A stretch of 64,000 bases of DNA from Oceanipulchritudo coccoides. GTDB taxonomy: Bacteria; Verrucomicrobiota; Verrucomicrobiia; Opitutales; Oceanipulchritudinaceae. Position numbers and translations under genes: made by a program. The stretch covers positions 1-64,000 of the forward strand of contig NZ_JAAGNX010000003.1 of the NCBI RefSeq assembly GCF_010500615.1, written 5' to 3'. Positions 1 through 64,000 of the stretch are shown piece after piece. The notes below the pieces were generated by a model. It made no database searches. It saw only the letters and a program-made list of their open reading frames with translations, and was not told the DNA's origin. Each line of letters starts with the position of its first letter. Within the stretch, counting starts at the first letter, position 1.

Positions 1-3
1 TGT

Positions 4-34
4 AAGCGTCATTTCACCCGATGACGCTTTTATT
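4..34 (+). terminator. Likely intrinsic terminator of an upstream + strand gene
   Basis: A perfect 9-bp inverted repeat (AAGCGTCAT at 4-12, ATGACGCTT at 21-29) has an 8-nt loop and runs into a short T-rich tail (TTTATT). It would end a + strand transcript entering from the left of the window. The T-tract is short, so it may be weak. Confidence 0.5.
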
Positions 35-157
35 ATGTCCGAATACTTTGTCTATGTCTTGGAGAATCAAAAAGGCCGACTCTACATCGGTCAGATCAGC
101 AATCCCCCTCGGGAGATTCCGGGCAGGAAATGGTGCTATTTCTTTTCTTCTGGATGA
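35..157 (+). pseudogene. GIY-YIG endonuclease family, N-terminal remnant
   Basis: An ATG at 35 opens a 40-codon frame whose first ~20 residues carry the start of a GIY-YIG domain: a YFVYVLEN strand, then LYIGQ, which is the YIG half of the family signature. Intact members of this small family are about 80-100 residues, with an Arg on a helix and a Glu metal ligand further on. Here the frame diverges after about residue 30 and stops at 155-157, inside the 3' end of the convergent HAD gene. I read it as a decayed or truncated copy. A frameshift in the assembly is the alternative. No function is expected from the fragment. Confidence 0.55.
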
Positions 158-1143
158 ATGACCTTCCAGTCGCTCTGCATACTGATTATCTTCCAACCGC
201 GCTGCGGGCCTTCATCGAGGACTCGCGCTGATCGGCCTATCGAAGAATCGCGGTCATAGGCAAACTCTCGCTCAGGGTCATCGTGATGAATGATCATTCC
301 GAGCCGTGGGCCATCACCAGTTGTCACATACTCAAGCATCTCGAAGTCCCCGTCCGAGTTTCCTATGGCCAATATGGGGCGGCGGCCGATGTAGCGGTGA
401 ATTCCCACTGGTTTGCCCGCGTGGTCATCAATCAAGTCGATCGATGCCTGCTTGACGATAACCGGCTGTCCGTCCCGGAATTCATATTTTGCATCAAGGC
501 TGGACCCGACTACCCTCTCGGGCGGAATGCCGTATAAGTTCTCAGAAAAAATCCGCACAAATTCGATGCCACCACCGGAGACAATGAAGACCTTGAAATT
601 GTTCGCCTTCAGGAAATCCAGCAGTTCGAGCATTGGCTGGTAGACCATGTCGGTGAGCAGGTGTCCAGTGGTTGGGTGGCGTGCACTGGAGAGAAACCTC
701 CTGACAGAGTCGGAGAATTCATCCTCGGTGAGACCGGCATGCGTGGCCAGGGTCATTTCGAGGAGCGCCTTCTCGCCCCCGGAAAGGGCTTTCTTCAAAT
801 TACCCTGCAAAACAGAGGCAAAGGGTTCTTTTGTCTTCCACTCGGGATGCTCTGGAGCGATTTCCTTGATCCGTTGCAAAAGGTAGAGAGCCTGAAAATA
901 GAGGGGTTGCTCGGTCCACAATGTACCGTCATTGTCGATAGCGGCTATTCGCCGGGATTCTGGGACAAATTTGGGAGATCCGGGAGTGGTCACCGTTTCC
1001 ACAAACTCGATGATGGAGGCCTTGTTGGGTCCTTCGGTCCATGAAGGGAGAGGATCCCGCTGCTTACCATAAGCCACCAAAGCAGCACCGAACAGCGCCA
1101 GCGCTAGACAGTTAATGGATCTTTGAGTAATTGGAAGGTGCAT
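136..1143 (-). CDS. Secreted HAD-superfamily phosphatase
   Basis: This 335-residue protein begins with a hydrophobic segment (about residues 10-26) that looks like a signal peptide or membrane anchor, so it probably acts outside the cytoplasm. HAD motif I is DNDGT near residues 68-72, with both catalytic aspartates. A serine/glycine-rich motif II (VIVSGGG) follows in mid-protein, and GNSDGDFEML near residue 260 supplies the acidic motif IV. The long cap between motifs I and II resembles phosphoserine-phosphatase-like secreted HAD proteins, so phosphomonoester hydrolysis is the family-level prediction. The substrate cannot be read from sequence. It lies 34 bp downstream of the sulfatase on the same strand and may be co-transcribed with it. 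Its 3' end overlaps the GIY-YIG remnant. Confidence 0.8.
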   Translation of the reverse strand: MHLPITQRSINCLALALFGAALVAYGKQRDPLPSWTEGPNKASIIEFVETVTTPGSPKFVPESRRIAAIDNDGTLWTEQPLYFQALYLLQRIKEIAPEHPEWKTKEPFASVLQGNLKKALSGGEKALLEMTLATHAGLTEDEFSDSVRRFLSSARHPTTGHLLTDMVYQPMLELLDFLKANNFKVFIVSGGGIEFVRIFSENLYGIPPERVVGSSLDAKYEFRDGQPVIVKQASIDLIDDHAGKPVGIHRYIGRRPILAIGNSDGDFEMLEYVTTGDGPRLGMIIHHDDPEREFAYDRDSSIGRSARVLDEGPQRGWKIISMQSDWKVIHPEEKK

Positions 1144-1177
1144 TGAGAATGGGGATACTAACCGTTACAGCTGAGAG

Positions 1178-3646
1178 TCAGTCACGCAGGCTGCGCATCA
1201 TCTCCAGTTCAAGATCAGTATAGGCTGCCTCATCCACGACCACCTCCACGGACTGGATCTCTCCACCGGTGAAGCGCCCGGGCGTCTCGTACAACTCGCT
1301 AACGGCATCCCCGCTATCATATCCGATGCACAGCCCGTCGCCGGAGAGAGTGAACTTCCCAAGCTGGGTCCGCATTTCACCTGCGTCCACCACTTTGTCA
1401 TTCACATACAACTTCGCGTTGCCGATGCTTTCCCGGTGTTCGCCAGCGCCAGTTCTGATAAACTCCATCCCTAATATATAATTACCGGACTCAAGTGCCT
1501 CCTGTGAGGCAAAATGCTGCTCGGGCTTGATGCCCAGAAAATTGTATACGTAATGCAATTTCCCATCCTTTATGAACAGTGAGTGGCCGCCGAATCGCGA
1601 ACCATGGGCAAAAATGACCCCGGCAGCACCTTCCTCGATCTTTACGTTGGCCAGGATTTTGTAGGACCGGTTGCGGATGCTGACTGCGACACCCTCCGGA
1701 ATGGCGGATGTTCCAGGAAAGTAGGTGTAGCGTGTCCGGACAGGCTCTGCACTCGGCCGCTCAACGGTTAGAATTTTAGCTGCTGTACGGTCGTCGAGCG
1801 GGTAGACGAGATTTCTTTCGGCTTCCGTGTTCCATGCTGCGACCAAGGCCTCCAGCTTGTCCGGATATTTCTCGGCGAGGTTGTTATTCTCCGAACGGTC
1901 CTTTTCAACGTGGTAAAGCTCCCATTCATCATCGTCGAAATGTCCCCGGTCTGTCAACGGGGCGTGCAAAGCCACCGCTTTCCAACCCTTTTCCCAGATG
2001 CCCCGTGTGCCAAGCATAGCGAAATACTGGCGTTCCCTGACGGTCGGGCCGTACGGGTCGGCATCAAAGCTGTAGACCATGGACTTGCCCGACAGTGGCC
2101 ACTGCTGAACTCCACGATAGACACTCGGCATCTCGAGGCCGACTGCCTCCATAATGGTTGGCGTAATGTCCACCGAATGGGCATACTGGTGACGAATTTC
2201 ACCACGGGCCTTGATCCCCTTCGGCCAGTGGATGACCAGTGGCGAGCAGGTGCCACCCGAGTGCGAGTAACGCTTGAACATTTTGAAGGGGGTCGAAAAT
2301 GCTGCCGCCCAGCCCGTGGGCATGTGATTATAGGTCTCCTGACTGCCGAGACTGTCGAGATATTTCATGTTCTCCTCGAGGGAATCCGGATAGTCATTGA
2401 AAAATTTGTTTTCGTTTACCGATCCACTGGGACTGCCCTCGCCTGAGGTGCCGTTGTCCGCGGCGTAAATAATCAAGGTATTGTCCAGTTGCCCGGTTTC
2501 CTCCAGATAGTCGATGACTCGGCCGACTTGCGCGTCCGTGTATTCCGAAAAAGCGGCGAATACCTCTGCCATGCGTGAGAAGAGCTTTCTCTCGTCTGCA
2601 TTCAGCTCATTCCAGGGGCGGACATAATCTGCTTTATTGGCAAGCTCTTCGGGAAACGGATTAAGCGGAGTCAACTCAGTTCCCTCCGGCATGATACCTT
2701 TACTGATCATTCGCTCCAAGACCCATTCGCGGTAGGACTCGTAGCCATCGTCAAACTTGCCCTTGTATTTGGCGATATAGTCATCTGGCGCATGGTGTGG
2801 AGCGTGATTGGCTCCCGGGCACAACCACATAAACCACGGACGAGATGGATTGGAGGCACGCTGGTTGCGCAGCATCCGGATAGCCTGGTCTGCCAGATCC
2901 TTGGAGAGGTGGTACCCCTCCTCAGGGCCGTATGGTTGCTCGATAAAGTGGTTGTCCTCTACCAAGTCCGGGAACCACTGGTTGGTTTCGCCACCAAGGA
3001 AACCGTAAAACCTATCAAAGCCCTTCTGCAGGGGCCATTCAAGCCTCCCAGCCCCTGGGGCCACATCCTGCTCTGCAACGTTGTGGTTTTTACCCAGCCA
3101 AAAGGTGCTGAAACCGTTGGCCTGTAGAACTTGGGCCACTGTGGCACACTCATCGGGAATGCGTCCACTCCATCCAGGATAGCCCTGGGCACCTTCGGTG
3201 ATGGCAGACATCCCGTTCAGATGATGGTTGCGGCCTGTCAGGATTGTCGAACGCGTTGGTGAACAGAGGGCGGTATTGTGCCACTGGGAGTAGGTCAATC
3301 CGTTCTCAGCGAGGCGATTCAGGGTGGGCATCTGGATGCGTCCCCCGTATGGCGACCACGCTGCCAGACCCGTGTCGTCGTAAAGGATAAATAAAACATT
3401 GGGCGCTCCTTCAGGAGCAGCTTTGGGAATGTATGGTCCCCAGTCGGGCTCCGAGTCCCGTATGTCAACAGCGATTTTTCCCTGGAAGTCGGGGGGGGGT
3501 GCCGGATCGACAAATCCTGCGGATTCATCAGCTACAACAGGCAAGGATACAAGTGTTATTGCAACCAACGTCGCCGCAACGTGCGTGACATTTGAAAAAA
3601 TAAAGCACCGTTTTACAATATCATTTAAGTAAAATAAAAAGCTCAT
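1178..3646 (-). CDS. Arylsulfatase (family S1, type I sulfatase)
   Basis: The 822-residue enzyme hydrolyses sulfate esters. It has an N-terminal hydrophobic segment ending near VVADES (about residue 40), consistent with export. The metal-binding start of the fold is LFILYDDTG, and the formylglycine motif CSPTR begins at Cys128 and continues STILTGR, the canonical sulfatase signature. AADNGTSGEG later supplies the Asp-Asn metal ligands. After the sulfatase core, roughly the last 200 residues look like a beta-sandwich (LamG-like) extension, as in large arylsulfatases acting on polymers. Activity needs a formylglycine-generating enzyme, which is not in this window. An inverted repeat lies 51-72 bp upstream. 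Substrate (algal sulfated glycan or aryl sulfate) is inferred only from the neighbourhood. Confidence 0.92.
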   Translation of the reverse strand: MSFLFYLNDIVKRCFIFSNVTHVAATLVAITLVSLPVVADESAGFVDPAPPPDFQGKIAVDIRDSEPDWGPYIPKAAPEGAPNVLFILYDDTGLAAWSPYGGRIQMPTLNRLAENGLTYSQWHNTALCSPTRSTILTGRNHHLNGMSAITEGAQGYPGWSGRIPDECATVAQVLQANGFSTFWLGKNHNVAEQDVAPGAGRLEWPLQKGFDRFYGFLGGETNQWFPDLVEDNHFIEQPYGPEEGYHLSKDLADQAIRMLRNQRASNPSRPWFMWLCPGANHAPHHAPDDYIAKYKGKFDDGYESYREWVLERMISKGIMPEGTELTPLNPFPEELANKADYVRPWNELNADERKLFSRMAEVFAAFSEYTDAQVGRVIDYLEETGQLDNTLIIYAADNGTSGEGSPSGSVNENKFFNDYPDSLEENMKYLDSLGSQETYNHMPTGWAAAFSTPFKMFKRYSHSGGTCSPLVIHWPKGIKARGEIRHQYAHSVDITPTIMEAVGLEMPSVYRGVQQWPLSGKSMVYSFDADPYGPTVRERQYFAMLGTRGIWEKGWKAVALHAPLTDRGHFDDDEWELYHVEKDRSENNNLAEKYPDKLEALVAAWNTEAERNLVYPLDDRTAAKILTVERPSAEPVRTRYTYFPGTSAIPEGVAVSIRNRSYKILANVKIEEGAAGVIFAHGSRFGGHSLFIKDGKLHYVYNFLGIKPEQHFASQEALESGNYILGMEFIRTGAGEHRESIGNAKLYVNDKVVDAGEMRTQLGKFTLSGDGLCIGYDSGDAVSELYETPGRFTGGEIQSVEVVVDEAAYTDLELEMMRSLRD

Positions 3647-3696
3647 TTTATCATATCGTAATTAGGAGTCCATGTTACGCAAGCGATTGCTGAAAT

Positions 3697-3718
3697 TTGG
3701 AATAATAATCCATTCCAA
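3697..3718. promoter_or_regulatory. Inverted repeat upstream of the sulfatase
   Basis: TTGGAAT and ATTCCAA form a perfect 7-bp inverted repeat with an 8-nt AT-rich spacer, 51-72 bp before the sulfatase start codon. The position suits a regulator binding site. I do not recognise the family. Confidence 0.3.
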
Positions 3719-3852
3719 GATCTACACAGCGTAAAAAGTTCTCCCATTCATCCTAATCGGTGAATGCGCCCAGCCATTTTAACCGCATCCATTTCGGGAG
3801 CGCTTTTTTTGTTTCAGCGGTAGAGTCCCGACAGGGTCGGCACCACCCCTTC

Positions 3853-4767
3853 TCAGAGGTAGTCCCGGTCTCCTGCGGGGGCTTTCCCGTAGTGCACGTC
3901 CAGCGCCTCGTAATGAGGGCGGCTCTTGAACAGGGTAAATCCATTGAATGGATCAAATGGACGTTGTATGTGTTTCCACGTCACGCGCTCCCAGTTCTCC
4001 GGGTTCGTCTCGTGGAGGTTCGCGCCGAGGTAAATCGCGCTGTTCCATGGGGCCTTGTGAAAGACATTCCGGTTTTTTGATCCGGCAAAGGCCATAAAGA
4101 CAACAACCGCTGAACCTGCCGTAATCAGGACCGCCGTCTCCATGGATAGAAAGGGCCTTGCGACCCATTCCCTTCCCACGGCCTCGGCAATTCCGGTTAC
4201 AACTACTCCGATGGCCACCGAGGCCCCCAGCTCCTTGAAAGTGTCCGCAGTCGTGTAGAGCTGCTTGTCATGCAGATATTGCAGATTGGGAATATAGCGC
4301 GTGAGCATCGCTACGGCATCCTTTTTGGAAACGAGATAGTTGTTGAAGGTCACGTCGGATTGCGTCTCAAAGGCCTTCTGGACCTTGATCAGGAACTGGT
4401 ACGGGCTGATCGCATTCGTCCGGAAAAAGCCGAACAGATCCGGCTCATGTCGCTCGAAATGCGCAATAATTTGCTGCTTCGCCCTGAATTGCTCCGGGCC
4501 CTGCACTTTCCGTTCAACGGTCAAAAGCTGGTCGACAAGGCTATGTCCGAGGATTTTGACTTCGCTCGGCCGTGCTGGACAGAGTAGATTGAATGCCTCT
4601 TTGCTCATGGTCATAAGATGGTGAATTATTCGTGCTCCGAAACTATCCATAGCGCCCTGCCCCGAATTGGCCAGTCCAGAGTGCCATTCATCAACGGTCC
4701 GTGCCATGTGGCAATCCCCGCAAGAGGCGTCATCGCTCAGGAAGCTCTCTGCGAGGCCTTTCCACGG
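3853..4767 (-). pseudogene. 5'-truncated membrane cytochrome c-like gene
   Basis: The first usable start (ATG at 4707) gives 284 residues that I cannot assign to a family, with two hydrophobic stretches (about residues 166-182 and 190-207) that could span the membrane. Reading the same frame upstream of that ATG gives ESFLSDDASCGDCH: a c-type haem motif CxxCH at 4708-4722. The frame is closed by TGA at 4768-4770 and has no start codon before the haem motif. Fragments in another frame upstream (ELKASMLELS, then QYDSRQIEGG) look protein-like but are broken by stops. I infer a haem protein gene that lost its 5' part by mutation, or an assembly frameshift. If translated from 4707 the product would lack the haem. 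Confidence 0.45.
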
Positions 4768-5038
4768 TCACCTCCCTCGATCTGGCGGGAGTCGTACTGT
4801 CAAGAGAGTTCAAGCATTGAAGCCTTCAGCTCAGGAGTAGCTATTGCATCCTGGAAGATGAACCTGACTCATGTGCCAATAGGGAATGCGACCTATGGTT
4901 GACGACCCACCCCCTCGGTAGTGAATTCACCAATACAGTTCTTCCTCATCCAGGTGGTGCCTTGAGCCATCCATTGATGGAGCGTCTACAATTAATAGGG
5001 ATTGATCTCATCTGCAAAGGAATCATAGAATCCTCCTG
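4768..5038. other. Gap holding decayed 5' part of the cytochrome-like gene and the gdh promoter region
   Basis: No intact gene is visible. The left part contains out-of-frame, stop-interrupted coding-like sequence on the - strand that appears to belong to the truncated cytochrome-like gene. The right part must hold the promoter of the glutamate dehydrogenase gene, but I see no convincing -35/-10 pair. Confidence 0.35.
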
Positions 5039-6451
5039 ATGCCAAAAGGATCCTTCTACACAAGCGTAAATCATTACTTTGACCGGGCGGCCAAGCACAG
5101 CCGGTTTTCCCCCGACCTGCTCGAGCAGGTGCGGGCGTGCAACGCCAGTTACCGCATGCGGTTTCCCGTCCGCGAAGACGATGGCTCCATCCGCGTGGTG
5201 GTGGCCTTCCGGGCCGAACACAGCTACCATCGTCTCCCGACAAAAGGCGGTATCCGGTTCAGCGCGGAGGTCAACCTGGATGAGACTATCGCGCTGGCCT
5301 CGCTCATGACCTACAAATGTGCGCTTGTCGGCGTGCCATTTGGAGGGGCCAAAGGAGGCGTCCGGATCAACCCCTTCAAGGAATCAGAGAGGTTTCTTGA
5401 ACGCGTGACCCGCCGCTATACTTCCGAATTGATGCGGAAGAATTTTATCGGCCCCGGGATTGACGTTCCGGCACCCGATTACGGTACCGGCGAAAGGGAA
5501 ATGGCCTGGATCGCCGATACCTACAAAAACCTCAAGCAGGACGGTGTGACCCCCTACGCCTGCGTGACCGGGAAGCCGCTTGCGATGCAGGGGATTCCGG
5601 GTCGCCGCCAGGCCACAGGACTGGGTGTCTACTACGGAATTCGGACCTCACTCCAAGATACTGAGTTGATGAAAGAACTCGGACTGGCCCCGGGTGTGTC
5701 GGACAAAGCCGTGATTGTGCAGGGTTTCGGCAATGTGGGCTATCACGCGGCAAAGTCCCTGCAGGACGAAGGAAAGGCCCGTATTGTCGGAATCGCGGAG
5801 TTTGAGGGAGGACTTTGGAATCCGGATGGGATCGATGTGGAAGCAGCATTTCTTCACCGGCAGGAAGCACGCACCTTGAAGGGCTTTGAGGGCGCGGAAT
5901 TTATTCCGGACTCCGCCGCGCTCATTGAATATGAGTGCGACATTCTGGTCCCCGCGGCCCTTGAGAATGTCATTACGGCGGAGAACGCATCAAGGATCCA
6001 GGCCAAGGTGATTGCCGAGGCGGCCAACGGACCCGTCGACAAGGATGGTGAAGCCATCCTTCTGCAGCGCGGTATCTTCATGATTCCCGACCTTTATCTC
6101 AACGCGGGCGGCGTCACCGTTTCCTACTTCGAGTGGTTGAAGAACCGCGCAGGAGTGAGTTTCGACCGGATGACCTCGCGCCATGAGGAACTGGTCAAAA
6201 TGGAACTGGTCAGTGAGATGGAACGGCTTACCGGGCAACGATTGCCGGAGGATCGTAAGAGTCGACTCATTGTTGGTCCAAGTGAAGAGGAACTCGTTAT
6301 ACACGCTCTCGATTACACAATGATCCGAGCTTACGAACGGATCCGAAGCGAGTGGAAAACACGTGGATTGAAGGACATGAGGACGGCCGCCTTCCTCCTT
6401 GCCATGGAACACGTCGGGAAGAGTTATCAATACCACGGAATTTTCCCATGA
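5039..6451 (+). CDS. gdhA: Glutamate dehydrogenase (Glu/Leu/Phe/Val dehydrogenase family)
   Basis: This 470-residue enzyme interconverts glutamate with 2-oxoglutarate and ammonium, using NAD(P). The N-terminal domain contains RLPTKGGIRF and then PFGGAKGG near residues 99-106, whose lysine is the catalytic residue of the family. The Rossmann fold carries GFGNVG near residues 228-233, and AEAANGP is the conserved stretch near the cofactor cleft. The C-terminal end is somewhat longer than in the usual ~420-residue enzymes. No strong ribosome binding site precedes 5039, but alignment of the N-terminal helix (NHYFDRAA) supports this start. Its stop overlaps the start of the next gene as ATGA, suggesting translational coupling. 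Cofactor preference is not decided. Confidence 0.93.
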   Translation: MPKGSFYTSVNHYFDRAAKHSRFSPDLLEQVRACNASYRMRFPVREDDGSIRVVVAFRAEHSYHRLPTKGGIRFSAEVNLDETIALASLMTYKCALVGVPFGGAKGGVRINPFKESERFLERVTRRYTSELMRKNFIGPGIDVPAPDYGTGEREMAWIADTYKNLKQDGVTPYACVTGKPLAMQGIPGRRQATGLGVYYGIRTSLQDTELMKELGLAPGVSDKAVIVQGFGNVGYHAAKSLQDEGKARIVGIAEFEGGLWNPDGIDVEAAFLHRQEARTLKGFEGAEFIPDSAALIEYECDILVPAALENVITAENASRIQAKVIAEAANGPVDKDGEAILLQRGIFMIPDLYLNAGGVTVSYFEWLKNRAGVSFDRMTSRHEELVKMELVSEMERLTGQRLPEDRKSRLIVGPSEEELVIHALDYTMIRAYERIRSEWKTRGLKDMRTAAFLLAMEHVGKSYQYHGIFP

Positions 6452-8547
6452 TTAAGCACCAGCGCCTTCGTCTTCAATTGTTTCCATGCTGTTTACTGAT
6501 CCTTGGTCTGCTTCAAGCCGAGATCAGCGCTTTTGGCCAAGGATTGCCCGAACGCTTCATTTATGCGGACTCCGTGAGCACAACCGGTGGTCAATTCAAC
6601 GTCAACTACCCGCCGGAAAACCTGATCAACAACGGGTTCACCACTGCGGCAGATATTATAGACACCTCCGTGAGTTATATTTCATCCGGGCAAAACTACG
6701 CGACTGCCTCAGGGACGCTATCCGGATTCAACCTGGTCTTCGACTTTGCCAGCGAGGCCGAGATCGATGGTATGCATGTCTGGAATTATCAATTTCGCAA
6801 CGGGGACAACGGCTCCACATCACCCAACGCCGGCTTGAAGGATTGTACCCTGTCCTTTTTCTCCGGTACGGGAGGCAGCGGGACCCAGATTGGTGAGCCG
6901 ATTGACTTGTCTTTGGCTGCTGCAATCTGGGGAACGGAAAATCCGGCACAAACCATCGCCTTTCCCACGACGGTCACGGGCGTGCGATCGGTTGTCATGC
7001 GGGTTAATTCAAACCATGGTTCGGGATCCTTCAGCGGGTTGAATGAGCTGGCGTTTAATGGATCAGTGGACCGACCCGGCATCGATACGTTCATGGCTGA
7101 TGTGCCTTTTGCCCAGATGCCGGAAACGCCCACCTTGAGTTGGTCGGTCAGTGGCAATGTGACATCGCTCGAAATTTCTCCGGATATCGGTAATGTGCTC
7201 TACCTGACCGAGGGCGGTTCTGGCAGCATCGCCGTCGCCCCAATCGGGGAGCAGACCTACACCTTGACGCTAAATGACACGATTACTTCCAGTGTTTCGG
7301 TGATCGGCCTGCCACCCAGGGAAAAACTCCACATCTACTTGTTGATAGGCCAATCGAACATGCAGGGAGCAGGGGCGCCCTATGATCCCTCACTGGACGC
7401 ACCTGATCCGCGGGTTCTTAAATTTGGCAGCCGCAACGGATTGGAGAGCGTCTGGGTAAAGGGTGGCCATCCGCTGACGGCCTTGACCACATCATCTTCG
7501 GGCGCGATCGGAATGGGAGTCGAGTTCGGCAAGACCCTGCTTGCGGCGCAGTCCGACCCGGAAATTGTCATTGGCCTGATAAACCATGCGATCGGATCAT
7601 CTGCAATACAGTGGTGGGCACCCGGTGTCATCGACAACAAACAGGTCAACCCGCTCACAGGATTGAATTATTACCTCTACGACGAAGCTGTCCAGAGGGT
7701 GACCGCCGCAACTCAATATGGTATTCTGAAAGGCGTTCTCTGGCACCAGGGTGAATACAACAGCAACAACAACACGAATCCCGATCCAGATCCTGAAGGC
7801 TACGCAGCGCGTCTCCAGACACTGGTGACTAATTTGCGGGAATCCTTCAGCAATCCCTCCCTGCCCTTTATCTGCGGTAAGTTCGTTCCTGCGAGCTGGG
7901 TGGACGAAGGGGGCACAACTGTCTTTTTTACCGGCTTGCCCAACCGCGCCATCGTGGAGGCAGCCCTTGAGGATCTCCCCAACCAGCTGAGCAACACCTT
8001 TTGTGTCGACAACGTTGGACTGCGCGGCCGCCCTGACCAGAAAATCCATTTTGATGCCCATTCGCAACGGTTGCTCGGGCAACGCTACGCCGCTGCCATC
8101 CTTGACCTGCAATCCGATCCCTACCGTCTCTGGTTGGGTGGTTTCCTTTCCCCTGCCGAACTCGCCAATCCCCAACTTGCCTCAGCGGAGGCAGACCTGG
8201 ACAGGGATGGCCTCCTAAACTACCTCGAGTTCGCCTTCCTCACAGACCCAACCCGCAGCGAGGAAATCAACCCGCTCTCCTTCCAACTGGCTGATATTCC
8301 CGACGAAGGCCTCTTCCCCACCCTTGTCTACCGCCAGCGGTTTGATAAAGACGCACCCAATTATCAGGTTAATGTCTCGAACGATCTCCTGAACTGGCGT
8401 AGCAATCTGGATGAACCGGTCACCGTGGAATTCGCTCCATCCGTGGACAACCAGGATGGCACCTTTCGTGTCTCAGTGCGTTCACTCGCCCCCGTCGATC
8501 AATCCGCCCCAGGCCTGTTTCTTCAATTGCGTATTGAGCCCAGGTAG
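6448..8547 (+). CDS. Secreted SASA-domain carbohydrate esterase
   Basis: The start at 6448 (overlapping the gdh stop as ATGA) is chosen because it begins a signal peptide (MIKHQRL followed by a hydrophobic core ending near AFGQG). The 699-residue product has an N-terminal jelly-roll-like region (about 30-210) and an Ig-like stretch. The SGNH/SASA catalytic domain from about residue 295 carries GQSNMQG, with the nucleophile serine, and GVLWHQGE. This family removes acetyl groups from sialic acid or xylan-type sugars. The tail has an EF-hand-like DLDRDGLLNYLEF motif and a small beta module also seen in neighbouring secreted enzymes. Substrate is unknown. Coupling to glutamate dehydrogenase is odd and may be coincidental. 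Confidence 0.85.
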   Translation: MIKHQRLRLQLFPCCLLILGLLQAEISAFGQGLPERFIYADSVSTTGGQFNVNYPPENLINNGFTTAADIIDTSVSYISSGQNYATASGTLSGFNLVFDFASEAEIDGMHVWNYQFRNGDNGSTSPNAGLKDCTLSFFSGTGGSGTQIGEPIDLSLAAAIWGTENPAQTIAFPTTVTGVRSVVMRVNSNHGSGSFSGLNELAFNGSVDRPGIDTFMADVPFAQMPETPTLSWSVSGNVTSLEISPDIGNVLYLTEGGSGSIAVAPIGEQTYTLTLNDTITSSVSVIGLPPREKLHIYLLIGQSNMQGAGAPYDPSLDAPDPRVLKFGSRNGLESVWVKGGHPLTALTTSSSGAIGMGVEFGKTLLAAQSDPEIVIGLINHAIGSSAIQWWAPGVIDNKQVNPLTGLNYYLYDEAVQRVTAATQYGILKGVLWHQGEYNSNNNTNPDPDPEGYAARLQTLVTNLRESFSNPSLPFICGKFVPASWVDEGGTTVFFTGLPNRAIVEAALEDLPNQLSNTFCVDNVGLRGRPDQKIHFDAHSQRLLGQRYAAAILDLQSDPYRLWLGGFLSPAELANPQLASAEADLDRDGLLNYLEFAFLTDPTRSEEINPLSFQLADIPDEGLFPTLVYRQRFDKDAPNYQVNVSNDLLNWRSNLDEPVTVEFAPSVDNQDGTFRVSVRSLAPVDQSAPGLFLQLRIEPR

Positions 8548-8561
8548 AGTCAAATTATCGC

Positions 8562-10163
8562 ATGCAATTGCTTCTGAGCAAACGCGCCCTGTCCCCAACC
8601 GGATCTATCTACCTCAAGATGGCGGCATTTACCATTGTGGGGATGAGGTTTTGTACCGCTGATGCTATTGGACAAGATCCGAACAATACGCTCGACTCCC
8701 TGGAGCTGAGGGAGTTTAGCACAGCGGGTTCGTTCCAGCTGAATTTCGATGAGCGCATGGACCTGAATCAGGATGAGCAGATTCTTGAGCTCATGTATTC
8801 GGAGAACCTGAAGGACTGGACAAAGGTGGACCTTAACCGTTTGCGTTCCGGAGAATTCGATATCCTTCGATCCGCCACTGAAGCCAGAGCCGATGCTCAC
8901 GGGGTGATCATGGAACGCTCGTATTTGATCTCAAAAGCCACCTACACGGACGGCTTTTTTCAACTCCACTTGAGTCCCCTTAATCAAAAGGTTTCCTATG
9001 AGTTGATCCGTTTGGACGAGCAACGTTTTCCGGGTGTCGTACAGTCCTGGGACAACATCGGAATGGACAACCAGGAGAATGTGTATTTTGGATTCACTAC
9101 AGAACTGAGTTGGAAAATCGAAGATATGTCGCTCTTCCGCTACAACCAGAATGCCGGCACTTACGATTTTCTGGGGACCTACATCACCGCGTTGCAAGAG
9201 GCGGACAACTATCTGCTCGGTGAGTCAGTACCGAAGGGACACACCTACATGCCCTTCATCAACGGCAAGCTCTACATGGGCTCACAGGGGTTCCACGATT
9301 TCAAGGAGGAACTGTATGAACCGGGCAACAGCCTGAACGATATGCGAGGCTCGCATATTTTCGGCTGGGACGTACAAAACGAAACACTCGAGGATCTCAG
9401 CAAGGACTATCCGGGTGGGGTCGCTACCGTCAACGAAGGCATTGTCGCGCTTTCCCCAATCCCCTACGGCGACCACCTCTTTGGGTACTCACATCCCCTC
9501 GGCAATATTGTTTTCCTGAATCACACAACGGGGGCCATCGACAAGATTGTACCCGGCATTCCATGGTCGCTGGGCAATCCCATCAGTCGCGAAATTGTGG
9601 CAAGTCCCAATGGCAACGTTTACATTTACCGGGGCACCGAATCGCCCGATCAGCGCGACCTTTCCTTCAACGTCTACCGGTACAACATTGCCTCTGATCA
9701 ATTGGCCATGCTCGATTTTCAATGCACCGGAGGGTTCTGGAGCGGACAAACCGTTTCGAGAGATCAAACTGAAATCTACATCGTGACCGCCCAAGGTGAG
9801 CTCTACCATTTGGACACAACAACGGAGTCGTGGGAACATATGGGACAGATGCTTCCTCAGGAACTTCTCAATCAGGGCGCCTACATCCGCAACATTTCCT
9901 GCATCTCCCTGGACCAGTCTGAGGAGAATATTTACGGGATCATTTCACGCGGGGAGAACGGCGCCCAAAGCGGGGACTTAATTGAGTTCAATCTGGCGAC
10001 AAGGACCTCCCGGATCATTGCTAACTTCGGAGGTGGCCTTTATACCGGCAACAACACCCGCGACTCCAAAGGGAATATCTACTTCAACCGCTTTGGTGAT
10101 ACCAACAGATGGCGCAAGGATTGCGGCTTGCTGAAGATCCACATCAAAAGCGAGTTTGAATAA
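8562..10163 (+). CDS. Secreted beta-propeller-like protein of unknown function
   Basis: I do not recognise a named family. The 533-residue product starts with a basic stretch and a hydrophobic segment. A second ATG at 8619 (MAAFTIVGMRF) would give a more typical signal peptide and may be the real start. Residues ~50-90 contain a YSENLKDWTKV element like the small C-terminal modules of nearby secreted enzymes. The rest is a series of repeated strands with W, Y and G-rich turns (MGSQGFHDF, FGYSHPLGN, NVYIYRG), which suggests a 6-7 bladed propeller. It follows the SASA esterase by 14 bp and is probably in the same transcript, so a role in glycan binding or processing is possible but unproven. 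Confidence 0.6.
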   Translation: MQLLLSKRALSPTGSIYLKMAAFTIVGMRFCTADAIGQDPNNTLDSLELREFSTAGSFQLNFDERMDLNQDEQILELMYSENLKDWTKVDLNRLRSGEFDILRSATEARADAHGVIMERSYLISKATYTDGFFQLHLSPLNQKVSYELIRLDEQRFPGVVQSWDNIGMDNQENVYFGFTTELSWKIEDMSLFRYNQNAGTYDFLGTYITALQEADNYLLGESVPKGHTYMPFINGKLYMGSQGFHDFKEELYEPGNSLNDMRGSHIFGWDVQNETLEDLSKDYPGGVATVNEGIVALSPIPYGDHLFGYSHPLGNIVFLNHTTGAIDKIVPGIPWSLGNPISREIVASPNGNVYIYRGTESPDQRDLSFNVYRYNIASDQLAMLDFQCTGGFWSGQTVSRDQTEIYIVTAQGELYHLDTTTESWEHMGQMLPQELLNQGAYIRNISCISLDQSEENIYGIISRGENGAQSGDLIEFNLATRTSRIIANFGGGLYTGNNTRDSKGNIYFNRFGDTNRWRKDCGLLKIHIKSEFE

Positions 10164-10213
10164 ACCTCGTTTCCAAGGGTTGCGCTCGAGCAAATATTGG
10201 GAATTATTGCCTC

Positions 10214-11737
10214 ATGGCAGAATTGAAAAAACAGGAAACAAAACCCGAATCAAAGAGCGAATACGAGGCCCCAAAGGGTCAGTCAGCCCAGCTTTCCATA
10301 AGCTGCGCCGGGGAATCCATGGCCTACAAGGCCGAGTCCAAATGGATTGTCCTCAGAAAGGCCGAGAAGCCTACAGCGGAAGTGTTCTGCACGACCTACA
10401 CCCGCGAAGGGGAAAACGACCGACCCGTCACTTTCGTCTTTAATGGTGGTCCGGGTGCCTCCTCGGTTTACCTCCATATGGGAGCCTTGGGGCCACGCCG
10501 GGTAGACCTTTCGGAGACCGGTCTGCCAAAGGCATCTCCCCACAAGCTGGCCGACAATGAGGAGACGTGGCTGACCTTCACGGATCTGGTCTTTGTGGAT
10601 CCGGTAGGGACTGGCTTAAGCCGGATGATCGAGAAAGACACGTCAAAAGAGGATTCGAAACAAGCATCCAAGGAGGGCGAATCCCAAAAGAAGCCATCTG
10701 AATACTGGAAAATGAAGCGCGACCTCGAATCGATCGGGGAGTTTGTCCGCACATGGCTTTCGCAGCATCACCGCTGGGAAAGTCCTGTCTTCATCGCGGG
10801 TGAAAGTTACGGAGGCTACCGGGTCGGCAAGTTGGCGAAAGTCCTGCAAAAGGATTACGGGGTCGGCCTGGCCGGAGCCATTATGATTTCCCCGGCGCTT
10901 GAGTTCAGTTTATTGGACGCCACCGATTACAATGTCCTGCCCTACGTCGATACTTTTCCGACCATGGCCGCCGCGGCGTTTGTCCATGGAAAATCAAGGA
11001 AAGCCAAAAAGCAGGAGTCCATGGATGATTTCATCCAACGGGCGCGCGCATTTGCCCTGAATGAATTGTTGCCCGTCCTTGCCTCAGGTGAGATGGCGTC
11101 AGAAAGCAAACGCACGCAAGTGTTCAACAGCGCCGCTGACTTTATCGGAATGCCACGGCCTGTTGTGCTGAGGAAGAACGGCCGGATCAGTATTACCTAC
11201 TTCGTGAAAAACCTCCTGCGCGAGGATGGCAAAACCCTCGGCCTGTACGATGCCTCGGTCGCCGTTTCCGATCCCTTCCAGGACCGTGATGAACTGGATT
11301 CGCCCGACCCCACCCTGCACATTCTCGAACGCGTCTTCGCCTCGGCCATCAACACCCAGCTTCGTCGCGAAATCGGCCTGGTAACCGACCGCGATTACGA
11401 GCTCCTTAGCCACGAAGTGAATACGTCGTGGAAAAACGATGAACAGACGCATTCCCTGCAAAGCCAGTTTGGGGCAGTTGACGATTTGCGCTACGGGATG
11501 AGCCTTAACGAACATATGCAGGTATTCCTCACTCACGGATTGTTTGACCTAGTCACGGCCTTTACCTCCTCCGACCGGTTACTCGCCCTGATGAAGCTCA
11601 CTCCTGAGCAAAAGGAAAGGCTGACCGTGCATCACTACCCCGGCGGACATATGTTCTACACGTGGAAAGCCAGCCGTGAAGCATTCACGAGGGACATCAA
11701 GGCATTCTATCGCCGGGCCGGTGAGCTTGCTGACTGA
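10214..11737 (+). CDS. S10 family serine carboxypeptidase-like peptidase
   Basis: The 507-residue protein is an alpha/beta hydrolase-fold peptidase of family S10. FNGGPGASS near residues 76-84 forms the oxyanion hole, GESYGG carries the nucleophile Ser198, HGLFDLVT the catalytic Asp445, and PGGHMFY the catalytic His479. All three catalytic positions are intact. Unlike many members it has no visible signal peptide: the N-terminus is a charged lysine/glutamate-rich tail, so it may act in the cytoplasm unless the start is misjudged. A lysine/glutamate/serine-rich insertion lies around residues 138-160. The gene is 50 bp downstream of the propeller protein on the same strand. Confidence 0.88.
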   Translation: MAELKKQETKPESKSEYEAPKGQSAQLSISCAGESMAYKAESKWIVLRKAEKPTAEVFCTTYTREGENDRPVTFVFNGGPGASSVYLHMGALGPRRVDLSETGLPKASPHKLADNEETWLTFTDLVFVDPVGTGLSRMIEKDTSKEDSKQASKEGESQKKPSEYWKMKRDLESIGEFVRTWLSQHHRWESPVFIAGESYGGYRVGKLAKVLQKDYGVGLAGAIMISPALEFSLLDATDYNVLPYVDTFPTMAAAAFVHGKSRKAKKQESMDDFIQRARAFALNELLPVLASGEMASESKRTQVFNSAADFIGMPRPVVLRKNGRISITYFVKNLLREDGKTLGLYDASVAVSDPFQDRDELDSPDPTLHILERVFASAINTQLRREIGLVTDRDYELLSHEVNTSWKNDEQTHSLQSQFGAVDDLRYGMSLNEHMQVFLTHGLFDLVTAFTSSDRLLALMKLTPEQKERLTVHHYPGGHMFYTWKASREAFTRDIKAFYRRAGELAD

Positions 11738-11775
11738 GAAGAATAAGCCCGGCTGGTACCTGAGCGGTCCTTCCG

Positions 11776-12618
11776 GTGAACCCCATTGATGTTGTGGACT
11801 TGAGTGCAATCTTTCCTGCGGAAGACTTTCGCCTGAAAATGCGGTTTGAGCGCGGCGAGCCGGCGCAATTCTATAAGCCCAGTGCCCAGGCGAATCGTGT
11901 TCTTGCAGAACGCAAACACTGGCTCGAAAATACGGCAGAGGCCTGTACAGCCATCACAGATGAGGGCGCACCGCTTTTTGAGGAATTGCTGGAGCTCGCG
12001 GCGAAATGGAAAGCATTGCCATCCGGGAGCGACATTGCCTCTGTTCTTCGTCTTCCACCTCTAGAACAATGCCGCTGGCTCTGTGAACGCTGGGAGACCG
12101 ACTTTCTTCTCTTGAAGCCCGGGGCAGATGGGCTCTTTCGCCTCCATGGCGGCGGGCTTTGTTTCCCCTCCCACTGGGATTTGCGGTCCAAGATGGGTCA
12201 CACCGTCGCCGAGATTCACGAACCCGTCCCCGGACTGAACGCCACGCTGGGACGATCAATCGACGGCTTTCTGGCAAAGATCCGTCCGGGCATTTCGTGG
12301 GAGCGCCATAACTGGGGGCTCAGCCGAAGTCCTGAACTGAATCAGCACCCGTCACGCAAGCTGCCACGCCTCGACGATAAGGTAACGCTGGATGAAATCT
12401 GGTGGCGACTTGAAGATCAGTCGCTTGTCGCCCTTCCTAGATCCGGCGGCATTCTCTTTGGTATCCGTGTCACCGTTCATCCACTACGCGAGGTCCGGAA
12501 TCACTCCACCGCCTGTGAGGGCCTACTCCAGGCACTCGGGACCATGCCGGAAGAGATGGTAATCTACAAGGGAATGGGCCGAGCAAGAAAGCGGATCAGC
12601 GAATTATTGCGGGAATAG
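11776..12618 (+). CDS. DUF3445 haem-dependent oxidative N-demethylase-like protein
   Basis: This 280-residue protein has the DUF3445 core: FPSHWDLRSKMG followed by IHEPVPG near residues 135-157, then ERHNWGLSRS. Characterised members (HODM) bind haem in a PAS-like fold and oxidatively demethylate N-methylated amines. The substrate here is unknown. Translation appears to start at a GTG (11776) with a weak ribosome binding site. The gene follows the S10 peptidase by 38 bp in the same direction and is probably co-transcribed. Proteobacterial relatives often work with separate reductase subunits, none of which is seen nearby. Confidence 0.8.
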   Translation: MNPIDVVDLSAIFPAEDFRLKMRFERGEPAQFYKPSAQANRVLAERKHWLENTAEACTAITDEGAPLFEELLELAAKWKALPSGSDIASVLRLPPLEQCRWLCERWETDFLLLKPGADGLFRLHGGGLCFPSHWDLRSKMGHTVAEIHEPVPGLNATLGRSIDGFLAKIRPGISWERHNWGLSRSPELNQHPSRKLPRLDDKVTLDEIWWRLEDQSLVALPRSGGILFGIRVTVHPLREVRNHSTACEGLLQALGTMPEEMVIYKGMGRARKRISELLRE

Positions 12619-12732
12619 CGAAGCGCTATCACATAATTTTGAATCATGCGTTTTTTCCCATTCGGGTGGAAGTTTTGAGAAAGGCAGCTACCTTTCCAAA
12701 CATATACGAATTTCGCCCTCATTACACTTTCC

Positions 12733-13002
12733 ATGTCCAATAAAAAAACAGACTTAACCGAAAAGGAGATCGACACAATTGTCAGGTTGGCCTGGCACGA
12801 TCGAACAACCTTCGAGGCGATTCATGAGCGTACTGGATTGAGAGAACCCGAGGTCATTAAGGTCATGCGCCGGGCCCTCAAACCAGGGAGCTTCCGGCTC
12901 TGGCGCAAGCGCGTCAGTGGACGTTTGACCAAGCATCGCATGCCTTTTAAGCACCGCGTCAAACGAATCAGAAGCCTTAATGTTGCAGATTATGAATTCT
13001 GA
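12733..13002 (+). CDS. Small DUF2805/TIGR03643 family protein
   Basis: An 89-residue basic protein. The pattern LTEKEIDTIVRLAWHDRTTFE, then EPEVIKVMRR, then KPGSFRLWRKRV matches the conserved small family TIGR03643 (DUF2805). The N-terminal half looks like a helix-turn-helix, and the family has no established function. It stands alone, 114 bp after the demethylase-like gene. Confidence 0.75.
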   Translation: MSNKKTDLTEKEIDTIVRLAWHDRTTFEAIHERTGLREPEVIKVMRRALKPGSFRLWRKRVSGRLTKHRMPFKHRVKRIRSLNVADYEF

Positions 13003-13155
13003 TCGAGTTTTATAATCGACCTCCCGGTGTGGGTCCCCGCTTCAGTTGGTCGTTGCTGGTAGACCATCTGGGTCGGATCTTCAATCGTTTCATTATCGAC
13101 ATATCTTCGCTTTACTGATATAAGCTCCCCCGAACTGTTATTGGAGGGACTAACA

Positions 13156-15549
13156 ATGAGGAATTGGGGAATTTTCTTTGTGGTGCTGACGGCACCCTGT
13201 GTCTGGAATTCGGGGTTTGGGGAAGCTCAATTACTCCATATTAAAATGCCTGAGGACAGTGTGCGATCTTGCGTGCAAGCCGGCATATCAGCCGACGGCA
13301 CGACTGTTGTGGGCAGGACGAGGGAGGGCTCAATTTGGGAGGCCTATAGATGGAATCCCAATAAGACGACTGAGCCATTCAAAATATTGACACCAAAAGC
13401 AGGAGAAACTTCGACCGGTGGGGTTGCTTATGACGTGAATGGGGATGGAAGCATCGTCGTCGGGGATGGAACTTGGGAGGGTGCTGAGTATTCCTATCCC
13501 AAGATCTGGATAAATGATGTCGCGATTGAGTTTGATGAATCATTTGGAGGACCTGCTTATGCGATTTCGGATAATGGCCAGGTCGTGGCCACGACTCTAG
13601 TTGTTCAATCTCCATATTATCAAAATTGGCAGATCCCATTTACCCATAGGTGGGAACTTCCAACAACATTTCCTCCTGGTTATAATCCAAAAGTGCAACC
13701 TTACTCAGACGACGTTGCCCTGATGCCGATGTACGAACCGCCGGAGTTCACGCCGGGCACCGAATATACAGGCAGTCGCCCATCGGGAATTTCCGGGGAC
13801 GGGAATGTGTTGGTTGGCACGTCTGATATTCATACAAGCAAGATCGCTGTCCGGTGGATCAATGATCCCACCTTTGGATGGAGCGTTCAGGAATTCGAAA
13901 AGTATGCCAAAAACAAAGGCACTTACGCAGTGGCCGCTTCCTACAATGGTGAAATCATCGTGGGAAATACTTCTTTCAATGTTGGCACGATAGATGATCC
14001 GGTCTGGGAAACACGCGGATTTGTCTGGCCTTCCAAAACCCGGAAAATTTTTGTTTGGGAATCGGATGATTCATGGGAACCCACTTCATATTCAACGGAA
14101 GCCTTTGGCGTAATTCAGATTGCCGCGGGGTCTGGTTTCACCGCGGGCCTTTTGGAAAGTGGTGAAGTCGTTATTGTGGGAAGCGATGACCCACTTCTTC
14201 AACCGCCAACGGGGCTTGCCAATGCAGTTGAAATTGATGTCGGCCATGCACACGTGATCGCGTTGACGGCAGACAAAACTATTGTTGCATGGGGACATAA
14301 TGATTTCGGGCAAACCGATGTTCCTGATGGTCTGGATACGGTTAAAGCAATCGCGGCTGGCCAGTATCATAACCTCGCGCTCAAGGAAGATGGGTCAGTC
14401 GTCGCCTGGGGAAAAAATGAGGATGGACAAACCGACGTTCCAGAAGGTCTTGCCCCAGTAAAGGACGTCGCCGCAGGATATGGACATAGTCTGGCTTTGC
14501 TGCAAGAGGAAGACCCCGAGGAGGGCATTCTTGTCGGATGGGGTTTGAATCTGGATGGACAAACTGAAGAACCGCTTAATCTGGGAAACCTGGTTGCGAT
14601 TGAGTCCGGTTATTATCATAATCTTTCGCTTGATGAATCAGGTGTGGTATTTGCGTGGGGAAGGAACAATTCGGGTCAGTGCGACTGGTGGTATGTCGAG
14701 GATCCCGCTGTCGACATTTCCGCAGGTTCCGAACACTCCATCGTTCTCTACGATGATGGAACGATTGTTATCCTCGATAATGGCAAGCAATCCTACAATG
14801 TTCCATATGAACTATCGTATGTCACAGATGTGGCTGCAGGCGATAAGCACTCAGCGGTTCTGGATTCCAATCTGGTGAAAATGCTTGATACCTTGCCCGT
14901 GGATCCCCCGGGATTACCCCATAATGCCACATATACCACTGATATTTCCGGAGATGGAAAAATCATTGTGGGGTACAGTATTCTAACCGGCAGCAACGGT
15001 GAATCTGTGGCTGTCTACTGGGACGAATCAGGATCTGTTCATCGGTTTGAAGAATTGTTGTCGGGTATTGATCACAGTGGTTGGGAGTTTCAAAGTATCG
15101 CTGCAGTGGATGATGATGGAGACTCGATGACAGGCTACGGTGAATACAACGGAAACAAGGTCCAAGGCTGGCATCTGATCGGTTCATTAACTCCACCCGA
15201 AGAGGGGGATAAGTTTATAGAAGATTCCGGCGCGGAAGATTTGGGCGACGGGTATCACAAAGTCAGCTGGTATGGGCTTTTGAAAAGGATGGAAAATTCA
15301 GTGCACTGGCACGTGGAACATGGCTGGCAATTTATCGGAAAGGGAAAAGCGGACGACCTGACAATTTACGATCACGGGCTCGGCTGCTGGTCTTGGACAA
15401 GTGAGAAGGATTATCCATATGTTTACCTCTACTGCCTGGATTCCGGGTGGACCTATTACAAGGAAGGGGGAACGCCCGGCGACCGGGAATATTACGATTT
15501 TGTCAAAGGTAAATGGATCCACGAAACCGAGTTGCTCGGCGGTAGCTGA
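13156..15549 (+). CDS. Secreted HAF-repeat protein with internal RCC1-like propeller
   Basis: The start at 13156 is chosen over an in-frame TTG at 13141 because GGAGGG (13143-13148) sits 7 nt before this ATG and a signal peptide follows (MRNWGIFFVVLTAP). The ~797-residue product begins with HAF-type repeats (GISADGTTVVG, VNGDGSIVVGD). An RCC1-like block of several ~50-residue units follows (about residues 325-580; AAGQYHNLALKEDGSVVAWG is typical). It then returns to HAF-like repeats (DISGDGKIIVGY). The last ~110 residues form a Trp/Tyr-rich tail (SWTSEKDYPYVYLY, GWTYYKEGG). No catalytic residues are visible. A surface or binding role is inferred. Confidence 0.7.
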   Translation: MRNWGIFFVVLTAPCVWNSGFGEAQLLHIKMPEDSVRSCVQAGISADGTTVVGRTREGSIWEAYRWNPNKTTEPFKILTPKAGETSTGGVAYDVNGDGSIVVGDGTWEGAEYSYPKIWINDVAIEFDESFGGPAYAISDNGQVVATTLVVQSPYYQNWQIPFTHRWELPTTFPPGYNPKVQPYSDDVALMPMYEPPEFTPGTEYTGSRPSGISGDGNVLVGTSDIHTSKIAVRWINDPTFGWSVQEFEKYAKNKGTYAVAASYNGEIIVGNTSFNVGTIDDPVWETRGFVWPSKTRKIFVWESDDSWEPTSYSTEAFGVIQIAAGSGFTAGLLESGEVVIVGSDDPLLQPPTGLANAVEIDVGHAHVIALTADKTIVAWGHNDFGQTDVPDGLDTVKAIAAGQYHNLALKEDGSVVAWGKNEDGQTDVPEGLAPVKDVAAGYGHSLALLQEEDPEEGILVGWGLNLDGQTEEPLNLGNLVAIESGYYHNLSLDESGVVFAWGRNNSGQCDWWYVEDPAVDISAGSEHSIVLYDDGTIVILDNGKQSYNVPYELSYVTDVAAGDKHSAVLDSNLVKMLDTLPVDPPGLPHNATYTTDISGDGKIIVGYSILTGSNGESVAVYWDESGSVHRFEELLSGIDHSGWEFQSIAAVDDDGDSMTGYGEYNGNKVQGWHLIGSLTPPEEGDKFIEDSGAEDLGDGYHKVSWYGLLKRMENSVHWHVEHGWQFIGKGKADDLTIYDHGLGCWSWTSEKDYPYVYLYCLDSGWTYYKEGGTPGDREYYDFVKGKWIHETELLGGS

Positions 15550-15689
15550 GAATTTGAATAAAGGGATAAATCATCGCCCGCTTTCGTGCCGTTTCCACGT
15601 AGAGTGAGCAAGTGAGCTGACCAGAGTCTGATCCTGTACGACACCAAACGATTGACTCGGAAAGTTTATTTCTTTGTGTTGAGCGGTTC

Positions 15690-17036
15690 ATGAACCCCCT
15701 TCACTTCTGCTTCAGGGCATGGCTTTCCCTCAGCTTGCTTTTCGTATCGGCCGATCTGCTGTATTCCCAGGAGGATCTCCTTACTGTGGCCACCTATAAT
15801 GCCGAGTGGCTTGGATACCCGGACAAATCAGGAAGCTGGTCGGGTTCGCGCAGTTCTCAGATTGAGGCAGCCGCCACTGAAATCCTCGCCCTCGACGCGG
15901 ATATTTTCGCCTTGCAGGAAGTGATCATTGATTCCCTCAACGGCAACGCCCTCGATGACCTGATTGCTGAATTGAACACGCAGGATCCCACCGAAATCTG
16001 GGACGGCGTATACAACCCGAAGTTTTCCTACTGGTGGAATCCTGACTTTGAGAGTTTCCCAGCCCAGCGTCAGGCATACGTGTGGAAAACCTCCACCGTG
16101 ACCTACCTTTCATCGGAAGTGATGCTGAATTGGATCGAAGCAGATGATGAGCGCTTTGCAAGGGGGCGTCTTCCCTTTTTGCTGACAGTTGAGGTTGGAC
16201 CTGCGGCTTTCCGGCGTGAAATTCAACTCATCAACCTCCATCTAAAATGTTGTCGTGGCAGTGATGACCGCCGCCTGTTTTCCATGACCACGCTCCTGGA
16301 TGAACTCCACACCCAGTATGCGGATAATTCACTCATTGTCCTTGGAGACTTCAATGTCGCTGATAGCGGCGGGGCCTACGGGGAAATCAGTGATTGGGGA
16401 TTCTATGATGATGTCGACGGAGATGGTTCACCGGATTTTGCGCACGTTGGCGGAGCCGTGGCTGACTTGAGTTGGGACGACATTGATCACATCATGGTCT
16501 CAAACGAATTACTCTCAAATTGGGAAAGTGTGCCGGGCGAACTGCAGAACGGAATCGTGTCCAGTTCAGCCTCAGATCATCCCTTTGTCTACTCCCGACT
16601 GGACTTTGGTCCGCCCACCGTTGCTGAACAATACGATCTCTGGCTCCAGCCCTTTATCACCATTGATCCGTCATTTGCTGCCGAAAGCGCTTTCGAGGAC
16701 GACTACGACAAGGATGGTTTGGCCAACGGCTTGGAATTCATGACCGGCACTTCCCCACTCCAGTCGAGCGCCAGAGACCGCAGTCTTACAATTCATGAGG
16801 GTATCCTGAATGACCTGCAGTTATCCTTCTACCAGCGGAAGGGCCTGCACGCTTACAGTCTCAGTCTTTGGACAATTCCCGACCTCAGCAATCCGACATG
16901 GACACTTGTGACACCGGCGGTTGATGACCTGACCATTTCCGAGGACATTGAGCCTGGATTTGATCGATTCACGATCCGAATCCAGCAACCCGGAACGGAG
17001 GGGGCCCAGATTTTCCGGCTTGAAGCGTCCCTGTAG
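15690..17036 (+). CDS. Secreted endonuclease/exonuclease/phosphatase (EEP) family enzyme
   Basis: A 448-residue protein with a signal peptide (hydrophobic core about residues 10-24, ending near LYSQED). The EEP fold is shown by VATYNAEWLG (metal-site Asn), ALQEV (metal-ligand Glu), LINLHLKC, LGDFNVADS (catalytic Asp-Asn pair) and SASDHPFVYSRL (terminal catalytic His). These enzymes are Mg-dependent phosphodiesterases, and an extracellular nuclease or phosphatase is likely. The last ~140 residues hold an EF-hand-like DYDKDGLANGLEF segment and a beta module resembling the tail of the SASA esterase. It stands 140 bp after the HAF/RCC1 gene. Confidence 0.85.
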   Translation: MNPLHFCFRAWLSLSLLFVSADLLYSQEDLLTVATYNAEWLGYPDKSGSWSGSRSSQIEAAATEILALDADIFALQEVIIDSLNGNALDDLIAELNTQDPTEIWDGVYNPKFSYWWNPDFESFPAQRQAYVWKTSTVTYLSSEVMLNWIEADDERFARGRLPFLLTVEVGPAAFRREIQLINLHLKCCRGSDDRRLFSMTTLLDELHTQYADNSLIVLGDFNVADSGGAYGEISDWGFYDDVDGDGSPDFAHVGGAVADLSWDDIDHIMVSNELLSNWESVPGELQNGIVSSSASDHPFVYSRLDFGPPTVAEQYDLWLQPFITIDPSFAAESAFEDDYDKDGLANGLEFMTGTSPLQSSARDRSLTIHEGILNDLQLSFYQRKGLHAYSLSLWTIPDLSNPTWTLVTPAVDDLTISEDIEPGFDRFTIRIQQPGTEGAQIFRLEASL

Positions 17037-17073
17037 AGCCAGATGCAAGGCCCAGTAGAGGGCCATTGGCAAA

Positions 17074-17355
17074 GTGAAATCAATCCGGCTGGGTATTCTC
17101 GATGACGAACCGCGCATTCTCCCGGAACCCAAGCCCACGATCGGCCTGATGGAGATGGGTGGCAGCAGCATCAACTTCGCCTTCCGTCCATGGGTGAAAG
17201 TGGAAGACTATTGGGATTTGTTCTTTGATCTGCAGGAACAGGTAAAGCTCCGGTTCGACAAGGAGCGTGTCACAATTCCGTTTCCGCAGCGCGACGTTCA
17301 CTCGAGCGCCGCGGTGTTTTTCATTCATATGGACAGACCTCTGATTTTGCTCTAA
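17074..17355 (+). pseudogene. C-terminal remnant of an MscS-type mechanosensitive channel
   Basis: The frame encodes only the end of an MscS channel: LDDEPRILPEPKPTIGLMEMG, then FRPWVKVEDYWDLFFDLQEQVKLRFD, and the near-terminal IPFPQRDVH, a hallmark of the family. The TM helices and pore helix are missing. An in-frame stop at 17056-17058 closes the frame 5 codons before the GTG at 17074, and the preceding DNA is the 3' end of the EEP gene. A full MscS is about 280 residues; this is about 93. I conclude it is a deletion remnant, which marks a recombination junction near 17040-17070. Confidence 0.75.
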
Positions 17356-17368
17356 GCATCAATATCCC

Positions 17369-19297
17369 ATGAAGATAATCATACCCCATAGGCTGAGCCT
17401 GATCATCGCCGCAACTTGCCTAGTTCTATCCATCGATAGTTTTGCAGCGCAACCAGGTGGGGATCAATCGGCAGATATCATTAATGCTGGTTTTGAAACG
17501 GGCAATTTGAAGGGTTGGGGCGGTTGGCGGACTAAACGGGCAAAGGTAGTGGATGACGCCCACACTGGCGCCAAAGCCGTCGTGCTCGGCCCGGAGCGTG
17601 GGCTTTGCGCGCAGGTTGTTGAGATACGACCAAACAGTCGGTACCGCTTGTCGGCTTTTGTTAAAACCGAGGCCGGAGCGGAGGAAGTGCAATTGATTGC
17701 CAGTGACTATGGTGGAGCGAAAATGTCTGTTTCCAGTGCCCTTACAGAATATACCGAAGTCAGCCTCGAATTTGTTTCAGCGCGAACGGCCAAGGATATG
17801 CTCGTCATACTTATGCACCCGAGTGGTCCCGGAAAAGGGTATGCCGATACAATCCATCTGGAGTATCTGGGCGAGGCCCCGCCACTAAAGGTGCAGTCCT
17901 TCATTGAACCACAGGAAAGGCCAATTCTCTCGGAGGGAGGCGCCGCCCAGAAATCCGATGCCGAGATGGATTGGTATTTCGATGCAAAGTTTGGCATGTT
18001 CATCCATTGGGGCGTGTATGCTGCCATGGATGAGGGCTCCGAATGGGTCATGCACAACAAAGCCTATCCACCCGACGAGTACAGAATCCGGGCAGAAAAT
18101 CCCGTGGATGGATTTACCGCTTCCGAATTTGACCCTGCAGACTGGGCCGAGCTCGCTAAAACTGCCGGTATGCAATACATGGTTCTGACTGCTCGTCATC
18201 ACGACGGATACGCCCTCTTCGACAGCCAGCACCCCAACAGTTGGACCAGTGTGAAGCACCTCGGGAGGGATTTGATCAGGGAATACACGGATGCTGTCCG
18301 TGAAGCAGGAATTCACGTTGGTTTGTATTACTCTCCAATGAGCTGGCGTTATCCGGGGTACTACGATGTCTGGGGCAATGGCTGCAAACCGAACGTCTGG
18401 GGCTATGAGACAGCCGAATGGCACAAGGAAAACGCCCGTGTGATGAAGGAGGAAGTCTATGAGCAGGTCACCCGGCTTTTTTCGAATTATGGTCCGATCG
18501 AGTACATGTTCTGGGACGGGGCATGGCTGGGTCAAAGTGCTGACGCGGAACTGGAGGACCTCTTCTGGGATACGGGGTTGTATCAGGATCCTGATACAGA
18601 ATGGCCGATCGATGAGTCTTTTAAGGTCCGTGATGAGGAATCCGGAAAGGCCCATGGAATAATGGGGTTGGTCAGGAAGTTTCAACCGCAACTGATCGTG
18701 AATGAGCGCTTCAGCTGGATCGGCGATGTCCATGGCGAGGAAGGCGTTTCTGCATCAGCAGGACCGGTTCGCATTCAACCCACGGAAAAGTGTATGCCGC
18801 TGATGAAAGGCGGCTGGGGTTACCGCCCGAACAGGCCTGTTTTCAGTTTCGAGGAAGTAGTCGTCTACTTGTCAGATTGTGCGGTGCGGAATATCAACCT
18901 GCTCCTCAATGTATCTCCGGACAAGGAGGGCCGTATCCCTGAAAACCAGCGGGATGTCCTCGTGAAGGTTGGCAACTGGCTGGAATCTGTCGGTGAGGCA
19001 ATTTACGAAACCCGCGGAGGACCGTGGCAACCACTCTACGGTGAATATGGATTTACCTATCGGGACAACCGGATCTTTGCCCATGTTTTTGAGGGGTATC
19101 AAGACCGGTCCTTGGGGACTTTCACGACACAGGCCCTCGGGGTCCACAAAGTTGAATCGGTTAAAAACCTGCAGTCCGGGAAGGAGCTCGACTGGGTTAG
19201 AAACAAGGACAACACCATTACAATCAATGATGTTGATTACGGTACAAGCCCGGCTCTGACCGTTCTGCAAATCTCCCTGACACAAAATGTATACTGA
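17369..19297 (+). CDS. Secreted alpha-L-fucosidase (GH29) with N-terminal CBM-like domain
   Basis: This 642-residue enzyme removes alpha-linked fucose. A signal peptide covers about residues 1-26. Residues ~30-165 form a jelly-roll carbohydrate-binding domain (NAGFETGNLKGWGGW, SRYRLSAFVK). The GH29 barrel from ~200 has FGMFIHWGVYA, YMVLTARHHDGYALFDS, and EYMFWDGAW with Asp383 as the probable nucleophile. CAVRNINLLLNVSPDKEGRIP is a typical later GH29 segment. The gene begins 13 bp after the mscS remnant. Together with the sulfatase it suggests fucoidan or other sulfated fucan use, though the two genes are 14 kb apart. Confidence 0.93.
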   Translation: MKIIIPHRLSLIIAATCLVLSIDSFAAQPGGDQSADIINAGFETGNLKGWGGWRTKRAKVVDDAHTGAKAVVLGPERGLCAQVVEIRPNSRYRLSAFVKTEAGAEEVQLIASDYGGAKMSVSSALTEYTEVSLEFVSARTAKDMLVILMHPSGPGKGYADTIHLEYLGEAPPLKVQSFIEPQERPILSEGGAAQKSDAEMDWYFDAKFGMFIHWGVYAAMDEGSEWVMHNKAYPPDEYRIRAENPVDGFTASEFDPADWAELAKTAGMQYMVLTARHHDGYALFDSQHPNSWTSVKHLGRDLIREYTDAVREAGIHVGLYYSPMSWRYPGYYDVWGNGCKPNVWGYETAEWHKENARVMKEEVYEQVTRLFSNYGPIEYMFWDGAWLGQSADAELEDLFWDTGLYQDPDTEWPIDESFKVRDEESGKAHGIMGLVRKFQPQLIVNERFSWIGDVHGEEGVSASAGPVRIQPTEKCMPLMKGGWGYRPNRPVFSFEEVVVYLSDCAVRNINLLLNVSPDKEGRIPENQRDVLVKVGNWLESVGEAIYETRGGPWQPLYGEYGFTYRDNRIFAHVFEGYQDRSLGTFTTQALGVHKVESVKNLQSGKELDWVRNKDNTITINDVDYGTSPALTVLQISLTQNVY

Positions 19298-19332
19298 TTC
19301 TTGACAGTGCCGAAAAAAAATTATTTCCAAAC

Positions 19333-20478
19333 ATGATGGATACATCACGCATTGGAAATTGGATACTAAAACTCACTGCAATCTTAGCCACTTCTCTTTC
19401 GCCGCTCTGTGCCCAAGAAGGTTGGCAAACATCCGACACCGCCGGGCTCTTGAATTCCTGGAGCGGTGTGGCCTATGGCGGCGGGGTTTTTATTGCGGTA
19501 AATGGCTGGGGTAAAATTGCCCGTTCAACAGATGGAGGGCAGACTTTTACTGAGGTTCTTGATGCTGGCTGGGCAATTGAAGATGTGGAATATGGGTCCA
19601 ATGGATCAACAATGGCCTTCTGGGCTACTGGCCGAAGCGGGTCCGGGGATTTCCTTTATGAGTCCACCGATGGCGGGCAGACATGGAATGACCGGGCTGG
19701 GGAATTTCCATTCCCCTTTTCGGATGGAGGTGCTGACATTTCACTCGATGTGGATGGCAATCTGATCTATACAAAGCTTCGGGGGAACAATAACATTGGG
19801 GATGCGTTTCTGTATCAGGGAACCTATTACGCCTATGGGTCCGGGCCGGAATCCAGCGTTCTTACTTCGACCAATGGAACGGACTTTACAACTGCAGTCG
19901 CGGATTCAGGACTCTGGCTTCTTGGCGGTATCGAGTTGGATGGTAATGCGTTAGTCTATGGGGTGACCTTTGAAACACCGGGTGATTTCAGCACCCGCCG
20001 CGGGGTCGTCTTCGAACCAACAACCAATCCGTCCGCCCCAGGCAATCCCACGATCATTGAAACCAGCAACAACACATACATTTCCGATATTGATCAGGAT
20101 CCAGCTACTCCCACGACCCTCTACGCGACGGGCGGCTATGCCTTGCTCACTTCTTTTGACAGCGGAGCCTCGTGGACGGCTGATGCGGTGGCCGACGGAA
20201 CCGTCTTGTTTGATATGAGTGAAATGGCAATCGGTGACAGCGGACGGGTAGCCGTTGGAGCCCAAGGCATCTACTATCTTGGCGGGGGCAATGACAGCCC
20301 TACCGAATGGGGTGGCTACCCCATCGTCGACGGCTATGTGGACACAATTGGGTGGACCGGGCTGCTGTACGCTGAATTTGCCCCCTGGATTTATTTCGTC
20401 TCCCTGGATAATTGGGCATTTATCCCGGAACCGGGAACTGAAGATGCTGGTGGCTGGGTATTTATCCCATCGCCTTGA
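19333..20478 (+). CDS. Secreted BNR-repeat-like protein with Trp-rich tail
   Basis: A 381-residue protein with a signal peptide (ends near LCAQEGW). It has sialidase/photosystem-stability-factor type BNR signatures (RSTDGGQTFTEV, ESTDGGQTWNDR, TSFDSGASWTADA), suggesting a beta-propeller. The sialidase catalytic arginine/tyrosine set is not evident, so a binding rather than hydrolytic role is more likely. The final ~55 residues (IGWTGLLYAEFAPWIYF, DNWAFIPEPG, GGWVFIP) form a Trp/aromatic-rich tail resembling that of the HAF/RCC1 protein. It is 35 bp downstream of the fucosidase. Confidence 0.65.
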   Translation: MMDTSRIGNWILKLTAILATSLSPLCAQEGWQTSDTAGLLNSWSGVAYGGGVFIAVNGWGKIARSTDGGQTFTEVLDAGWAIEDVEYGSNGSTMAFWATGRSGSGDFLYESTDGGQTWNDRAGEFPFPFSDGGADISLDVDGNLIYTKLRGNNNIGDAFLYQGTYYAYGSGPESSVLTSTNGTDFTTAVADSGLWLLGGIELDGNALVYGVTFETPGDFSTRRGVVFEPTTNPSAPGNPTIIETSNNTYISDIDQDPATPTTLYATGGYALLTSFDSGASWTADAVADGTVLFDMSEMAIGDSGRVAVGAQGIYYLGGGNDSPTEWGGYPIVDGYVDTIGWTGLLYAEFAPWIYFVSLDNWAFIPEPGTEDAGGWVFIPSP

Positions 20479-20491
20479 CCCTCTGGAGACC

Positions 20492-20511
20492 AGCTGAATT
20501 CACTTTCAGCT
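20492..20511. terminator. Hairpin between convergent genes
   Basis: AGCTGAA (20492-20498) and TTCAGCT (20505-20511) form a perfect 7-bp stem with a 6-nt loop, between the convergent BNR-like gene and the lipoprotein gene. It lacks a T-tract, so its strength as a terminator is uncertain. Confidence 0.35.
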
Positions 20512-20526
20512 CCCGACAGAAAGCCA

Positions 20527-21075
20527 TCATTCCACTAACGACATTCCCTCAGCGATGACAACTACGTTGCCCGGGACCGAGTCTATCGAGAGGACTCCTT
20601 TAACGACCACGGTTGCGTTCTCTGACAAGCCGGCTGATTCACGAAGGTTGACTGGAAGTGGGTCTCCATTGTCGTCAACAAACTGAACGAAAGCCCGCGA
20701 TGCTGCAAGTTTGTCAGGATCTTCACAACAGGCATCCCAGGGTGTCGGACAGTGGCCTTCCTCGCCACCTTCATCGCAGAAATAGACGGATTCATCGGTT
20801 AACACAAAGCCGGCAAAGTCCTCCGACAGCGGAGTGAGGGTCCCGCCAATACGACCGGTGACCACAACTGGATCCCCGGCACTCGCGGACTCCAAGGCGC
20901 TGACAAGGCTGGTCGTATTGTTCGGCATCTCCGCAAGGAGGAAGCGTGTCGGCTGGTCAACGGGCTCAGCTGTGACTTCAGCTGTTACCTTGTTATTCGA
21001 TTCACCTCCACAACCTGCCAAAAGCAAAGCAAAAAGAGCGATGAGTCCAAGTACGGATGTTTTCGTATGTTTCAT
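20527..21075 (-). CDS. Lipoprotein with a Cys-rich CPTPWDACCED motif
   Basis: This 182-residue protein has a lipoprotein signal (ALLLAGCGGES, lipobox cysteine at about residue 22), so it should be membrane-anchored on the extracytoplasmic side. Mid-protein it carries FCDEGGEEGHCPTPWDACCED, with four cysteines and many acidic residues, suggesting metal binding or disulfides. The flanking DPVVVTGRIGGTLTP and ATVVVKGVLSID segments look like an OB-fold beta barrel. I know of no function for the family. It is the last gene of the - strand ABC export operon, 40 bp after the second permease. A role as an extracytoplasmic partner of that exporter is inferred from position only. Confidence 0.65.
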   Translation of the reverse strand: MKHTKTSVLGLIALFALLLAGCGGESNNKVTAEVTAEPVDQPTRFLLAEMPNNTTSLVSALESASAGDPVVVTGRIGGTLTPLSEDFAGFVLTDESVYFCDEGGEEGHCPTPWDACCEDPDKLAASRAFVQFVDDNGDPLPVNLRESAGLSENATVVVKGVLSIDSVPGNVVVIAEGMSLVE

Positions 21076-21114
21076 TGTATTGTGTTAATGTTAGATTAAG
21101 TCTGTTGTTAAAAT

Positions 21115-22266
21115 TTAGCCCGACCGGAGGGCTGTTGGGACGGGCATTCGCAAGCAACGGATCGCTGGCGGAAGGGTCCCGATCGTTCCAAGAAGAAGCG
21201 CAGTAATAAACCCCACCAGAAGAACAGTCCCGGTGAGTTCCATGCGAAAGGTCCCCATTGAAAACTGGACCATGGTTCCATCAAGTAGCAGCAGACTGGA
21301 TGAAACGGCCAAAACGAGCCCCACTGCCTGCGTGAAAAGACTTTCTTGGATAAGAGAAAGCAGAACTGATCGCCGGCGATAACCGAGTGTTTGAAGCGTG
21401 GCCAACTCGCGAACACGGGCTGAGAAAGATGCGTACAGCATGTTAAGGCCGCCCATAATCGCCCCTACAGCCACCATGGCGGCGGTGAGCCACGTCATGC
21501 TCCGGATGGGTCCGTAGAAAGCGGAAAGATTGGCATAGTATTCACTTTCCGATACAACCACCAACTCAAGATCAAGACGCTGTTTGGCAAACAAGTCAGC
21601 GCGTTTCAGGTCAGCTGGATCATCCAGACGGATCACCACACAGGAAAGGGTTTCCCGCTGGATCAGAGTCATCAGGTCACTCCGGTTAAACCAGACTTCG
21701 GACTCCATGACCGTCCCTTCGGCATCGAATCGTCCCGAAATACGAAACTCCTCTCCTTCAAAGAGGAGGATATTTCCAACGGCAAGATCGTCCTGACCTA
21801 CCCCGATCAGGTGATGGGCCAGCCGGCCCACAATGACCTCACCTGACGCAGGCCACCGGCCCTCCAAAAGTCGCGCCTCCTGGTGCACTTCAAAAACCGC
21901 CGGAGTGACTCCGCGGGTCAGACCCTGTGCCGGGTTGACTCCGGGAATGCCGAGCATTCCGTTGTAGTGAACTTCTCCTGACACCGCGGACACACCCGCG
22001 CGCTCGGATATTCCGCGCACACCAGCAGTGATCATTGACTCGGATTGCATGGAAATCTGGCTTCGCTCGACACTCTCCTCGGAACCAGCCCCGAGAAATA
22101 TGACGTTGTCCGGGGACCCGCTGGCCTGAAGCAGTCCGTTCATGCCACTATTGAAGGAACCGGCGGCGATGATCAGCAAAATCACAAGTGCCGAGCCACC
22201 TGCTTTCTGAAGAAAGCGGCCCGGTTCACGAATGAGGTTTCGGTAGGCGTATGAAAATGGAAGCAT
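21115..22266 (-). CDS. ABC transporter permease, FtsX/MacB type (second)
   Basis: A 383-residue permease of the FtsX/LolC/MacB type. It has one N-terminal TM helix (ALVILLIIAAGSFNSG), a large periplasmic domain (about residues 50-250), then three C-terminal TM helices beginning with LTAAMVAVGAIMGGLNMLY and including the family stretch RVRELATLQTLGYRRRSVLLSLI. It follows the other permease with 3 bp between them, so the pair probably forms a heterodimer driven by the adjacent ATPase. These transporters act as mechanotransmission devices that push substrates from the periplasmic side rather than through a channel. Confidence 0.88.
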   Translation of the reverse strand: MLPFSYAYRNLIREPGRFLQKAGGSALVILLIIAAGSFNSGMNGLLQASGSPDNVIFLGAGSEESVERSQISMQSESMITAGVRGISERAGVSAVSGEVHYNGMLGIPGVNPAQGLTRGVTPAVFEVHQEARLLEGRWPASGEVIVGRLAHHLIGVGQDDLAVGNILLFEGEEFRISGRFDAEGTVMESEVWFNRSDLMTLIQRETLSCVVIRLDDPADLKRADLFAKQRLDLELVVVSESEYYANLSAFYGPIRSMTWLTAAMVAVGAIMGGLNMLYASFSARVRELATLQTLGYRRRSVLLSLIQESLFTQAVGLVLAVSSSLLLLDGTMVQFSMGTFRMELTGTVLLVGFITALLLGTIGTLPPAIRCLRMPVPTALRSG

Positions 22267-22269
22267 GGC

Positions 22270-23421
22270 TCAGGAGTCTCTTAAGGATTCAACAATGGGC
22301 CGGCGCGCTGCCTCGAAGGCTGGCCACACCGATGATAATAAAGCCAGAACAAGCGCAATGACGATGCCGGCAAGGGTCACGGAGCTGCTTGGATTCAGCG
22401 CCAGAGTTAGGCCTTCGCTGCCAAAAGTGAATCGTTGCCAACTGAAAAATCCCGCGGCCCCGAAGCTGCCCAGGATACCGCCGGCAAGCCCCAGTAATAT
22501 CCCTTCAAAAACAACCAATAACCCGATTGATTGCTGCTGAAAGCCAATTGTCTGGAGGATAGCGCCTTCCTTGATACGCGATCGCGAGGCCAGCAGGAGT
22601 GCATTGGCCACCAGACCAAGAACCCCGAGGACCGCCCCGAAGCCCAGCCAGCGGGTAAACCCGATCATCTCCACCATGTCCTTGGCAGTCTGGGCAAAAA
22701 AGGCCTTCTCCGGACGAGTAATTGTCGGGGCACTGTCATACTTGAATAGGGCGTCGATCTTTTCCGCCACTGGATCGAGCTGCGAAGGATCCGTTACACG
22801 CACATTGAACTGCGTAACGGTCCCGAGCCCCACCCGGCTCGCCTGCTGCAGGAATGGTAAATGCACATAAGCAACATTGTTATCTTGCGCATTCGGTGAC
22901 CGGATGATCCCAGACACCACCACGCGAACCCCGACCGCCTCAAAGGTGTCACCCGTGTTCAGGTTTCGCTTGATGGCAAAGGTCTGCCCGACAAGAGCCC
23001 CGTCAGAGCGCTTCATCCAGTCGTCATAAGAGCCTTCAAGCAGTTCCAAGTCAGGGTTGTAGCTTTGCAAGTTCTCCCTGGGCACACCTCTAAATGCAAT
23101 GACGTCGAGGCTGGCACCGCAATTGTTCACCGCGACCTGGATAGGTATCGCTTCTGCAACACCGTCAATTTTGCGGATTTCACTCAAGTAATGCTCGGGA
23201 AGACGTGAAGTTGCCGGACAAAACCGGTTCTCCCGGTAAACGACGAGGGTTGTGTCATTGGCTGTCACGCTGGTGGCCTTGCTGAGTGCCGCCTGCATGG
23301 TCTCTACACTGCTGAAGAGAAACATGCCCACGGCAACTCCCAGAATAGTCAGGATACTTCGTGTCTTGTGCCGCCAGGCTTGCTTTGCGGCGAGATTGAA
23401 CAAGTTGAAATACTGTCTCAT
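22270..23421 (-). CDS. ABC transporter permease, FtsX/MacB type (first)
   Basis: This 383-residue paralogue has the same layout as its neighbour: TM helix near the N-terminus (RSILTILGVAVGMFLFSSVET), MacB-like periplasmic domain, and three TM helices at the end, with IKEGAILQTIGFQQQSIGLLV as the conserved coupling segment. Its start overlaps the ATPase stop by 4 bp (ATGA), indicating translational coupling. The conserved Asn-Cys pair in the periplasmic domain (VNNCGASLD, FCPATSR) adds to the cysteine-rich theme of the operon. Confidence 0.88.
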   Translation of the reverse strand: MRQYFNLFNLAAKQAWRHKTRSILTILGVAVGMFLFSSVETMQAALSKATSVTANDTTLVVYRENRFCPATSRLPEHYLSEIRKIDGVAEAIPIQVAVNNCGASLDVIAFRGVPRENLQSYNPDLELLEGSYDDWMKRSDGALVGQTFAIKRNLNTGDTFEAVGVRVVVSGIIRSPNAQDNNVAYVHLPFLQQASRVGLGTVTQFNVRVTDPSQLDPVAEKIDALFKYDSAPTITRPEKAFFAQTAKDMVEMIGFTRWLGFGAVLGVLGLVANALLLASRSRIKEGAILQTIGFQQQSIGLLVVFEGILLGLAGGILGSFGAAGFFSWQRFTFGSEGLTLALNPSSSVTLAGIVIALVLALLSSVWPAFEAARRPIVESLRDS

Positions 23422-24131
23422 GCGGTGGCCTTTTCTTTTTGATGCGCTTCAAGCAACTGGCCTTTTTCCAAATGCAGGCAGCGGTCGGCTGCATCAGCGG
23501 CGCGCGGATCATGGGTCACCATGACAATGGTTTTCCCGTGCTCTCTGGACAGGCGTTGCAGGAGATCAAGAATTTGCCCGGCGGCACTGCTATCGAGGTC
23601 GCCGGTTGGTTCGTCAGCCACAAGTAATTGTGGATCGGTGACAATCGCCCGGGCGATGGCCACGCGCTGCTCCTGTCCACCGGACAATTCCGAGGGAAAG
23701 TGAGTGGCCCGGTCGGCCAAATCGACAAGGTCAAGTGCGGCCTCCACGCGAAAACGTCGCCCTGACTTGCTGAGTCCCTTGTCGAGAAGAAGGGGTAACT
23801 CAATGTTCTCAAACGCCGTCAAAATGGGCACAAGGTGATAGAGCTGAAAAATGTAACCGCAGTGCTTACCGCGCCAGGTTGTCAGTTCCCCGCGGGACAT
23901 TCCCGCAATGTCCTCGCCACCGATAAACAACTTGCCAGAGCTGGGCCGGTCAATTCCGGCAAGGCAGTTCAACAAAGTGGTCTTGCCCGAGCCGGAAGGC
24001 CCCATCAAGGCAAGAAATTCGCCCCGCTCAACTTGCAGGTCCAGTTCCTCAAGCGGGGTTACTGTGGTTGTCCCTTTGCGATAGCTTTTTCCCAGCTTCT
24101 CGCAGATGATAAAATGGTTCTCGTTATTCAT
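23418..24131 (-). CDS. ABC transporter ATP-binding protein (LolD/MacB type)
   Basis: A 237-residue ATPase with all the expected motifs: Walker [10 protein letters not shown] near residues 39-47, Q-loop, signature [14 protein letters not shown], Walker [14 protein letters not shown] and the switch histidine in VMVTHDPR. The opening [19 protein letters not shown] and the DEPTGDLDS form are characteristic of the LolD/MacB/FtsE subgroup that pairs with FtsX-type permeases. It lies between the adaptor gene and the two permease genes. Confidence 0.95.
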
Positions 24132-24152
24132 TTTTTAAAAGTTGAATTGTCA

Positions 24153-25622
24153 TTAATATTGGATACGGGAACCTTCCCGCAACTCACTCGATGTCTTGAC
24201 CACGACACGGTCACCGGGCCGTAGCCCTTCCCTGACAAGGGCGTAGCCATCCCGTTCCTCACCCGCCAATCTTACCTGACGGCGTTCTGTCCGGCGGCCA
24301 CTCTCGTCCACTACCCAGACAAATGGCTCAGGGCCGGAGCCGTCGTAAAGGGCCAGCGTGGGGACAAGAACACTTAACCCGCGCGCTCCACCGGTGCCGG
24401 ATTCGACAACACCTTCAGGTCCGGATTGAATTGAACTATCTGTAACTCTTGTATCCAGAAAACGGGCACGACACAAAATTTCCGGTCGCAGTCCTGCGGG
24501 CGGGTTATCGATACGGACCTTGACTTGGAGTGTGTTCCGCTGCAGGTCGGCTTCACCAACAATCCGCTGTATATGACCTTTCAGCTCCACCCCTCCGAGA
24601 AACTCACTCTCCACAAGAACGGCCTGCCCCGGGGACAATCGTGCGGCCTCCGCGATTGGCACATCAATACGCGCTTGAAGCTTTTCAGGCTGGAATAGAA
24701 TCGCTACCGTGGCCGATTCCGGATTATCGGCCATCAGGACCTTCTTCTGCCCCGGAGCGACCATCAGGCGCTGGATGATCCCGTCCACGGGTGCCCGGAC
24801 AATCATGCGGTCAAACTCCAATTGCGCCTCCCTGAGTCGGACCTGCGCTTCTGCTAAAAGGCTGCTGCGGACCCGCAATTGTCCACCAAGACGCTGTGCC
24901 TCAAGTTCACGCTCGAGCACCTGCGCTTTCAGGGCCTCAACCGTCTGCTCCTGTGTGCGAAGTCTCAATCCAGCCTGGATGATTTCCTGCTCAGCCAAAA
25001 CCTCCGGACCAAGATCCTCTGCGCGGATGGCCAGGTCGCTCAACTCTTGTCGACGAGCCTCTGCGACCTCAATCTGCTGTTGCATACTTTCTATTCGGGC
25101 ATGGGCCAGCTCCTGCTCGCTTGCCGCTGCATCCAAAGCCGCTTTCGCTGCTGAGAGATTGGCTTCTGCCATATTCAGCCGGAGTTCCGAATCGTCATCA
25201 ATAAGGGTTGCTATCGGATCCCCCGCTCTGACCGATTGACCTTCCAGCACATGAACCCTGTCCACAATCCCGCCGGCCAGCGCTGTTGCCCGGTGAGGAT
25301 AAGGATCCGCCTCAATCCAGCCGGAAGCTTGGAATAGGGCCGTGCCTGCATACGGGTTGCCGGTCCGGGTTTCCAAAACCGCACCGCCAGTGGGATTCCC
25401 ACCCTTTGTCTCGGGCAGGGTGACGACTGGTTCAACGACAACGGATGTCGCTGGAAGCATCCGTTCCCCGAACAGGATGAGTACCAGGAGCACGGCGATA
25501 ACTGCCAGTATCCATGGAATGCCTGCGACGGCGGTTTGTCGCCAGCGCCGGGTGGGTTTATTATTGGGAGAGGGCTTCTCCCTGTCTCTACTTCGGCTTA
25601 GTGCCTGTAATTTATCTTCCAT
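24153..25622 (-). CDS. HlyD/MacA-type periplasmic adaptor protein
   Basis: The frame is open up to 25715, but the ATG at 25622 (MEDKLQALSRSRD) gives the usual short cytoplasmic tail before one TM helix (ILAVIAVLLVLILFGERML), so I prefer it (about 489 residues). The rest is a membrane-fusion protein: a lipoyl-like half motif (ALAGGIVDRVHVLEGQSVRAGDPIATL), a long alpha-helical hairpin (about residues 150-275), the second lipoyl half (RAPVDGIIQRLMVAPGQ) and beta-barrel domains. It would bridge the ABC permeases to an outer membrane channel, but no TolC-like gene is present in the window. Confidence 0.88.
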   Translation of the reverse strand: MEDKLQALSRSRDREKPSPNNKPTRRWRQTAVAGIPWILAVIAVLLVLILFGERMLPATSVVVEPVVTLPETKGGNPTGGAVLETRTGNPYAGTALFQASGWIEADPYPHRATALAGGIVDRVHVLEGQSVRAGDPIATLIDDDSELRLNMAEANLSAAKAALDAAASEQELAHARIESMQQQIEVAEARRQELSDLAIRAEDLGPEVLAEQEIIQAGLRLRTQEQTVEALKAQVLERELEAQRLGGQLRVRSSLLAEAQVRLREAQLEFDRMIVRAPVDGIIQRLMVAPGQKKVLMADNPESATVAILFQPEKLQARIDVPIAEAARLSPGQAVLVESEFLGGVELKGHIQRIVGEADLQRNTLQVKVRIDNPPAGLRPEILCRARFLDTRVTDSSIQSGPEGVVESGTGGARGLSVLVPTLALYDGSGPEPFVWVVDESGRRTERRQVRLAGEERDGYALVREGLRPGDRVVVKTSSELREGSRIQY

Positions 25623-25743
25623 AACAATCTGAATAAGTTGCTGCGATTCATTGCGAATGAGATTCGCGAAGTCAGTAAGCGTCCGGAACAACCGGACGCG
25701 GATGGGCCTCGCCAATGGGCGATTCCCGCTTATTCAGATAGAC

Positions 25744-26133
25744 TCACAACTGCCAGCTAGACAGAATAGCTCTGGGTGGTCCGTGGGAAGGCAGAAAATA
25801 CCGATCACGGTCAGCACTCCTTGAAGGAGCCGAAGAGAATATGGGCAAATGACCAGTTTGGGCCGTTGGAACCACACTTGTGGTCATGGATTGCTGGTAA
25901 TCCAAAAGGTGCGGCAAGGGCGTTTCCTCTGGAACTTCATCCCCAACAATACAACACAGACAGTTCATCCCACAGGGCTGTGAACTGGTTTTCTCGCTGG
26001 ATTGCTCAGCGCTTCCTGCGCAACAACCCATGTTGACTTCTTCGCCGCAATCAGGCGCATAGGCATGTAACTGCACGCCCCAGAATAACATCTGGAGGGC
26101 AATTAGCAGGACTGTCGCTGTGCGGAACACCAT
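25744..26133 (-). CDS. Small exported cysteine-rich protein heading the ABC export operon
   Basis: A 129-residue protein with an N-terminal hydrophobic signal (ATVLLIALQMLFWGVQLHAYA). The mature start has clustered cysteines: PDCGEEVNMGCCAGS and QPCGMNCLCCIVG, giving seven to eight Cys within ~35 residues. A metal-binding or thiol role is suggested. Small Cys-rich exported proteins of this kind occur beside heavy-metal efflux genes in other bacteria, but I cannot name a family. It lies ~120 bp upstream of the adaptor start on the same strand and is likely the first gene of the operon. Confidence 0.55.
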   Translation of the reverse strand: MVFRTATVLLIALQMLFWGVQLHAYAPDCGEEVNMGCCAGSAEQSSEKTSSQPCGMNCLCCIVGDEVPEETPLPHLLDYQQSMTTSVVPTAQTGHLPIFSSAPSRSADRDRYFLPSHGPPRAILSSWQL

Positions 26134-26337
26134 TTAATAAACAATGCGGAAACCCCGAGTTGTCAAGGTCGGTTGAATCATCCTGATGTCCTGATTACTC
26201 AATCGGATCCTATTGCCAAACAGACCGCCTCCCCCGGCAAAGCTGCTGCATTCTGAGGAAATTCTACCCTGCTGAGGCTAGCACTAGGCCTGGTTGGTTT
26301 ATCTCAGCTTGAGTGCGACCACTAATGGAACAACCTC

Positions 26338-26922
26338 TTAGCGCTTCTTGCGTCGGAGGAAAGCAAACCCGAGCGCGAGAGAAGAACACGCCAGAACATA
26401 TGTGGATGGTTCAGGAACAACCGCCCAACTGACGGGTTGCGCACCAACAGAAAAGGATCCGCTGGATGAGGGAGTCAGCCCGATATCCGCCAAGGTAGCA
26501 TTTTGCACGACACCAAAACCCGAGGAGATTGTGCCCGGGGTAAATCCGACAGGTCCGTAGATTGCCCCAAAGTTAAAGTTGTTATCTTTAACATATCCAA
26601 ATGTTGTTCCAGTGACTCCGGTGACGTTATACGATACGTCCGGCAAAGGAGGTACCGTTCCCGTGATTGAACCTGTGTACAGGCCGGTGGACCCACCAGT
26701 CGCCAGGGATATAATTTCATTCTTGTTTGAAAATCCAGTAGGAAGGAATTGACCCACCAATCCAAACAATGGCACATCGGCCTGATTGGGCGAAACCGTG
26801 TAGGTTCCGCTCGTGCTGATATGGAGGTCGCTCCCGCTTTGTTCAATGGAGATCGTAATGGCTCCATAGGCGGAAGTTACTCCCGAGACAATAGACAACA
26901 GTAATATCTTAAATTTTAACAT
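26338..26922 (-). CDS. PEP-CTERM sorting domain protein
   Basis: A 194-residue secreted protein: signal peptide (ILLLSIVSGVTSAYG), a beta-rich middle of unknown function, and a C-terminal tail VVPEPSTYVLACSSLALGFAFLRRKKR, that is, a PEP motif, one TM helix and a basic end. This tail is recognised by exosortase, which cleaves and probably transfers the protein to the cell surface or extracellular matrix. The mature region (ISLATGGSTGLYTGSITG) shows no enzymatic motif. The cognate exosortase is not in the window. Confidence 0.85.
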   Translation of the reverse strand: MLKFKILLLSIVSGVTSAYGAITISIEQSGSDLHISTSGTYTVSPNQADVPLFGLVGQFLPTGFSNKNEIISLATGGSTGLYTGSITGTVPPLPDVSYNVTGVTGTTFGYVKDNNFNFGAIYGPVGFTPGTISSGFGVVQNATLADIGLTPSSSGSFSVGAQPVSWAVVPEPSTYVLACSSLALGFAFLRRKKR

Positions 26923-27111
26923 GAAGGCTAACAGATGAGAGAGTGATAAAATTACAACTGCTTAAGGGCTTTTTTTTAGTTTTTTCCAATTTGGATGACT
27001 GGACGTCTGCATTACTAACCAAGTCGGGCCATTCGAAGGTTCTGCTGTTTAATTAAGTGCTGGGACCCCTAGGGACAGGTGAATAATCGATCTCAAGGGC
27101 TCCTTTAACCA

Positions 27112-27143
27112 CAAAAAAGGGCCCGACCTTTGCGGCCGGACCC
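27112..27143 (-). terminator. Strong intrinsic terminator of the PEP-CTERM gene at 27175
   Basis: On the - strand, a 10-bp G/C-rich stem (arms 27134-27143 and 27119-27128, two G-U pairs) with the 5-nt loop GCAAA is followed directly by six T residues (27118 down to 27113). It starts about 31 bp after the stop codon of the upstream gene. Confidence 0.88.
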
Positions 27144-27174
27144 TCCCAGAAAACCCTACTCAATCAACCCTGAA

Positions 27175-27999
27175 TTATTTACGCCGACGATAGAGCACAA
27201 ACCCAATCGCCATTACTCCCAAAAGCAGCGCATATGTGGACGGCTCCGGGACCGGAGTAATTCCAGAGTCAACCCCGGTGTAAACCGTAATGTTGTCGAG
27301 GAGCACAGCTACACCCGCATCCGAGTTTGAACTTCCCACAAAAAGGAGGTTTCCAAAACCTAAATCTCGATCAAAGTCTGCAGTGTCTTCGCCCAAGCCA
27401 AATGTGACTACTTCAGCCCCATCAACCCACAAAGTGTACGTATTGGCAGCCAGTGTGTATACAGTGCTACCGACGGTGTATTCCATCGCACTGAACGAAT
27501 TGTTTAAATAGAATTCCGCAGAAGACCAGACGCCATCGGCTATGTTAGTGATAGTCGACTGAGAACTCATTTTAGAGACACCGTCCCATTTAGCGGGTCT
27601 GAACTGACTATCATCTAAAGTTGTTCCAGTAGGATTTCTTAAATATAACCCGAAACCATTTTTAGAATCGCTGGTAGGTGAAGTTCCCGAATTGCCCATA
27701 CGCATGCGAATTTCGGGATCACTGACAGCTGTGAGACCGTTATTCTGAAAGTTATAATCCAATTCGATTTTGATCCCGCCGAGGACATTTCCACCAAAAT
27801 CAACCAAGGCCTCTGGTTTACCATCGGTAACCGTATCCTGAATGCTTAAGAAACCTCCGGAAACGGCAACTTCACCAGAAACGGAATCGAATCCGCTTAG
27901 GTCAGTGACCACGCCATTGAATACATTAACGGTTGCTGCATTAGCAGAGAGAGCGAAACCGGCCGCTCCGAGAAGGGATAGTGTTTTTTTAATATGCAT
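27175..27999 (-). CDS. PEP-CTERM protein, lectin-like
   Basis: The frame is open to 28053, but the ATG at 27999 (MHIKKTLSLLGAAGFALSANA) starts a textbook signal peptide with a cleavage site after ANA, so I use it (about 274 residues). The mature part is beta-rich and resembles a concanavalin-like (LamG/lectin) sandwich: GGIKIELDYNFQNN, LWVDGAEVVTFG, VLLDNITVYTG. The tail PVPEPSTYALLLGVMAIGFVLYRRRK is a classic exosortase sorting signal of the Opitutae type. It is followed by a strong terminator. Confidence 0.87.
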   Translation of the reverse strand: MHIKKTLSLLGAAGFALSANAATVNVFNGVVTDLSGFDSVSGEVAVSGGFLSIQDTVTDGKPEALVDFGGNVLGGIKIELDYNFQNNGLTAVSDPEIRMRMGNSGTSPTSDSKNGFGLYLRNPTGTTLDDSQFRPAKWDGVSKMSSQSTITNIADGVWSSAEFYLNNSFSAMEYTVGSTVYTLAANTYTLWVDGAEVVTFGLGEDTADFDRDLGFGNLLFVGSSNSDAGVAVLLDNITVYTGVDSGITPVPEPSTYALLLGVMAIGFVLYRRRK

Positions 28000-28280
28000 T
28001 TTTTTGGATTTGAGTGAATTAGAAGAGGCGAAACTGTCTTTCAACAGACACAAATTTAAAAATCGAATTACTCAGCGCAAGCGAAAAGTAATATTTATTA
28101 CATATTTAATGTCGTGTATCGAAGCAGCAGTCAGTATCCTTACCTGTACACGTTTAAAGCACTATATAGTAACGTATTAGGAAATTTGTAAAACCAAGAA
28201 GAGCCCGGTGCTGAAGGCAGTTTTTACCTTTCGTTACCGCTTTATTTAACTTTATTAACCCAATTAGGCGGGGGCGTTAG

Positions 28281-29495
28281 TTAATATTTATGATTTTTGG
28301 TACCGCTTGGCCCCATCCCCCTCAGCGTTTCTTGTCCTGACCTCAAAACTACGGCCAGGAAGACCAAGCTGCACAGGGCCAGACTGGCAATGATCCGGAA
28401 CATGGTCGGATACCCATACAAGTCGGAAAGATAACCCATTAGGTAAGAACCGACCATCATGCCGGCCATCTTGGTGGAGACGGTCAGGCTGATGGCGGTG
28501 GCCCGCTTGGTCGAACCGGCAAGGATGGAGACAAAGACAATCGTCGCAACCTCACGCCCGGCCCACCCAAAGCAGTGAAACAGGTGCGGGACCCAGAGCC
28601 ACTCTGGCGATGCGATGAAGGATGCCGTGAGGAGACGCAAGCCTTGGGAGGCAAAGCCTAGTAGCAGGATTATCTTTGGACCGCGCAGGTCGACCCAGCG
28701 CCCCATCAAAGGAAGCGAAATAAAGGCAATGAACCCGGTGAATCCGGAAATAACGCCAATCCACGGCAGGGTGGCTCCGAGAGACCGTCCGAAGCTGTTG
28801 TAGAAACCGTTAATGGCGGGCTCTGTCAGGCTGACCAGGAAGTTCGCTGCCAAAAACCAGTACAACTGAACCGGGAGCTTTCCCTTGAAGCTAGCTTCCT
28901 CTGCCTGGGTCCGGACGGACGGGCGCTGCAGCCCGAAAACAAAAATGAGGGATATCGGTAGCAGGATTGCCGCTACAATTGTGATGGACTGAACGGTGGG
29001 GAGGAAAGCCGGCAGGACTAATGTCCCTGCCATAAAGCCAATCGATCCGAAGGAACGGTATGTGCCGTATCCTTTCCCTTGGTTTCCCGGGGGCAGATTG
29101 GCGAGGGCGAGCGCCGGCATGACTCCCATGACAGAGGTCAGGAGGATACCCCGCAGGATGCTGTAGATCAGGAAGTCACCCAGTGAATTGGCGAAGGAAA
29201 ACCAGATCAGAGTTCCGCTGATTCCAAAAGTTCCGAAGGCGATCAAGCGCCGGTAAACCCCATAGCGGTCAGCTAGCCTTCCCCAGAACGGGCTTACAAA
29301 AATGACGAGGGCATTGCCTATGGCAATGAGGATCCCCGTCTCCGTTCCCGAAAGCCCCTTTTCTACCATGTGTACAGCCTCGTAGACGCTCAATTGAGCG
29401 CCGCAACCGATCTGCAGGAAGCAGGCCATTCGGGCGTACCAAAGCATACGCTCCGAATTCTGTTGGGCTGCCGGGAGTGATTGTTCCGGGTTCAT
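28281..29495 (-). CDS. MFS transporter
   Basis: A 404-residue permease with about 12 TM helices. Between TM2 and TM3 it has the MFS loop signature in the form GRLADRYGVYRRL, and the second half has a matching LMGRWVDLRGPK. The overall pattern resembles the MFS_1-like/nucleoside-proton symporter subgroup, but the substrate cannot be predicted. It lies downstream of hydA on the same strand, separated by ~300 bp, so a shared transcript is doubtful. Confidence 0.85.
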   Translation of the reverse strand: MNPEQSLPAAQQNSERMLWYARMACFLQIGCGAQLSVYEAVHMVEKGLSGTETGILIAIGNALVIFVSPFWGRLADRYGVYRRLIAFGTFGISGTLIWFSFANSLGDFLIYSILRGILLTSVMGVMPALALANLPPGNQGKGYGTYRSFGSIGFMAGTLVLPAFLPTVQSITIVAAILLPISLIFVFGLQRPSVRTQAEEASFKGKLPVQLYWFLAANFLVSLTEPAINGFYNSFGRSLGATLPWIGVISGFTGFIAFISLPLMGRWVDLRGPKIILLLGFASQGLRLLTASFIASPEWLWVPHLFHCFGWAGREVATIVFVSILAGSTKRATAISLTVSTKMAGMMVGSYLMGYLSDLYGYPTMFRIIASLALCSLVFLAVVLRSGQETLRGMGPSGTKNHKY

Positions 29496-29794
29496 GGTTG
29501 CTGTTAAGCCGCTGCGATAAATTTCGCTACAGGATTGGGTTTAACAACAACCGGACCAGCAGGAGGAAGAGGGCCTTTCATTCGATTAGTTCTGCCAGTC
29601 TTCCAAGGTCCATCAAGGGGAAACTGCAGAAACAGCCATACAAAGGAGTCAATACCTCTAAACGCGTGATCGCTTAGATCCCTTTCTGTTGACACAGCTG
29701 CACTGTTCCTCGCTGCTATTGCCCATGCGTCGTACTCCATCGCTCCCTGCTTGCGAATGCCGACAGGCACATTTATGGGCGGATTGAGAAGAGC
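29496..29794. other. Intergenic stretch between hydA and the MFS gene
   Basis: About 300 bp. An 88-codon frame on the - strand (29504-29770) shows no recognisable motif and I do not call it. I see no clear terminator or promoter, though the MFS promoter is expected here. Confidence 0.3.
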
Positions 29795-31558
29795 TTACTT
29801 CTGGTAGAGCTTCCGGGCCTTGTATTTCGTATGGAGAAGCTTTTCGGATTTTTCGCTCAGGGGTGCTCCAAGGAAATCCGTATAGATCCGCTTGATTTCG
29901 GGGTTGTCGTGCGAGCACCGGATTGAGATGTCTTGATCTTCCTGATAAAGGCCCTCCATGCGCTTTTGACGGACAGCATCACTGATGCCGTAGGGTTGCC
30001 CTCCCCCGCCAACGCAACCGCCCGGACAGGCCATTACTTCAATGAAGTGATACGGGATTTCCTCCCCACGCTCCCGTGCCCGCCTGACTCGTTCCAAGAC
30101 CTTGCTCACATTGGCCATGCCGTGGGCGACCGCCACCCGAACCTTCGCGCCCTTGATGTCGATTTCCGCTTCCTTGACACCCTCAAGACCTCGCACGGGA
30201 TGTATACTCATCGCGTCCGGGGACAAATTCTCACCAGTCACAAGAAAATAACCGGTTCGTAGTGCCGCTTCCATTACACCGCCCGTTGCCCCAAAGATTG
30301 TACCGGCTCCGGTGTACTCACCAAGGAGTGAGTCTGCTTCCTCTTCGGGAAGCTCATCGAAGACGAGGCCGGACTGCTTGATCAGGCAAGCCAGCTCGCG
30401 AGTGGTCAGGGTCACGTCGACATCCTGATAACCCGAGGCAAACATTTCTCCGGTCCGTTCAAGCTCATACTTCTTGGCCGTGCAGGGCATGATCGAAACT
30501 TGGTAATGAGTCGCTGGATCAACCCCCATCTTTTCAGAGAAGTAAGTCTTGGCCATGACTCCCAACATCTGCTGAGGGCTTTTGGCCGTGGAGAAGTTAT
30601 CGACGAAATCATGGTGGTACTTTTCCATGTAGTCGGTCCATGCCGGACAGCAGGAGGTGATCAGCGGAAGCGAACCCTTCCCATGGGCAAAGCGCTCCAC
30701 GAATTCGCTGGCTTCCTCCATGATCGTCAAGTCGGCTGAGAAGTTGGTATCGAAGACCGCCTTGAATCCAACTCGCCGCAAAGCCGCATAAATCCGCTTG
30801 GTAAGATTAGTCCCCGGTGGGTAGCCAAATTCCTCCCCAAGGGCCACACGCACACTCGGGGCTATCTGAACGGTGCAGTACTTGTCCGGATTCTGCAAAG
30901 CCTCCCAGACCGTAGCAGTTTCATCATTCTCGACAATTGCCCCAGTGGGACAATGCGCCGCACACTGGCCACATTTGATACACGGTGAATCAGCAAGTGA
31001 AATGTCACCAGCCGGGGCCATGCGCGTGCTAATTCCACGCTCAAGAAGGGACAGCGCCCATACGTCCTGGATTTCCTGGCAGACATATACGCAACGTCCG
31101 CACTTGATGCACTTGGTGAAATCAATGGTTATCGATCCGTTTGAATTGTCTATCGGGATTTCCGGGATGTATTTTTCAAAGCGATCCCGTCGGACAGAGA
31201 ACTCTCCAGCCAGGGTTTGCAACTCGCAATTGCCATTTCGACCACACGTTAGACAGGAGTTCGGGTGGTTGGATAGGATGAGCTCAAGAACCGTCCGGCG
31301 AATTTCCGTAAGCTCACCATCATGGGTTGTAATCTCCATCCCTTCCTGGATTGGCATTGCACATGCGCGCGGCATCTTGGGACTACCGGCGATTTTCACA
31401 ACGCACATTCCACAAGCCGCCGATGGCAGCAAATCCTCATGCTTGCAGAGCGAGGGAATCTTGATGCCTGTCTGCCGGGCCGCATCCAGAATGCTTGTCC
31501 CCTCCGGGACTTCAACCGGAATTCCGTTTATCTTTGCCTGGACCAATTGTTGAATCAT
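29795..31558 (-). CDS. hydA: [FeFe]-hydrogenase catalytic subunit HydA
   Basis: This 587-residue subunit carries the H-cluster and makes or consumes H2. N-terminal domains in order: a [2Fe-2S] ferredoxin-like domain (SLCKHEDLLPSAACGMC), the His-Cys3 cluster (HPNSCLTCGRNGNC) and a two-[4Fe-4S] ferredoxin (CIKCGRCVYVC, CIKCGQCAAHCPTGA). The H-cluster motifs are canonical: TSCCPAW (L1), MPCTAKKYE (L2) and EVMACPGGCVGGGGQP (L3). With HydB and HydC encoded upstream it forms an NAD-linked trimer, a type that includes electron-bifurcating enzymes. HydE, HydF and HydG, needed for H-cluster assembly, are not in the window. Confidence 0.96.
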   Translation of the reverse strand: MIQQLVQAKINGIPVEVPEGTSILDAARQTGIKIPSLCKHEDLLPSAACGMCVVKIAGSPKMPRACAMPIQEGMEITTHDGELTEIRRTVLELILSNHPNSCLTCGRNGNCELQTLAGEFSVRRDRFEKYIPEIPIDNSNGSITIDFTKCIKCGRCVYVCQEIQDVWALSLLERGISTRMAPAGDISLADSPCIKCGQCAAHCPTGAIVENDETATVWEALQNPDKYCTVQIAPSVRVALGEEFGYPPGTNLTKRIYAALRRVGFKAVFDTNFSADLTIMEEASEFVERFAHGKGSLPLITSCCPAWTDYMEKYHHDFVDNFSTAKSPQQMLGVMAKTYFSEKMGVDPATHYQVSIMPCTAKKYELERTGEMFASGYQDVDVTLTTRELACLIKQSGLVFDELPEEEADSLLGEYTGAGTIFGATGGVMEAALRTGYFLVTGENLSPDAMSIHPVRGLEGVKEAEIDIKGAKVRVAVAHGMANVSKVLERVRRARERGEEIPYHFIEVMACPGGCVGGGGQPYGISDAVRQKRMEGLYQEDQDISIRCSHDNPEIKRIYTDFLGAPLSEKSEKLLHTKYKARKLYQK

Positions 31559-31569
31559 CTCAAATTCCT

Positions 31570-33525
31570 TTACCAGCTTGCGCCCTCTTCGGACAGATCC
31601 AAGCCAGCCTTTGCCAGCGGTTTGTCCTTCTCGATGAGGGCAATGTATTCATTATTAAAATACTTGAGTGTGGAGAGAACAGGATTGGGAGCTGTCTGTC
31701 CAAGTCCGCAGAGCGATGCGGTCTGCATACAACGACAAATTTGCCGGATGGCTTCAATGTCATCCATGCTCCCCTCACCGGAGTGGATTTTTTCCAGAAG
31801 CTGGAGCATCTGGAATCCGCCGACACGACATGGGGCGCATTTCCCGCAGGATTCGTCCACACAGAAATTCAGGTAGAACTTGGCCACATCAACCATGCAG
31901 TCCTTCTCATCCATTACGAGCATGCCTCCAGAGCCCATGATTGAGCCAAGGGACTGCAAGCTCTCGTAACTGACGGCCGTGTCCATGTGCTGGAGGGGAA
32001 TCACTCCTCCCGAGGGACCCCCAGTCTGCACCGCCTTGATGGGTGACTCGGTTCCCGCACCGCCACAAATGTCCTCAATGATGGTGCGGATCGGAATGCC
32101 CATCGGCACCTCGACCAATTGAGAATTGCGGACTTTTCCGGTCACCGCGAAGACCTTCGTCCCGCGCGACTTCTCCGTCCCAAATCCGGAATACCAGGCC
32201 CCTCCTTTTTCAAGGATGGCGGATGCCGCGGCAAGCGTCTCGACGTTATTGATCGAGGTTGGTTTGCCCCATAGACCTTTCACGGAGGGATAAGGTGGAC
32301 GTGGTTCAGGACTGCCGCGACGTCCTTCAATGGAGGCAATGAGGGCAGTCTCTTCACCACAGACAAAGGCACCTGCCCCAAGCCGTACCTCGGCATCAAA
32401 ACTAAAGTCCGTACCGAGGATGTTTTCCCCGAGAAGACCCGCTTCCCGCGCTTGATCAATAGCCCTCTGGACACGCTCGACGGCAAGTGGATATTCGGCG
32501 CGGATGTAGAAGAATCCCTTGTCTGCACCGATTGCATATGCCGAGAGCATCAGACCCTCGAGGACGGCGTGCGGATCGCCTTCAAGGACACTCCGGTCCA
32601 TAAACGCTCCGGGATCCCCTTCGTCGGCATTGCATATCACAAATTTCCTGTCCGCTTGCGGTTCACGCGTCTTGCTCCACTTGATCCATGTGGGAAACCC
32701 GGCTCCACCCCGTCCGCGGAGACCACTGACTTTCAATTCCTCGATTACCTCTTCCGGGGTCATCTCGGTCAGGGAACGCACCAGCCCGCTGTAGCCATCC
32801 GCGCGCAGGTAGGATTCAATTGAGTCTGGATCAATCTGTCCGCAGTTTCTCAATACAATCCGTTCCTGTGGATCACTGCCGCGGACCAGCAGGTCTTCGA
32901 GAATTGTACCGCCGCGAAGGCTCTCCTTGATAATATGACGGATATCCGGCCCGCTGACCCCGCCGTACGTGACGCGGGAAGGCAACAACTGCAAACAAAC
33001 GCCTTTGTTATAGAGGCCCATATCAAGGGCCCGGTAGACTCTTATCGTGCTTTTTAGACCATAAAAATCCAGTTCATCCTGGATCATCTGCTGGAAAAAC
33101 TCGGTTCGGTCGCCGTGTTTACCTGCCGATGTATCCTTGACCAGAATCGCCAGCTGCTCGCCCCCTTCAAGGCTCTCCCCGCGGTCCCTGCTGGCCATCA
33201 CACGGTCTTCGAGGAGTACGCCCTTGCGGCAGTGGTTCGCGATCAATTCGCGCGCCGAATCAGGGTTCATCGATCCAAAGACAACAGGCGGTCCGGATTC
33301 ACATTGGAATACCACCACCGGGTCGGCATAGGCCAATCCAAGGGAGCCCACCTTCTCGATCCTTATGGATGCGCCCGCTTCCTCCCGGGCTTCGACAAGA
33401 GCTTCATAAACAGCCTTTGCTCCGGCTGCAATCCCTCCCGTATCCATGCCGACTCGTATCCATGGGCCCTTTTCGGTCCCACTTTGCGCGTATTCCCTGA
33501 TGTCACTTGCCTTCAATACTTTCAT
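31570..33525 (-). CDS. hydB: NuoF-like hydrogenase subunit HydB lacking N-terminal Fe-S cysteines
   Basis: This 651-residue subunit binds NAD(H) and FMN. The NuoF core has GRGGAGFPTWIKW (FMN/NADH site), CNADEGDPGAFMDR and the C-terminal [4Fe-4S] motif ESCGKCAPCRVG. In homologues the N-terminal thioredoxin-like domain binds a [2Fe-2S] cluster through GTCG and a CxGxC-type pair. Here the corresponding segments read DTGGIAAGA and GSLGLAYAD, so those cysteines are missing. It also ends soon after the NuoF core, without a C-terminal ferredoxin domain. It overlaps hydC by 4 bp and precedes hydA by 11 bp. NADH oxidation should be intact, but internal electron wiring may differ from known bifurcating enzymes. 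Confidence 0.93.
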   Translation of the reverse strand: MKVLKASDIREYAQSGTEKGPWIRVGMDTGGIAAGAKAVYEALVEAREEAGASIRIEKVGSLGLAYADPVVVFQCESGPPVVFGSMNPDSARELIANHCRKGVLLEDRVMASRDRGESLEGGEQLAILVKDTSAGKHGDRTEFFQQMIQDELDFYGLKSTIRVYRALDMGLYNKGVCLQLLPSRVTYGGVSGPDIRHIIKESLRGGTILEDLLVRGSDPQERIVLRNCGQIDPDSIESYLRADGYSGLVRSLTEMTPEEVIEELKVSGLRGRGGAGFPTWIKWSKTREPQADRKFVICNADEGDPGAFMDRSVLEGDPHAVLEGLMLSAYAIGADKGFFYIRAEYPLAVERVQRAIDQAREAGLLGENILGTDFSFDAEVRLGAGAFVCGEETALIASIEGRRGSPEPRPPYPSVKGLWGKPTSINNVETLAAASAILEKGGAWYSGFGTEKSRGTKVFAVTGKVRNSQLVEVPMGIPIRTIIEDICGGAGTESPIKAVQTGGPSGGVIPLQHMDTAVSYESLQSLGSIMGSGGMLVMDEKDCMVDVAKFYLNFCVDESCGKCAPCRVGGFQMLQLLEKIHSGEGSMDDIEAIRQICRCMQTASLCGLGQTAPNPVLSTLKYFNNEYIALIEKDKPLAKAGLDLSEEGASW

Positions 33526-34034
33526 ACCCGCTTCCCCCGACGCTGGTTTTCAAGAATCCCGGCAACATCCTTCTGGCACAGGCGGCCATGGGTTTCCCCG
33601 TCAATGACAATTGCCGGCGCCATGCCGCAGCACCCGATACAACGCACAGTCTCCAGATGGAATTCACTGTCCGGAAGGGCCTCTCCTTCCGTGACCCCCA
33701 AGCGCTTCTCGAGTTCCTCAATCAGCTCAGAAGATCCTTTCAAATAGCAGGCAGTACCTGTGCAGACCTGGACGTTGTGCTGCCCCGGTGGAACCAACCG
33801 GAAGTAATGGTAAAACGTAATGACTTCATAGATACGGGCCAGACTGATTCCCAGTTCCTTGGCAAGCTCGTTGGCCACACCCCGTGGCACATAGCCAAAC
33901 TCATTCTGGATCGCGTGAAGTATCATGATGAGGTTTCCTTCGCGGTCCTTCCACTCGCCAACCAATTCCCGCACCTTTACCTGTACGCTCTCCACCCAGT
34001 CGAACAGGTAGCCCAGTTCCCCGGTATTGCTCAT
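33522..34034 (-). CDS. hydC: NuoE-like hydrogenase subunit HydC
   Basis: The start at 34034 (MSNTGELGYLFDW) is chosen because GGAGAG lies 9 nt upstream of it. The frame is open to an ATG at 34085 without such a site. The ~170-residue product is a NuoE/HoxE-type [2Fe-2S] protein: a helical N-terminal domain (HAIQNEFGYVPRG) and a thioredoxin-like domain with VCTGTACYLKGS and VRCIGCCGMAP, which supply the four cluster cysteines. It is the first gene of hydCBA and its stop overlaps the hydB start (ATGA). Confidence 0.93.
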   Translation of the reverse strand: MSNTGELGYLFDWVESVQVKVRELVGEWKDREGNLIMILHAIQNEFGYVPRGVANELAKELGISLARIYEVITFYHYFRLVPPGQHNVQVCTGTACYLKGSSELIEELEKRLGVTEGEALPDSEFHLETVRCIGCCGMAPAIVIDGETHGRLCQKDVAGILENQRRGKRV

Positions 34035-34088
34035 GCGTTTTCTCTCCATGTATTCCGGTTCATTTCCCGGGAACCATTGCTTCAAATA

Positions 34089-34167
34089 CTAATACTGGGA
34101 AGTCTACAAATTAGTTATGCTAATTTAAAATTTACAGCGACTACGCCAATAAGAATTTCTAATACTG
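34089..34167 (-). promoter_or_regulatory. Candidate operator region of the hydCBA operon
   Basis: A perfect inverted repeat AAATTAG-TTATG-CTAATTT (34108-34126) lies 74-92 bp before the preferred hydC start. It is flanked by two direct copies of CTAATACTG (34089-34097 and 34159-34167), whose starts are 70 bp apart. The symmetry and position suggest regulator binding sites. The motif does not match Rex, FNR or Fur consensus sites as I know them. Confidence 0.4.
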
Positions 34168-34585
34168 TGCCTGGCTGGGGCTATAACTATCCGGTTCATG
34201 GCCTGCAAAGGGCAACGCGCCGGCGAACCCGACCAGTTTCTTTGACCTGTTTTACCAAAACCAACGGAGAATAAAGGCAAAGGACACCAATGAATAAATT
34301 CACAAAAACAAGTATTCCAAAAACGCTTGATAGATCTAAAAGTTCTTTTGGAGTACTACTACTAAAGCGAATTTTTGCGCCCAGTTTTTCAAAAACCTGC
34401 CCTGCATATTTTCTTTGTTTCCTGCATAACCCCGCATAGCGCTTGACAGTTGTTGCCGCGTGGGCTCAATTATCGACTCCACCCCCGCTTTAATTCGTTC
34501 CGTCTCGTCGCCTCCCTGTCGCTTCAAGTGTAAAGAAATTATTCTGCGGAAATGAATTAATGATATAACCCTAAGTTTCCTCCCT
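34168..34585. other. Long intergenic region with one possible 46-residue ORF
   Basis: No recognised gene. A small + strand frame at 34290-34430 (MNKFTKTSIPKTLDRS onward, 46 residues) is preceded by AAAGGA five nt before its ATG, a good ribosome binding site, but the product has no known motif. A TTGACA at 34443 lacks a convincing -10 partner. The region must contain the promoter of the di-haem oxidoreductase gene. Confidence 0.3.
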
Positions 34586-37450
34586 ATGAATAGAATTTCC
34601 CTGTCCCGCGCTGCCGCATATCTATGTTGTTTAATTTTGGCTCCGTTTGCGAGCACTGCCCAGTTGGCTCTAGACATTCAGGAAGGCAGTGAACTCAGCT
34701 GGCCGACTGTTTCGGGGGCCACTTACCAGCTTCAATGGTCCCCAAATCCTGGAGGAGCGGGGCCATGGTCAGATATTGGAGTTGAACTACCGGGCACAGG
34801 AGCAACGCAATCCTACCAGGAATTCACTGATGGAGTTCAGCGTTATTATCAGGTGGTTGAAACAATTCCAGAGACGCCCGGCTTTTCCTCGGTCATGGTT
34901 AACGGAGGCTTTGAATCGGGAACTGGAAGCGTCGCTGACGACTGGCTCGCTGGAGGAAGTCAACCACCCGTCCGGACAGATTTGGATTCACAAACGGACA
35001 CCTACTCAATTCGATCCAAAGTCCTGAACACTTCCTCAAGTGCCAATACGGCTTCTTTCGAACAAAAACTTTCCACTGCCGGAAGCTCAGTCACTGCTGG
35101 TGAAACGTATGTCCTGTCATGGCAAGCCAAGCAGGTGAGCTCGGTTGGCAGTTACGTACAGCAGTATGACCTGCAATGGCTCAATTCCTCCGGAGGGATT
35201 GTCAGCAGCACCGGTCTGCAGCCCTACAGTGGTGGCAGCGGTATCTGGTCTGAGGTGTCGATCCCGGGACTTGTGGCCCCTGCTGGAGCAACCGATGCCA
35301 AACTGTTCTTCCGTTTCGTCACGGGTGCCATCTCTGGCGACGAAGGGGAGGTCTTCATTGACGAAGTTGCGCTCTCGACCGGCGGGGCGCCTATCCCAGG
35401 TGAAACCAATTTTATCGAACCCACAAGCACAGCTGTTTTGAAGGCCGAGTGGGAATCCGTACTGGGTGTGCAGTACCAGCCACTTCTTTCCTCCGATCTG
35501 GGGGTTGCTGATCCATGGAGTCCCCTGAATAGCCCGATTACGGGCGATGGTGGAATTCAATCGGTGACTGTTCCATTCACTTCATCTCCGCTTTTCTTGA
35601 GAGTCCAGTATCCGGATGAAGTGTCCCTGGCAGTCATTCCCCTGTTTAGTCCAAGCACGACCCTCGAGCCGGAAACGACTGTTGATACACCCACTGCCCT
35701 GATCACCTATGTGGGTGACCGGGCCCGCGACCGCCATGCACGCGAAGACCAGTTCCAGGCTTATGACCACTATCTGACATGGTATTGGGAGCAACGTACC
35801 GTCTCAATCGAGATTATTGACCGGGTCGCTAAAGGCGGATCCGATATAACAGTCAATTACACGACCCTGACTCCGCTGAGTGCGCCAGAATTCAGAGCCT
35901 TCTTTTACGGCCTCACCACCGAAGGGCAGTATCACTTCAACCTGCTTTCTCCCCTTGTTGGACCCAATACCTATTCCGCCACAGTGCCCAACAAGCTTCC
36001 GGAAAACCGCCCTCTCCAGATCGGTGACCTCATGGAGATTGAAATCAGCATGTTCCTGGCGGCTCCCACAAATGGTCGAAAAAACTACTACGGCACGGCC
36101 ATTCTCTATGTCGTCGGTGAGGGAATTGTCCCGTGGCAGGGAGTTGGGAGCAGACTCGATTCAATTCCGATCCCTGTCGAAGGGCGGCTGGGTGGTCAGA
36201 CCACCAACCACTATCAATACTCGAATGAGCCGGCTGAAGTGTTCAAGCAAATGGCCGGAAATGTTGCCCCAGTGAGTGCGCAACCTTTCATGCTCGGACG
36301 CCGTCTCCATCACACGGACTTCGGTGACGGATCCCACTCCGAGCCGGGAAATCCGATATTCACGCAACAAGTTGGCAAGCTGGGACCCAAGTTCATCGCC
36401 CAAAGCTGCGTTGATTGCCACACCAACAACGGACGCGGCCTGCCTTCAGCAGTCGGATCCCCAATGCTAACCTCTGTAGTCAAAGTGGGCAACGATGCTG
36501 CGGGTTCCCCCCACCCTGTCCTAGGGAAAGTTATCCAGCCACAAGCCACAAGCGGCTCGCCTGAAACCGGTGTATCCATTTCCAGCTACACGATTACCAA
36601 CGGCACTTACGGTGACGGGGCACCCTATTCCTTAAGGGAGCCAAATTACAGCTTCACGGGGACAGCTCCCGCGTATTTTTCAGTCCGCGCACCTCAGCAG
36701 CTGATCGGTCTGGGATTGCTCGAGGCAGTCAGTGAAGAAACCATTTTCGCATTGGCGGATCCGGATGACAGCGACGAGGATGGCATTTCGGGTCGTGCCC
36801 AAATCGTTGTTGATCCCGAGACTGGGGAAAGCCGGCTCGGCCGCTTCACCCATAAGGCCGCGAAAGCCCGCCTCGGTCACCAGATCGCCGCCGCCCTGAA
36901 CAATGATATGGGAGTGACCACCTCAATTTTCCCGATATTGGATGGGGAATCTTCCGGTGGAACACCCGAGCTCTCGGACGCTGAACTGGATAACATGGCC
37001 CGCTATATCGCGGTCCTCGGGGTAAGTGCCCGCCGTGATCTGACCGATCCGGAGGCCTTGGCCGGTGAGGTTCTCTTCAATAGCGCTGGATGTATCGACT
37101 GCCATACGCCTCAGTTGACGACAAGCCCCTATCATCCTTTTGCTGAGCTCCGCAACCAGACCATTTATCCCTACACGGATCTGCTGCTGCACGACATGGG
37201 GCCGCTACTCGCTGACAACATGGGTGAAGGGGAAGCAAGCGGAGCCGAGTGGCGCACCGCTCCACTCTGGAATATCGGGCATACGGCCGGTGTCAGCGGG
37301 GGCGAATCGTACCTGCATGACGGACGGGCGCGGACGCTGGAAGAAGCAATTCTCTGGCACGGAGGAGAAGGTGAAGACTCCAAGGAGGCGTTCCGCACGA
37401 TGACCGCTGCTGAACGCAGCGCATTGGTTAAGTATCTCAAATCGCTCTAG
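34586..37450 (+). CDS. Secreted di-haem oxidoreductase with CBM-like N-terminal domain
   Basis: A 954-residue protein with a signal peptide (ends near STAQL). Residues ~30-90 form a small beta module, and ~105-270 a jelly-roll domain like carbohydrate-binding modules (NGGFESGTGSVADDW, GETYVLSWQAK). The C-terminal half is a di-haem oxidoreductase (DHOR/DUF1111, MauG-like) with two haem c motifs, CVDCH at Cys608 and CIDCH at Cys836, and the family end HDGRARTLEEAILWHGGEG. Such proteins are periplasmic or surface redox enzymes of poorly known substrate. Only 8 bp separate it from the GH3 gene, so they are probably one operon. No ribosome binding site is obvious. Confidence 0.85.
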   Translation: MNRISLSRAAAYLCCLILAPFASTAQLALDIQEGSELSWPTVSGATYQLQWSPNPGGAGPWSDIGVELPGTGATQSYQEFTDGVQRYYQVVETIPETPGFSSVMVNGGFESGTGSVADDWLAGGSQPPVRTDLDSQTDTYSIRSKVLNTSSSANTASFEQKLSTAGSSVTAGETYVLSWQAKQVSSVGSYVQQYDLQWLNSSGGIVSSTGLQPYSGGSGIWSEVSIPGLVAPAGATDAKLFFRFVTGAISGDEGEVFIDEVALSTGGAPIPGETNFIEPTSTAVLKAEWESVLGVQYQPLLSSDLGVADPWSPLNSPITGDGGIQSVTVPFTSSPLFLRVQYPDEVSLAVIPLFSPSTTLEPETTVDTPTALITYVGDRARDRHAREDQFQAYDHYLTWYWEQRTVSIEIIDRVAKGGSDITVNYTTLTPLSAPEFRAFFYGLTTEGQYHFNLLSPLVGPNTYSATVPNKLPENRPLQIGDLMEIEISMFLAAPTNGRKNYYGTAILYVVGEGIVPWQGVGSRLDSIPIPVEGRLGGQTTNHYQYSNEPAEVFKQMAGNVAPVSAQPFMLGRRLHHTDFGDGSHSEPGNPIFTQQVGKLGPKFIAQSCVDCHTNNGRGLPSAVGSPMLTSVVKVGNDAAGSPHPVLGKVIQPQATSGSPETGVSISSYTITNGTYGDGAPYSLREPNYSFTGTAPAYFSVRAPQQLIGLGLLEAVSEETIFALADPDDSDEDGISGRAQIVVDPETGESRLGRFTHKAAKARLGHQIAAALNNDMGVTTSIFPILDGESSGGTPELSDAELDNMARYIAVLGVSARRDLTDPEALAGEVLFNSAGCIDCHTPQLTTSPYHPFAELRNQTIYPYTDLLLHDMGPLLADNMGEGEASGAEWRTAPLWNIGHTAGVSGGESYLHDGRARTLEEAILWHGGEGEDSKEAFRTMTAAERSALVKYLKSL

Positions 37451-37458
37451 GCAATTGG

Positions 37459-40167
37459 ATGACAAAGCTGCTCCGCAAAACTGCAAGTAATCTGTTGGTT
37501 GCCACATGTCTCCTGGCATGTGCGACAGCAGCGATGGCCCAACCGGTCTACCTTGATCCGACGGCATCCGTCAGCGACCGCGTGGATGATCTGCTCAGTC
37601 GTATGACACTGGATGAGAAAATCGGCCAGATGACCCAAGCCAACATTGGCTCAGTGAGTCCCAAATCTGACATCACCGATTATTATCTGGGATCCCTCCT
37701 CAGCGGTGGTGGTGAAGCCCCGGCGACCAACTCGCCACTCGCGTGGGCCGACATGATTGATGACTTCCAGGACTACGCATTAGCCACCACACTGCAGATT
37801 CCCCTCCTGTACGGTATCGACGCCGTTCATGGTCATAATAATGTTTATGGGGCGACAATTTTTCCCCACAACATCGGATTGGGGGCAACCCGTAATCCTG
37901 ATTTGATCAGGCAAACGGCCGAGGTCACCGCTATCGAAGTGGCTGCTACCGGCGCTCATTGGACATTTGCACCAGCCGTGTCTGTCGCCCGTAACGAATG
38001 GTGGGGACGTACCTACGAGAGCTTCAGCGAGGACACGGCCCTCGTTTCGGAAATGGGCGTCGCCGCCCTTCAAGGATTCCAAGGCACCGACCTGACCGCC
38101 GACACCAGCATCCTCGGCACCGTAAAGCATTTCGCCGGCGATGGCGGTACGGACAATGGCATTGATCAGGGAAACACCATCCTCGACGAGGCAACCTTAA
38201 GGGAAATTCATTTGGCCCCCTATGTGGATGCCATTGCCGCTGGGGCACGCACCATCATGGTATCGTATTCCAGCTGGAACGGGGTCAAGTTGCATGGGAG
38301 CCAATACCTGCTGACCGATGTCCTCAAGGGTGAGATGGGCTTTGACGGCTTCCTGATCTCCGACTGGGCCGGTGTCGATCAGGTCAACGGGAACTACTCA
38401 GTTGCTGTTATCACCGCCATCAATGCCGGGGTCGACATGGTCATGGTGCCCTACAACTATATTAATTTCATCACGACACTCCGTAATGCGGTGAATGCCG
38501 GACAGGTTTCACAGGCGCGTATTGATGATGCGGTCCGTCGCATTCTCACTGTGAAATTTGAATCCGGCTTGTTTGAAACGCCCTACGCCGACCGGCACTT
38601 GCTCGGTCAAGTGGGCAGTGCCGCCCACCGGGCGGTGGCACGTCAGGCTGTTGCTGAATCGCTTGTAGTGATAAAAAACGACAACCAGCTTGTGCCCTTG
38701 GCCAAGGATTTATCAAGGATCCATGTTGCGGGTAAGAACGCTGACGATCTGGGCAACCAATGCGGTGGCTGGACCATCTCCTGGCAAGGGTCGTCCGGGG
38801 CGACGACAATCGGCACCACCATCCGCCAAGCCATTGCCGACACGGTTTCCCCGGGAACAACTGTTTCCTATTCTCTCGATGGATCTGGTGCCGCCGGTGC
38901 TGATGTGGGCATCGTTGTCGTTGGGGAGACCCCCTACGCTGAAGGAGCGGGCGATGATACGAACTTGAGCTTGGATCCTTCCGACCTGGCAGCCATCAAC
39001 AATGTACGAGCAGCCGGTATTCCGGTCATCGTCATCCTCGTTTCGGGCCGACCGATGTACATCGAGTCCCACCTTCCAAACTGGGACGCCTTCATCGCCG
39101 CATGGCTCCCCGGCACGGAGGGACAAGGTGTGGCGGATGTCCTTTTCGGGGATGTATTCTCCACCGGTACCCTTTCCCATTCATGGCCCAAGGATTTTTC
39201 CGTCCCCGTAAATTTCGGGGACGCCGGATATGATCCGCTCTTCCCTTTCGGATTCAGCATTTATGTCGAGGGGGATATGGACGGCGATAACATGACCGAC
39301 CTCTGGGAAGTCAGGAACGCCTTTGATCCCTACGACGACGGCACCCTCTATCCACTCCTGGGTCCTGCCGGAAATCCGGATGGCGATATCGGTGACAACC
39401 TCTATGAATTTGAATCCGGAACTGATCCACACTCGGCCAGCTCGGTCTTCAAGGTGATGAGTTTCCAAGTCGATTCAGCCGCCCCTCAGGACAATGCCCA
39501 AGTGACCGTAACCACAGTACCCGGCTACATTTACACAATCGAGTACAACGACGGTGATCTGGAGAATCCTTCCAGCTGGAATGCCTTCACCAACCAGGAT
39601 AACGGAATCGGGACGTGGTTGGAGACCAGCGCAACCGAATCAACTTTCACCTTCATCGATGATTTCACACCTGACACAAGCGGTTCCGGCACCCTCACCA
39701 AGCGGTTTTACCGGGTCTTGACCGCTCTCAATGTTGTCACCCCGCCACCTCCACCACCCACTCCGTCAATTGAAATTCCGGGCAGGGTCGAGGCGGAAGA
39801 CTTCACGAGCCAGTCCGGTGTCCAGACAGAAACAACCACGGATACTGGGGGCGGCCTGAATGTCGGGTATATGGCGAACGGTGACTGGATGGAGTATGTT
39901 CTCAATTCCCCTGCAGCCGGCACCTACTCAATCGATATAAGGATCGCCAACAATTCAGGCATCACAGGCAGCCTCAGCTTTTCGGCCGATGGAAATTCCA
40001 TCACCTCCCCCGGTATTTCCCCAACGGGCGGGTGGCAGTCATGGAGCACGATGACCGCCGGTCAGATTGCTCTTCCTGAAGGCCTCGTCACCCTTCGCGT
40101 GACGGTCAACTCCCCAGGCGGTGATGCCATGAACCTCAACTGGATGGAGTTTACTCTGGTCCCCTGA
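37459..40167 (+). CDS. Secreted GH3 beta-glucosidase-type enzyme with C-terminal CBM6-like domain
   Basis: A 902-residue enzyme with a signal peptide (residues 1-27, ending AMAQP). The GH3 N-terminal barrel has DRVDDLLSRMTLDEKIGQM, GIDAVHGHNNV and GFDGFLISDWAG, where Asp302 is the predicted nucleophile. The alpha/beta sandwich domain contains the usual WLPGTEGQGVADVLFG. Instead of an FnIII domain it continues with an EF-hand-like segment (GDMDGDNMTDLWEV), a beta module and a CBM6-like domain (about 770-902: IEIPGRVEAEDF, GDWMEYVLN). Exo-acting beta-glucosidase or beta-xylosidase activity is expected. The substrate is not determined. Confidence 0.92.
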   Translation: MTKLLRKTASNLLVATCLLACATAAMAQPVYLDPTASVSDRVDDLLSRMTLDEKIGQMTQANIGSVSPKSDITDYYLGSLLSGGGEAPATNSPLAWADMIDDFQDYALATTLQIPLLYGIDAVHGHNNVYGATIFPHNIGLGATRNPDLIRQTAEVTAIEVAATGAHWTFAPAVSVARNEWWGRTYESFSEDTALVSEMGVAALQGFQGTDLTADTSILGTVKHFAGDGGTDNGIDQGNTILDEATLREIHLAPYVDAIAAGARTIMVSYSSWNGVKLHGSQYLLTDVLKGEMGFDGFLISDWAGVDQVNGNYSVAVITAINAGVDMVMVPYNYINFITTLRNAVNAGQVSQARIDDAVRRILTVKFESGLFETPYADRHLLGQVGSAAHRAVARQAVAESLVVIKNDNQLVPLAKDLSRIHVAGKNADDLGNQCGGWTISWQGSSGATTIGTTIRQAIADTVSPGTTVSYSLDGSGAAGADVGIVVVGETPYAEGAGDDTNLSLDPSDLAAINNVRAAGIPVIVILVSGRPMYIESHLPNWDAFIAAWLPGTEGQGVADVLFGDVFSTGTLSHSWPKDFSVPVNFGDAGYDPLFPFGFSIYVEGDMDGDNMTDLWEVRNAFDPYDDGTLYPLLGPAGNPDGDIGDNLYEFESGTDPHSASSVFKVMSFQVDSAAPQDNAQVTVTTVPGYIYTIEYNDGDLENPSSWNAFTNQDNGIGTWLETSATESTFTFIDDFTPDTSGSGTLTKRFYRVLTALNVVTPPPPPPTPSIEIPGRVEAEDFTSQSGVQTETTTDTGGGLNVGYMANGDWMEYVLNSPAAGTYSIDIRIANNSGITGSLSFSADGNSITSPGISPTGGWQSWSTMTAGQIALPEGLVTLRVTVNSPGGDAMNLNWMEFTLVP

Positions 40168-40184
40168 ACCGCGTAACGGCGGTT
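40167..40184. terminator. Short hairpin between convergent GH3 and YjdF-like genes
   Basis: AACCGC (40167-40172) and GCGGTT (40179-40184) form a perfect 6-bp stem with a 6-nt loop right at the GH3 stop codon. There is no T-tract, so it is only a weak candidate for a shared terminator. Confidence 0.3.
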
Positions 40185-40194
40185 ACAGTATCGA

Positions 40195-40803
40195 TTAATT
40201 AAGGGCTTGAGCAAAGCGCCGCTGCTGCCAGGTCGCGCCAACCAGTGCGCCGGCGGCATTAAACATCAGGTCAAAGCCCATGTTATAGATATCCCCGACC
40301 CCGGTTTCCTCGAGGTTTATATACGCGATAAACTCAATGATCTCATTGACCGCACTCAGACCAAGGCTTCCCATCGTGGCAAAGAAAATGAGCATTCCCG
40401 GGTGAACTCCGGCAATGCTGCGCTTGCCAATCATCTGGTGCATCGCAATGGCCGCTGTCATGAATCCGTAGAAATGGATGACCTGGTCCATTTTCAGAAT
40501 GAAGAAGTCTCCCCCGTGGTCGATGAAGGGATAAATCTTCCAGCCGTAAAGGACCGTATCCCCCACCGGCAACAGACCACCCAGCATGTGGAAGAACCCC
40601 CATATCGAGAGCATCCACAGCACCATCTTGTCCAGGCCGGATTTCGAGGCGGTGCCAAGGATCAACAGCCCGATGAACAACGTCACCCCAAGGTAGGCCA
40701 TGAATTCAAAATTGCCACGGGCTGAATAAAATCCCGCCGCTACCGCGAGGTAGAGCACATTGAATAGGATCAGCCACCGGTATTCCTGAATTATCGTTTT
40801 CAT
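40195..40803 (-). CDS. YjdF/DUF2238 family membrane protein
   Basis: A 202-residue integral membrane protein with about six TM helices. The features fit DUF2238 (YjdF): FFHMLGGLLPVGDTVLYGWKIYP, then KMDQVIHFYGFMTAAIAMHQM, then NEIIEFIAYINLEETGVGDIYNMGFDLMFNAAGALVG. The conserved His, Asp and Glu residues within the helices are typical of the family, whose role is unknown. The gene lies 3 bp downstream of the MntR-type regulator on the same strand, so a metal-related or regulator-linked function is possible. Confidence 0.8.
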   Translation of the reverse strand: MKTIIQEYRWLILFNVLYLAVAAGFYSARGNFEFMAYLGVTLFIGLLILGTASKSGLDKMVLWMLSIWGFFHMLGGLLPVGDTVLYGWKIYPFIDHGGDFFILKMDQVIHFYGFMTAAIAMHQMIGKRSIAGVHPGMLIFFATMGSLGLSAVNEIIEFIAYINLEETGVGDIYNMGFDLMFNAAGALVGATWQQRRFAQALN

Positions 40804-40806
40804 GTC

Positions 40807-41238
40807 TTAACCCCTGTTCTTCGATTCAATAAAGCGCTGCATCGCCTCCAAGGTCTCCCGGCCCACATGGTGCTCAATTCCCTCCGCGTCCGCTTGCGCG
40901 CGCTCCTCGGAGACGCCGAGTGCCAAAAGAAAATCCTGCACCAGCTGGTGGCGCTCCCGGCTCGCCTTGGCCATCGCAGCCCCCTTGCGCGTCAGCTTGA
41001 TCGATTTATAGGGCGCCTTTGTCACCAGCTTCTGCTCCTGCAGCCGTTCCACCGTCCGGATCACCGTCACGTGGGCCACCCCGAAATGCCGCGCCAGGTC
41101 CGTCACCTTCGCTTCCCCACGCTCCTCAATCAGGTCGGATATCGCCTCCACATAATCCTCCGTCACCTCCAGCGCGTTTTGCCGCCGTGTCCGTTCGTGT
41201 TGCTTCGCCCGCTCCTCGTCTCGTTCGATCGCTCCCAT
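40807..41238 (-). CDS. mntR: MntR-type manganese/iron-responsive transcriptional regulator
   Basis: The frame is open to 41328, but I prefer the ATG at 41238 (MGAIERDEER, ~143 residues). It matches the compact MntR layout, and the upstream part would run into the operator palindrome. The winged helix includes VEAISDLIEERGEAKVTDLARHFGVAHVTVIRTVERL. The dimerisation/metal domain includes GVSEERAQADAEGIEHHVG, close to enterobacterial MntR, with the Glu/His metal ligands. MntR-type proteins repress metal uptake when Mn(II) or Fe(II) is plentiful. The gene diverges from the DtxR-FeoA fusion across a short region with a TAGC-N4-GCTA palindrome, suggesting autoregulation. Confidence 0.85.
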   Translation of the reverse strand: MGAIERDEERAKQHERTRRQNALEVTEDYVEAISDLIEERGEAKVTDLARHFGVAHVTVIRTVERLQEQKLVTKAPYKSIKLTRKGAAMAKASRERHQLVQDFLLALGVSEERAQADAEGIEHHVGRETLEAMQRFIESKNRG

Positions 41239-41319
41239 CCCCCAAATCTTCCCCCTCCTCGCCTTCTTGGCAAGCCATGTCAGCCCCTTTCTTGAATTCC
41301 CGCTTGCCATCCCCATAAA

Positions 41320-41335
41320 TGTAGCCAATGCTACA
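41320..41335. promoter_or_regulatory. MntR-box-like palindrome in the divergent regulator promoter
   Basis: TGTAGC-CAAT-GCTACA is a perfect 16-bp palindrome. Its core TAGC-N4-GCTA equals the core of the E. coli MntR operator as I know it (ATAGC-N4-GCTAT). It sits between mntR (-) and the DtxR-FeoA gene (+), 8 bp before the preferred start of the latter. Confidence 0.6.
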
Positions 41336-41342
41336 AATAAGG

Positions 41343-42281
41343 ATGAAGAAAGGATTATTCAAACGGGAAGAAGCGGCGGCCTTGCGGGCTGAGCATTTTC
41401 TGAAGCGAGCGTCCTCGATGTGGAAGGCGGGGGACGATATTGACCTGCGGAAGACATCGGCGGACCTGGAGCTTACGCTGGATGAGGTATTACCGATTCT
41501 GCCATTAATGGAACAGGCTGGCTACATGGAATCGGCGGGCGAGCAATGGCGGTTGACGCAGGCCGGCTGGGAGCATGGGCGGAACCTTTTGAGGGCACAC
41601 CGCGTGTACGAGAGTTATCTGGCGGAGGAAACGGGATTGCATCCCGGGGAGTGGCATGAAGAGGCGGACCGGGCGGAGCACGAATTGGACCCTGAGACGG
41701 TCAACAAGATGGCCCAGGCGCTGAACCGTCCCCGTTATGATCCGCACGGGGACGCGATCCCGACCCGGTGGCTGGACATGCCCGAGCAGGAGGGTCAGCT
41801 CCTCACGCGTGTGGAAAAGGATGGATTTTACCGTATCAATCACATTGAAGACGAGCCGAGGGAACCCTTCGAGCACTTGATACAAACCGGCATGGTTCCC
41901 GGGCTGATGATTGAGGTCCAGATTCTGACAGGAGGAAGATTCCTCGTAAAGTGGGCGGGACAGGAGACCGTTCTGGACTCGGCTAGTGCGGCGGCCCTCC
42001 TCGTAACAGAATGTGATCCAGAGACAGGGAAAGGCTTGCCCGGTGGAGTACTCGAGGACACGGCGGACGGTGCGGGCGTGACTATTCATTCGCTTTCCCC
42101 TGCAATCCGCGGATTGGAGCGGAGGCGCCTACTTGATCTCGGGTTTGTTCCCGGGAGCACGGTTGTCCGTGAAGGAAGTGGCCCCTTCAGTGGACCCGCC
42201 CGATTCAGGGTGCGGGGGACAATACAGGCCCTGCGGCCCGAACAGACCCGGAACATATTCATTCAGGAAGAAAACGCATAA
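41343..42281 (+). CDS. DtxR-type iron-dependent regulator fused to two FeoA domains
   Basis: I prefer the ATG at 41343, since the one at 41328 lies inside the palindrome (about 312 residues). The N-terminal winged helix (about 15-70) leads to a DtxR dimerisation/metal domain with RAHRVYESYLAEETGL, HEEADRAEHELDPE and PRYDPHGDAIP, a near-textbook DtxR sequence. Two SH3-like FeoA domains follow: residues ~150-215 (MVPGLMIEVQIL) and ~245-312 (RRRLLDLGFVPGSTVV, then GPARFRVRGTIQALRP). It ends 4 bp before feoB. It may both sense iron for transcription and act as the FeoA partner of the transporter. Confidence 0.85.
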   Translation: MKKGLFKREEAAALRAEHFLKRASSMWKAGDDIDLRKTSADLELTLDEVLPILPLMEQAGYMESAGEQWRLTQAGWEHGRNLLRAHRVYESYLAEETGLHPGEWHEEADRAEHELDPETVNKMAQALNRPRYDPHGDAIPTRWLDMPEQEGQLLTRVEKDGFYRINHIEDEPREPFEHLIQTGMVPGLMIEVQILTGGRFLVKWAGQETVLDSASAAALLVTECDPETGKGLPGGVLEDTADGAGVTIHSLSPAIRGLERRRLLDLGFVPGSTVVREGSGPFSGPARFRVRGTIQALRPEQTRNIFIQEENA

Positions 42282-42285
42282 GATA

Positions 42286-44550
42286 ATGTCTCAAACAATT
42301 TCAGAACACACTCCCACGGAAGCCTGTGAGCGCTGCCCGGTCTGGCGTCCGGGCGCGCTGAAGCGCCTTGGCCTGAACATGGACAAGTGGGACTATGTCG
42401 TGGCCCTTGCCGGAAATCCGAACACCGGCAAAAGCACCGTCTTCAACGCCTTGACCGGCTTGCACCAGCATACGGGCAATTGGCCCGGGAAAACCATTTC
42501 CCGGGCGGAAGGCGGGTTCTCGTACTCGGAAAAGAACTACAAGATTGTTGATTTGCCGGGCACATATTCCCTGCGTTCCACATCCACTGACGAGGAGGTG
42601 GCGCGTGAATTCATCCTTTTCGGGCAACCGGACGTCACCGTCGTGGTGTGCGATGCCACCTCCCTTGAGCGCAATCTCAACCTGCTCCTGCAAGTGAGGC
42701 AGATCACAGGCCGGGTGGTCGTCGCCCTGAACCTGATGGATGAGGCGCGTTCGCAGAAAATCGAGATTGATACAAGAAACCTTGCCCGCGAGCTGGGTGT
42801 GCCGGTTGTTCCGATGGTTGCCAGAAGCAAGGAAGGGCTTCCAGAGCTGCTCAAAAGTATCCATGAAATGGCTACAGGTATGAACACCCCGAAGCCGCGC
42901 ACAGCATCCATCCAGGATCCTTCGTTGGCCAAGGCCTTGAAGGAGGTCAAGGTCCTCCTCCGCGGGCACACACTTGCCCCATCGAATGAGGACTGGATCG
43001 CCCTTCGTCTTCTGGAAGGGGATTCCTCGATGGAGACCGCCCTCCGCGACGGGACCCTTGGCAGCCTGAGCGAGGACCATGCTGGCTCATTCCTGGAAAG
43101 TGAGGCCAGAAAGGAGCACGGTCCAAAGGCGCTTGAAAACAGCGAGGAACTTTTGAAATCCATTGAGGGCCTGCGCTGGGAGGTACACGGCAATAGCTAT
43201 GATGCCATTGTGGAATCCCTCTACGCGGAAGCTGAGGGCCTTGCCAGCCGGTATGTCCAGCGGCATGGCCACGCCGAGGGCGCTGGCTGGCGAACACGGC
43301 TCGACGCCATCCTCACCGGCAAGTGGACCGGGCTCCCGGTCATGGCCCTGATGCTGCTTGTCGTTTTATGGCTGACGATTGCCGGGGCGAACGTCCCTTC
43401 CGGGATGCTGGCCACGCTCCTGATTGATCACGGGCATGCTCTTCTCAAGGATTTCTCCACCATGATCGGCCTCCCGTGGTGGCTGGACGGACTCCTGGTT
43501 GATGGGATGTATCTCACACTGGCCTGGGTGGTCAGCGTAATGCTTCCGCCCATGGCGATTTTCTTCCCGCTTTTTACCCTGTTGGAAGATTTCGGATACC
43601 TTCCACGAGTTGCCTACAACCTTGATGGCCTTTTTAAACGGTCGGGAGCGCATGGAAAGCAATCGTTGAGCATGGCGATGGGATTTGGTTGCAATGCTGC
43701 AGGGATTATCGCGACCCGGATTATCGATTCCCCTCGCGAGCGCTTGATTGCTATTTTGACAAACAACTTTGCCCTGTGCAATGGCCGATGGCCGACGCAA
43801 ATCCTCATCGGAACAATCTTTATCGGGGCTCTGGCCCCAGCTGGCATTGCCAGCCTTGTTGCCGCTGGGTCGGTCTTTGCGATCGCATCCCTTGGAATTA
43901 TCCTGACCTTTGTGGTCTCGTTCGGACTCTCAAAAACGCTCCTCAGGGGAGAGGCATCCGCATTCACATTGGAGCTCCCCCCTTACCGGCCGCCGAATAT
44001 CCTGAGAACCCTTTACACCTCTCTGATCGACCGTACGGTCTTTGTCCTCTGGCGGGCAATTGTTTTTGCAGTGCCTGCGGGGATCATCATTTGGAGCATT
44101 TGCAATATCAACATCGGCGATCTCTCGGTTGCGGAGTGGTCCCTTCAGGTGCTGGACCCCATTGCCTGGCCGCTCGGGCTGACTGGCGTCATCCTTCTGG
44201 CCTATGTCGTGGCCATTCCGGCGAACGAAATTGTCATTCCGACAATTCTCATGCTGACGGTGATGGCGACCGGGATGAGTGTCGAGGAAGCGTCTGGAGC
44301 CGGTGTCATGTTTGAGACAGATGATTCAGGGGTCCTCTATCCCCTTCTGAAAGCAGGAGGCTGGACCACATTGACGGCGATCTGCCTGATGCTATTCAGC
44401 TTGTGCCACAATCCGTGTTCCACGACCCTGTACACGATCTACAAGGAAACGGGCAGTCTTAAGTGGACAACCTGGTCAGCAGTCATCCCGACGGTCATGG
44501 GCATTGTTATCTGCCTTGTTGTAGCGACCCTGTGGAGACTCGTCGTATAG
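42286..44550 (+). CDS. feoB: Ferrous iron transporter FeoB
   Basis: The frame opens earlier (42133), but the ATG at 42286, 4 bp after the regulator stop, is the sensible coupled start (~754 residues). A short N-terminal CERCPVW segment precedes the G domain: GNPNTGKST (G1), T in NWPGKTIS (G2), DLPGTYSL (G3), ALNLMDEA (G4), then a helical GDI-like region. From about residue 350 there are 8-10 TM helices with two Gate-like repeats containing MGFGCNAAGIIATRII and LCHNPCSTTLYTIYKETG. It imports Fe(II) in a nucleotide-regulated way. The gene order regulator-FeoA fusion then feoB supports iron-controlled expression. Confidence 0.95.
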   Translation: MSQTISEHTPTEACERCPVWRPGALKRLGLNMDKWDYVVALAGNPNTGKSTVFNALTGLHQHTGNWPGKTISRAEGGFSYSEKNYKIVDLPGTYSLRSTSTDEEVAREFILFGQPDVTVVVCDATSLERNLNLLLQVRQITGRVVVALNLMDEARSQKIEIDTRNLARELGVPVVPMVARSKEGLPELLKSIHEMATGMNTPKPRTASIQDPSLAKALKEVKVLLRGHTLAPSNEDWIALRLLEGDSSMETALRDGTLGSLSEDHAGSFLESEARKEHGPKALENSEELLKSIEGLRWEVHGNSYDAIVESLYAEAEGLASRYVQRHGHAEGAGWRTRLDAILTGKWTGLPVMALMLLVVLWLTIAGANVPSGMLATLLIDHGHALLKDFSTMIGLPWWLDGLLVDGMYLTLAWVVSVMLPPMAIFFPLFTLLEDFGYLPRVAYNLDGLFKRSGAHGKQSLSMAMGFGCNAAGIIATRIIDSPRERLIAILTNNFALCNGRWPTQILIGTIFIGALAPAGIASLVAAGSVFAIASLGIILTFVVSFGLSKTLLRGEASAFTLELPPYRPPNILRTLYTSLIDRTVFVLWRAIVFAVPAGIIIWSICNINIGDLSVAEWSLQVLDPIAWPLGLTGVILLAYVVAIPANEIVIPTILMLTVMATGMSVEEASGAGVMFETDDSGVLYPLLKAGGWTTLTAICLMLFSLCHNPCSTTLYTIYKETGSLKWTTWSAVIPTVMGIVICLVVATLWRLVV

Positions 44551-44585
44551 CTTGCGCCTGCAAAATGAATCCTCATTAAGGATTC

Positions 44586-44936
44586 ATGAAAATGAAGAAA
44601 CGATCCCTGAAGAAGTACGTTATCTTCCCCTGTTGTATCCTGATCTTTGGGGTTATTGAGGAACTGGCGACCTACATGTCGGAACTGATTCCCAATGATC
44701 ATGTCCGCGTTTCTTCACTGATGGTTTTTTTCGCCTTCGGCATTTCCATCATTGCCTATGTATTCACCCCGATGATCGAGCGGTTTTTCTTTCGGCTTCA
44801 CGCCGTTTCAAAATTCGGTGCGGGACGATTGGGCGATACCTTTTTCGTCCTGATCTTGCTGAGCCTCGTCTATTTTCTGTGGTATGTAGTTCTTGTCCAC
44901 GGTCCGGAGAACCTCTTGCCACCGTCGTGGCGCTGA
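44586..44936 (+). CDS. Small three-helix membrane protein downstream of feoB
   Basis: A 116-residue protein with a basic N-terminus and three TM helices (IFPCCILIFGVIEELA, SSLMVFFAFGISIIAYVF, TFFVLILLSLVYFLWYVVLVHG). I recognise no family and no FeoC-like winged helix. It begins 35 bp after feoB in the same direction and may be co-transcribed. Its end is 5 bp from the convergent GTPase gene. Confidence 0.55.
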   Translation: MKMKKRSLKKYVIFPCCILIFGVIEELATYMSELIPNDHVRVSSLMVFFAFGISIIAYVFTPMIERFFFRLHAVSKFGAGRLGDTFFVLILLSLVYFLWYVVLVHGPENLLPPSWR

Positions 44937-44941
44937 AGTCC

Positions 44942-46309
44942 TCAAATTGCAAGCTCGCGAACAATGGATTTGATCAGAACCTCGCGTTCGGACCCGTAGA
45001 CTTTATCTTCCCTTGGATTGGCTTTGTCCAACTCCGCAACCAGGCGCGAAAATGCTTCACGTTCCTTGGAAGACCAGTTGCGCAGGCGGCTGTTGGATGC
45101 ATCGGTGGAAGAGTCTACCTCTATCCTGAGTGCCTCCTCTGAACGGATTCCATGAGATATGCGAATGAGCAAGCGACCAAAAATCAGCAACCTGTCCATG
45201 AGGACATTGGGCAGATTGGACTTTGCCTGAACCTTCGTCACAACCTGGTTGTCCCCGAAGTTTGCGGAAACGGGTGAATAGATGAGGGACGCCCCAATGA
45301 AGGTTCCGGTGGCCCCGCCAATCAGCGTGCCAGTGAGGAAGGAAAATCCCCCAACGGAAGCATCGACAACGGCCCCAACTCCAGCCCCCATCACAGCCGA
45401 TGCAAAAACAGCCTGCTTCCGCGTCAATCCCAGTCCAAAACTTTTCCACATCCCGGTGCTTGTCAGCGGGGCGTCGAGGACTGGCGAATTGAAAGTGGCC
45501 TTGCGATGCCTGAATAGGGCCTTGGCATCGCTTCGGAAAGATTCCTCAATACGGTTGAGATTTCGGTTTAATTTATCGCGGGAGGCCGCCTCCCCTTTCC
45601 TTGATGAGCCACGGCACTCCAGGATCTTCCGCAGAGTGTCCAACATCATCCGTGCCAAATCTTCCAGGCGCGCTTCCCAGTCAGCCTCCAACGCGTCACG
45701 GACAGCCTGGATCTCCTCACGCGAGCCGATGCAGCAACGCCCCAGCGTTTCCAGCAGGTTCAGACGCTCGCGGATTCCAGCCGTCATGGGCTGATAGGTA
45801 TCCACTGCCCCGATCTCGCGCTGCAACAATGTGACCCACTCATCCGTAAAATCGTTCTCACCGGGTTTCTGGTTGATCAGGGCAACCCGAACCGCTCCCG
45901 TCAGCCGGATGATTTCCAGCTGCTTGCGATCGTCTTCGATGGGTCGGCGATTGGAGGCTGCAACATAAACGACAATTGCCCCCTCATGAATCGGCCGCAT
46001 CAATTCCATGTCACGTTGCCAATCCGCCTTTCCTGAGTGTTCCTCGACAAATGCCTCGGCGAGGTTCCCCACTCCCTGTCCAGCCTGGCGTGTGAACCAG
46101 TAATGCATTTCATCCGTTTCCTCAAATCCCGGAGTATCCCAAACCTCAAGAAGGACCTCCCCGTTTCGATCAAAGAGCCGGTGCCGATGGGCCTTGCGCG
46201 TCGTGCCGGGCTCCGGTCCGATGACGGCGTCCTCGTCCTCAATGAGGTTCGAGACCACAGTTGTCTTACCATCGTTTGTCTCGCCGATAACAATGACTTC
46301 GACGCTCAT
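44942..46309 (-). CDS. DUF3482-type dynamin/Era-like GTPase
   Basis: A 455-residue GTPase. G1 is GETNDGKTT near residues 8-16, G3 is DTPGFEE, and the G4 position reads NQKP in place of the usual NKxD, an unusual base-recognition element. Two glycine-rich hydrophobic segments (about 300-345: SAVMGAGVGAVVDASVGG, GTLIGGATGTFIG) look like membrane-inserting hairpins, typical of DUF3482 proteins. It overlaps the upstream DUF2868 gene by 4 bp. The two families are commonly encoded together. The pair is thought to act at the inner membrane, with no established function. Confidence 0.8.
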   Translation of the reverse strand: MSVEVIVIGETNDGKTTVVSNLIEDEDAVIGPEPGTTRKAHRHRLFDRNGEVLLEVWDTPGFEETDEMHYWFTRQAGQGVGNLAEAFVEEHSGKADWQRDMELMRPIHEGAIVVYVAASNRRPIEDDRKQLEIIRLTGAVRVALINQKPGENDFTDEWVTLLQREIGAVDTYQPMTAGIRERLNLLETLGRCCIGSREEIQAVRDALEADWEARLEDLARMMLDTLRKILECRGSSRKGEAASRDKLNRNLNRIEESFRSDAKALFRHRKATFNSPVLDAPLTSTGMWKSFGLGLTRKQAVFASAVMGAGVGAVVDASVGGFSFLTGTLIGGATGTFIGASLIYSPVSANFGDNQVVTKVQAKSNLPNVLMDRLLIFGRLLIRISHGIRSEEALRIEVDSSTDASNSRLRNWSSKEREAFSRLVAELDKANPREDKVYGSEREVLIKSIVRELAI

Positions 46310-47889
46310 GGAGCCTCCTCCGCTTTCGTATCAGGTTCATTTCCTGCGAGCATGGAAACCACATCCGTATTGAAGTCACCCCATCGCCGAATGCTCTTGA
46401 GCCATATTTTTTCGCGATCCTGTAGTGAATTCTGGCTACTTCCTGTAAGAATGAAGACAACTCCTGCCTGGGGACCGATGATTTCCCGAATTAAAGCCAA
46501 CCTGCTCCGGTAAGCTTGCTTTGGATTTTGCCCACTGTCCACAATGTGCAAGACACGATCGGCATGGTCAAACGGCAACCAGTCCTTCGTGGACTCTTGA
46601 ATCCTGCCGCGCAGCTGCTCACGACCCTCAGCTGATTGGCCAAGGCGGATCCAACGGCAATCAGCCAGTTGGAACCTTTCACGCAAACGTTCCGAGAGGT
46701 CATCCTCCCTGCCTTGAATAATGGATTCAAGGCTGACAATCAGTCCCACATCATGATCGCGCTGCTTTCGAGACTTTTCCGGCATGTGAGGAGCCATTGT
46801 GGGCTCACTATTAAACTCAGAAGGATCGGGGCTATCCTGGTCAATCCCTGTACGAAGAAGCATCCCATCCAGGATCCGCGTAAAACGGAGGGCAGAAAAA
46901 TCCTCCTTGGAGACCAGCCAGCGAAGCCGGGTCCCCTCAAGGACCAGGACAACTAGACGTGGTAGGATCGCGTAAACCAAAATGGCCAGCATCAGAAAGA
47001 GCGCCCATGCCTCCCATCCGGATTGGACCAAGGGAACCGGCTGGCCAAACCAGCTTTGGGTCGCAGCAATTTGTTCTTCGCTCGGTCCGGAAAAGACCCA
47101 TCGCCAGGGCAAACCGATCCAGTATGCAGCCCGGCTGACTCTCTCAGCCGAGACAACGCTGCTGAGCGTGGTGCCCCAAGTAAAAGCCGCGCTGCGGGTC
47201 AACAACTGGATTACAAACCAGATCCAGAATCCAGCCAGATAGGCTAACACCCCCCTTTGGATCAGCATACTGAACCAGGTGGCAATGATTCGCCCGCGCC
47301 TAAGCAGGACAAATTTGAGCACCTCTGCGATTGGAATAGCCTCCCTTACACCCGTTTCCCATGACTCAGCGAAACGGCGACTCAGCCCAAGAAAGAGCAT
47401 GACCACCGGATGCCAGAGACGTTGAGGGCGGCTGATTGCAGAGGAAGCAATTCCCGGTATGAATTGAACACAAAGCGCCGCCAAAAAAAGCAAGGGAAGA
47501 ATCACGTGCGTCAGGAAAACACCCATTACATTCACGGAATTTCCCAATTGTGACCAGAATGAGTGCACCAGCAGACCAAGGATAAAACCGCCCCAAAGGA
47601 CCATTCGCCCCGTCTTTTGCACTGACTCGAGTAGATCATTGCCTGAGTTGTCACCGTGCACGCCAGCCCACTTGCTCTCCATCCATTGACGCAGTAGGCG
47701 CCTGCGTTGCCATTCATGGATATCCCCATGGCGTTGCTGCATTTCTTCCAGAATGCCTTGGTTGGCCGCGTTCTCCATGCGCTCGCGGCCGGAAAGACGG
47801 GCCTGTTCATGTCTGTAAGCAAGCACCTCCAACCGCAGGACATCAGCCAGTCCCCAATCCTTGTCCACGGTTTTACGACCGAATAGCAT
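46306..47889 (-). CDS. DUF2868 family membrane protein, partner of the GTPase
   Basis: A 527-residue protein. The N-terminal stretch WGLADVLRLEVLAYRHEQARLSGR and the multi-TM middle (helices about 90-115, 120-145, 200-225, 300-325) fit DUF2868. The C-terminal half is soluble and includes LADCRWIRLGQSAEGREQL and RVLHIVDSGQNPKQAYRSRLALIREIIG. Its stop overlaps the GTPase start (ATGA), showing tight coupling. A 28-bp inverted-repeat region lies just upstream. Confidence 0.75.
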   Translation of the reverse strand: MLFGRKTVDKDWGLADVLRLEVLAYRHEQARLSGRERMENAANQGILEEMQQRHGDIHEWQRRRLLRQWMESKWAGVHGDNSGNDLLESVQKTGRMVLWGGFILGLLVHSFWSQLGNSVNVMGVFLTHVILPLLFLAALCVQFIPGIASSAISRPQRLWHPVVMLFLGLSRRFAESWETGVREAIPIAEVLKFVLLRRGRIIATWFSMLIQRGVLAYLAGFWIWFVIQLLTRSAAFTWGTTLSSVVSAERVSRAAYWIGLPWRWVFSGPSEEQIAATQSWFGQPVPLVQSGWEAWALFLMLAILVYAILPRLVVLVLEGTRLRWLVSKEDFSALRFTRILDGMLLRTGIDQDSPDPSEFNSEPTMAPHMPEKSRKQRDHDVGLIVSLESIIQGREDDLSERLRERFQLADCRWIRLGQSAEGREQLRGRIQESTKDWLPFDHADRVLHIVDSGQNPKQAYRSRLALIREIIGPQAGVVFILTGSSQNSLQDREKIWLKSIRRWGDFNTDVVSMLAGNEPDTKAEEAP

Positions 47890-47897
47890 GCCCTGAC

Positions 47898-47925
47898 ATT
47901 GCCTGTCTCGGGATAATTAGGCAAT
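47898..47925. promoter_or_regulatory. Inverted repeat in the DUF2868/subtilase divergent region
   Basis: ATTGCCT (47898-47904) and AGGCAAT (47919-47925) form a perfect 7-bp inverted repeat with a 14-nt spacer, between two divergent genes. It could be an operator for either. No known regulator is recognised. Confidence 0.25.
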
Positions 47926-47990
47926 CGAAGAAAATCCGGGATTTTTCACCTGCATCTTGCGGATTTCCATAAACCGGACAGAATTTTCAC

Positions 47991-49886
47991 ATGAAGCAAT
48001 TATCTCTCTACCGTCTATTCCTGCCCATGGCTGTCCTGTGTGGCTTCGTTTCAATCGCTTCTGCAGAGAAGCAGGTCATTACTGAGGCCGATCAGTTACC
48101 AAGAATTGCCTTCCCCTTTGATGGGAATGTGATTGAGCTTCTGAATGACCAAAAGGCTCTTGATGAGTATTTCTCCAAGCTCCGGACTGAGATTGAGCGG
48201 CAGCTGGAAGAGTTTGACATTCAGGACAAGGCCACTGTTCGCGGCTATATTTCCACGTTGCGGACGCTCGACATATTGGAGGGCAACTACGATGCCGCCC
48301 TCGAGAAGATTCAGGAAATCCGCGAAATGTTCGACAAGCCGTCCGACAAGCTCACCTCCGGTCTTATCACCGAGGCCCTCATTGAGGTGTACATGGATGG
48401 CAAGGCTCAATCCCCGGAATCCGTCGCAGACCGGTTTATTCAAGCCTATAAACCAAAAGTAATCGAGCTGCCGTGGGATATTGTTCAGGACGACATTGAG
48501 CAGACAAATGGCACCTTCCAGTATCTTTCCGAAGCCCTGTATCTTGGCGGCTTGGAAAACTCCATGCAAAACACGGTTGATAACAACAAGGAGCTCGCAC
48601 TGGGCGATGTAGCTTCTCTTGCCTCCGTCCGGTACATGTTGGATAATGTCCTCCCCCTGAAGGAACAGATTGTCGCGGTCACAACTGATTACATCGCGGA
48701 CAACCGGGTGGAAAAAGCCGACATCTGGGCTGATCGCAGCGTGGATCTCACGAGCAGTGAAAACCTGACGCCAGTCATCATCGCCATCAGCGATAGCGGG
48801 GTCGATGCCGCAATCTTTGAGGCCACCGGACAAATGTGGGTCAATGAAAACGAAATTCCCGGTGATGGGATTGACAATGATGAGAATGGGTTTGTTGACG
48901 ATGTAAATGGGCCTGCATGGGACCTGGATGGCTATCGGACGACGGGCAACTTGTATCCGCTAACGGAAGAGCAACTGACCGCATACCCGGAAGAATTGGA
49001 TTTCGTGAAGGGCCTCCTTGACCTTCAGGCTGCCGTTGATTCAGACGAGGCCAAATCCACCCGCGAGAAAATGGCCGCTCTGACCCGTGAGGAATACAAA
49101 CCCTTTGTGGAAAACCTGAGCCTGAACGGAAATTATACACATGGAACGCATGTAGCCGGTATCGCCGCAGCGGGAAACCCGGCAGCAAGAATTCTCAACT
49201 CGCGCATCACTTTCGGACACGAAATTATTCCTGATAAACCCACTTTGGAGGATTCCATCCGGTCAAGCGAGGAGGTCATGGCGATGGTACAATACTTCAA
49301 GGATGCCGGGGTCCGCGTGGTCAACATGAGCTGGGGCGGCAGCCAAGCTGGACTGGAGTATGCGCTCGAAGCAAATGGCGTGGGTGATAACCCCGAGCAG
49401 CGTGCGGAAATCGCCCGGGTGCTATTTGATATTGGGTATGACTCACTCGTTGAAGCCATGGCCAGCGCCCCGGAAATTCTCTTTATCCCAGCTGCTGGAA
49501 ACTCCGACAATGACGTGGACTTCAACAAGATTATTCCTAGTTCCATTGACCTTTCGAATGTACTGGTTGTTGGTGCCGTCGATCAAGCTGGTGACGAAAC
49601 GGGTTTCACCAGTTACGGGAAGAACATCCGTGTACACGCCAATGGTTTTGAAGTGGAGAGCCCGGTCCCGGGTGGTCGGCTCATGAAGTTTTCCGGCACC
49701 TCGATGTCGGCACCAAATGTCACCAATCTTGCCGCCAAGTTGCTCGCCATTGATCCAAGCCTGACTCCCGAGGAAGTGATTCAGTTTATTCAACTCGGTG
49801 TCGAGACCTCAGAGGATGGACGCCGTTTCCTGATCCACCCAAAGAAGTCGGTGGCCCTGCTCCAGTTGAGTAACATGCAGCTCTAG
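47991..49886 (+). CDS. Secreted subtilisin-like (S8) serine protease
   Basis: A 631-residue protein with a signal peptide (about residues 1-25). Residues ~30-250 form a mostly helical N-terminal region of unknown fold. The catalytic triad is intact: Asp268 in ISDSGVD, His384 in HGTHVAG and Ser571 in SGTSMSAP. About 116 residues separate Asp and His, against roughly 30 in subtilisin. The insertion holds an acidic, probably Ca-binding DGIDNDENGFVDD loop and a helical stretch. The oxyanion Asn lies in PAAGNSDND. It is likely an extracellular protease. The N-terminal region could be a propeptide or a substrate-binding domain. Confidence 0.9.
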   Translation: MKQLSLYRLFLPMAVLCGFVSIASAEKQVITEADQLPRIAFPFDGNVIELLNDQKALDEYFSKLRTEIERQLEEFDIQDKATVRGYISTLRTLDILEGNYDAALEKIQEIREMFDKPSDKLTSGLITEALIEVYMDGKAQSPESVADRFIQAYKPKVIELPWDIVQDDIEQTNGTFQYLSEALYLGGLENSMQNTVDNNKELALGDVASLASVRYMLDNVLPLKEQIVAVTTDYIADNRVEKADIWADRSVDLTSSENLTPVIIAISDSGVDAAIFEATGQMWVNENEIPGDGIDNDENGFVDDVNGPAWDLDGYRTTGNLYPLTEEQLTAYPEELDFVKGLLDLQAAVDSDEAKSTREKMAALTREEYKPFVENLSLNGNYTHGTHVAGIAAAGNPAARILNSRITFGHEIIPDKPTLEDSIRSSEEVMAMVQYFKDAGVRVVNMSWGGSQAGLEYALEANGVGDNPEQRAEIARVLFDIGYDSLVEAMASAPEILFIPAAGNSDNDVDFNKIIPSSIDLSNVLVVGAVDQAGDETGFTSYGKNIRVHANGFEVESPVPGGRLMKFSGTSMSAPNVTNLAAKLLAIDPSLTPEEVIQFIQLGVETSEDGRRFLIHPKKSVALLQLSNMQL

Positions 49887-49892
49887 CGATGT

Positions 49893-49909
49893 GCCCGGTC
49901 TGGCCGGGC
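49893..49909. terminator. G/C-rich hairpin between convergent genes
   Basis: GCCCGG (49893-49898) and CCGGGC (49904-49909) form a perfect stem with a 5-nt loop between the subtilase and the pseudouridine synthase genes. No clear T-tract follows on either strand. Confidence 0.4.
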
Positions 49910-49913
49910 TTCA

Positions 49914-50894
49914 CTAATCAAGCCGCTCTTCAAGGCCCTTGAGATCCCCCGGCAGCGGGGACTCAAAACGCAGCTCTTTACCACTTTCCGGATGCTTGAG
50001 CCCAATCGTGCAGGCATGAAGGGCTTGCCGGCGAAATCCATATGGAAGTGTGGCGCCCTTGCGTTCAACCGCCTTTCTTGTAGCGGAATTATAAAGACGG
50101 TCACCAACAAGCGACAATCCCTCCGCAGCGGCTTGAATGCGTATCTGGTGCTTCAGCCCGGTTTCCAGGCGGATGCGGACTTTTGTCACACGGTGACGCT
50201 CGAAAATATGTTCAGTCTCGTAGTGGGTCACGGCTTCTGTCGATCCCTCGACAGGTTTGTTGTAAAGCGACTGGTGGTAGCCTGCGTGGTCCAGCTTCAG
50301 ATAATGGCGCCAAGTGCCACTCTCGGCGCGTGCTCGTCCGTCACAGAAAGCAATGTATTCGCGAAGGAGCGTGTGCTTCCTCAACTGGTCGATGAGGTGT
50401 GCTCGCGCATCCGGATTCATGGCCAGGCACAAGAGCCCACTCGTGTATTGGTCGAGCCGATGCACCGGGAGAGGCATGACCTTGCCGGGTGCGCCAAAGA
50501 TCCGCCTGCGTGTCCCCTCGCCTTTCGGATCGTTGAGATAATCACCGAGAATACTTAATGCCGATTCGCCACCTTGCCCTTCAACCGGAACGGAAAGAAC
50601 CCCCGCATCCTTGTTCACAATCGCAAGGCTCTCATCCATATAGAGTACCGTCAGCTTCGGATGAATCCGCTTCCTCCGAACCCATGAAAATACAGATGTG
50701 TCCGGAGCGCCCATGGTGAGTGAATCCCCGGGATCCTCAATGCGCAAGCCGGCCTTTGTCACCACTTCGCCATCGAGGTAAAACCGCCCGGAGGCAATCC
50801 ATTCCTTGACACGCTTGCGCGGGGAATCCGGACACAGGCGCGCGGCCCACTCAAGAAGTGGCCTTTGGTCCGACGATGTACTCTCCGCTTTCAT
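49914..50894 (-). CDS. RluA-family pseudouridine synthase
   Basis: A 326-residue enzyme converting uridine to pseudouridine in RNA. It starts with an S4-like RNA-binding domain (RKRVKEWIASGRFYLDGEVVTKAG, about residues 22-60). The catalytic domain has PVHRLDQYTSGLL, with the catalytic Asp in HRLDQ, then HYLKLDHAGYHQS and the conserved LETGLKHQIRIQAA and LHACTIGLKHP segments. The RNA target (23S rRNA or tRNA) cannot be told from sequence. It diverges from the carrier-TE-adenylation operon. Confidence 0.92.
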   Translation of the reverse strand: MKAESTSSDQRPLLEWAARLCPDSPRKRVKEWIASGRFYLDGEVVTKAGLRIEDPGDSLTMGAPDTSVFSWVRRKRIHPKLTVLYMDESLAIVNKDAGVLSVPVEGQGGESALSILGDYLNDPKGEGTRRRIFGAPGKVMPLPVHRLDQYTSGLLCLAMNPDARAHLIDQLRKHTLLREYIAFCDGRARAESGTWRHYLKLDHAGYHQSLYNKPVEGSTEAVTHYETEHIFERHRVTKVRIRLETGLKHQIRIQAAAEGLSLVGDRLYNSATRKAVERKGATLPYGFRRQALHACTIGLKHPESGKELRFESPLPGDLKGLEERLD

Positions 50895-50968
50895 GTCTTT
50901 TCAATTCGCAGGATACCTTCTACTTGGGCAAGATCAATCGCAAGAATCGAGACTGGCACTCACAGCTA

Positions 50969-50999
50969 TTGACTTGTCCTTACATCCAATCGCGATAAT
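50969..50999 (+). promoter_or_regulatory. Possible sigma-70-like promoter of the carrier-TE-adenylation operon
   Basis: TTGACT (50969-50974) and GATAAT (50994-50999) each match the -35/-10 consensus at five of six positions, but the spacer is 19 bp, longer than optimal. It would place the transcript start about 30 bp before the ATG at 51035. Confidence 0.35.
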
Positions 51000-51034
51000 A
51001 GATCGTTCTTGTCTGAACTTTCCAGGTTTTTGCC

Positions 51035-53731
51035 ATGCCCCAAAATTTGATTAATTCGCTCACAAACACATGGACGAATCTTCTTCCAGACGCCAAAATA
51101 GACCGGCGTAGCCATTTCTTTGAATCTGGCGGCGATTCACTCACTGCGACCGCGATGAGCCTTGAGGTTGAGCGGGATACCGGATGTGCCATTCCAGTTG
51201 GGCAGATCTACCTCACTCCAATACTGGAGGACTTTGCCGCAGCTGTTTCAAATTTTGATGCGGATGACCGGGCCCCTCTCTATATACCTCTCAAACCGGA
51301 GGGAACGGGCCGTCCGCTATTTGGGATTGCTCCCGCAATGGGTGGGGTTTTCCATTTCCGGGAGCTGGCCGAAGCACTTTCCGAAAACACGCCCTTCCAT
51401 GTCATTGAACCACGCGTTTCCGCATCGGGGGCACACACCTACTCCTCCATCCGGGACTTGGCTACCTGTGCCCTGTCGGTGGTTCGCAACAAGCAACCCC
51501 AGGGGCCATATCGGTTTGCGGGTTTTTCCTTTGGCGGGCCGCTCGCATGGGAAATGGCCCGCATCCTTGTCGAAACAGGTGAACGAGTGGATTGCCTGAT
51601 GCTTCTCGATAGTTCAAGCCGGAATGGATACGGGCTACCTCATGGACAACAGGGCTTCCTGAAGCTCATCTCGCACAATTGGCAATTCCTCTCCAGGTGT
51701 CGTGAAGTCCGCAAGCTATACTCTGAACCATTTCGGTTCAGCCGGTGGGTGCCATTGATCCAACAAAAACTGAAAGACAACCTGCCAGCTGTAAAAAGAA
51801 AACCTCAGAGTGATTCCTCCATCGATAAGAAGCCGGTGGCCCCGGGGGCAAAGGAAATGAAGGTCGAATCGCAGGAGAAACTTCGAGACGGGTTTGATCC
51901 CGGCACTTATCCGGGGATTGTCCACCTTTTCCGCGCTGAAGAGCAATTAACCCTGCACCGGGAACTGGACTTTGATCTGGGCTGGACCTCGCACCTCCAA
52001 AACAAGGGGCTCGTTGTTCAAACGGTTCCGGGGGACCATTTTTCCCTCCTCAAACCGCCAAACAGCCAGGTTCTCGCAGACAAGATACAGGCAGTTCTGG
52101 ACATTGCTGACGAAAACCTTGCCACCGAAGTAAACGAGGAGGTCAGGCAAGGCAATGCCGCTTCACCGCTGCCCCTCGATGAGCCTGTGGCAGGGGAATC
52201 CTATATCGAACGCTTTCTCCAAGTCGTCCGCGCCTATCCCGAACGTGTTGCTTTGCGTGATGGCGGGACCCGGCTGACTTTTGCACAACTTCATGCAAAG
52301 GCAGCAAAGGTCGCTTCCTTTCTCCTGGAAAAGGATCCAGACGGTGAAGGTCCGGTGCTCCTGCATTTCCAAACAAGTTGGCAGTTCATCTGCGCTCTCT
52401 ACGGAGTCTTGCTCGCCGGACGCTACTATGTCCCGGTCGATACCGAGTTTCCTGATTTGCGTATCCAAAAGATTGTTACATTATCGGGAGCAACGGCAGC
52501 CATTACCCTCTCTCCCGACAGTCTGCATATTGATAGTCCCGGGAGCATGAAAATCTATTCATTTGATGAGGCGTCACAATTCGCAGGAGGCAACTCACCC
52601 CCACTTCCCGTGGAAGTTTCTCCAGAAGCTCCTGCAGTGCTCCTTTTCACATCCGGCTCAACCGGCGTCCCGAAAGGAGCAGTTCTCTCCCGAAAAATGC
52701 TTCTACATGTGGCGTGGCGCAGGGGAACTCGTGCCGAATACACCGCTGCAGACCGGTACGGGATATTCTATATCAGCGCGTTCATGGGAGGAGTCATGGC
52801 TATCCATTCCCCACTTCTTTATGGAATCACCCTATCCATATACAATATTCGACAGCGTGGCTTGTCCGAGTTGCCCCAGTGGATGTGCGATGAGCGCATC
52901 ACCATCATGCACATGATCACCTCCGTCATGCGACGTTTTCTCGGTCTATGGGACGGAGATCCACCCCTTCCGGATCTTCGCCTTCTGATTCCTGGCGGTG
53001 AGCGAGCCCGTTCCGGCGATATCGAACTTTGGAAGCGCACCTGCGCTGAAAAAGTCAAGTTCGCGGCCTGCCTCGGGTCCACCGAATGCGGAACGATCAC
53101 CATGAATTGCCTCTCCAAATGTTATGAACACGGGAAGGGTCCCATTCCTGTCGGAAAGCCTTTCAAGTCATTGAATGCACGCATTCTACGGGCTGACGGG
53201 TCAGAAGCGGAAACTCTCGAGGAAGGACAGCTTGTCGTGGAAAGTGACTACATTTTCCGAGGTTATCTGAACGCCCCTGAATTGAACCAGTCTGTCCTCT
53301 CCTTCAGGAAAGATGGAAAGGCCCTGTACAAGACCGGCGACTATGGTTTCATCGATACAGATGGAGTGTTCCATAATGCGGGTCGACGCGATTCACGGGT
53401 CAAAGTAAACGGTAACCTTGTTGAACTGGCGGAGATTGAATCGGTTCTCATGAACTCCGGCCTGGTCGATGAAGTGGCTGTGGTCCATCGGCCCCTTCGC
53501 GCGGAAGATTCCAATTTCCAACTTGTGGGGTTTTACCGGTCGCGCCAAACCGATCAGCTTGAGACCCGTCTGGGGGCGCATATTCTCGAGCGGCTTCCGC
53601 GGATCATGCTTCCCGCACGGTGGGTGCCCCTCACCGTTTTTCCCGAGACTTCAACCGGCAAGACCGATCGTCGGGCCCTTGCCGAAATGGAACTGCCCAG
53701 CCCAAAAAAACATGAAGGCGATTGCCGCTAA
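51035..53731 (+). CDS. Carrier protein-thioesterase-adenylation (NRPS-like) protein
   Basis: An 898-residue cytoplasmic protein with an unusual domain order. Residues ~1-75: acyl/peptidyl carrier, FFESGGDSL with Ser35 as the phosphopantetheine site. Residues ~90-355: type I thioesterase with nucleophile Ser165 in GFSFGG and His335 in GDHFSLL. A linker contains a charged stretch (about 245-285). Residues ~385-890: AMP-binding/adenylation domain with LLFTSGSTGVPKG (A3), TGDYGFIDTDG and GRRDSRVKVNG (A7-A8), and a final STGKTDRR lysine motif. No condensation domain is present. It should activate a carboxylic or amino acid, load it on the carrier and release or hand it over. The ATP-grasp gene overlaps its end by 20 bp. 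Confidence 0.9.
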   Translation: MPQNLINSLTNTWTNLLPDAKIDRRSHFFESGGDSLTATAMSLEVERDTGCAIPVGQIYLTPILEDFAAAVSNFDADDRAPLYIPLKPEGTGRPLFGIAPAMGGVFHFRELAEALSENTPFHVIEPRVSASGAHTYSSIRDLATCALSVVRNKQPQGPYRFAGFSFGGPLAWEMARILVETGERVDCLMLLDSSSRNGYGLPHGQQGFLKLISHNWQFLSRCREVRKLYSEPFRFSRWVPLIQQKLKDNLPAVKRKPQSDSSIDKKPVAPGAKEMKVESQEKLRDGFDPGTYPGIVHLFRAEEQLTLHRELDFDLGWTSHLQNKGLVVQTVPGDHFSLLKPPNSQVLADKIQAVLDIADENLATEVNEEVRQGNAASPLPLDEPVAGESYIERFLQVVRAYPERVALRDGGTRLTFAQLHAKAAKVASFLLEKDPDGEGPVLLHFQTSWQFICALYGVLLAGRYYVPVDTEFPDLRIQKIVTLSGATAAITLSPDSLHIDSPGSMKIYSFDEASQFAGGNSPPLPVEVSPEAPAVLLFTSGSTGVPKGAVLSRKMLLHVAWRRGTRAEYTAADRYGIFYISAFMGGVMAIHSPLLYGITLSIYNIRQRGLSELPQWMCDERITIMHMITSVMRRFLGLWDGDPPLPDLRLLIPGGERARSGDIELWKRTCAEKVKFAACLGSTECGTITMNCLSKCYEHGKGPIPVGKPFKSLNARILRADGSEAETLEEGQLVVESDYIFRGYLNAPELNQSVLSFRKDGKALYKTGDYGFIDTDGVFHNAGRRDSRVKVNGNLVELAEIESVLMNSGLVDEVAVVHRPLRAEDSNFQLVGFYRSRQTDQLETRLGAHILERLPRIMLPARWVPLTVFPETSTGKTDRRALAEMELPSPKKHEGDCR

Positions 53732-54740
53732 GGTTTCAGAGTTCATCACCCTTGCCCGGGACGGCAGCAGACATCATCAGAGATTGTTTCTGGTTATCCT
53801 GTTTGAGATTATCTGGCTCCGTTGTCGCTACAGGCTCATGCTGAAGGAAATTCGTTTATACGGATTGCTGGCGCGGGATCCGGGTCCCCTTTCCCTCCAC
53901 AAGGATTTTTCTGCTCGGAAAACAATTGCCTGGATGAACCGGGTCAACCCGCCAGAACACCGCTCATTGGTGGACATAAAGCCTCGTTTTTATGCGCGCT
54001 GCCGCGAGCTGGGCATTTGTGTTCCTGAGATATATGCAACCGGGCAACCGGATCCCGACTTGCTATCGCGACTGCCCAACCGCTTTTTTGCCAAGCCGGC
54101 CTATGGAGCCGGTGGGGATGGGGCGTCAGCCTTCGTGCGGGATGGAACTCACTTCCATTCTTGGGATGGCCGAAAATTCGGGGACAATGAACTACTTGGC
54201 CACTTAAAGGAACTTGCCCGGGGACGAGAGCTGATTTTCCAGCAATGGATCCAGACGCATCCCAAGCTGACTGTACTTTCCGAGACGGCACTTATCACCT
54301 GTAGAATCGTGACATGGTGGCCGAATGCTCATGCAATTGAGCCCGATATCCTTCTCGCCTACCTGCGTATTCCCGCCAAAAACACCATTGTTGATAACAC
54401 AGGTTATGCTGAGAATGGTCAGGAAATGCTCGAACTGGATACGAAGACCGGGATGCCCCAAGCCACGTGGACGGTCCACTCAAGCGGATTCGGGATTGTT
54501 GGCTCGGACCATGTCTGTGGCGAAAGGAAAATTCCTCTCAAGGCATTGAACCTTCCCGACTGGGGGGCCACCTTGGAACTGGTGACCAACCTAGCACGGA
54601 CCTTCAAAAACCTTTCGACGCTCGGATGGGATATTGGTATGAGCGAGAATGGCCCGATTGCCATTGAAGGAAATACTGCCTGGGGCACCCCCCTGTATCC
54701 GTCAGGTCTTCATGCAATTGCAAAGGCCATGAGATCCTGA
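53712..54740 (+). CDS. Sugar-transfer-associated ATP-grasp ligase
   Basis: The start at 53712 (MKAIAAKVSEF, ~342 residues) is chosen because the open frame further upstream lies inside the previous gene. The features fit the ATP-grasp family found beside sugar-transfer genes: FYARCRELGICVPEIY, NRFFAKPAYGAGGDG (ATP-binding lysine and glycine loop), a ligand-binding CRIVTWWPN and the terminal acidic GWDIGMSENGPIAIEGNTAWG with Mg ligands Glu/Asn. It would form an amide or ester-type bond through an acyl-phosphate. Overlap with the adenylation gene and closeness to a GT2 gene suggest attachment of an activated acyl group to a sugar or lipid-linked molecule. That is inference. Confidence 0.8.
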   Translation: MKAIAAKVSEFITLARDGSRHHQRLFLVILFEIIWLRCRYRLMLKEIRLYGLLARDPGPLSLHKDFSARKTIAWMNRVNPPEHRSLVDIKPRFYARCRELGICVPEIYATGQPDPDLLSRLPNRFFAKPAYGAGGDGASAFVRDGTHFHSWDGRKFGDNELLGHLKELARGRELIFQQWIQTHPKLTVLSETALITCRIVTWWPNAHAIEPDILLAYLRIPAKNTIVDNTGYAENGQEMLELDTKTGMPQATWTVHSSGFGIVGSDHVCGERKIPLKALNLPDWGATLELVTNLARTFKNLSTLGWDIGMSENGPIAIEGNTAWGTPLYPSGLHAIAKAMRS

Positions 54741-54768
54741 TTGCCTTAACCTTGAGCAGGCTCTTAGC

Positions 54769-55554
54769 ATGCCGAAAATGACGCCTCATCCCGCCAATCC
54801 AGATTTGCCCCCTTTGAATCTACTCAGCGTGGTTCTCCCCGCCCGGGATGAATCGGGTTGCATAGAGGCAACACTGCGTCACCTCCACTTGGATCTGAGC
54901 CTGCAAAAAATCCCGCACGAGATTATTCCCGTGGACGATGGATCCACGGACACGACTTGGGAAATCCTGCAGGGACTCAGCAATGAGATCCCTGAGATCA
55001 AACCTGTACAGAACAAGGGGGATAACGGATTCGGAAGGGCTATCCGATTAGGACTTGAACGGATGGCTGGAGATGCAGCCGTCATCATGATGGCGGATGA
55101 ATCCGACGATGTCCGCGATGTGGCGATCTACTGGAACAAATTGAACGAGGGATACGATTGCGTATTTGGTTCACGCTTCATCAAGGGCGGTGGGACAATT
55201 GATTATCCGATGGTCAAATATTTCTTCAACCGCTTGGCCAACTTCTTTATCCGGCACCTTTTCCACATCCGCCTGAATGATACCACCAATGCGTTCAAGG
55301 CCTACCGCAGGAAAGTCATCGAGGGAATTCAACCGCTGATCTCACCGCATTTCAACCTTACCGTGGAAATTCCCTTGAAGGCGATTGTCCGTGGATACAC
55401 CTGGACAGTCATTCCCATTACCTGGCGCAATCGGCGCACTGGCGTCGCCAAATTGAAAATCAAGGAGATGGGAAGCCGCTACTTCTTCATCATCATGTAT
55501 GTCTGGCTTGAAAAGTATTTCAGCCGCGGGGATTACCTCAAAAAAGGCAATTAA
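54769..55554 (+). CDS. GT2 family glycosyltransferase, DPM1-like
   Basis: A 261-residue GT-A glycosyltransferase. LSVVLPARDESGCIEATL opens the fold, PVDDGSTDTTWE binds the nucleotide, MMADESDD occupies the DxD position, and SRFIKGGGTIDYP then NDTTNAFKAYRRKVI resemble dolichol/polyprenyl-phosphate mannose or glucose synthases. No TM helices of the large GtrB type are obvious, although hydrophobic patches near NRLANFFIRHLF may touch the membrane. It probably transfers a sugar from a nucleotide donor to a polyprenyl phosphate. It follows the ATP-grasp gene by 28 bp; GCAGG lies 9 nt before the ATG. Confidence 0.88.
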   Translation: MPKMTPHPANPDLPPLNLLSVVLPARDESGCIEATLRHLHLDLSLQKIPHEIIPVDDGSTDTTWEILQGLSNEIPEIKPVQNKGDNGFGRAIRLGLERMAGDAAVIMMADESDDVRDVAIYWNKLNEGYDCVFGSRFIKGGGTIDYPMVKYFFNRLANFFIRHLFHIRLNDTTNAFKAYRRKVIEGIQPLISPHFNLTVEIPLKAIVRGYTWTVIPITWRNRRTGVAKLKIKEMGSRYFFIIMYVWLEKYFSRGDYLKKGN

Positions 55555-55620
55555 TGGACCGTTCGCAGTGGACAGCAGGGGTTGCGCCTCAACCTCCAGC
55601 GATCTGCATTCAGTAATACT

Positions 55621-57015
55621 TTAGAAGTCAATCAGGACTTGATCATCTTCCTTCGGCACGGTCACGTCCCAACGGAATTGCTTCTTAATGTGTCCTGCCA
55701 TGGCCTTGCTGGCCTCCGGTTCACCATGGACAAGAAAGATTTGTTCCGGATCCTTGTTGAAGCCCATCATCCAAGCTAGCATCTCGTTGTAGTCGGCATG
55801 CCCGGAAAAGCCTTCAATTCGCTCAATCTTTGCCTTCACCGGCACATCCTGCCCAAACATGCGGATACTTTCCTTGCCCTCGAGAATTGCACGACCCCGC
55901 GTTCCCTCAGCCTGGTAGCCAATGAACAAGACCGTGTGGCGTTCATCGGAAAGGCGTTCCTTCAAGTGGTGCAGAATGCGTCCACCGGTGACCATGCCAC
56001 TGGCGGAAATAATGATTGCTCCCTTTTGAATGTCGTTAATCTCCATTGACTGGTTCCGCGTAACCGACAGGCGCAACTTTTTCGGATGGAACAAGCGAAC
56101 CCCTGAAAGCGATTGCTTGCGGCAAATCAGGTTCAGGTCACGGATGTGATTGCGATGCACCGTGAGAGCTGAATTGGCCATCGGTGAATCCAGATAGACG
56201 GGGACTTCCGGAATTCGTCCAGCCACTTCAAGCTCCCTCAGGACGTAAAGCAGCGTCTGTGACCGCCCAACCGCAAACGAAGGAATGACCAGTACACCAT
56301 TCCGTTCCAGACTTTCATTGACGACACGGGCCAGCTCATCCGCGGAGAATTCCTCCTTGTGAAGGCGGTCGCCATAAGTTGATTCCATGACGAGGTAGTC
56401 GACATTGTAAGCTGCCACCGGAGGACGAAGAATCGCATCCGTAGGGCGCCCCAGATCACCCGAAAAAACAATTTTCCGGGAGTTTCCGTCCCGGTCACTT
56501 TTCAGGTCAAGAAAGCCTGCCCCGAGGATGTGCCCGGTATCACGGTACTTTGCGCGGACCTTGGGAGCCGGTTCAAAATGCTCGCCGTAATCAACGGCTT
56601 TCAAATACGGCAGGACAGCGCGTGCATCATCTTCCGTAAACAACGGCTTTGCCGGCTTGTGCTTGGAATAGCCTTTCTTATTGGCCCACTTGGCTTCTTC
56701 TTCCTGCAAGTGGCCCGTATCCGGTAAAAGAATACCAGCCAGCTCAGCTGTCGCCCGCGTACAATAAATTGGACCGTTGAATCCTTCATTCACAATGGCC
56801 GGTAGAAACCCGATGTGATCAATATGCGCGTGAGTGAGAATCACGGCATCAATTGTGGATGGATCGATCGGAAAAGGTTCCCAGTTCTTGAGTCGGTTCT
56901 TCTTGGGCCCTTGGAATAACCCACAATCAATCAGAATGCGCGTGTCGTTAACCTCGAGCAGGTGGCGACTTCCTGTAACGGTGCCTGCGGCACCCATAAA
57001 TGTTAATCGTGTCAT
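55621..57015 (-). CDS. Metallo-beta-lactamase/beta-CASP RNA hydrolase
   Basis: A 464-residue enzyme. The zinc site is LTHAHIDHIGFLPA (HxHxDH) with further ligands in GHILGAG and SGDLGRP. The beta-CASP part has SFAVGRSQTLLYVL, then SASGMVTGGRILHHL, then GFSGHADYNEML, and the final VHGEPEAS supplies the last His. These are the hallmarks of the YsgC/CPSF-like bacterial RNases. RNA cleavage, endo or exo, is the family expectation. A 25-bp perfect palindrome lies 43-67 bp upstream of its start, in the region shared with the divergent SDR gene. Confidence 0.92.
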   Translation of the reverse strand: MTRLTFMGAAGTVTGSRHLLEVNDTRILIDCGLFQGPKKNRLKNWEPFPIDPSTIDAVILTHAHIDHIGFLPAIVNEGFNGPIYCTRATAELAGILLPDTGHLQEEEAKWANKKGYSKHKPAKPLFTEDDARAVLPYLKAVDYGEHFEPAPKVRAKYRDTGHILGAGFLDLKSDRDGNSRKIVFSGDLGRPTDAILRPPVAAYNVDYLVMESTYGDRLHKEEFSADELARVVNESLERNGVLVIPSFAVGRSQTLLYVLRELEVAGRIPEVPVYLDSPMANSALTVHRNHIRDLNLICRKQSLSGVRLFHPKKLRLSVTRNQSMEINDIQKGAIIISASGMVTGGRILHHLKERLSDERHTVLFIGYQAEGTRGRAILEGKESIRMFGQDVPVKAKIERIEGFSGHADYNEMLAWMMGFNKDPEQIFLVHGEPEASKAMAGHIKKQFRWDVTVPKEDDQVLIDF

Positions 57016-57057
57016 AATTTATTGGGGTTTGGGTTCCGGTCCATGTTGTTGCCCGAT

Positions 57058-57082
57058 CAAAATTATCGCAATGATAATTTTG
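57058..57082. promoter_or_regulatory. 25-bp perfect palindrome in a divergent promoter
   Basis: Arms CAAAATTATC (57058-57067) and GATAATTTTG (57073-57082) flank the spacer GCAAT. It lies 43-67 bp upstream of the beta-CASP gene and 113 bp upstream of the SDR gene. The length and perfect symmetry make an operator the best explanation. It resembles an everted Fur hexamer pair but not a standard Fur box. Confidence 0.55.
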
Positions 57083-57194
57083 GAATGCGGTGACAAGTGA
57101 CCGCTTGTGTAGACCGGGATATGTCGCAGCACAGCAAGGACAAGTTCTTCGAATAAGATGGGCAACTGAGGGGAATTCGTACATTAGATATGAC

Positions 57195-58619
57195 ATGCCA
57201 AAAAAGGATCAACGGCCGAAAATTGTCATGGCGGGAGCCACTGGCTTTGTCGGCACCGCGCTCCGTCGAGCCCTGCGAAGGAAATACCGCTTGGTTTGCC
57301 TCACGCGCTCCAAGTCCGCAATTATTCATCGATCCGATCATACCGGTGAAGAGTGGCGCACCTGCGATCTGTTCAGCCTGCTTGAGCTTGAAAAGGCCCT
57401 TGTCGGAGCTGACTGCGCCATCTATCTGGTTCATTCAATGATGCCCTCAGCCCGTCTGCTTCAGGGAACCTTCGCCGATCTGGACCTGATCATGGCGGAC
57501 AACTTTGCCCGCGCGGCACAACTTGCCGGGCTCAAACAGATTCTCTACATGGGTGGATTGATTCCTGAAATGGAAGAGCTCTCTCCCCATCTGGCCAGTC
57601 GACTGGAGGTTGAAGAAGCACTGGGGAGTGGATCAACTCCCGTGACTGCGCTTCGCGCGGGGTTGGTCGTGGGACCCGGCGGTTCTTCTTTTCGCATTGT
57701 CGTGAACTTGGTCAAGCGCCTGCCCGTGATGCTACTCCCCGGATGGACCCAGACCAAAACCCAACCCGTGGCCATTCAGGATGTCGTCCGGGCGGTCACC
57801 GAATCCATTGGAAACGAGGCATACTTTGGCAATCACTACGACCTTGGTGGCCCGGATGTCATGACCTATCGCGATATGCTTTGGCGCACGGCAAAGGCGA
57901 TGGAGCGCAAGCGTCTGTTTATCAATATTCCCATTTTCTCTGCCCGGCTATCCAAGCTCTGGGTCTCCATGCTGGGGGGAGCTTCCCGTTATCTTGTCGG
58001 ACCGCTCGTCGATAGCTTGCGACATCCCATGGTGGCAAAGGATAATCCGCTACTTGACCAAATCAAACGGGGCCGGATCGGCTTTGAGGAATCCCTTGCC
58101 GCATCGCTGGGAAAAGGTGGTGAAATGTCTCCAAACCCGCGAGACCGGATTCGTAAAAGGGATGATCAGGATATCAGAAAACAACGGCGAGTACGCTCAG
58201 TGCAGCGAATGATGCTACCGGGGAACCGCAAGGCCGACTGGGTGACAGAAGAGTATTTTCGTTGGCTTCCCAAGGCGCTCGGGCCGTTTATCAAGTCGTA
58301 TTCTCCAAGGACAAACGCCCATCGTCTGAGTCTGATCTTTAAATCGTGGGTCCTGATCGAATTTACGCTTTCCCCACAACGCAGCTCGCCCGACCGCCAG
58401 TTGCTATACATTACCGGAGGCTGGCTCGCAAATTATAAGGATAACCGCAAAGGCCGGATTGAATTTCGTGAAATGCTGGACCGTCGTTGCCTCATTATCG
58501 CTATCCACGACTTCACACCCAAGCTGCCCTGGCATTTGTACCGCCGGACCCAGGCCGTTTTCCATCTATGGGTTATGAGGCGCTTTGACCGCCACCTTGC
58601 CCGGATTGAGAATTCCTGA
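57195..58619 (+). CDS. NAD(P)-binding SDR-type protein with uncharacterised C-terminal domain
   Basis: The start at 57195 (MPKKDQRPKIVMAGATGFVG) puts the Rossmann motif at the N-terminus, as expected; the longer frame from 57090 is not supported. The ~474-residue protein has an atypical SDR/NmrA-like domain in residues 1-~310: GATGFVG, YLVHSMM, QILYMGGLIPE, ALRAGLVVGPGGSSFRIV and QPVAIQDVVRAV. Residues ~330-474 form a basic, Trp/Tyr-rich domain with no recognised family (DWVTEEYFRWLPKALGP, LYITGGWLANY, HLYRRTQAVFHLWVMRRFD). Oxidoreductase or epimerase activity is plausible but unproven. Confidence 0.75.
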   Translation: MPKKDQRPKIVMAGATGFVGTALRRALRRKYRLVCLTRSKSAIIHRSDHTGEEWRTCDLFSLLELEKALVGADCAIYLVHSMMPSARLLQGTFADLDLIMADNFARAAQLAGLKQILYMGGLIPEMEELSPHLASRLEVEEALGSGSTPVTALRAGLVVGPGGSSFRIVVNLVKRLPVMLLPGWTQTKTQPVAIQDVVRAVTESIGNEAYFGNHYDLGGPDVMTYRDMLWRTAKAMERKRLFINIPIFSARLSKLWVSMLGGASRYLVGPLVDSLRHPMVAKDNPLLDQIKRGRIGFEESLAASLGKGGEMSPNPRDRIRKRDDQDIRKQRRVRSVQRMMLPGNRKADWVTEEYFRWLPKALGPFIKSYSPRTNAHRLSLIFKSWVLIEFTLSPQRSSPDRQLLYITGGWLANYKDNRKGRIEFREMLDRRCLIIAIHDFTPKLPWHLYRRTQAVFHLWVMRRFDRHLARIENS

Positions 58620-58625
58620 AGCTGA

Positions 58626-59063
58626 TCAGATCCCGCTGATGTAGCGCTCAAGGTGCTCAATACTGGCTTTTTGCTGGGCGATGATGTGCTTTACGATGTC
58701 CCCGATACTAACCAGCCCGAGAAGCGTATTCTCCTCCATTACGGCTACATAACGAAAGCGGCTGTCGGTGATCTTGCGCATGCATTGGTCCAACGAGGTT
58801 TCTGGAGTTACGGTTGGATAATCCCGGTTCATCGTGTCGAAGACGGGCGTATGCCGGGAGGCCCGACCGTGAAGGACGATCTTGCGGGCGTAATCGCGTT
58901 CCGTGAGGATACCCAGAAGCTGGCCTTCCTCCATGACTGCGACCGCACCAATCTCCTTGGCGGCCATGAGCTGGAGGGCCTCGTAGGTTGTCTGGTCGGG
59001 CTTAACCGAGTAAATTTCCTCGTGCCCTTTGGATTGGAGTAAGTTTTGAGCAGTTGTCGTCAT
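58626..59063 (-). CDS. CBS-domain pair protein
   Basis: The ATG at 59063 (MTTTAQNLLQSKG, ~145 residues) is preferred to one at 59141 because it gives the normal length of stand-alone CBS proteins. Two CBS domains are visible: about 10-65 (TTYEALQLMAAKEIGAVAVMEEGQLLGILTERDYARKI) and 75-130 (TVTPETSLDQCMRKITDSRFRYVAVMEENTLLGLVSIGDIVKHI). These bind adenine nucleotides and usually regulate a partner. None is evident here. It is convergent with the SDR gene, 6 bp away. Confidence 0.88.
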   Translation of the reverse strand: MTTTAQNLLQSKGHEEIYSVKPDQTTYEALQLMAAKEIGAVAVMEEGQLLGILTERDYARKIVLHGRASRHTPVFDTMNRDYPTVTPETSLDQCMRKITDSRFRYVAVMEENTLLGLVSIGDIVKHIIAQQKASIEHLERYISGI

Positions 59064-59157
59064 TGGAATTTCAATTTTTCCCAATTGAACGGGAAATGTC
59101 AACTTCGGGAACTTTGTCTGCTCCTGATTATTGATAAACAACGGCTTGGGCCGTTAG

Positions 59158-60453
59158 CTAAGCCTTGTAATACCTGGCTGGCCGCCGGACGATCCAGTTG
59201 CGCGTATCCACTAGGGGACAGTTCAAAGTAGAAAAATCCAGCTCTTTGTAGGCGGCATGGTTTGTGGCTAACAAAACGAGATCATAGCCGATTATGGCCG
59301 GCTCAGGGCCCTCCCCGATATCCAGGGACTTTCGCCCGGCAAACTGCGCATGCTCACGGGTCAGCTTAATTTCCGGCACAAACGGGTCATGGTAATCCAC
59401 CGAGGCACCGCGTTCCTCAAGAAGCTCCATCAGCACATAGCTGGGCGACTCACGGTCATCATCCACGTTTGGCTTATACGCCAGACCAAGGATGAGAACC
59501 TTGCTTCCCTTGAGCGCCTTGCCCTCGTTGTTAAGCGCTTCCATGACGCGGTTGATCACGTATTCAGGCATGCGGGTGTTTATTTCTCCTGCCAGCTCGA
59601 TAAATCGCGTATGCTGCCCGTATTCGCGTGCCTTCCACGTCAGGTAAAACGGGTCGATGGGAATACAATGGCCCCCCAGACCCGGCCCGGGATAAAACGG
59701 CATGTACCCAAATGGTTTCGTTGCTGCTGCATCGATAACATCCCAGACATCAATTCCCATTTCGTGATAAACCACCTTGAGCTCATTCACCAAGGCAATG
59801 TTAACCGCGCGGAAAATGTTTTCCGTCAATTTGGTTGCTTCAGCCAAACGGCAGGAGGTCACTGGATGGACCGCATCAATTGCTTTTGAATACAGCTCCA
59901 CACAGCGCTTCAAACACGCTTCCGTATAACCGCCCATGACTTTCGGGATGGTTCTGACCGAGTGATCCTTGCGACCCGGATCCTCCCGCTCGGGAGAAAA
60001 GGCCAAGTGGAATCCCTCTCCCGCCTTGAGTCCGGATCCCTGCTCGAGGACTTCCCGCAGGTCCGTATCGGTCGTGCCCGGATAAGTTGTTGATTCGAGC
60101 ACAACCAACTTGGGCCGGTCATCGGTTACCAGATACGGGGCAATCTTCCGGCCTGAATCGAGAACATAGGAAATGTCCGGTTCGCGGTATTTACTCAAGG
60201 GAGTCGGAACACAAATCAGCACCGCTTCCACTTCCGATACGCGGGAAAATTCAGAGGAGGCTTCAAAGTTTCCGGAGTCACACGCCGACCGGACCCTGTC
60301 CGACTCGATCGTCTTGATATAGCTCCTCCCTTTGTTCAGCATCTCCACCTTGACCGGATCAATATCCAAGCCGAGAACAGGCACACCGGCTTCCGCAAAG
60401 CGGAGTCCCAGTGGAAGGCCCACATAACCTAGTCCAATGATGGCAATTTTCAT
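59158..60453 (-). CDS. UDP-sugar (GlcNAc-type) 6-dehydrogenase
   Basis: The ATG at 60453 begins directly with the Rossmann motif MKIAIIGLGYVGLPLG, as in homologues. A GTG at 60465, with GGAG 9 nt upstream, is an alternative. The ~431-residue enzyme oxidises the C6 hydroxyl of a UDP-sugar to a carboxylate using NAD. Conserved elements: CVPTPLSKYREPDISYV, LESTTYPGTTD, AFSPEREDPGRKDH, GGHCIPIDPFYLTWKA with catalytic Cys263, and LGLAYKPNVDDDRESPS. The SPEREDPG form is typical of the WbpA/WecC branch acting on UDP-HexNAc rather than UDP-Glc. It would supply uronic acids for surface polysaccharide. No other polysaccharide genes are adjacent, apart from the GT2 gene 4 kb away. Confidence 0.9.
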   Translation of the reverse strand: MKIAIIGLGYVGLPLGLRFAEAGVPVLGLDIDPVKVEMLNKGRSYIKTIESDRVRSACDSGNFEASSEFSRVSEVEAVLICVPTPLSKYREPDISYVLDSGRKIAPYLVTDDRPKLVVLESTTYPGTTDTDLREVLEQGSGLKAGEGFHLAFSPEREDPGRKDHSVRTIPKVMGGYTEACLKRCVELYSKAIDAVHPVTSCRLAEATKLTENIFRAVNIALVNELKVVYHEMGIDVWDVIDAAATKPFGYMPFYPGPGLGGHCIPIDPFYLTWKAREYGQHTRFIELAGEINTRMPEYVINRVMEALNNEGKALKGSKVLILGLAYKPNVDDDRESPSYVLMELLEERGASVDYHDPFVPEIKLTREHAQFAGRKSLDIGEGPEPAIIGYDLVLLATNHAAYKELDFSTLNCPLVDTRNWIVRRPARYYKA

Positions 60454-60511
60454 CTCTTGAAACACATTAACGATCTCCAATCTCAGGTGTCAACGCGCAG
60501 GAACAAGGACA

Positions 60512-61438
60512 ATGATTACCCCAAGTCGCTCACAGGATGTCCTCGCCAAGCGAAAATGGATCCTCCATGTTTTTCTCATGCATAAACGCCGCTGGTTGAA
60601 ACGGGCTATCATAACCGGACTTCTGGGAGCACTTTTCCTGGTCGGACTCTATTTTCTTTTAAAACCTGGAGTAACTGACCGGAGAGAAATCTTTCACGGG
60701 GTGTATTTGACCGTCGAGGAGCTCGAGCAAAACGAACAAGGCAGCGGTAAGGCGATGATCGTTGAAGTGCATTGGGATACGCCGGGAGTAAAGCTCAGGC
60801 ACCGTCCCTTCTCCTTTGAGCCGGATCCCGACGATCCGGAGGCCCCGATCTACCGCCTTGAACCGGCCGACTTGGGGCTTCTCCGCCACGGTGCTTCCGT
60901 GCTGGTCAACTCAACACGGTATTTGCCCGAGGCCCTGTACCGTTCCTTTCCCGGGGCAAAAGTCCGATCGGTTGAGACTTTGGTTGTCGATGGAAAGATG
61001 TCCCATCTGCACAAGCATAGCTATTTGATGTACTGGGATAAGGACGGCAACGCGCACCAGCTTGTGAGAAAGCCCCCCACTCAGGAAAGTATCGAGGAGG
61101 CAGTGCTCGCAATGGGTATTCAAGGTGTCCAGGTCTGGGATCGAAAGGCCCACTACCGCGCATTGGGTGACCGGGATCTTTTAATCTCGAGAACATTCAT
61201 CGGGATCGATACGGAGCGCCATATACTCTGGTTAATGGCCTTTGAGAATGTTTCCGGCTACCGAATGATCGACCGGGCTGTCGAACTTGGAATGGAATTT
61301 GGTGGCCAGATGGATTCCGGTGACGGAACAAGCCTGCTCATTGGAAGCGGTGCCAAAGACCTTCTTCCACATACCGGCATTCGCTTTAGACGGCCTCTCG
61401 GGCCCTACCTGATGGTCGATGCGCTCCCGCTGGATTGA
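60512..61438 (+). CDS. Membrane-anchored phosphodiester glycosidase (NAGPA)-like protein
   Basis: A 308-residue protein with one N-terminal TM helix (AIITGLLGALFLVGLYFLL) and a periplasmic domain; an ATG at 60581 is a possible later start. The segment RTFIGIDTERHILWLMAFEN, then ELGMEFGGQMDSGDGTSLLIG follows the pattern of the phosphodiester glycosidase domain (GVD, then DGGGS-like). Here the usual DGGGST reads DSGDGTS, so the assignment is moderate. Family members remove or make sugar-phosphodiester linkages in surface polymers. It diverges from the UDP-sugar dehydrogenase, fitting an envelope glycan context. Confidence 0.6.
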   Translation: MITPSRSQDVLAKRKWILHVFLMHKRRWLKRAIITGLLGALFLVGLYFLLKPGVTDRREIFHGVYLTVEELEQNEQGSGKAMIVEVHWDTPGVKLRHRPFSFEPDPDDPEAPIYRLEPADLGLLRHGASVLVNSTRYLPEALYRSFPGAKVRSVETLVVDGKMSHLHKHSYLMYWDKDGNAHQLVRKPPTQESIEEAVLAMGIQGVQVWDRKAHYRALGDRDLLISRTFIGIDTERHILWLMAFENVSGYRMIDRAVELGMEFGGQMDSGDGTSLLIGSGAKDLLPHTGIRFRRPLGPYLMVDALPLD

Positions 61439-61444
61439 GATATA

Positions 61445-62326
61445 TTATTTGCGGCGGCGGGGATTTCTCAGCCCAACAAATAGAACAGCTAAACCGACAA
61501 AAAGCGCAAACGTCGCAGGCTCAGGCACAGCGACCGTCCCATCCGCATTCAATTCTTCGCTAATCGCACCGAGCGTTTCCCAGGAAGAGGTACTGCTCGC
61601 TTCTTCCTTGTTCAGGGCATTGAAATCGGAATTGATGGCGTTTGCCTGTGTCCCGGTTGCCGCAATGTAGGAAATGGTTTTTGTATCATCGTAGGCCGGA
61701 TCAATACCGAAGTTGCTGGCGGCAAGCACCAGATCGGCGTATGGAATTAAAAAGCTGACAAAGTAGTCATTCCCTGCAGCGCCATCAATATCAAGGGTCG
61801 CCCCGGGATCGTTTGTATCGGTGACTGCAGTCCAACTGAAATTAGAGGCGTCTTTGGCATAGGTTATTGCCCCAACATCAGTGATGCTGGTTGTGCTTGG
61901 GCCATCATTTAAATCAGACCCAGCATTTTTTATGAGGATTTCATCATCGTTACCTCCTGCTGCTTCAGCGAAGATATCAATTACACCATCACCTGTGAGG
62001 TCCATCCCGATGAAGGCATAGTTGCTGAAACCAGCGGGGTTAGCCTCGCCACTGATTCGAAGACGAAAGGCAAGCTGTCCATCGGTCCGGCTGGTATCAT
62101 CCCCGCCATTCCAGAACTGCACGTAAAATCCCGGGTTATCGGCATTTCCGACTATATCAATGTCTGCCGCCTGAGCCTGCTCATCGTTAAAGTAGTCGGA
62201 CTGTCGGGTGGGATCAGAGGGAAGAATGGCTTGCCAATCGGTTGTCGGGCCATCGATGACAATTGCCCCCTGAAGCGAAAGACAACTCCCTGAAAGCAGA
62301 AAAAGAAAATAGTGCACCCTGTACAT
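61445..62326 (-). CDS. PEP-CTERM sorting domain protein with Asp-rich beta domain
   Basis: A 293-residue secreted protein: signal peptide (FLFLLSGSCLSLQGA), an acidic beta-rich mature region (GGDDTSRTDGQLAFRLRISG, FIGMDLTGDGVIDIFAEA) that looks like a calcium-binding or DOMON/CBM9-type sandwich, and a C-terminal sorting tail VPEPATFALFVGLAVLFVGL followed by basic residues RNPRRRK. It should be processed by exosortase and retained at the cell surface. Its end is 6 bp from the convergent NAGPA-like gene. Confidence 0.85.
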   Translation of the reverse strand: MYRVHYFLFLLSGSCLSLQGAIVIDGPTTDWQAILPSDPTRQSDYFNDEQAQAADIDIVGNADNPGFYVQFWNGGDDTSRTDGQLAFRLRISGEANPAGFSNYAFIGMDLTGDGVIDIFAEAAGGNDDEILIKNAGSDLNDGPSTTSITDVGAITYAKDASNFSWTAVTDTNDPGATLDIDGAAGNDYFVSFLIPYADLVLAASNFGIDPAYDDTKTISYIAATGTQANAINSDFNALNKEEASSTSSWETLGAISEELNADGTVAVPEPATFALFVGLAVLFVGLRNPRRRK

Positions 62327-62442
62327 AGAATTGAATATTGAATCTGGTTGACTCTATTTATGCAACTGGCGAACCGGATGGATTGAAGTTAGTACAGGGA
62401 CAATTTCCTCTATTAGGAAACCTAATACCGCCCATTCAAGGT

Positions 62443-64000
62443 TTATGCCATCCCCTTCAGAGATTTGGCGGTAGCACTTCGCTTGATGGACTTAAGTTCT
62501 TCGAATGGACCCGCGTGCAGAACCTCCCCACCCTGTGTCCCGCCTCCCGGGCCCAGATCAATAATCCAGTCGGCGAGGCGAATGACATCGATATTGTGCT
62601 CAATCATGATCAGGGTCTGTCCCTGTTCGCGCAGTTTAAAGAGCAAGTCCATCAGGTGCTGGATATCGACCCAATGCAGACCCGTCGTCGGTTCATCAAG
62701 GATGTAGAGATTGTGGCTGCGCTGGCTTTTACTCAGCTCAAGGGACAACTTTAGGCGCTGGGCCTCCCCACCGCTGAGGGTCGGGGCAGCCTGTCCCAGG
62801 CGGATGTATCCGAGACCCACGGCCTGAAGTGTCTCCAGCTTGGCCCGCAACTTTGGCTGGTGGGCAAAGAGGTCCACCGCCGAATCAACCGTCAGGTCCA
62901 GCACATCGGCAATATTGTATCCCTTGAAACGGACTTCCAAGGTCTCCCGGTTATAGCGATGGCCGTGGCAACTTGGACACTCTGTGTAGACATCGCTGAG
63001 AAACTGCATATCCAGCTTGATTGCTCCGTCTCCCTGACAGCGCTCACAACGACCCCCACGGACATTGAAACTGAACCGTCCCGGACCATACCCGCGGACC
63101 TTGGCCAGCGGGGTCTGCGCAAAAAGTTTTCTCAGGTCATCAAATATCTTCGTGAAGGTGGCTGGGTTTGAGCGCGGGCTACGCCCAATCGGACTTTGGT
63201 CAACGCGAACCACGCGCTCGAATGAGGAAAGTCCATCAATTCCCCTGTGACGACCGGGTATTTCCTTGGCCCTGTTTAGCTTGAAAGCCGCCGCTTTGCC
63301 AAGGACGTCATTTACCAGTGTACTTTTTCCCGATCCACTGACACCCGTGACAACAGTCAGCAATCCCATTGGAAAAGCGACATCGATTTCTTTTAGATTA
63401 TGCTCATGGGCCCCTTTTACCCTCACCCAGCCCTCAGTGGGTTCCTTGATCGGGACTGAGCGCTCCACCCTGGCCCGCCCACTGAGAAAAGCTCCCGTTT
63501 GCGAATGTTTATCCTTCGTAGCTTCCTTGACGGTCCCTTGAAAAACGAGCTCTCCCCCAGCCTCCCCGGCTCCCGGGCCAATCTCCAGAAGATGATCGGA
63601 TGCCCGGATGACATCAGGATCATGCTCAACAACGATGACGCTGTTCCCACGATCGCGAAGATCGGTCAAGGTCCGAAGAAGGTCTGCTGTGTTGGCCGGG
63701 TGGAGCCCGATGGTCGGCTCATCCAAGACGTAGGTCACGCCGACAAGGCCCATTCCGACCTGTGTCGCCAAACGTACCCGCTGGGCTTCCCCGCCGCTCA
63801 GGCTGGCGTAGGATCGGTCAAGGGACAGGTAACTCAAACCCACCTCGTTGAGGAACTGCAGACGATTGTGTAGTCCCTTTATAGCTTCCTCAAAACCCGG
63901 CAGTTTCAACCCTTCAACAAAGGCCTGTGCCTCGCCAAGCGTGCCTCCCAGAAACTCCGTGTACGGCGTGCCGGCGAGAAGAACTGAGCGGGATGACTTC
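62443..64000 (-). CDS. uvrA: UvrA excinuclease subunit A, C-terminal part (cut by window edge)
   Basis: The frame stays open to the right edge ([15 protein letters not shown] is readable at 63900-63999), so the 5' part lies outside the window. The visible ~518 residues contain the end of the first ABC half ([28 protein letters not shown]). They also hold the complete second half: Walker [12 protein letters not shown], a zinc module CERCQGDG then [10 protein letters not shown], signature [15 protein letters not shown] and Walker [16 protein letters not shown]. UvrA recognises damaged DNA and loads UvrB in nucleotide excision repair. The C-terminus is normal in length. Confidence 0.96.

Follow-up and report, generated by a model that had tools for sequence, protein, structure and literature searches.

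Genes and domains at the locus

The window, a 64,000-nucleotide stretch of the Oceanipulchritudo coccoides genome, contains three tightly spaced genes on the same strand (P0001, P0002 and P0003, Table 1).

Table 1. Positions of the three genes and of the P0001 domains in the window (T, carrier; TE, thioesterase; A, adenylation)
Feature	Position	Strand	Evidence
P0001, T-TE-A protein, 898 aa	51035..53731	+	Pfam; same architecture in G545; alignment
P0001 carrier (PP-binding) domain, FFESGGDSL, Ser35 for phosphopantetheine	51086..51244	+	Pfam, alignment
P0001 type I thioesterase domain, GFSFGG Ser165, Asp192, His335	51311..52129	+	Pfam, PDB relatives, alignment
P0001 adenylation domain, pocket code MGMHIGCTIK, A3/A8/A10 motifs intact	52223..53704	+	Pfam, alignment
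P0002, ATP-grasp protein (PF14397), 342 aa	53712..54740	+	Pfam, start by alignment with G077 and G226 relatives
P0003, DPM1-like GT2 without membrane span, 261 aa	54769..55554	+	Pfam, PDB, 77-78% orthologues

In P0001 the Pfam profiles PP-binding (residues 18-70, 31 bits), Thioesterase (residues 93-196, 78 bits), AMP-binding (residues 397-745, 179 bits) and AMP-binding_C (residues 800-876, 25 bits) follow each other in this order, no condensation domain was detected by Pfam, and Ser35, Ser165, Asp192 and His335 align with the equivalent residues of a homologue. Pfam and the alignment thus confirm the order carrier (Ser35), thioesterase (Ser165/His335), adenylation domain without a condensation domain, which had been described in the first-pass annotation. 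The PDB relatives of the thioesterase domain include the EntF and NocB thioesterases; a charged stretch at approximately residues 255-280 is weakly conserved. Single-sequence structure predictions gave pLDDT values of 34 and 36, too low for use. It was considered whether the domain order could come from a chimeric assembly, and this was ruled out because the reading frame is unbroken on a contig of 840 kb and the same order recurs in the G545 protein described below.

P0002 scored 92.3 bits with the ATPgrasp_ST profile (PF14397), whose curated cut-off is 31.4 bits, and has kept the ATP-grasp residues (AKPAYGAGG, R, D and E-G-N), but it belongs to a distant subfamily. Mechanical reading from the ATG at 53469 yields a protein of 423 residues and an overlap of 263 bp with P0001. 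Because the two closest relatives (in G077 and G226, about 357 amino acids long) align from around Met82 of this longer reading, translation probably starts at 53712. The overlap of the two genes noted in the first-pass annotation is real, but it is likely to be 20 bp long rather than 263 bp. All relatives found were distant (27-29%), and they occurred in 3 of 273 genomes of the order. The genome has a second PF14397 ATP-grasp gene (G000:C3:330372-331184; L010, L061), in which an in-frame TAG lies within the profile match.

P0003 begins, as first annotated, 28 bp after the stop codon of P0002. It matches PF00535, and its nearest solved relative is the dolichol-phosphate mannose synthase 5mlz (E 8e-21). 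The GT-A domain, the VDDGS sequence and the acidic motif are shared with the DPM1-like polyprenyl-phosphate hexose synthases, but the match to 5mlz covers the catalytic part only and no membrane span was predicted in P0003.

Occurrence of the T-TE-A order

No orthologue of P0001 was detected in 54 near relatives at 1e-60, and a search of genome contigs returned only a 22% match in the A domain. A wider search with P0001 as query covered two overlapping genome sets, 388 from the phylum and 384 from the class, and identified one other stand-alone full-length T-TE-A protein, encoded in G545, whose family belongs to the same class but is distant. This protein is 34% identical to P0001 over residues 7-887 and shares its domain order, whereas the other proteins of 830-930 residues examined were of the A-T-TE type. 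The architecture, a search for which in other Verrucomicrobiota had been suggested in the first-pass annotation, does occur there as a stand-alone protein in this one case, but none of the near relatives searched has it. Plasmid tblastn matches covering more than 80% of P0001 were also considered as candidate T-TE-A proteins, and all seven checked proved to be ordinary A-T-TE synthetase ends. One locus found in G482 (L055, approximately 7118-15597) has three consecutive genes, each encoding an A-T-TE protein.

The order was also seen inside three large NRPS proteins (L097, L098 and L099, in G821, G695 and G753, respectively), which come from three different families of the class and in which an internal T-TE is directly followed by an A domain. 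Rare as it is, the T-TE-A order is not unique. The existence of these internal stretches could suggest that P0001 is a remnant of an NRPS assembly line, without a function of its own. We consider this very improbable: the internal stretches have GYCFGG with a cysteine nucleophile, have lost the TE aspartate, have kept Asp235 of the A domain and have A domains that fall in a different clade of the tree, whereas in P0001 no catalytic residue is lost and an intact homologue (34% identity) exists. On the same residues and the tree, in which the P0001 and G545 A domains stand apart from those of the internal segments, we rejected a megasynthase-internal T-TE-A segment as the origin of P0001.

Relationship to A-T-TE synthetases

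P0001 and the G545 protein were sisters both in the tree of the A domains (support 100/98) and in that of the T-TE parts (100/100). When either of the two was left out, the remaining one stayed in the same strongly supported clade of nine rows, in which A-T-TE enzymes without Asp235 are numerous (G331, G325, G307) and which also holds proteins of C-A-T-TE size (C, condensation) and one A-only protein. The A domain of P0001 falls within the A-T-TE clade; the branches are long and make its exact sister among the A-T-TE proteins unsure. Like P0001, the A-T-TE NRPS-like (non-reducing) synthetases are of similar size, have a single copy each of the A, T and TE domains, with catalytic residues, and no C domain, and include A-domain kin that have lost Asp235. 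The order of the domains is different, hence P0001 is a permuted relative of these enzymes and no strict member of the group. A cyclic permutation of this known type is the best interpretation of its architecture. The simplest reading of the trees would be a single rearrangement from A-T-TE to T-TE-A, which preceded either the split of the two lineages or a transfer between them.

It is interesting to compare P0001 with ObiF, the obafluorin synthetase (C-A-PCP-TE-MLP-A(Ar)), which also has an A domain after the TE, one that takes an acid without alpha-amino group (PMC6668435). Unlike P0001, ObiF has in addition a C domain, a first A domain and an MbtH-like domain, and the carrier loaded by its last A domain is a separate protein (PMC6668435).

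The adenylation pocket

Pocket positions were mapped from GrsA numbering with LgrA as the alignment reference. The pocket code of the G545 protein is MGNHVGNSIK, and the position of Asp235 is occupied by Met in this protein as well as in P0001. Asp235 contacts the alpha-amino group in A domains, and in A domains specific for alpha-keto and alpha-hydroxy acids it is replaced by hydrophobic or small residues, with the exception of McyG, which accepts Phe despite having Val at this position (PMC11253843). The replacement by Met in both proteins therefore makes a usual alpha-amino acid unlikely as their substrate, and the A domain of P0001 is likely to use a non-amino acid. The proposal of the first-pass annotation that the protein activates and loads one acid survives, with domains and active sites intact and no condensation domain present. 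The changed pocket would also fit the non-peptide product envisaged there.

Two other pathways in which such enzymes take part were weighed at this point. The TE domains of A-T-TE quinone/furanone synthetases join two alpha-keto acids (PMC9047271), and P0001, with the same three kinds of domain and a lost Asp235, might likewise dimerize an aromatic alpha-keto acid, the product of which would be tailored by the neighbouring enzymes. We regard this as unlikely, since the known ones have the A-T-TE order and, in the papers found, come from fungi, and a DPM1-like GT2 would be an odd tailoring enzyme.

The genes of shinorine synthesis include both an ATP-grasp ligase and an NRPS-like enzyme, and the same pairing of enzyme kinds at our locus could point to a mycosporine-like pathway, in which amino acids are attached to a cyclohexenone core by such a ligase together with an NRPS-like enzyme of the A-T-TE type. 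We give this explanation hardly any credence: loading of serine normally needs a pocket for the alpha-amino group, which does not agree with Met at the Asp235 position of P0001, the genome has only one gene of the dehydroquinate synthase family (PF01761) and no extra ring-forming enzyme of that family, and P0002 matched no model of such a ligase.

Conservation of the three-gene linkage

The first-pass annotation proposed that the three genes constitute one system, and named their joint conservation in relatives as the test. This was not borne out, and the result speaks against the linkage only: P0001 is absent from the 54 relatives, the three genes were linked in one genome only, and the GT2 stands in another cassette. 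No ATP-grasp or GT2 gene was found beside the T-TE-A gene of G545, after which the next gene is, as judged from its sequence, sulfatase-like; nor did the A-T-TE relatives inspected have an ATP-grasp or GT2 match or an evident shared context. The two genes flanking the operon are located in different places in relatives. We found no anomaly of base composition that would mark recent acquisition of the operon, and no promoter or terminator support above chance.

Orthologues of P0003 (77-78% identity) are present in four members of the family (G002, G007, G008 and G015), never together with a pair of the P0001/P0002 type. The GT2 orthologues of G008 and G015 have, directly downstream, a related membrane protein that lacks a Pfam match and is predicted to span the membrane 6-7 times; in G002 the two are separated by another membrane protein, and in G007 a membrane protein of the other sort is found 3' of the GT2. 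An epimerase gene precedes the orthologue in G007, and in G008 it is one gene further off. The multi-span membrane proteins look like GT-C-type enzymes which would use a polyprenyl-phosphate sugar. No homologue of the shared membrane protein was detected in the source genome at 1e-8, and P0003 is here outside the usual cassette of its family. The cassettes of a DPM1-like GT2 and a multi-span membrane protein (L146, L147, L148 and L149) possibly encode undescribed GT-C-type transferases.

The best-annotated close relative of P0002 is outside sugar loci: the G077 relative had no sugar gene among the neighbours tested. Relative L116 is on a 5-kb contig without annotation. The nearest relatives found are in no evident sugar loci, and a literature search on the name of the PF14397 family gave no match; at our locus a single GT2 adjoins P0002.

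Could the three proteins nevertheless form one pathway for acyl-sugar synthesis or surface-glycan decoration? Besides the tight co-directional spacing of the genes, loci of other genomes can be cited in its favour. A Shinella locus encodes, in this order, an acyl carrier protein, an AMP-binding protein, a type III PLP enzyme (PLP decarboxylase-like) and a PF14397 ATP-grasp protein, among the flippase, glycosyltransferase and nucleotide-sugar dehydrogenase genes of a polysaccharide locus, and a similar locus is present in Rhizobium; therefore, carrier, adenylation and PF14397 ATP-grasp proteins do co-occur in a sugar context. In G287 an AMP-binding protein is encoded two genes before a PF14397 gene, beside a capsule-synthesis protein. 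However, the A domain of the Shinella locus has kept Asp235 and is, by alignment and tree, not close to that of P0001, and the single-genome linkage, the different cassette of the GT2 and the location of the close P0002 relative outside sugar loci all argue against a common pathway, which we consider possible but doubtful. The sugar or polyprenyl-linked glycan proposed in the first-pass annotation as acceptor has behind it only the adjacency in one genome and the PF14397 family name, and "acyl-sugar system" is a guess from a single locus.

The Shinella genes lie on a plasmid (L018, 5653-12711); they and a polysaccharide locus of the same kind (L017) may represent a glycan-modifying cassette.

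Proposed function and significance

We slightly favour the view, from domain content and alignments, that P0001 is a single-module NRPS-like enzyme which loads and releases an acid, and that it is, with its T-TE-A order, a cyclically permuted form of the widespread A-T-TE synthetases. The C-terminal A domain would adenylate a carboxylic acid other than the usual alpha-amino acid (an alpha-keto, alpha-hydroxy or other acid), which would then be loaded onto Ser35 of the N-terminal carrier domain of the same or of a partner chain, and the TE would either pass it to a nucleophile or release it. P0002 probably forms one more bond, an amide or an ester, with the product, and P0003 probably makes a polyprenyl-phosphate hexose. 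Should the three proteins belong to a common pathway, its simplest product would be a small acylated glycolipid or a glycan decoration. A more far-reaching idea, that T-TE-A proteins are a separate functional class of permuted enzymes, in which a non-amino acid is transferred by the TE onto a glycan or a lipid and the ATP-grasp ligase finishes a new route to acylated glycolipids, seems rather improbable to us.

The order of the domains in such synthetases is usually taken as fixed. The intact T-TE-A proteins in two distant families show that a permuted order does persist, and P0001 lends itself as a compact natural system for asking whether carrier loading by an A domain works when the carrier comes first and a thioesterase lies in between. 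If the acceptor is a sugar, a carrier-dependent way of glycan decoration would be added.
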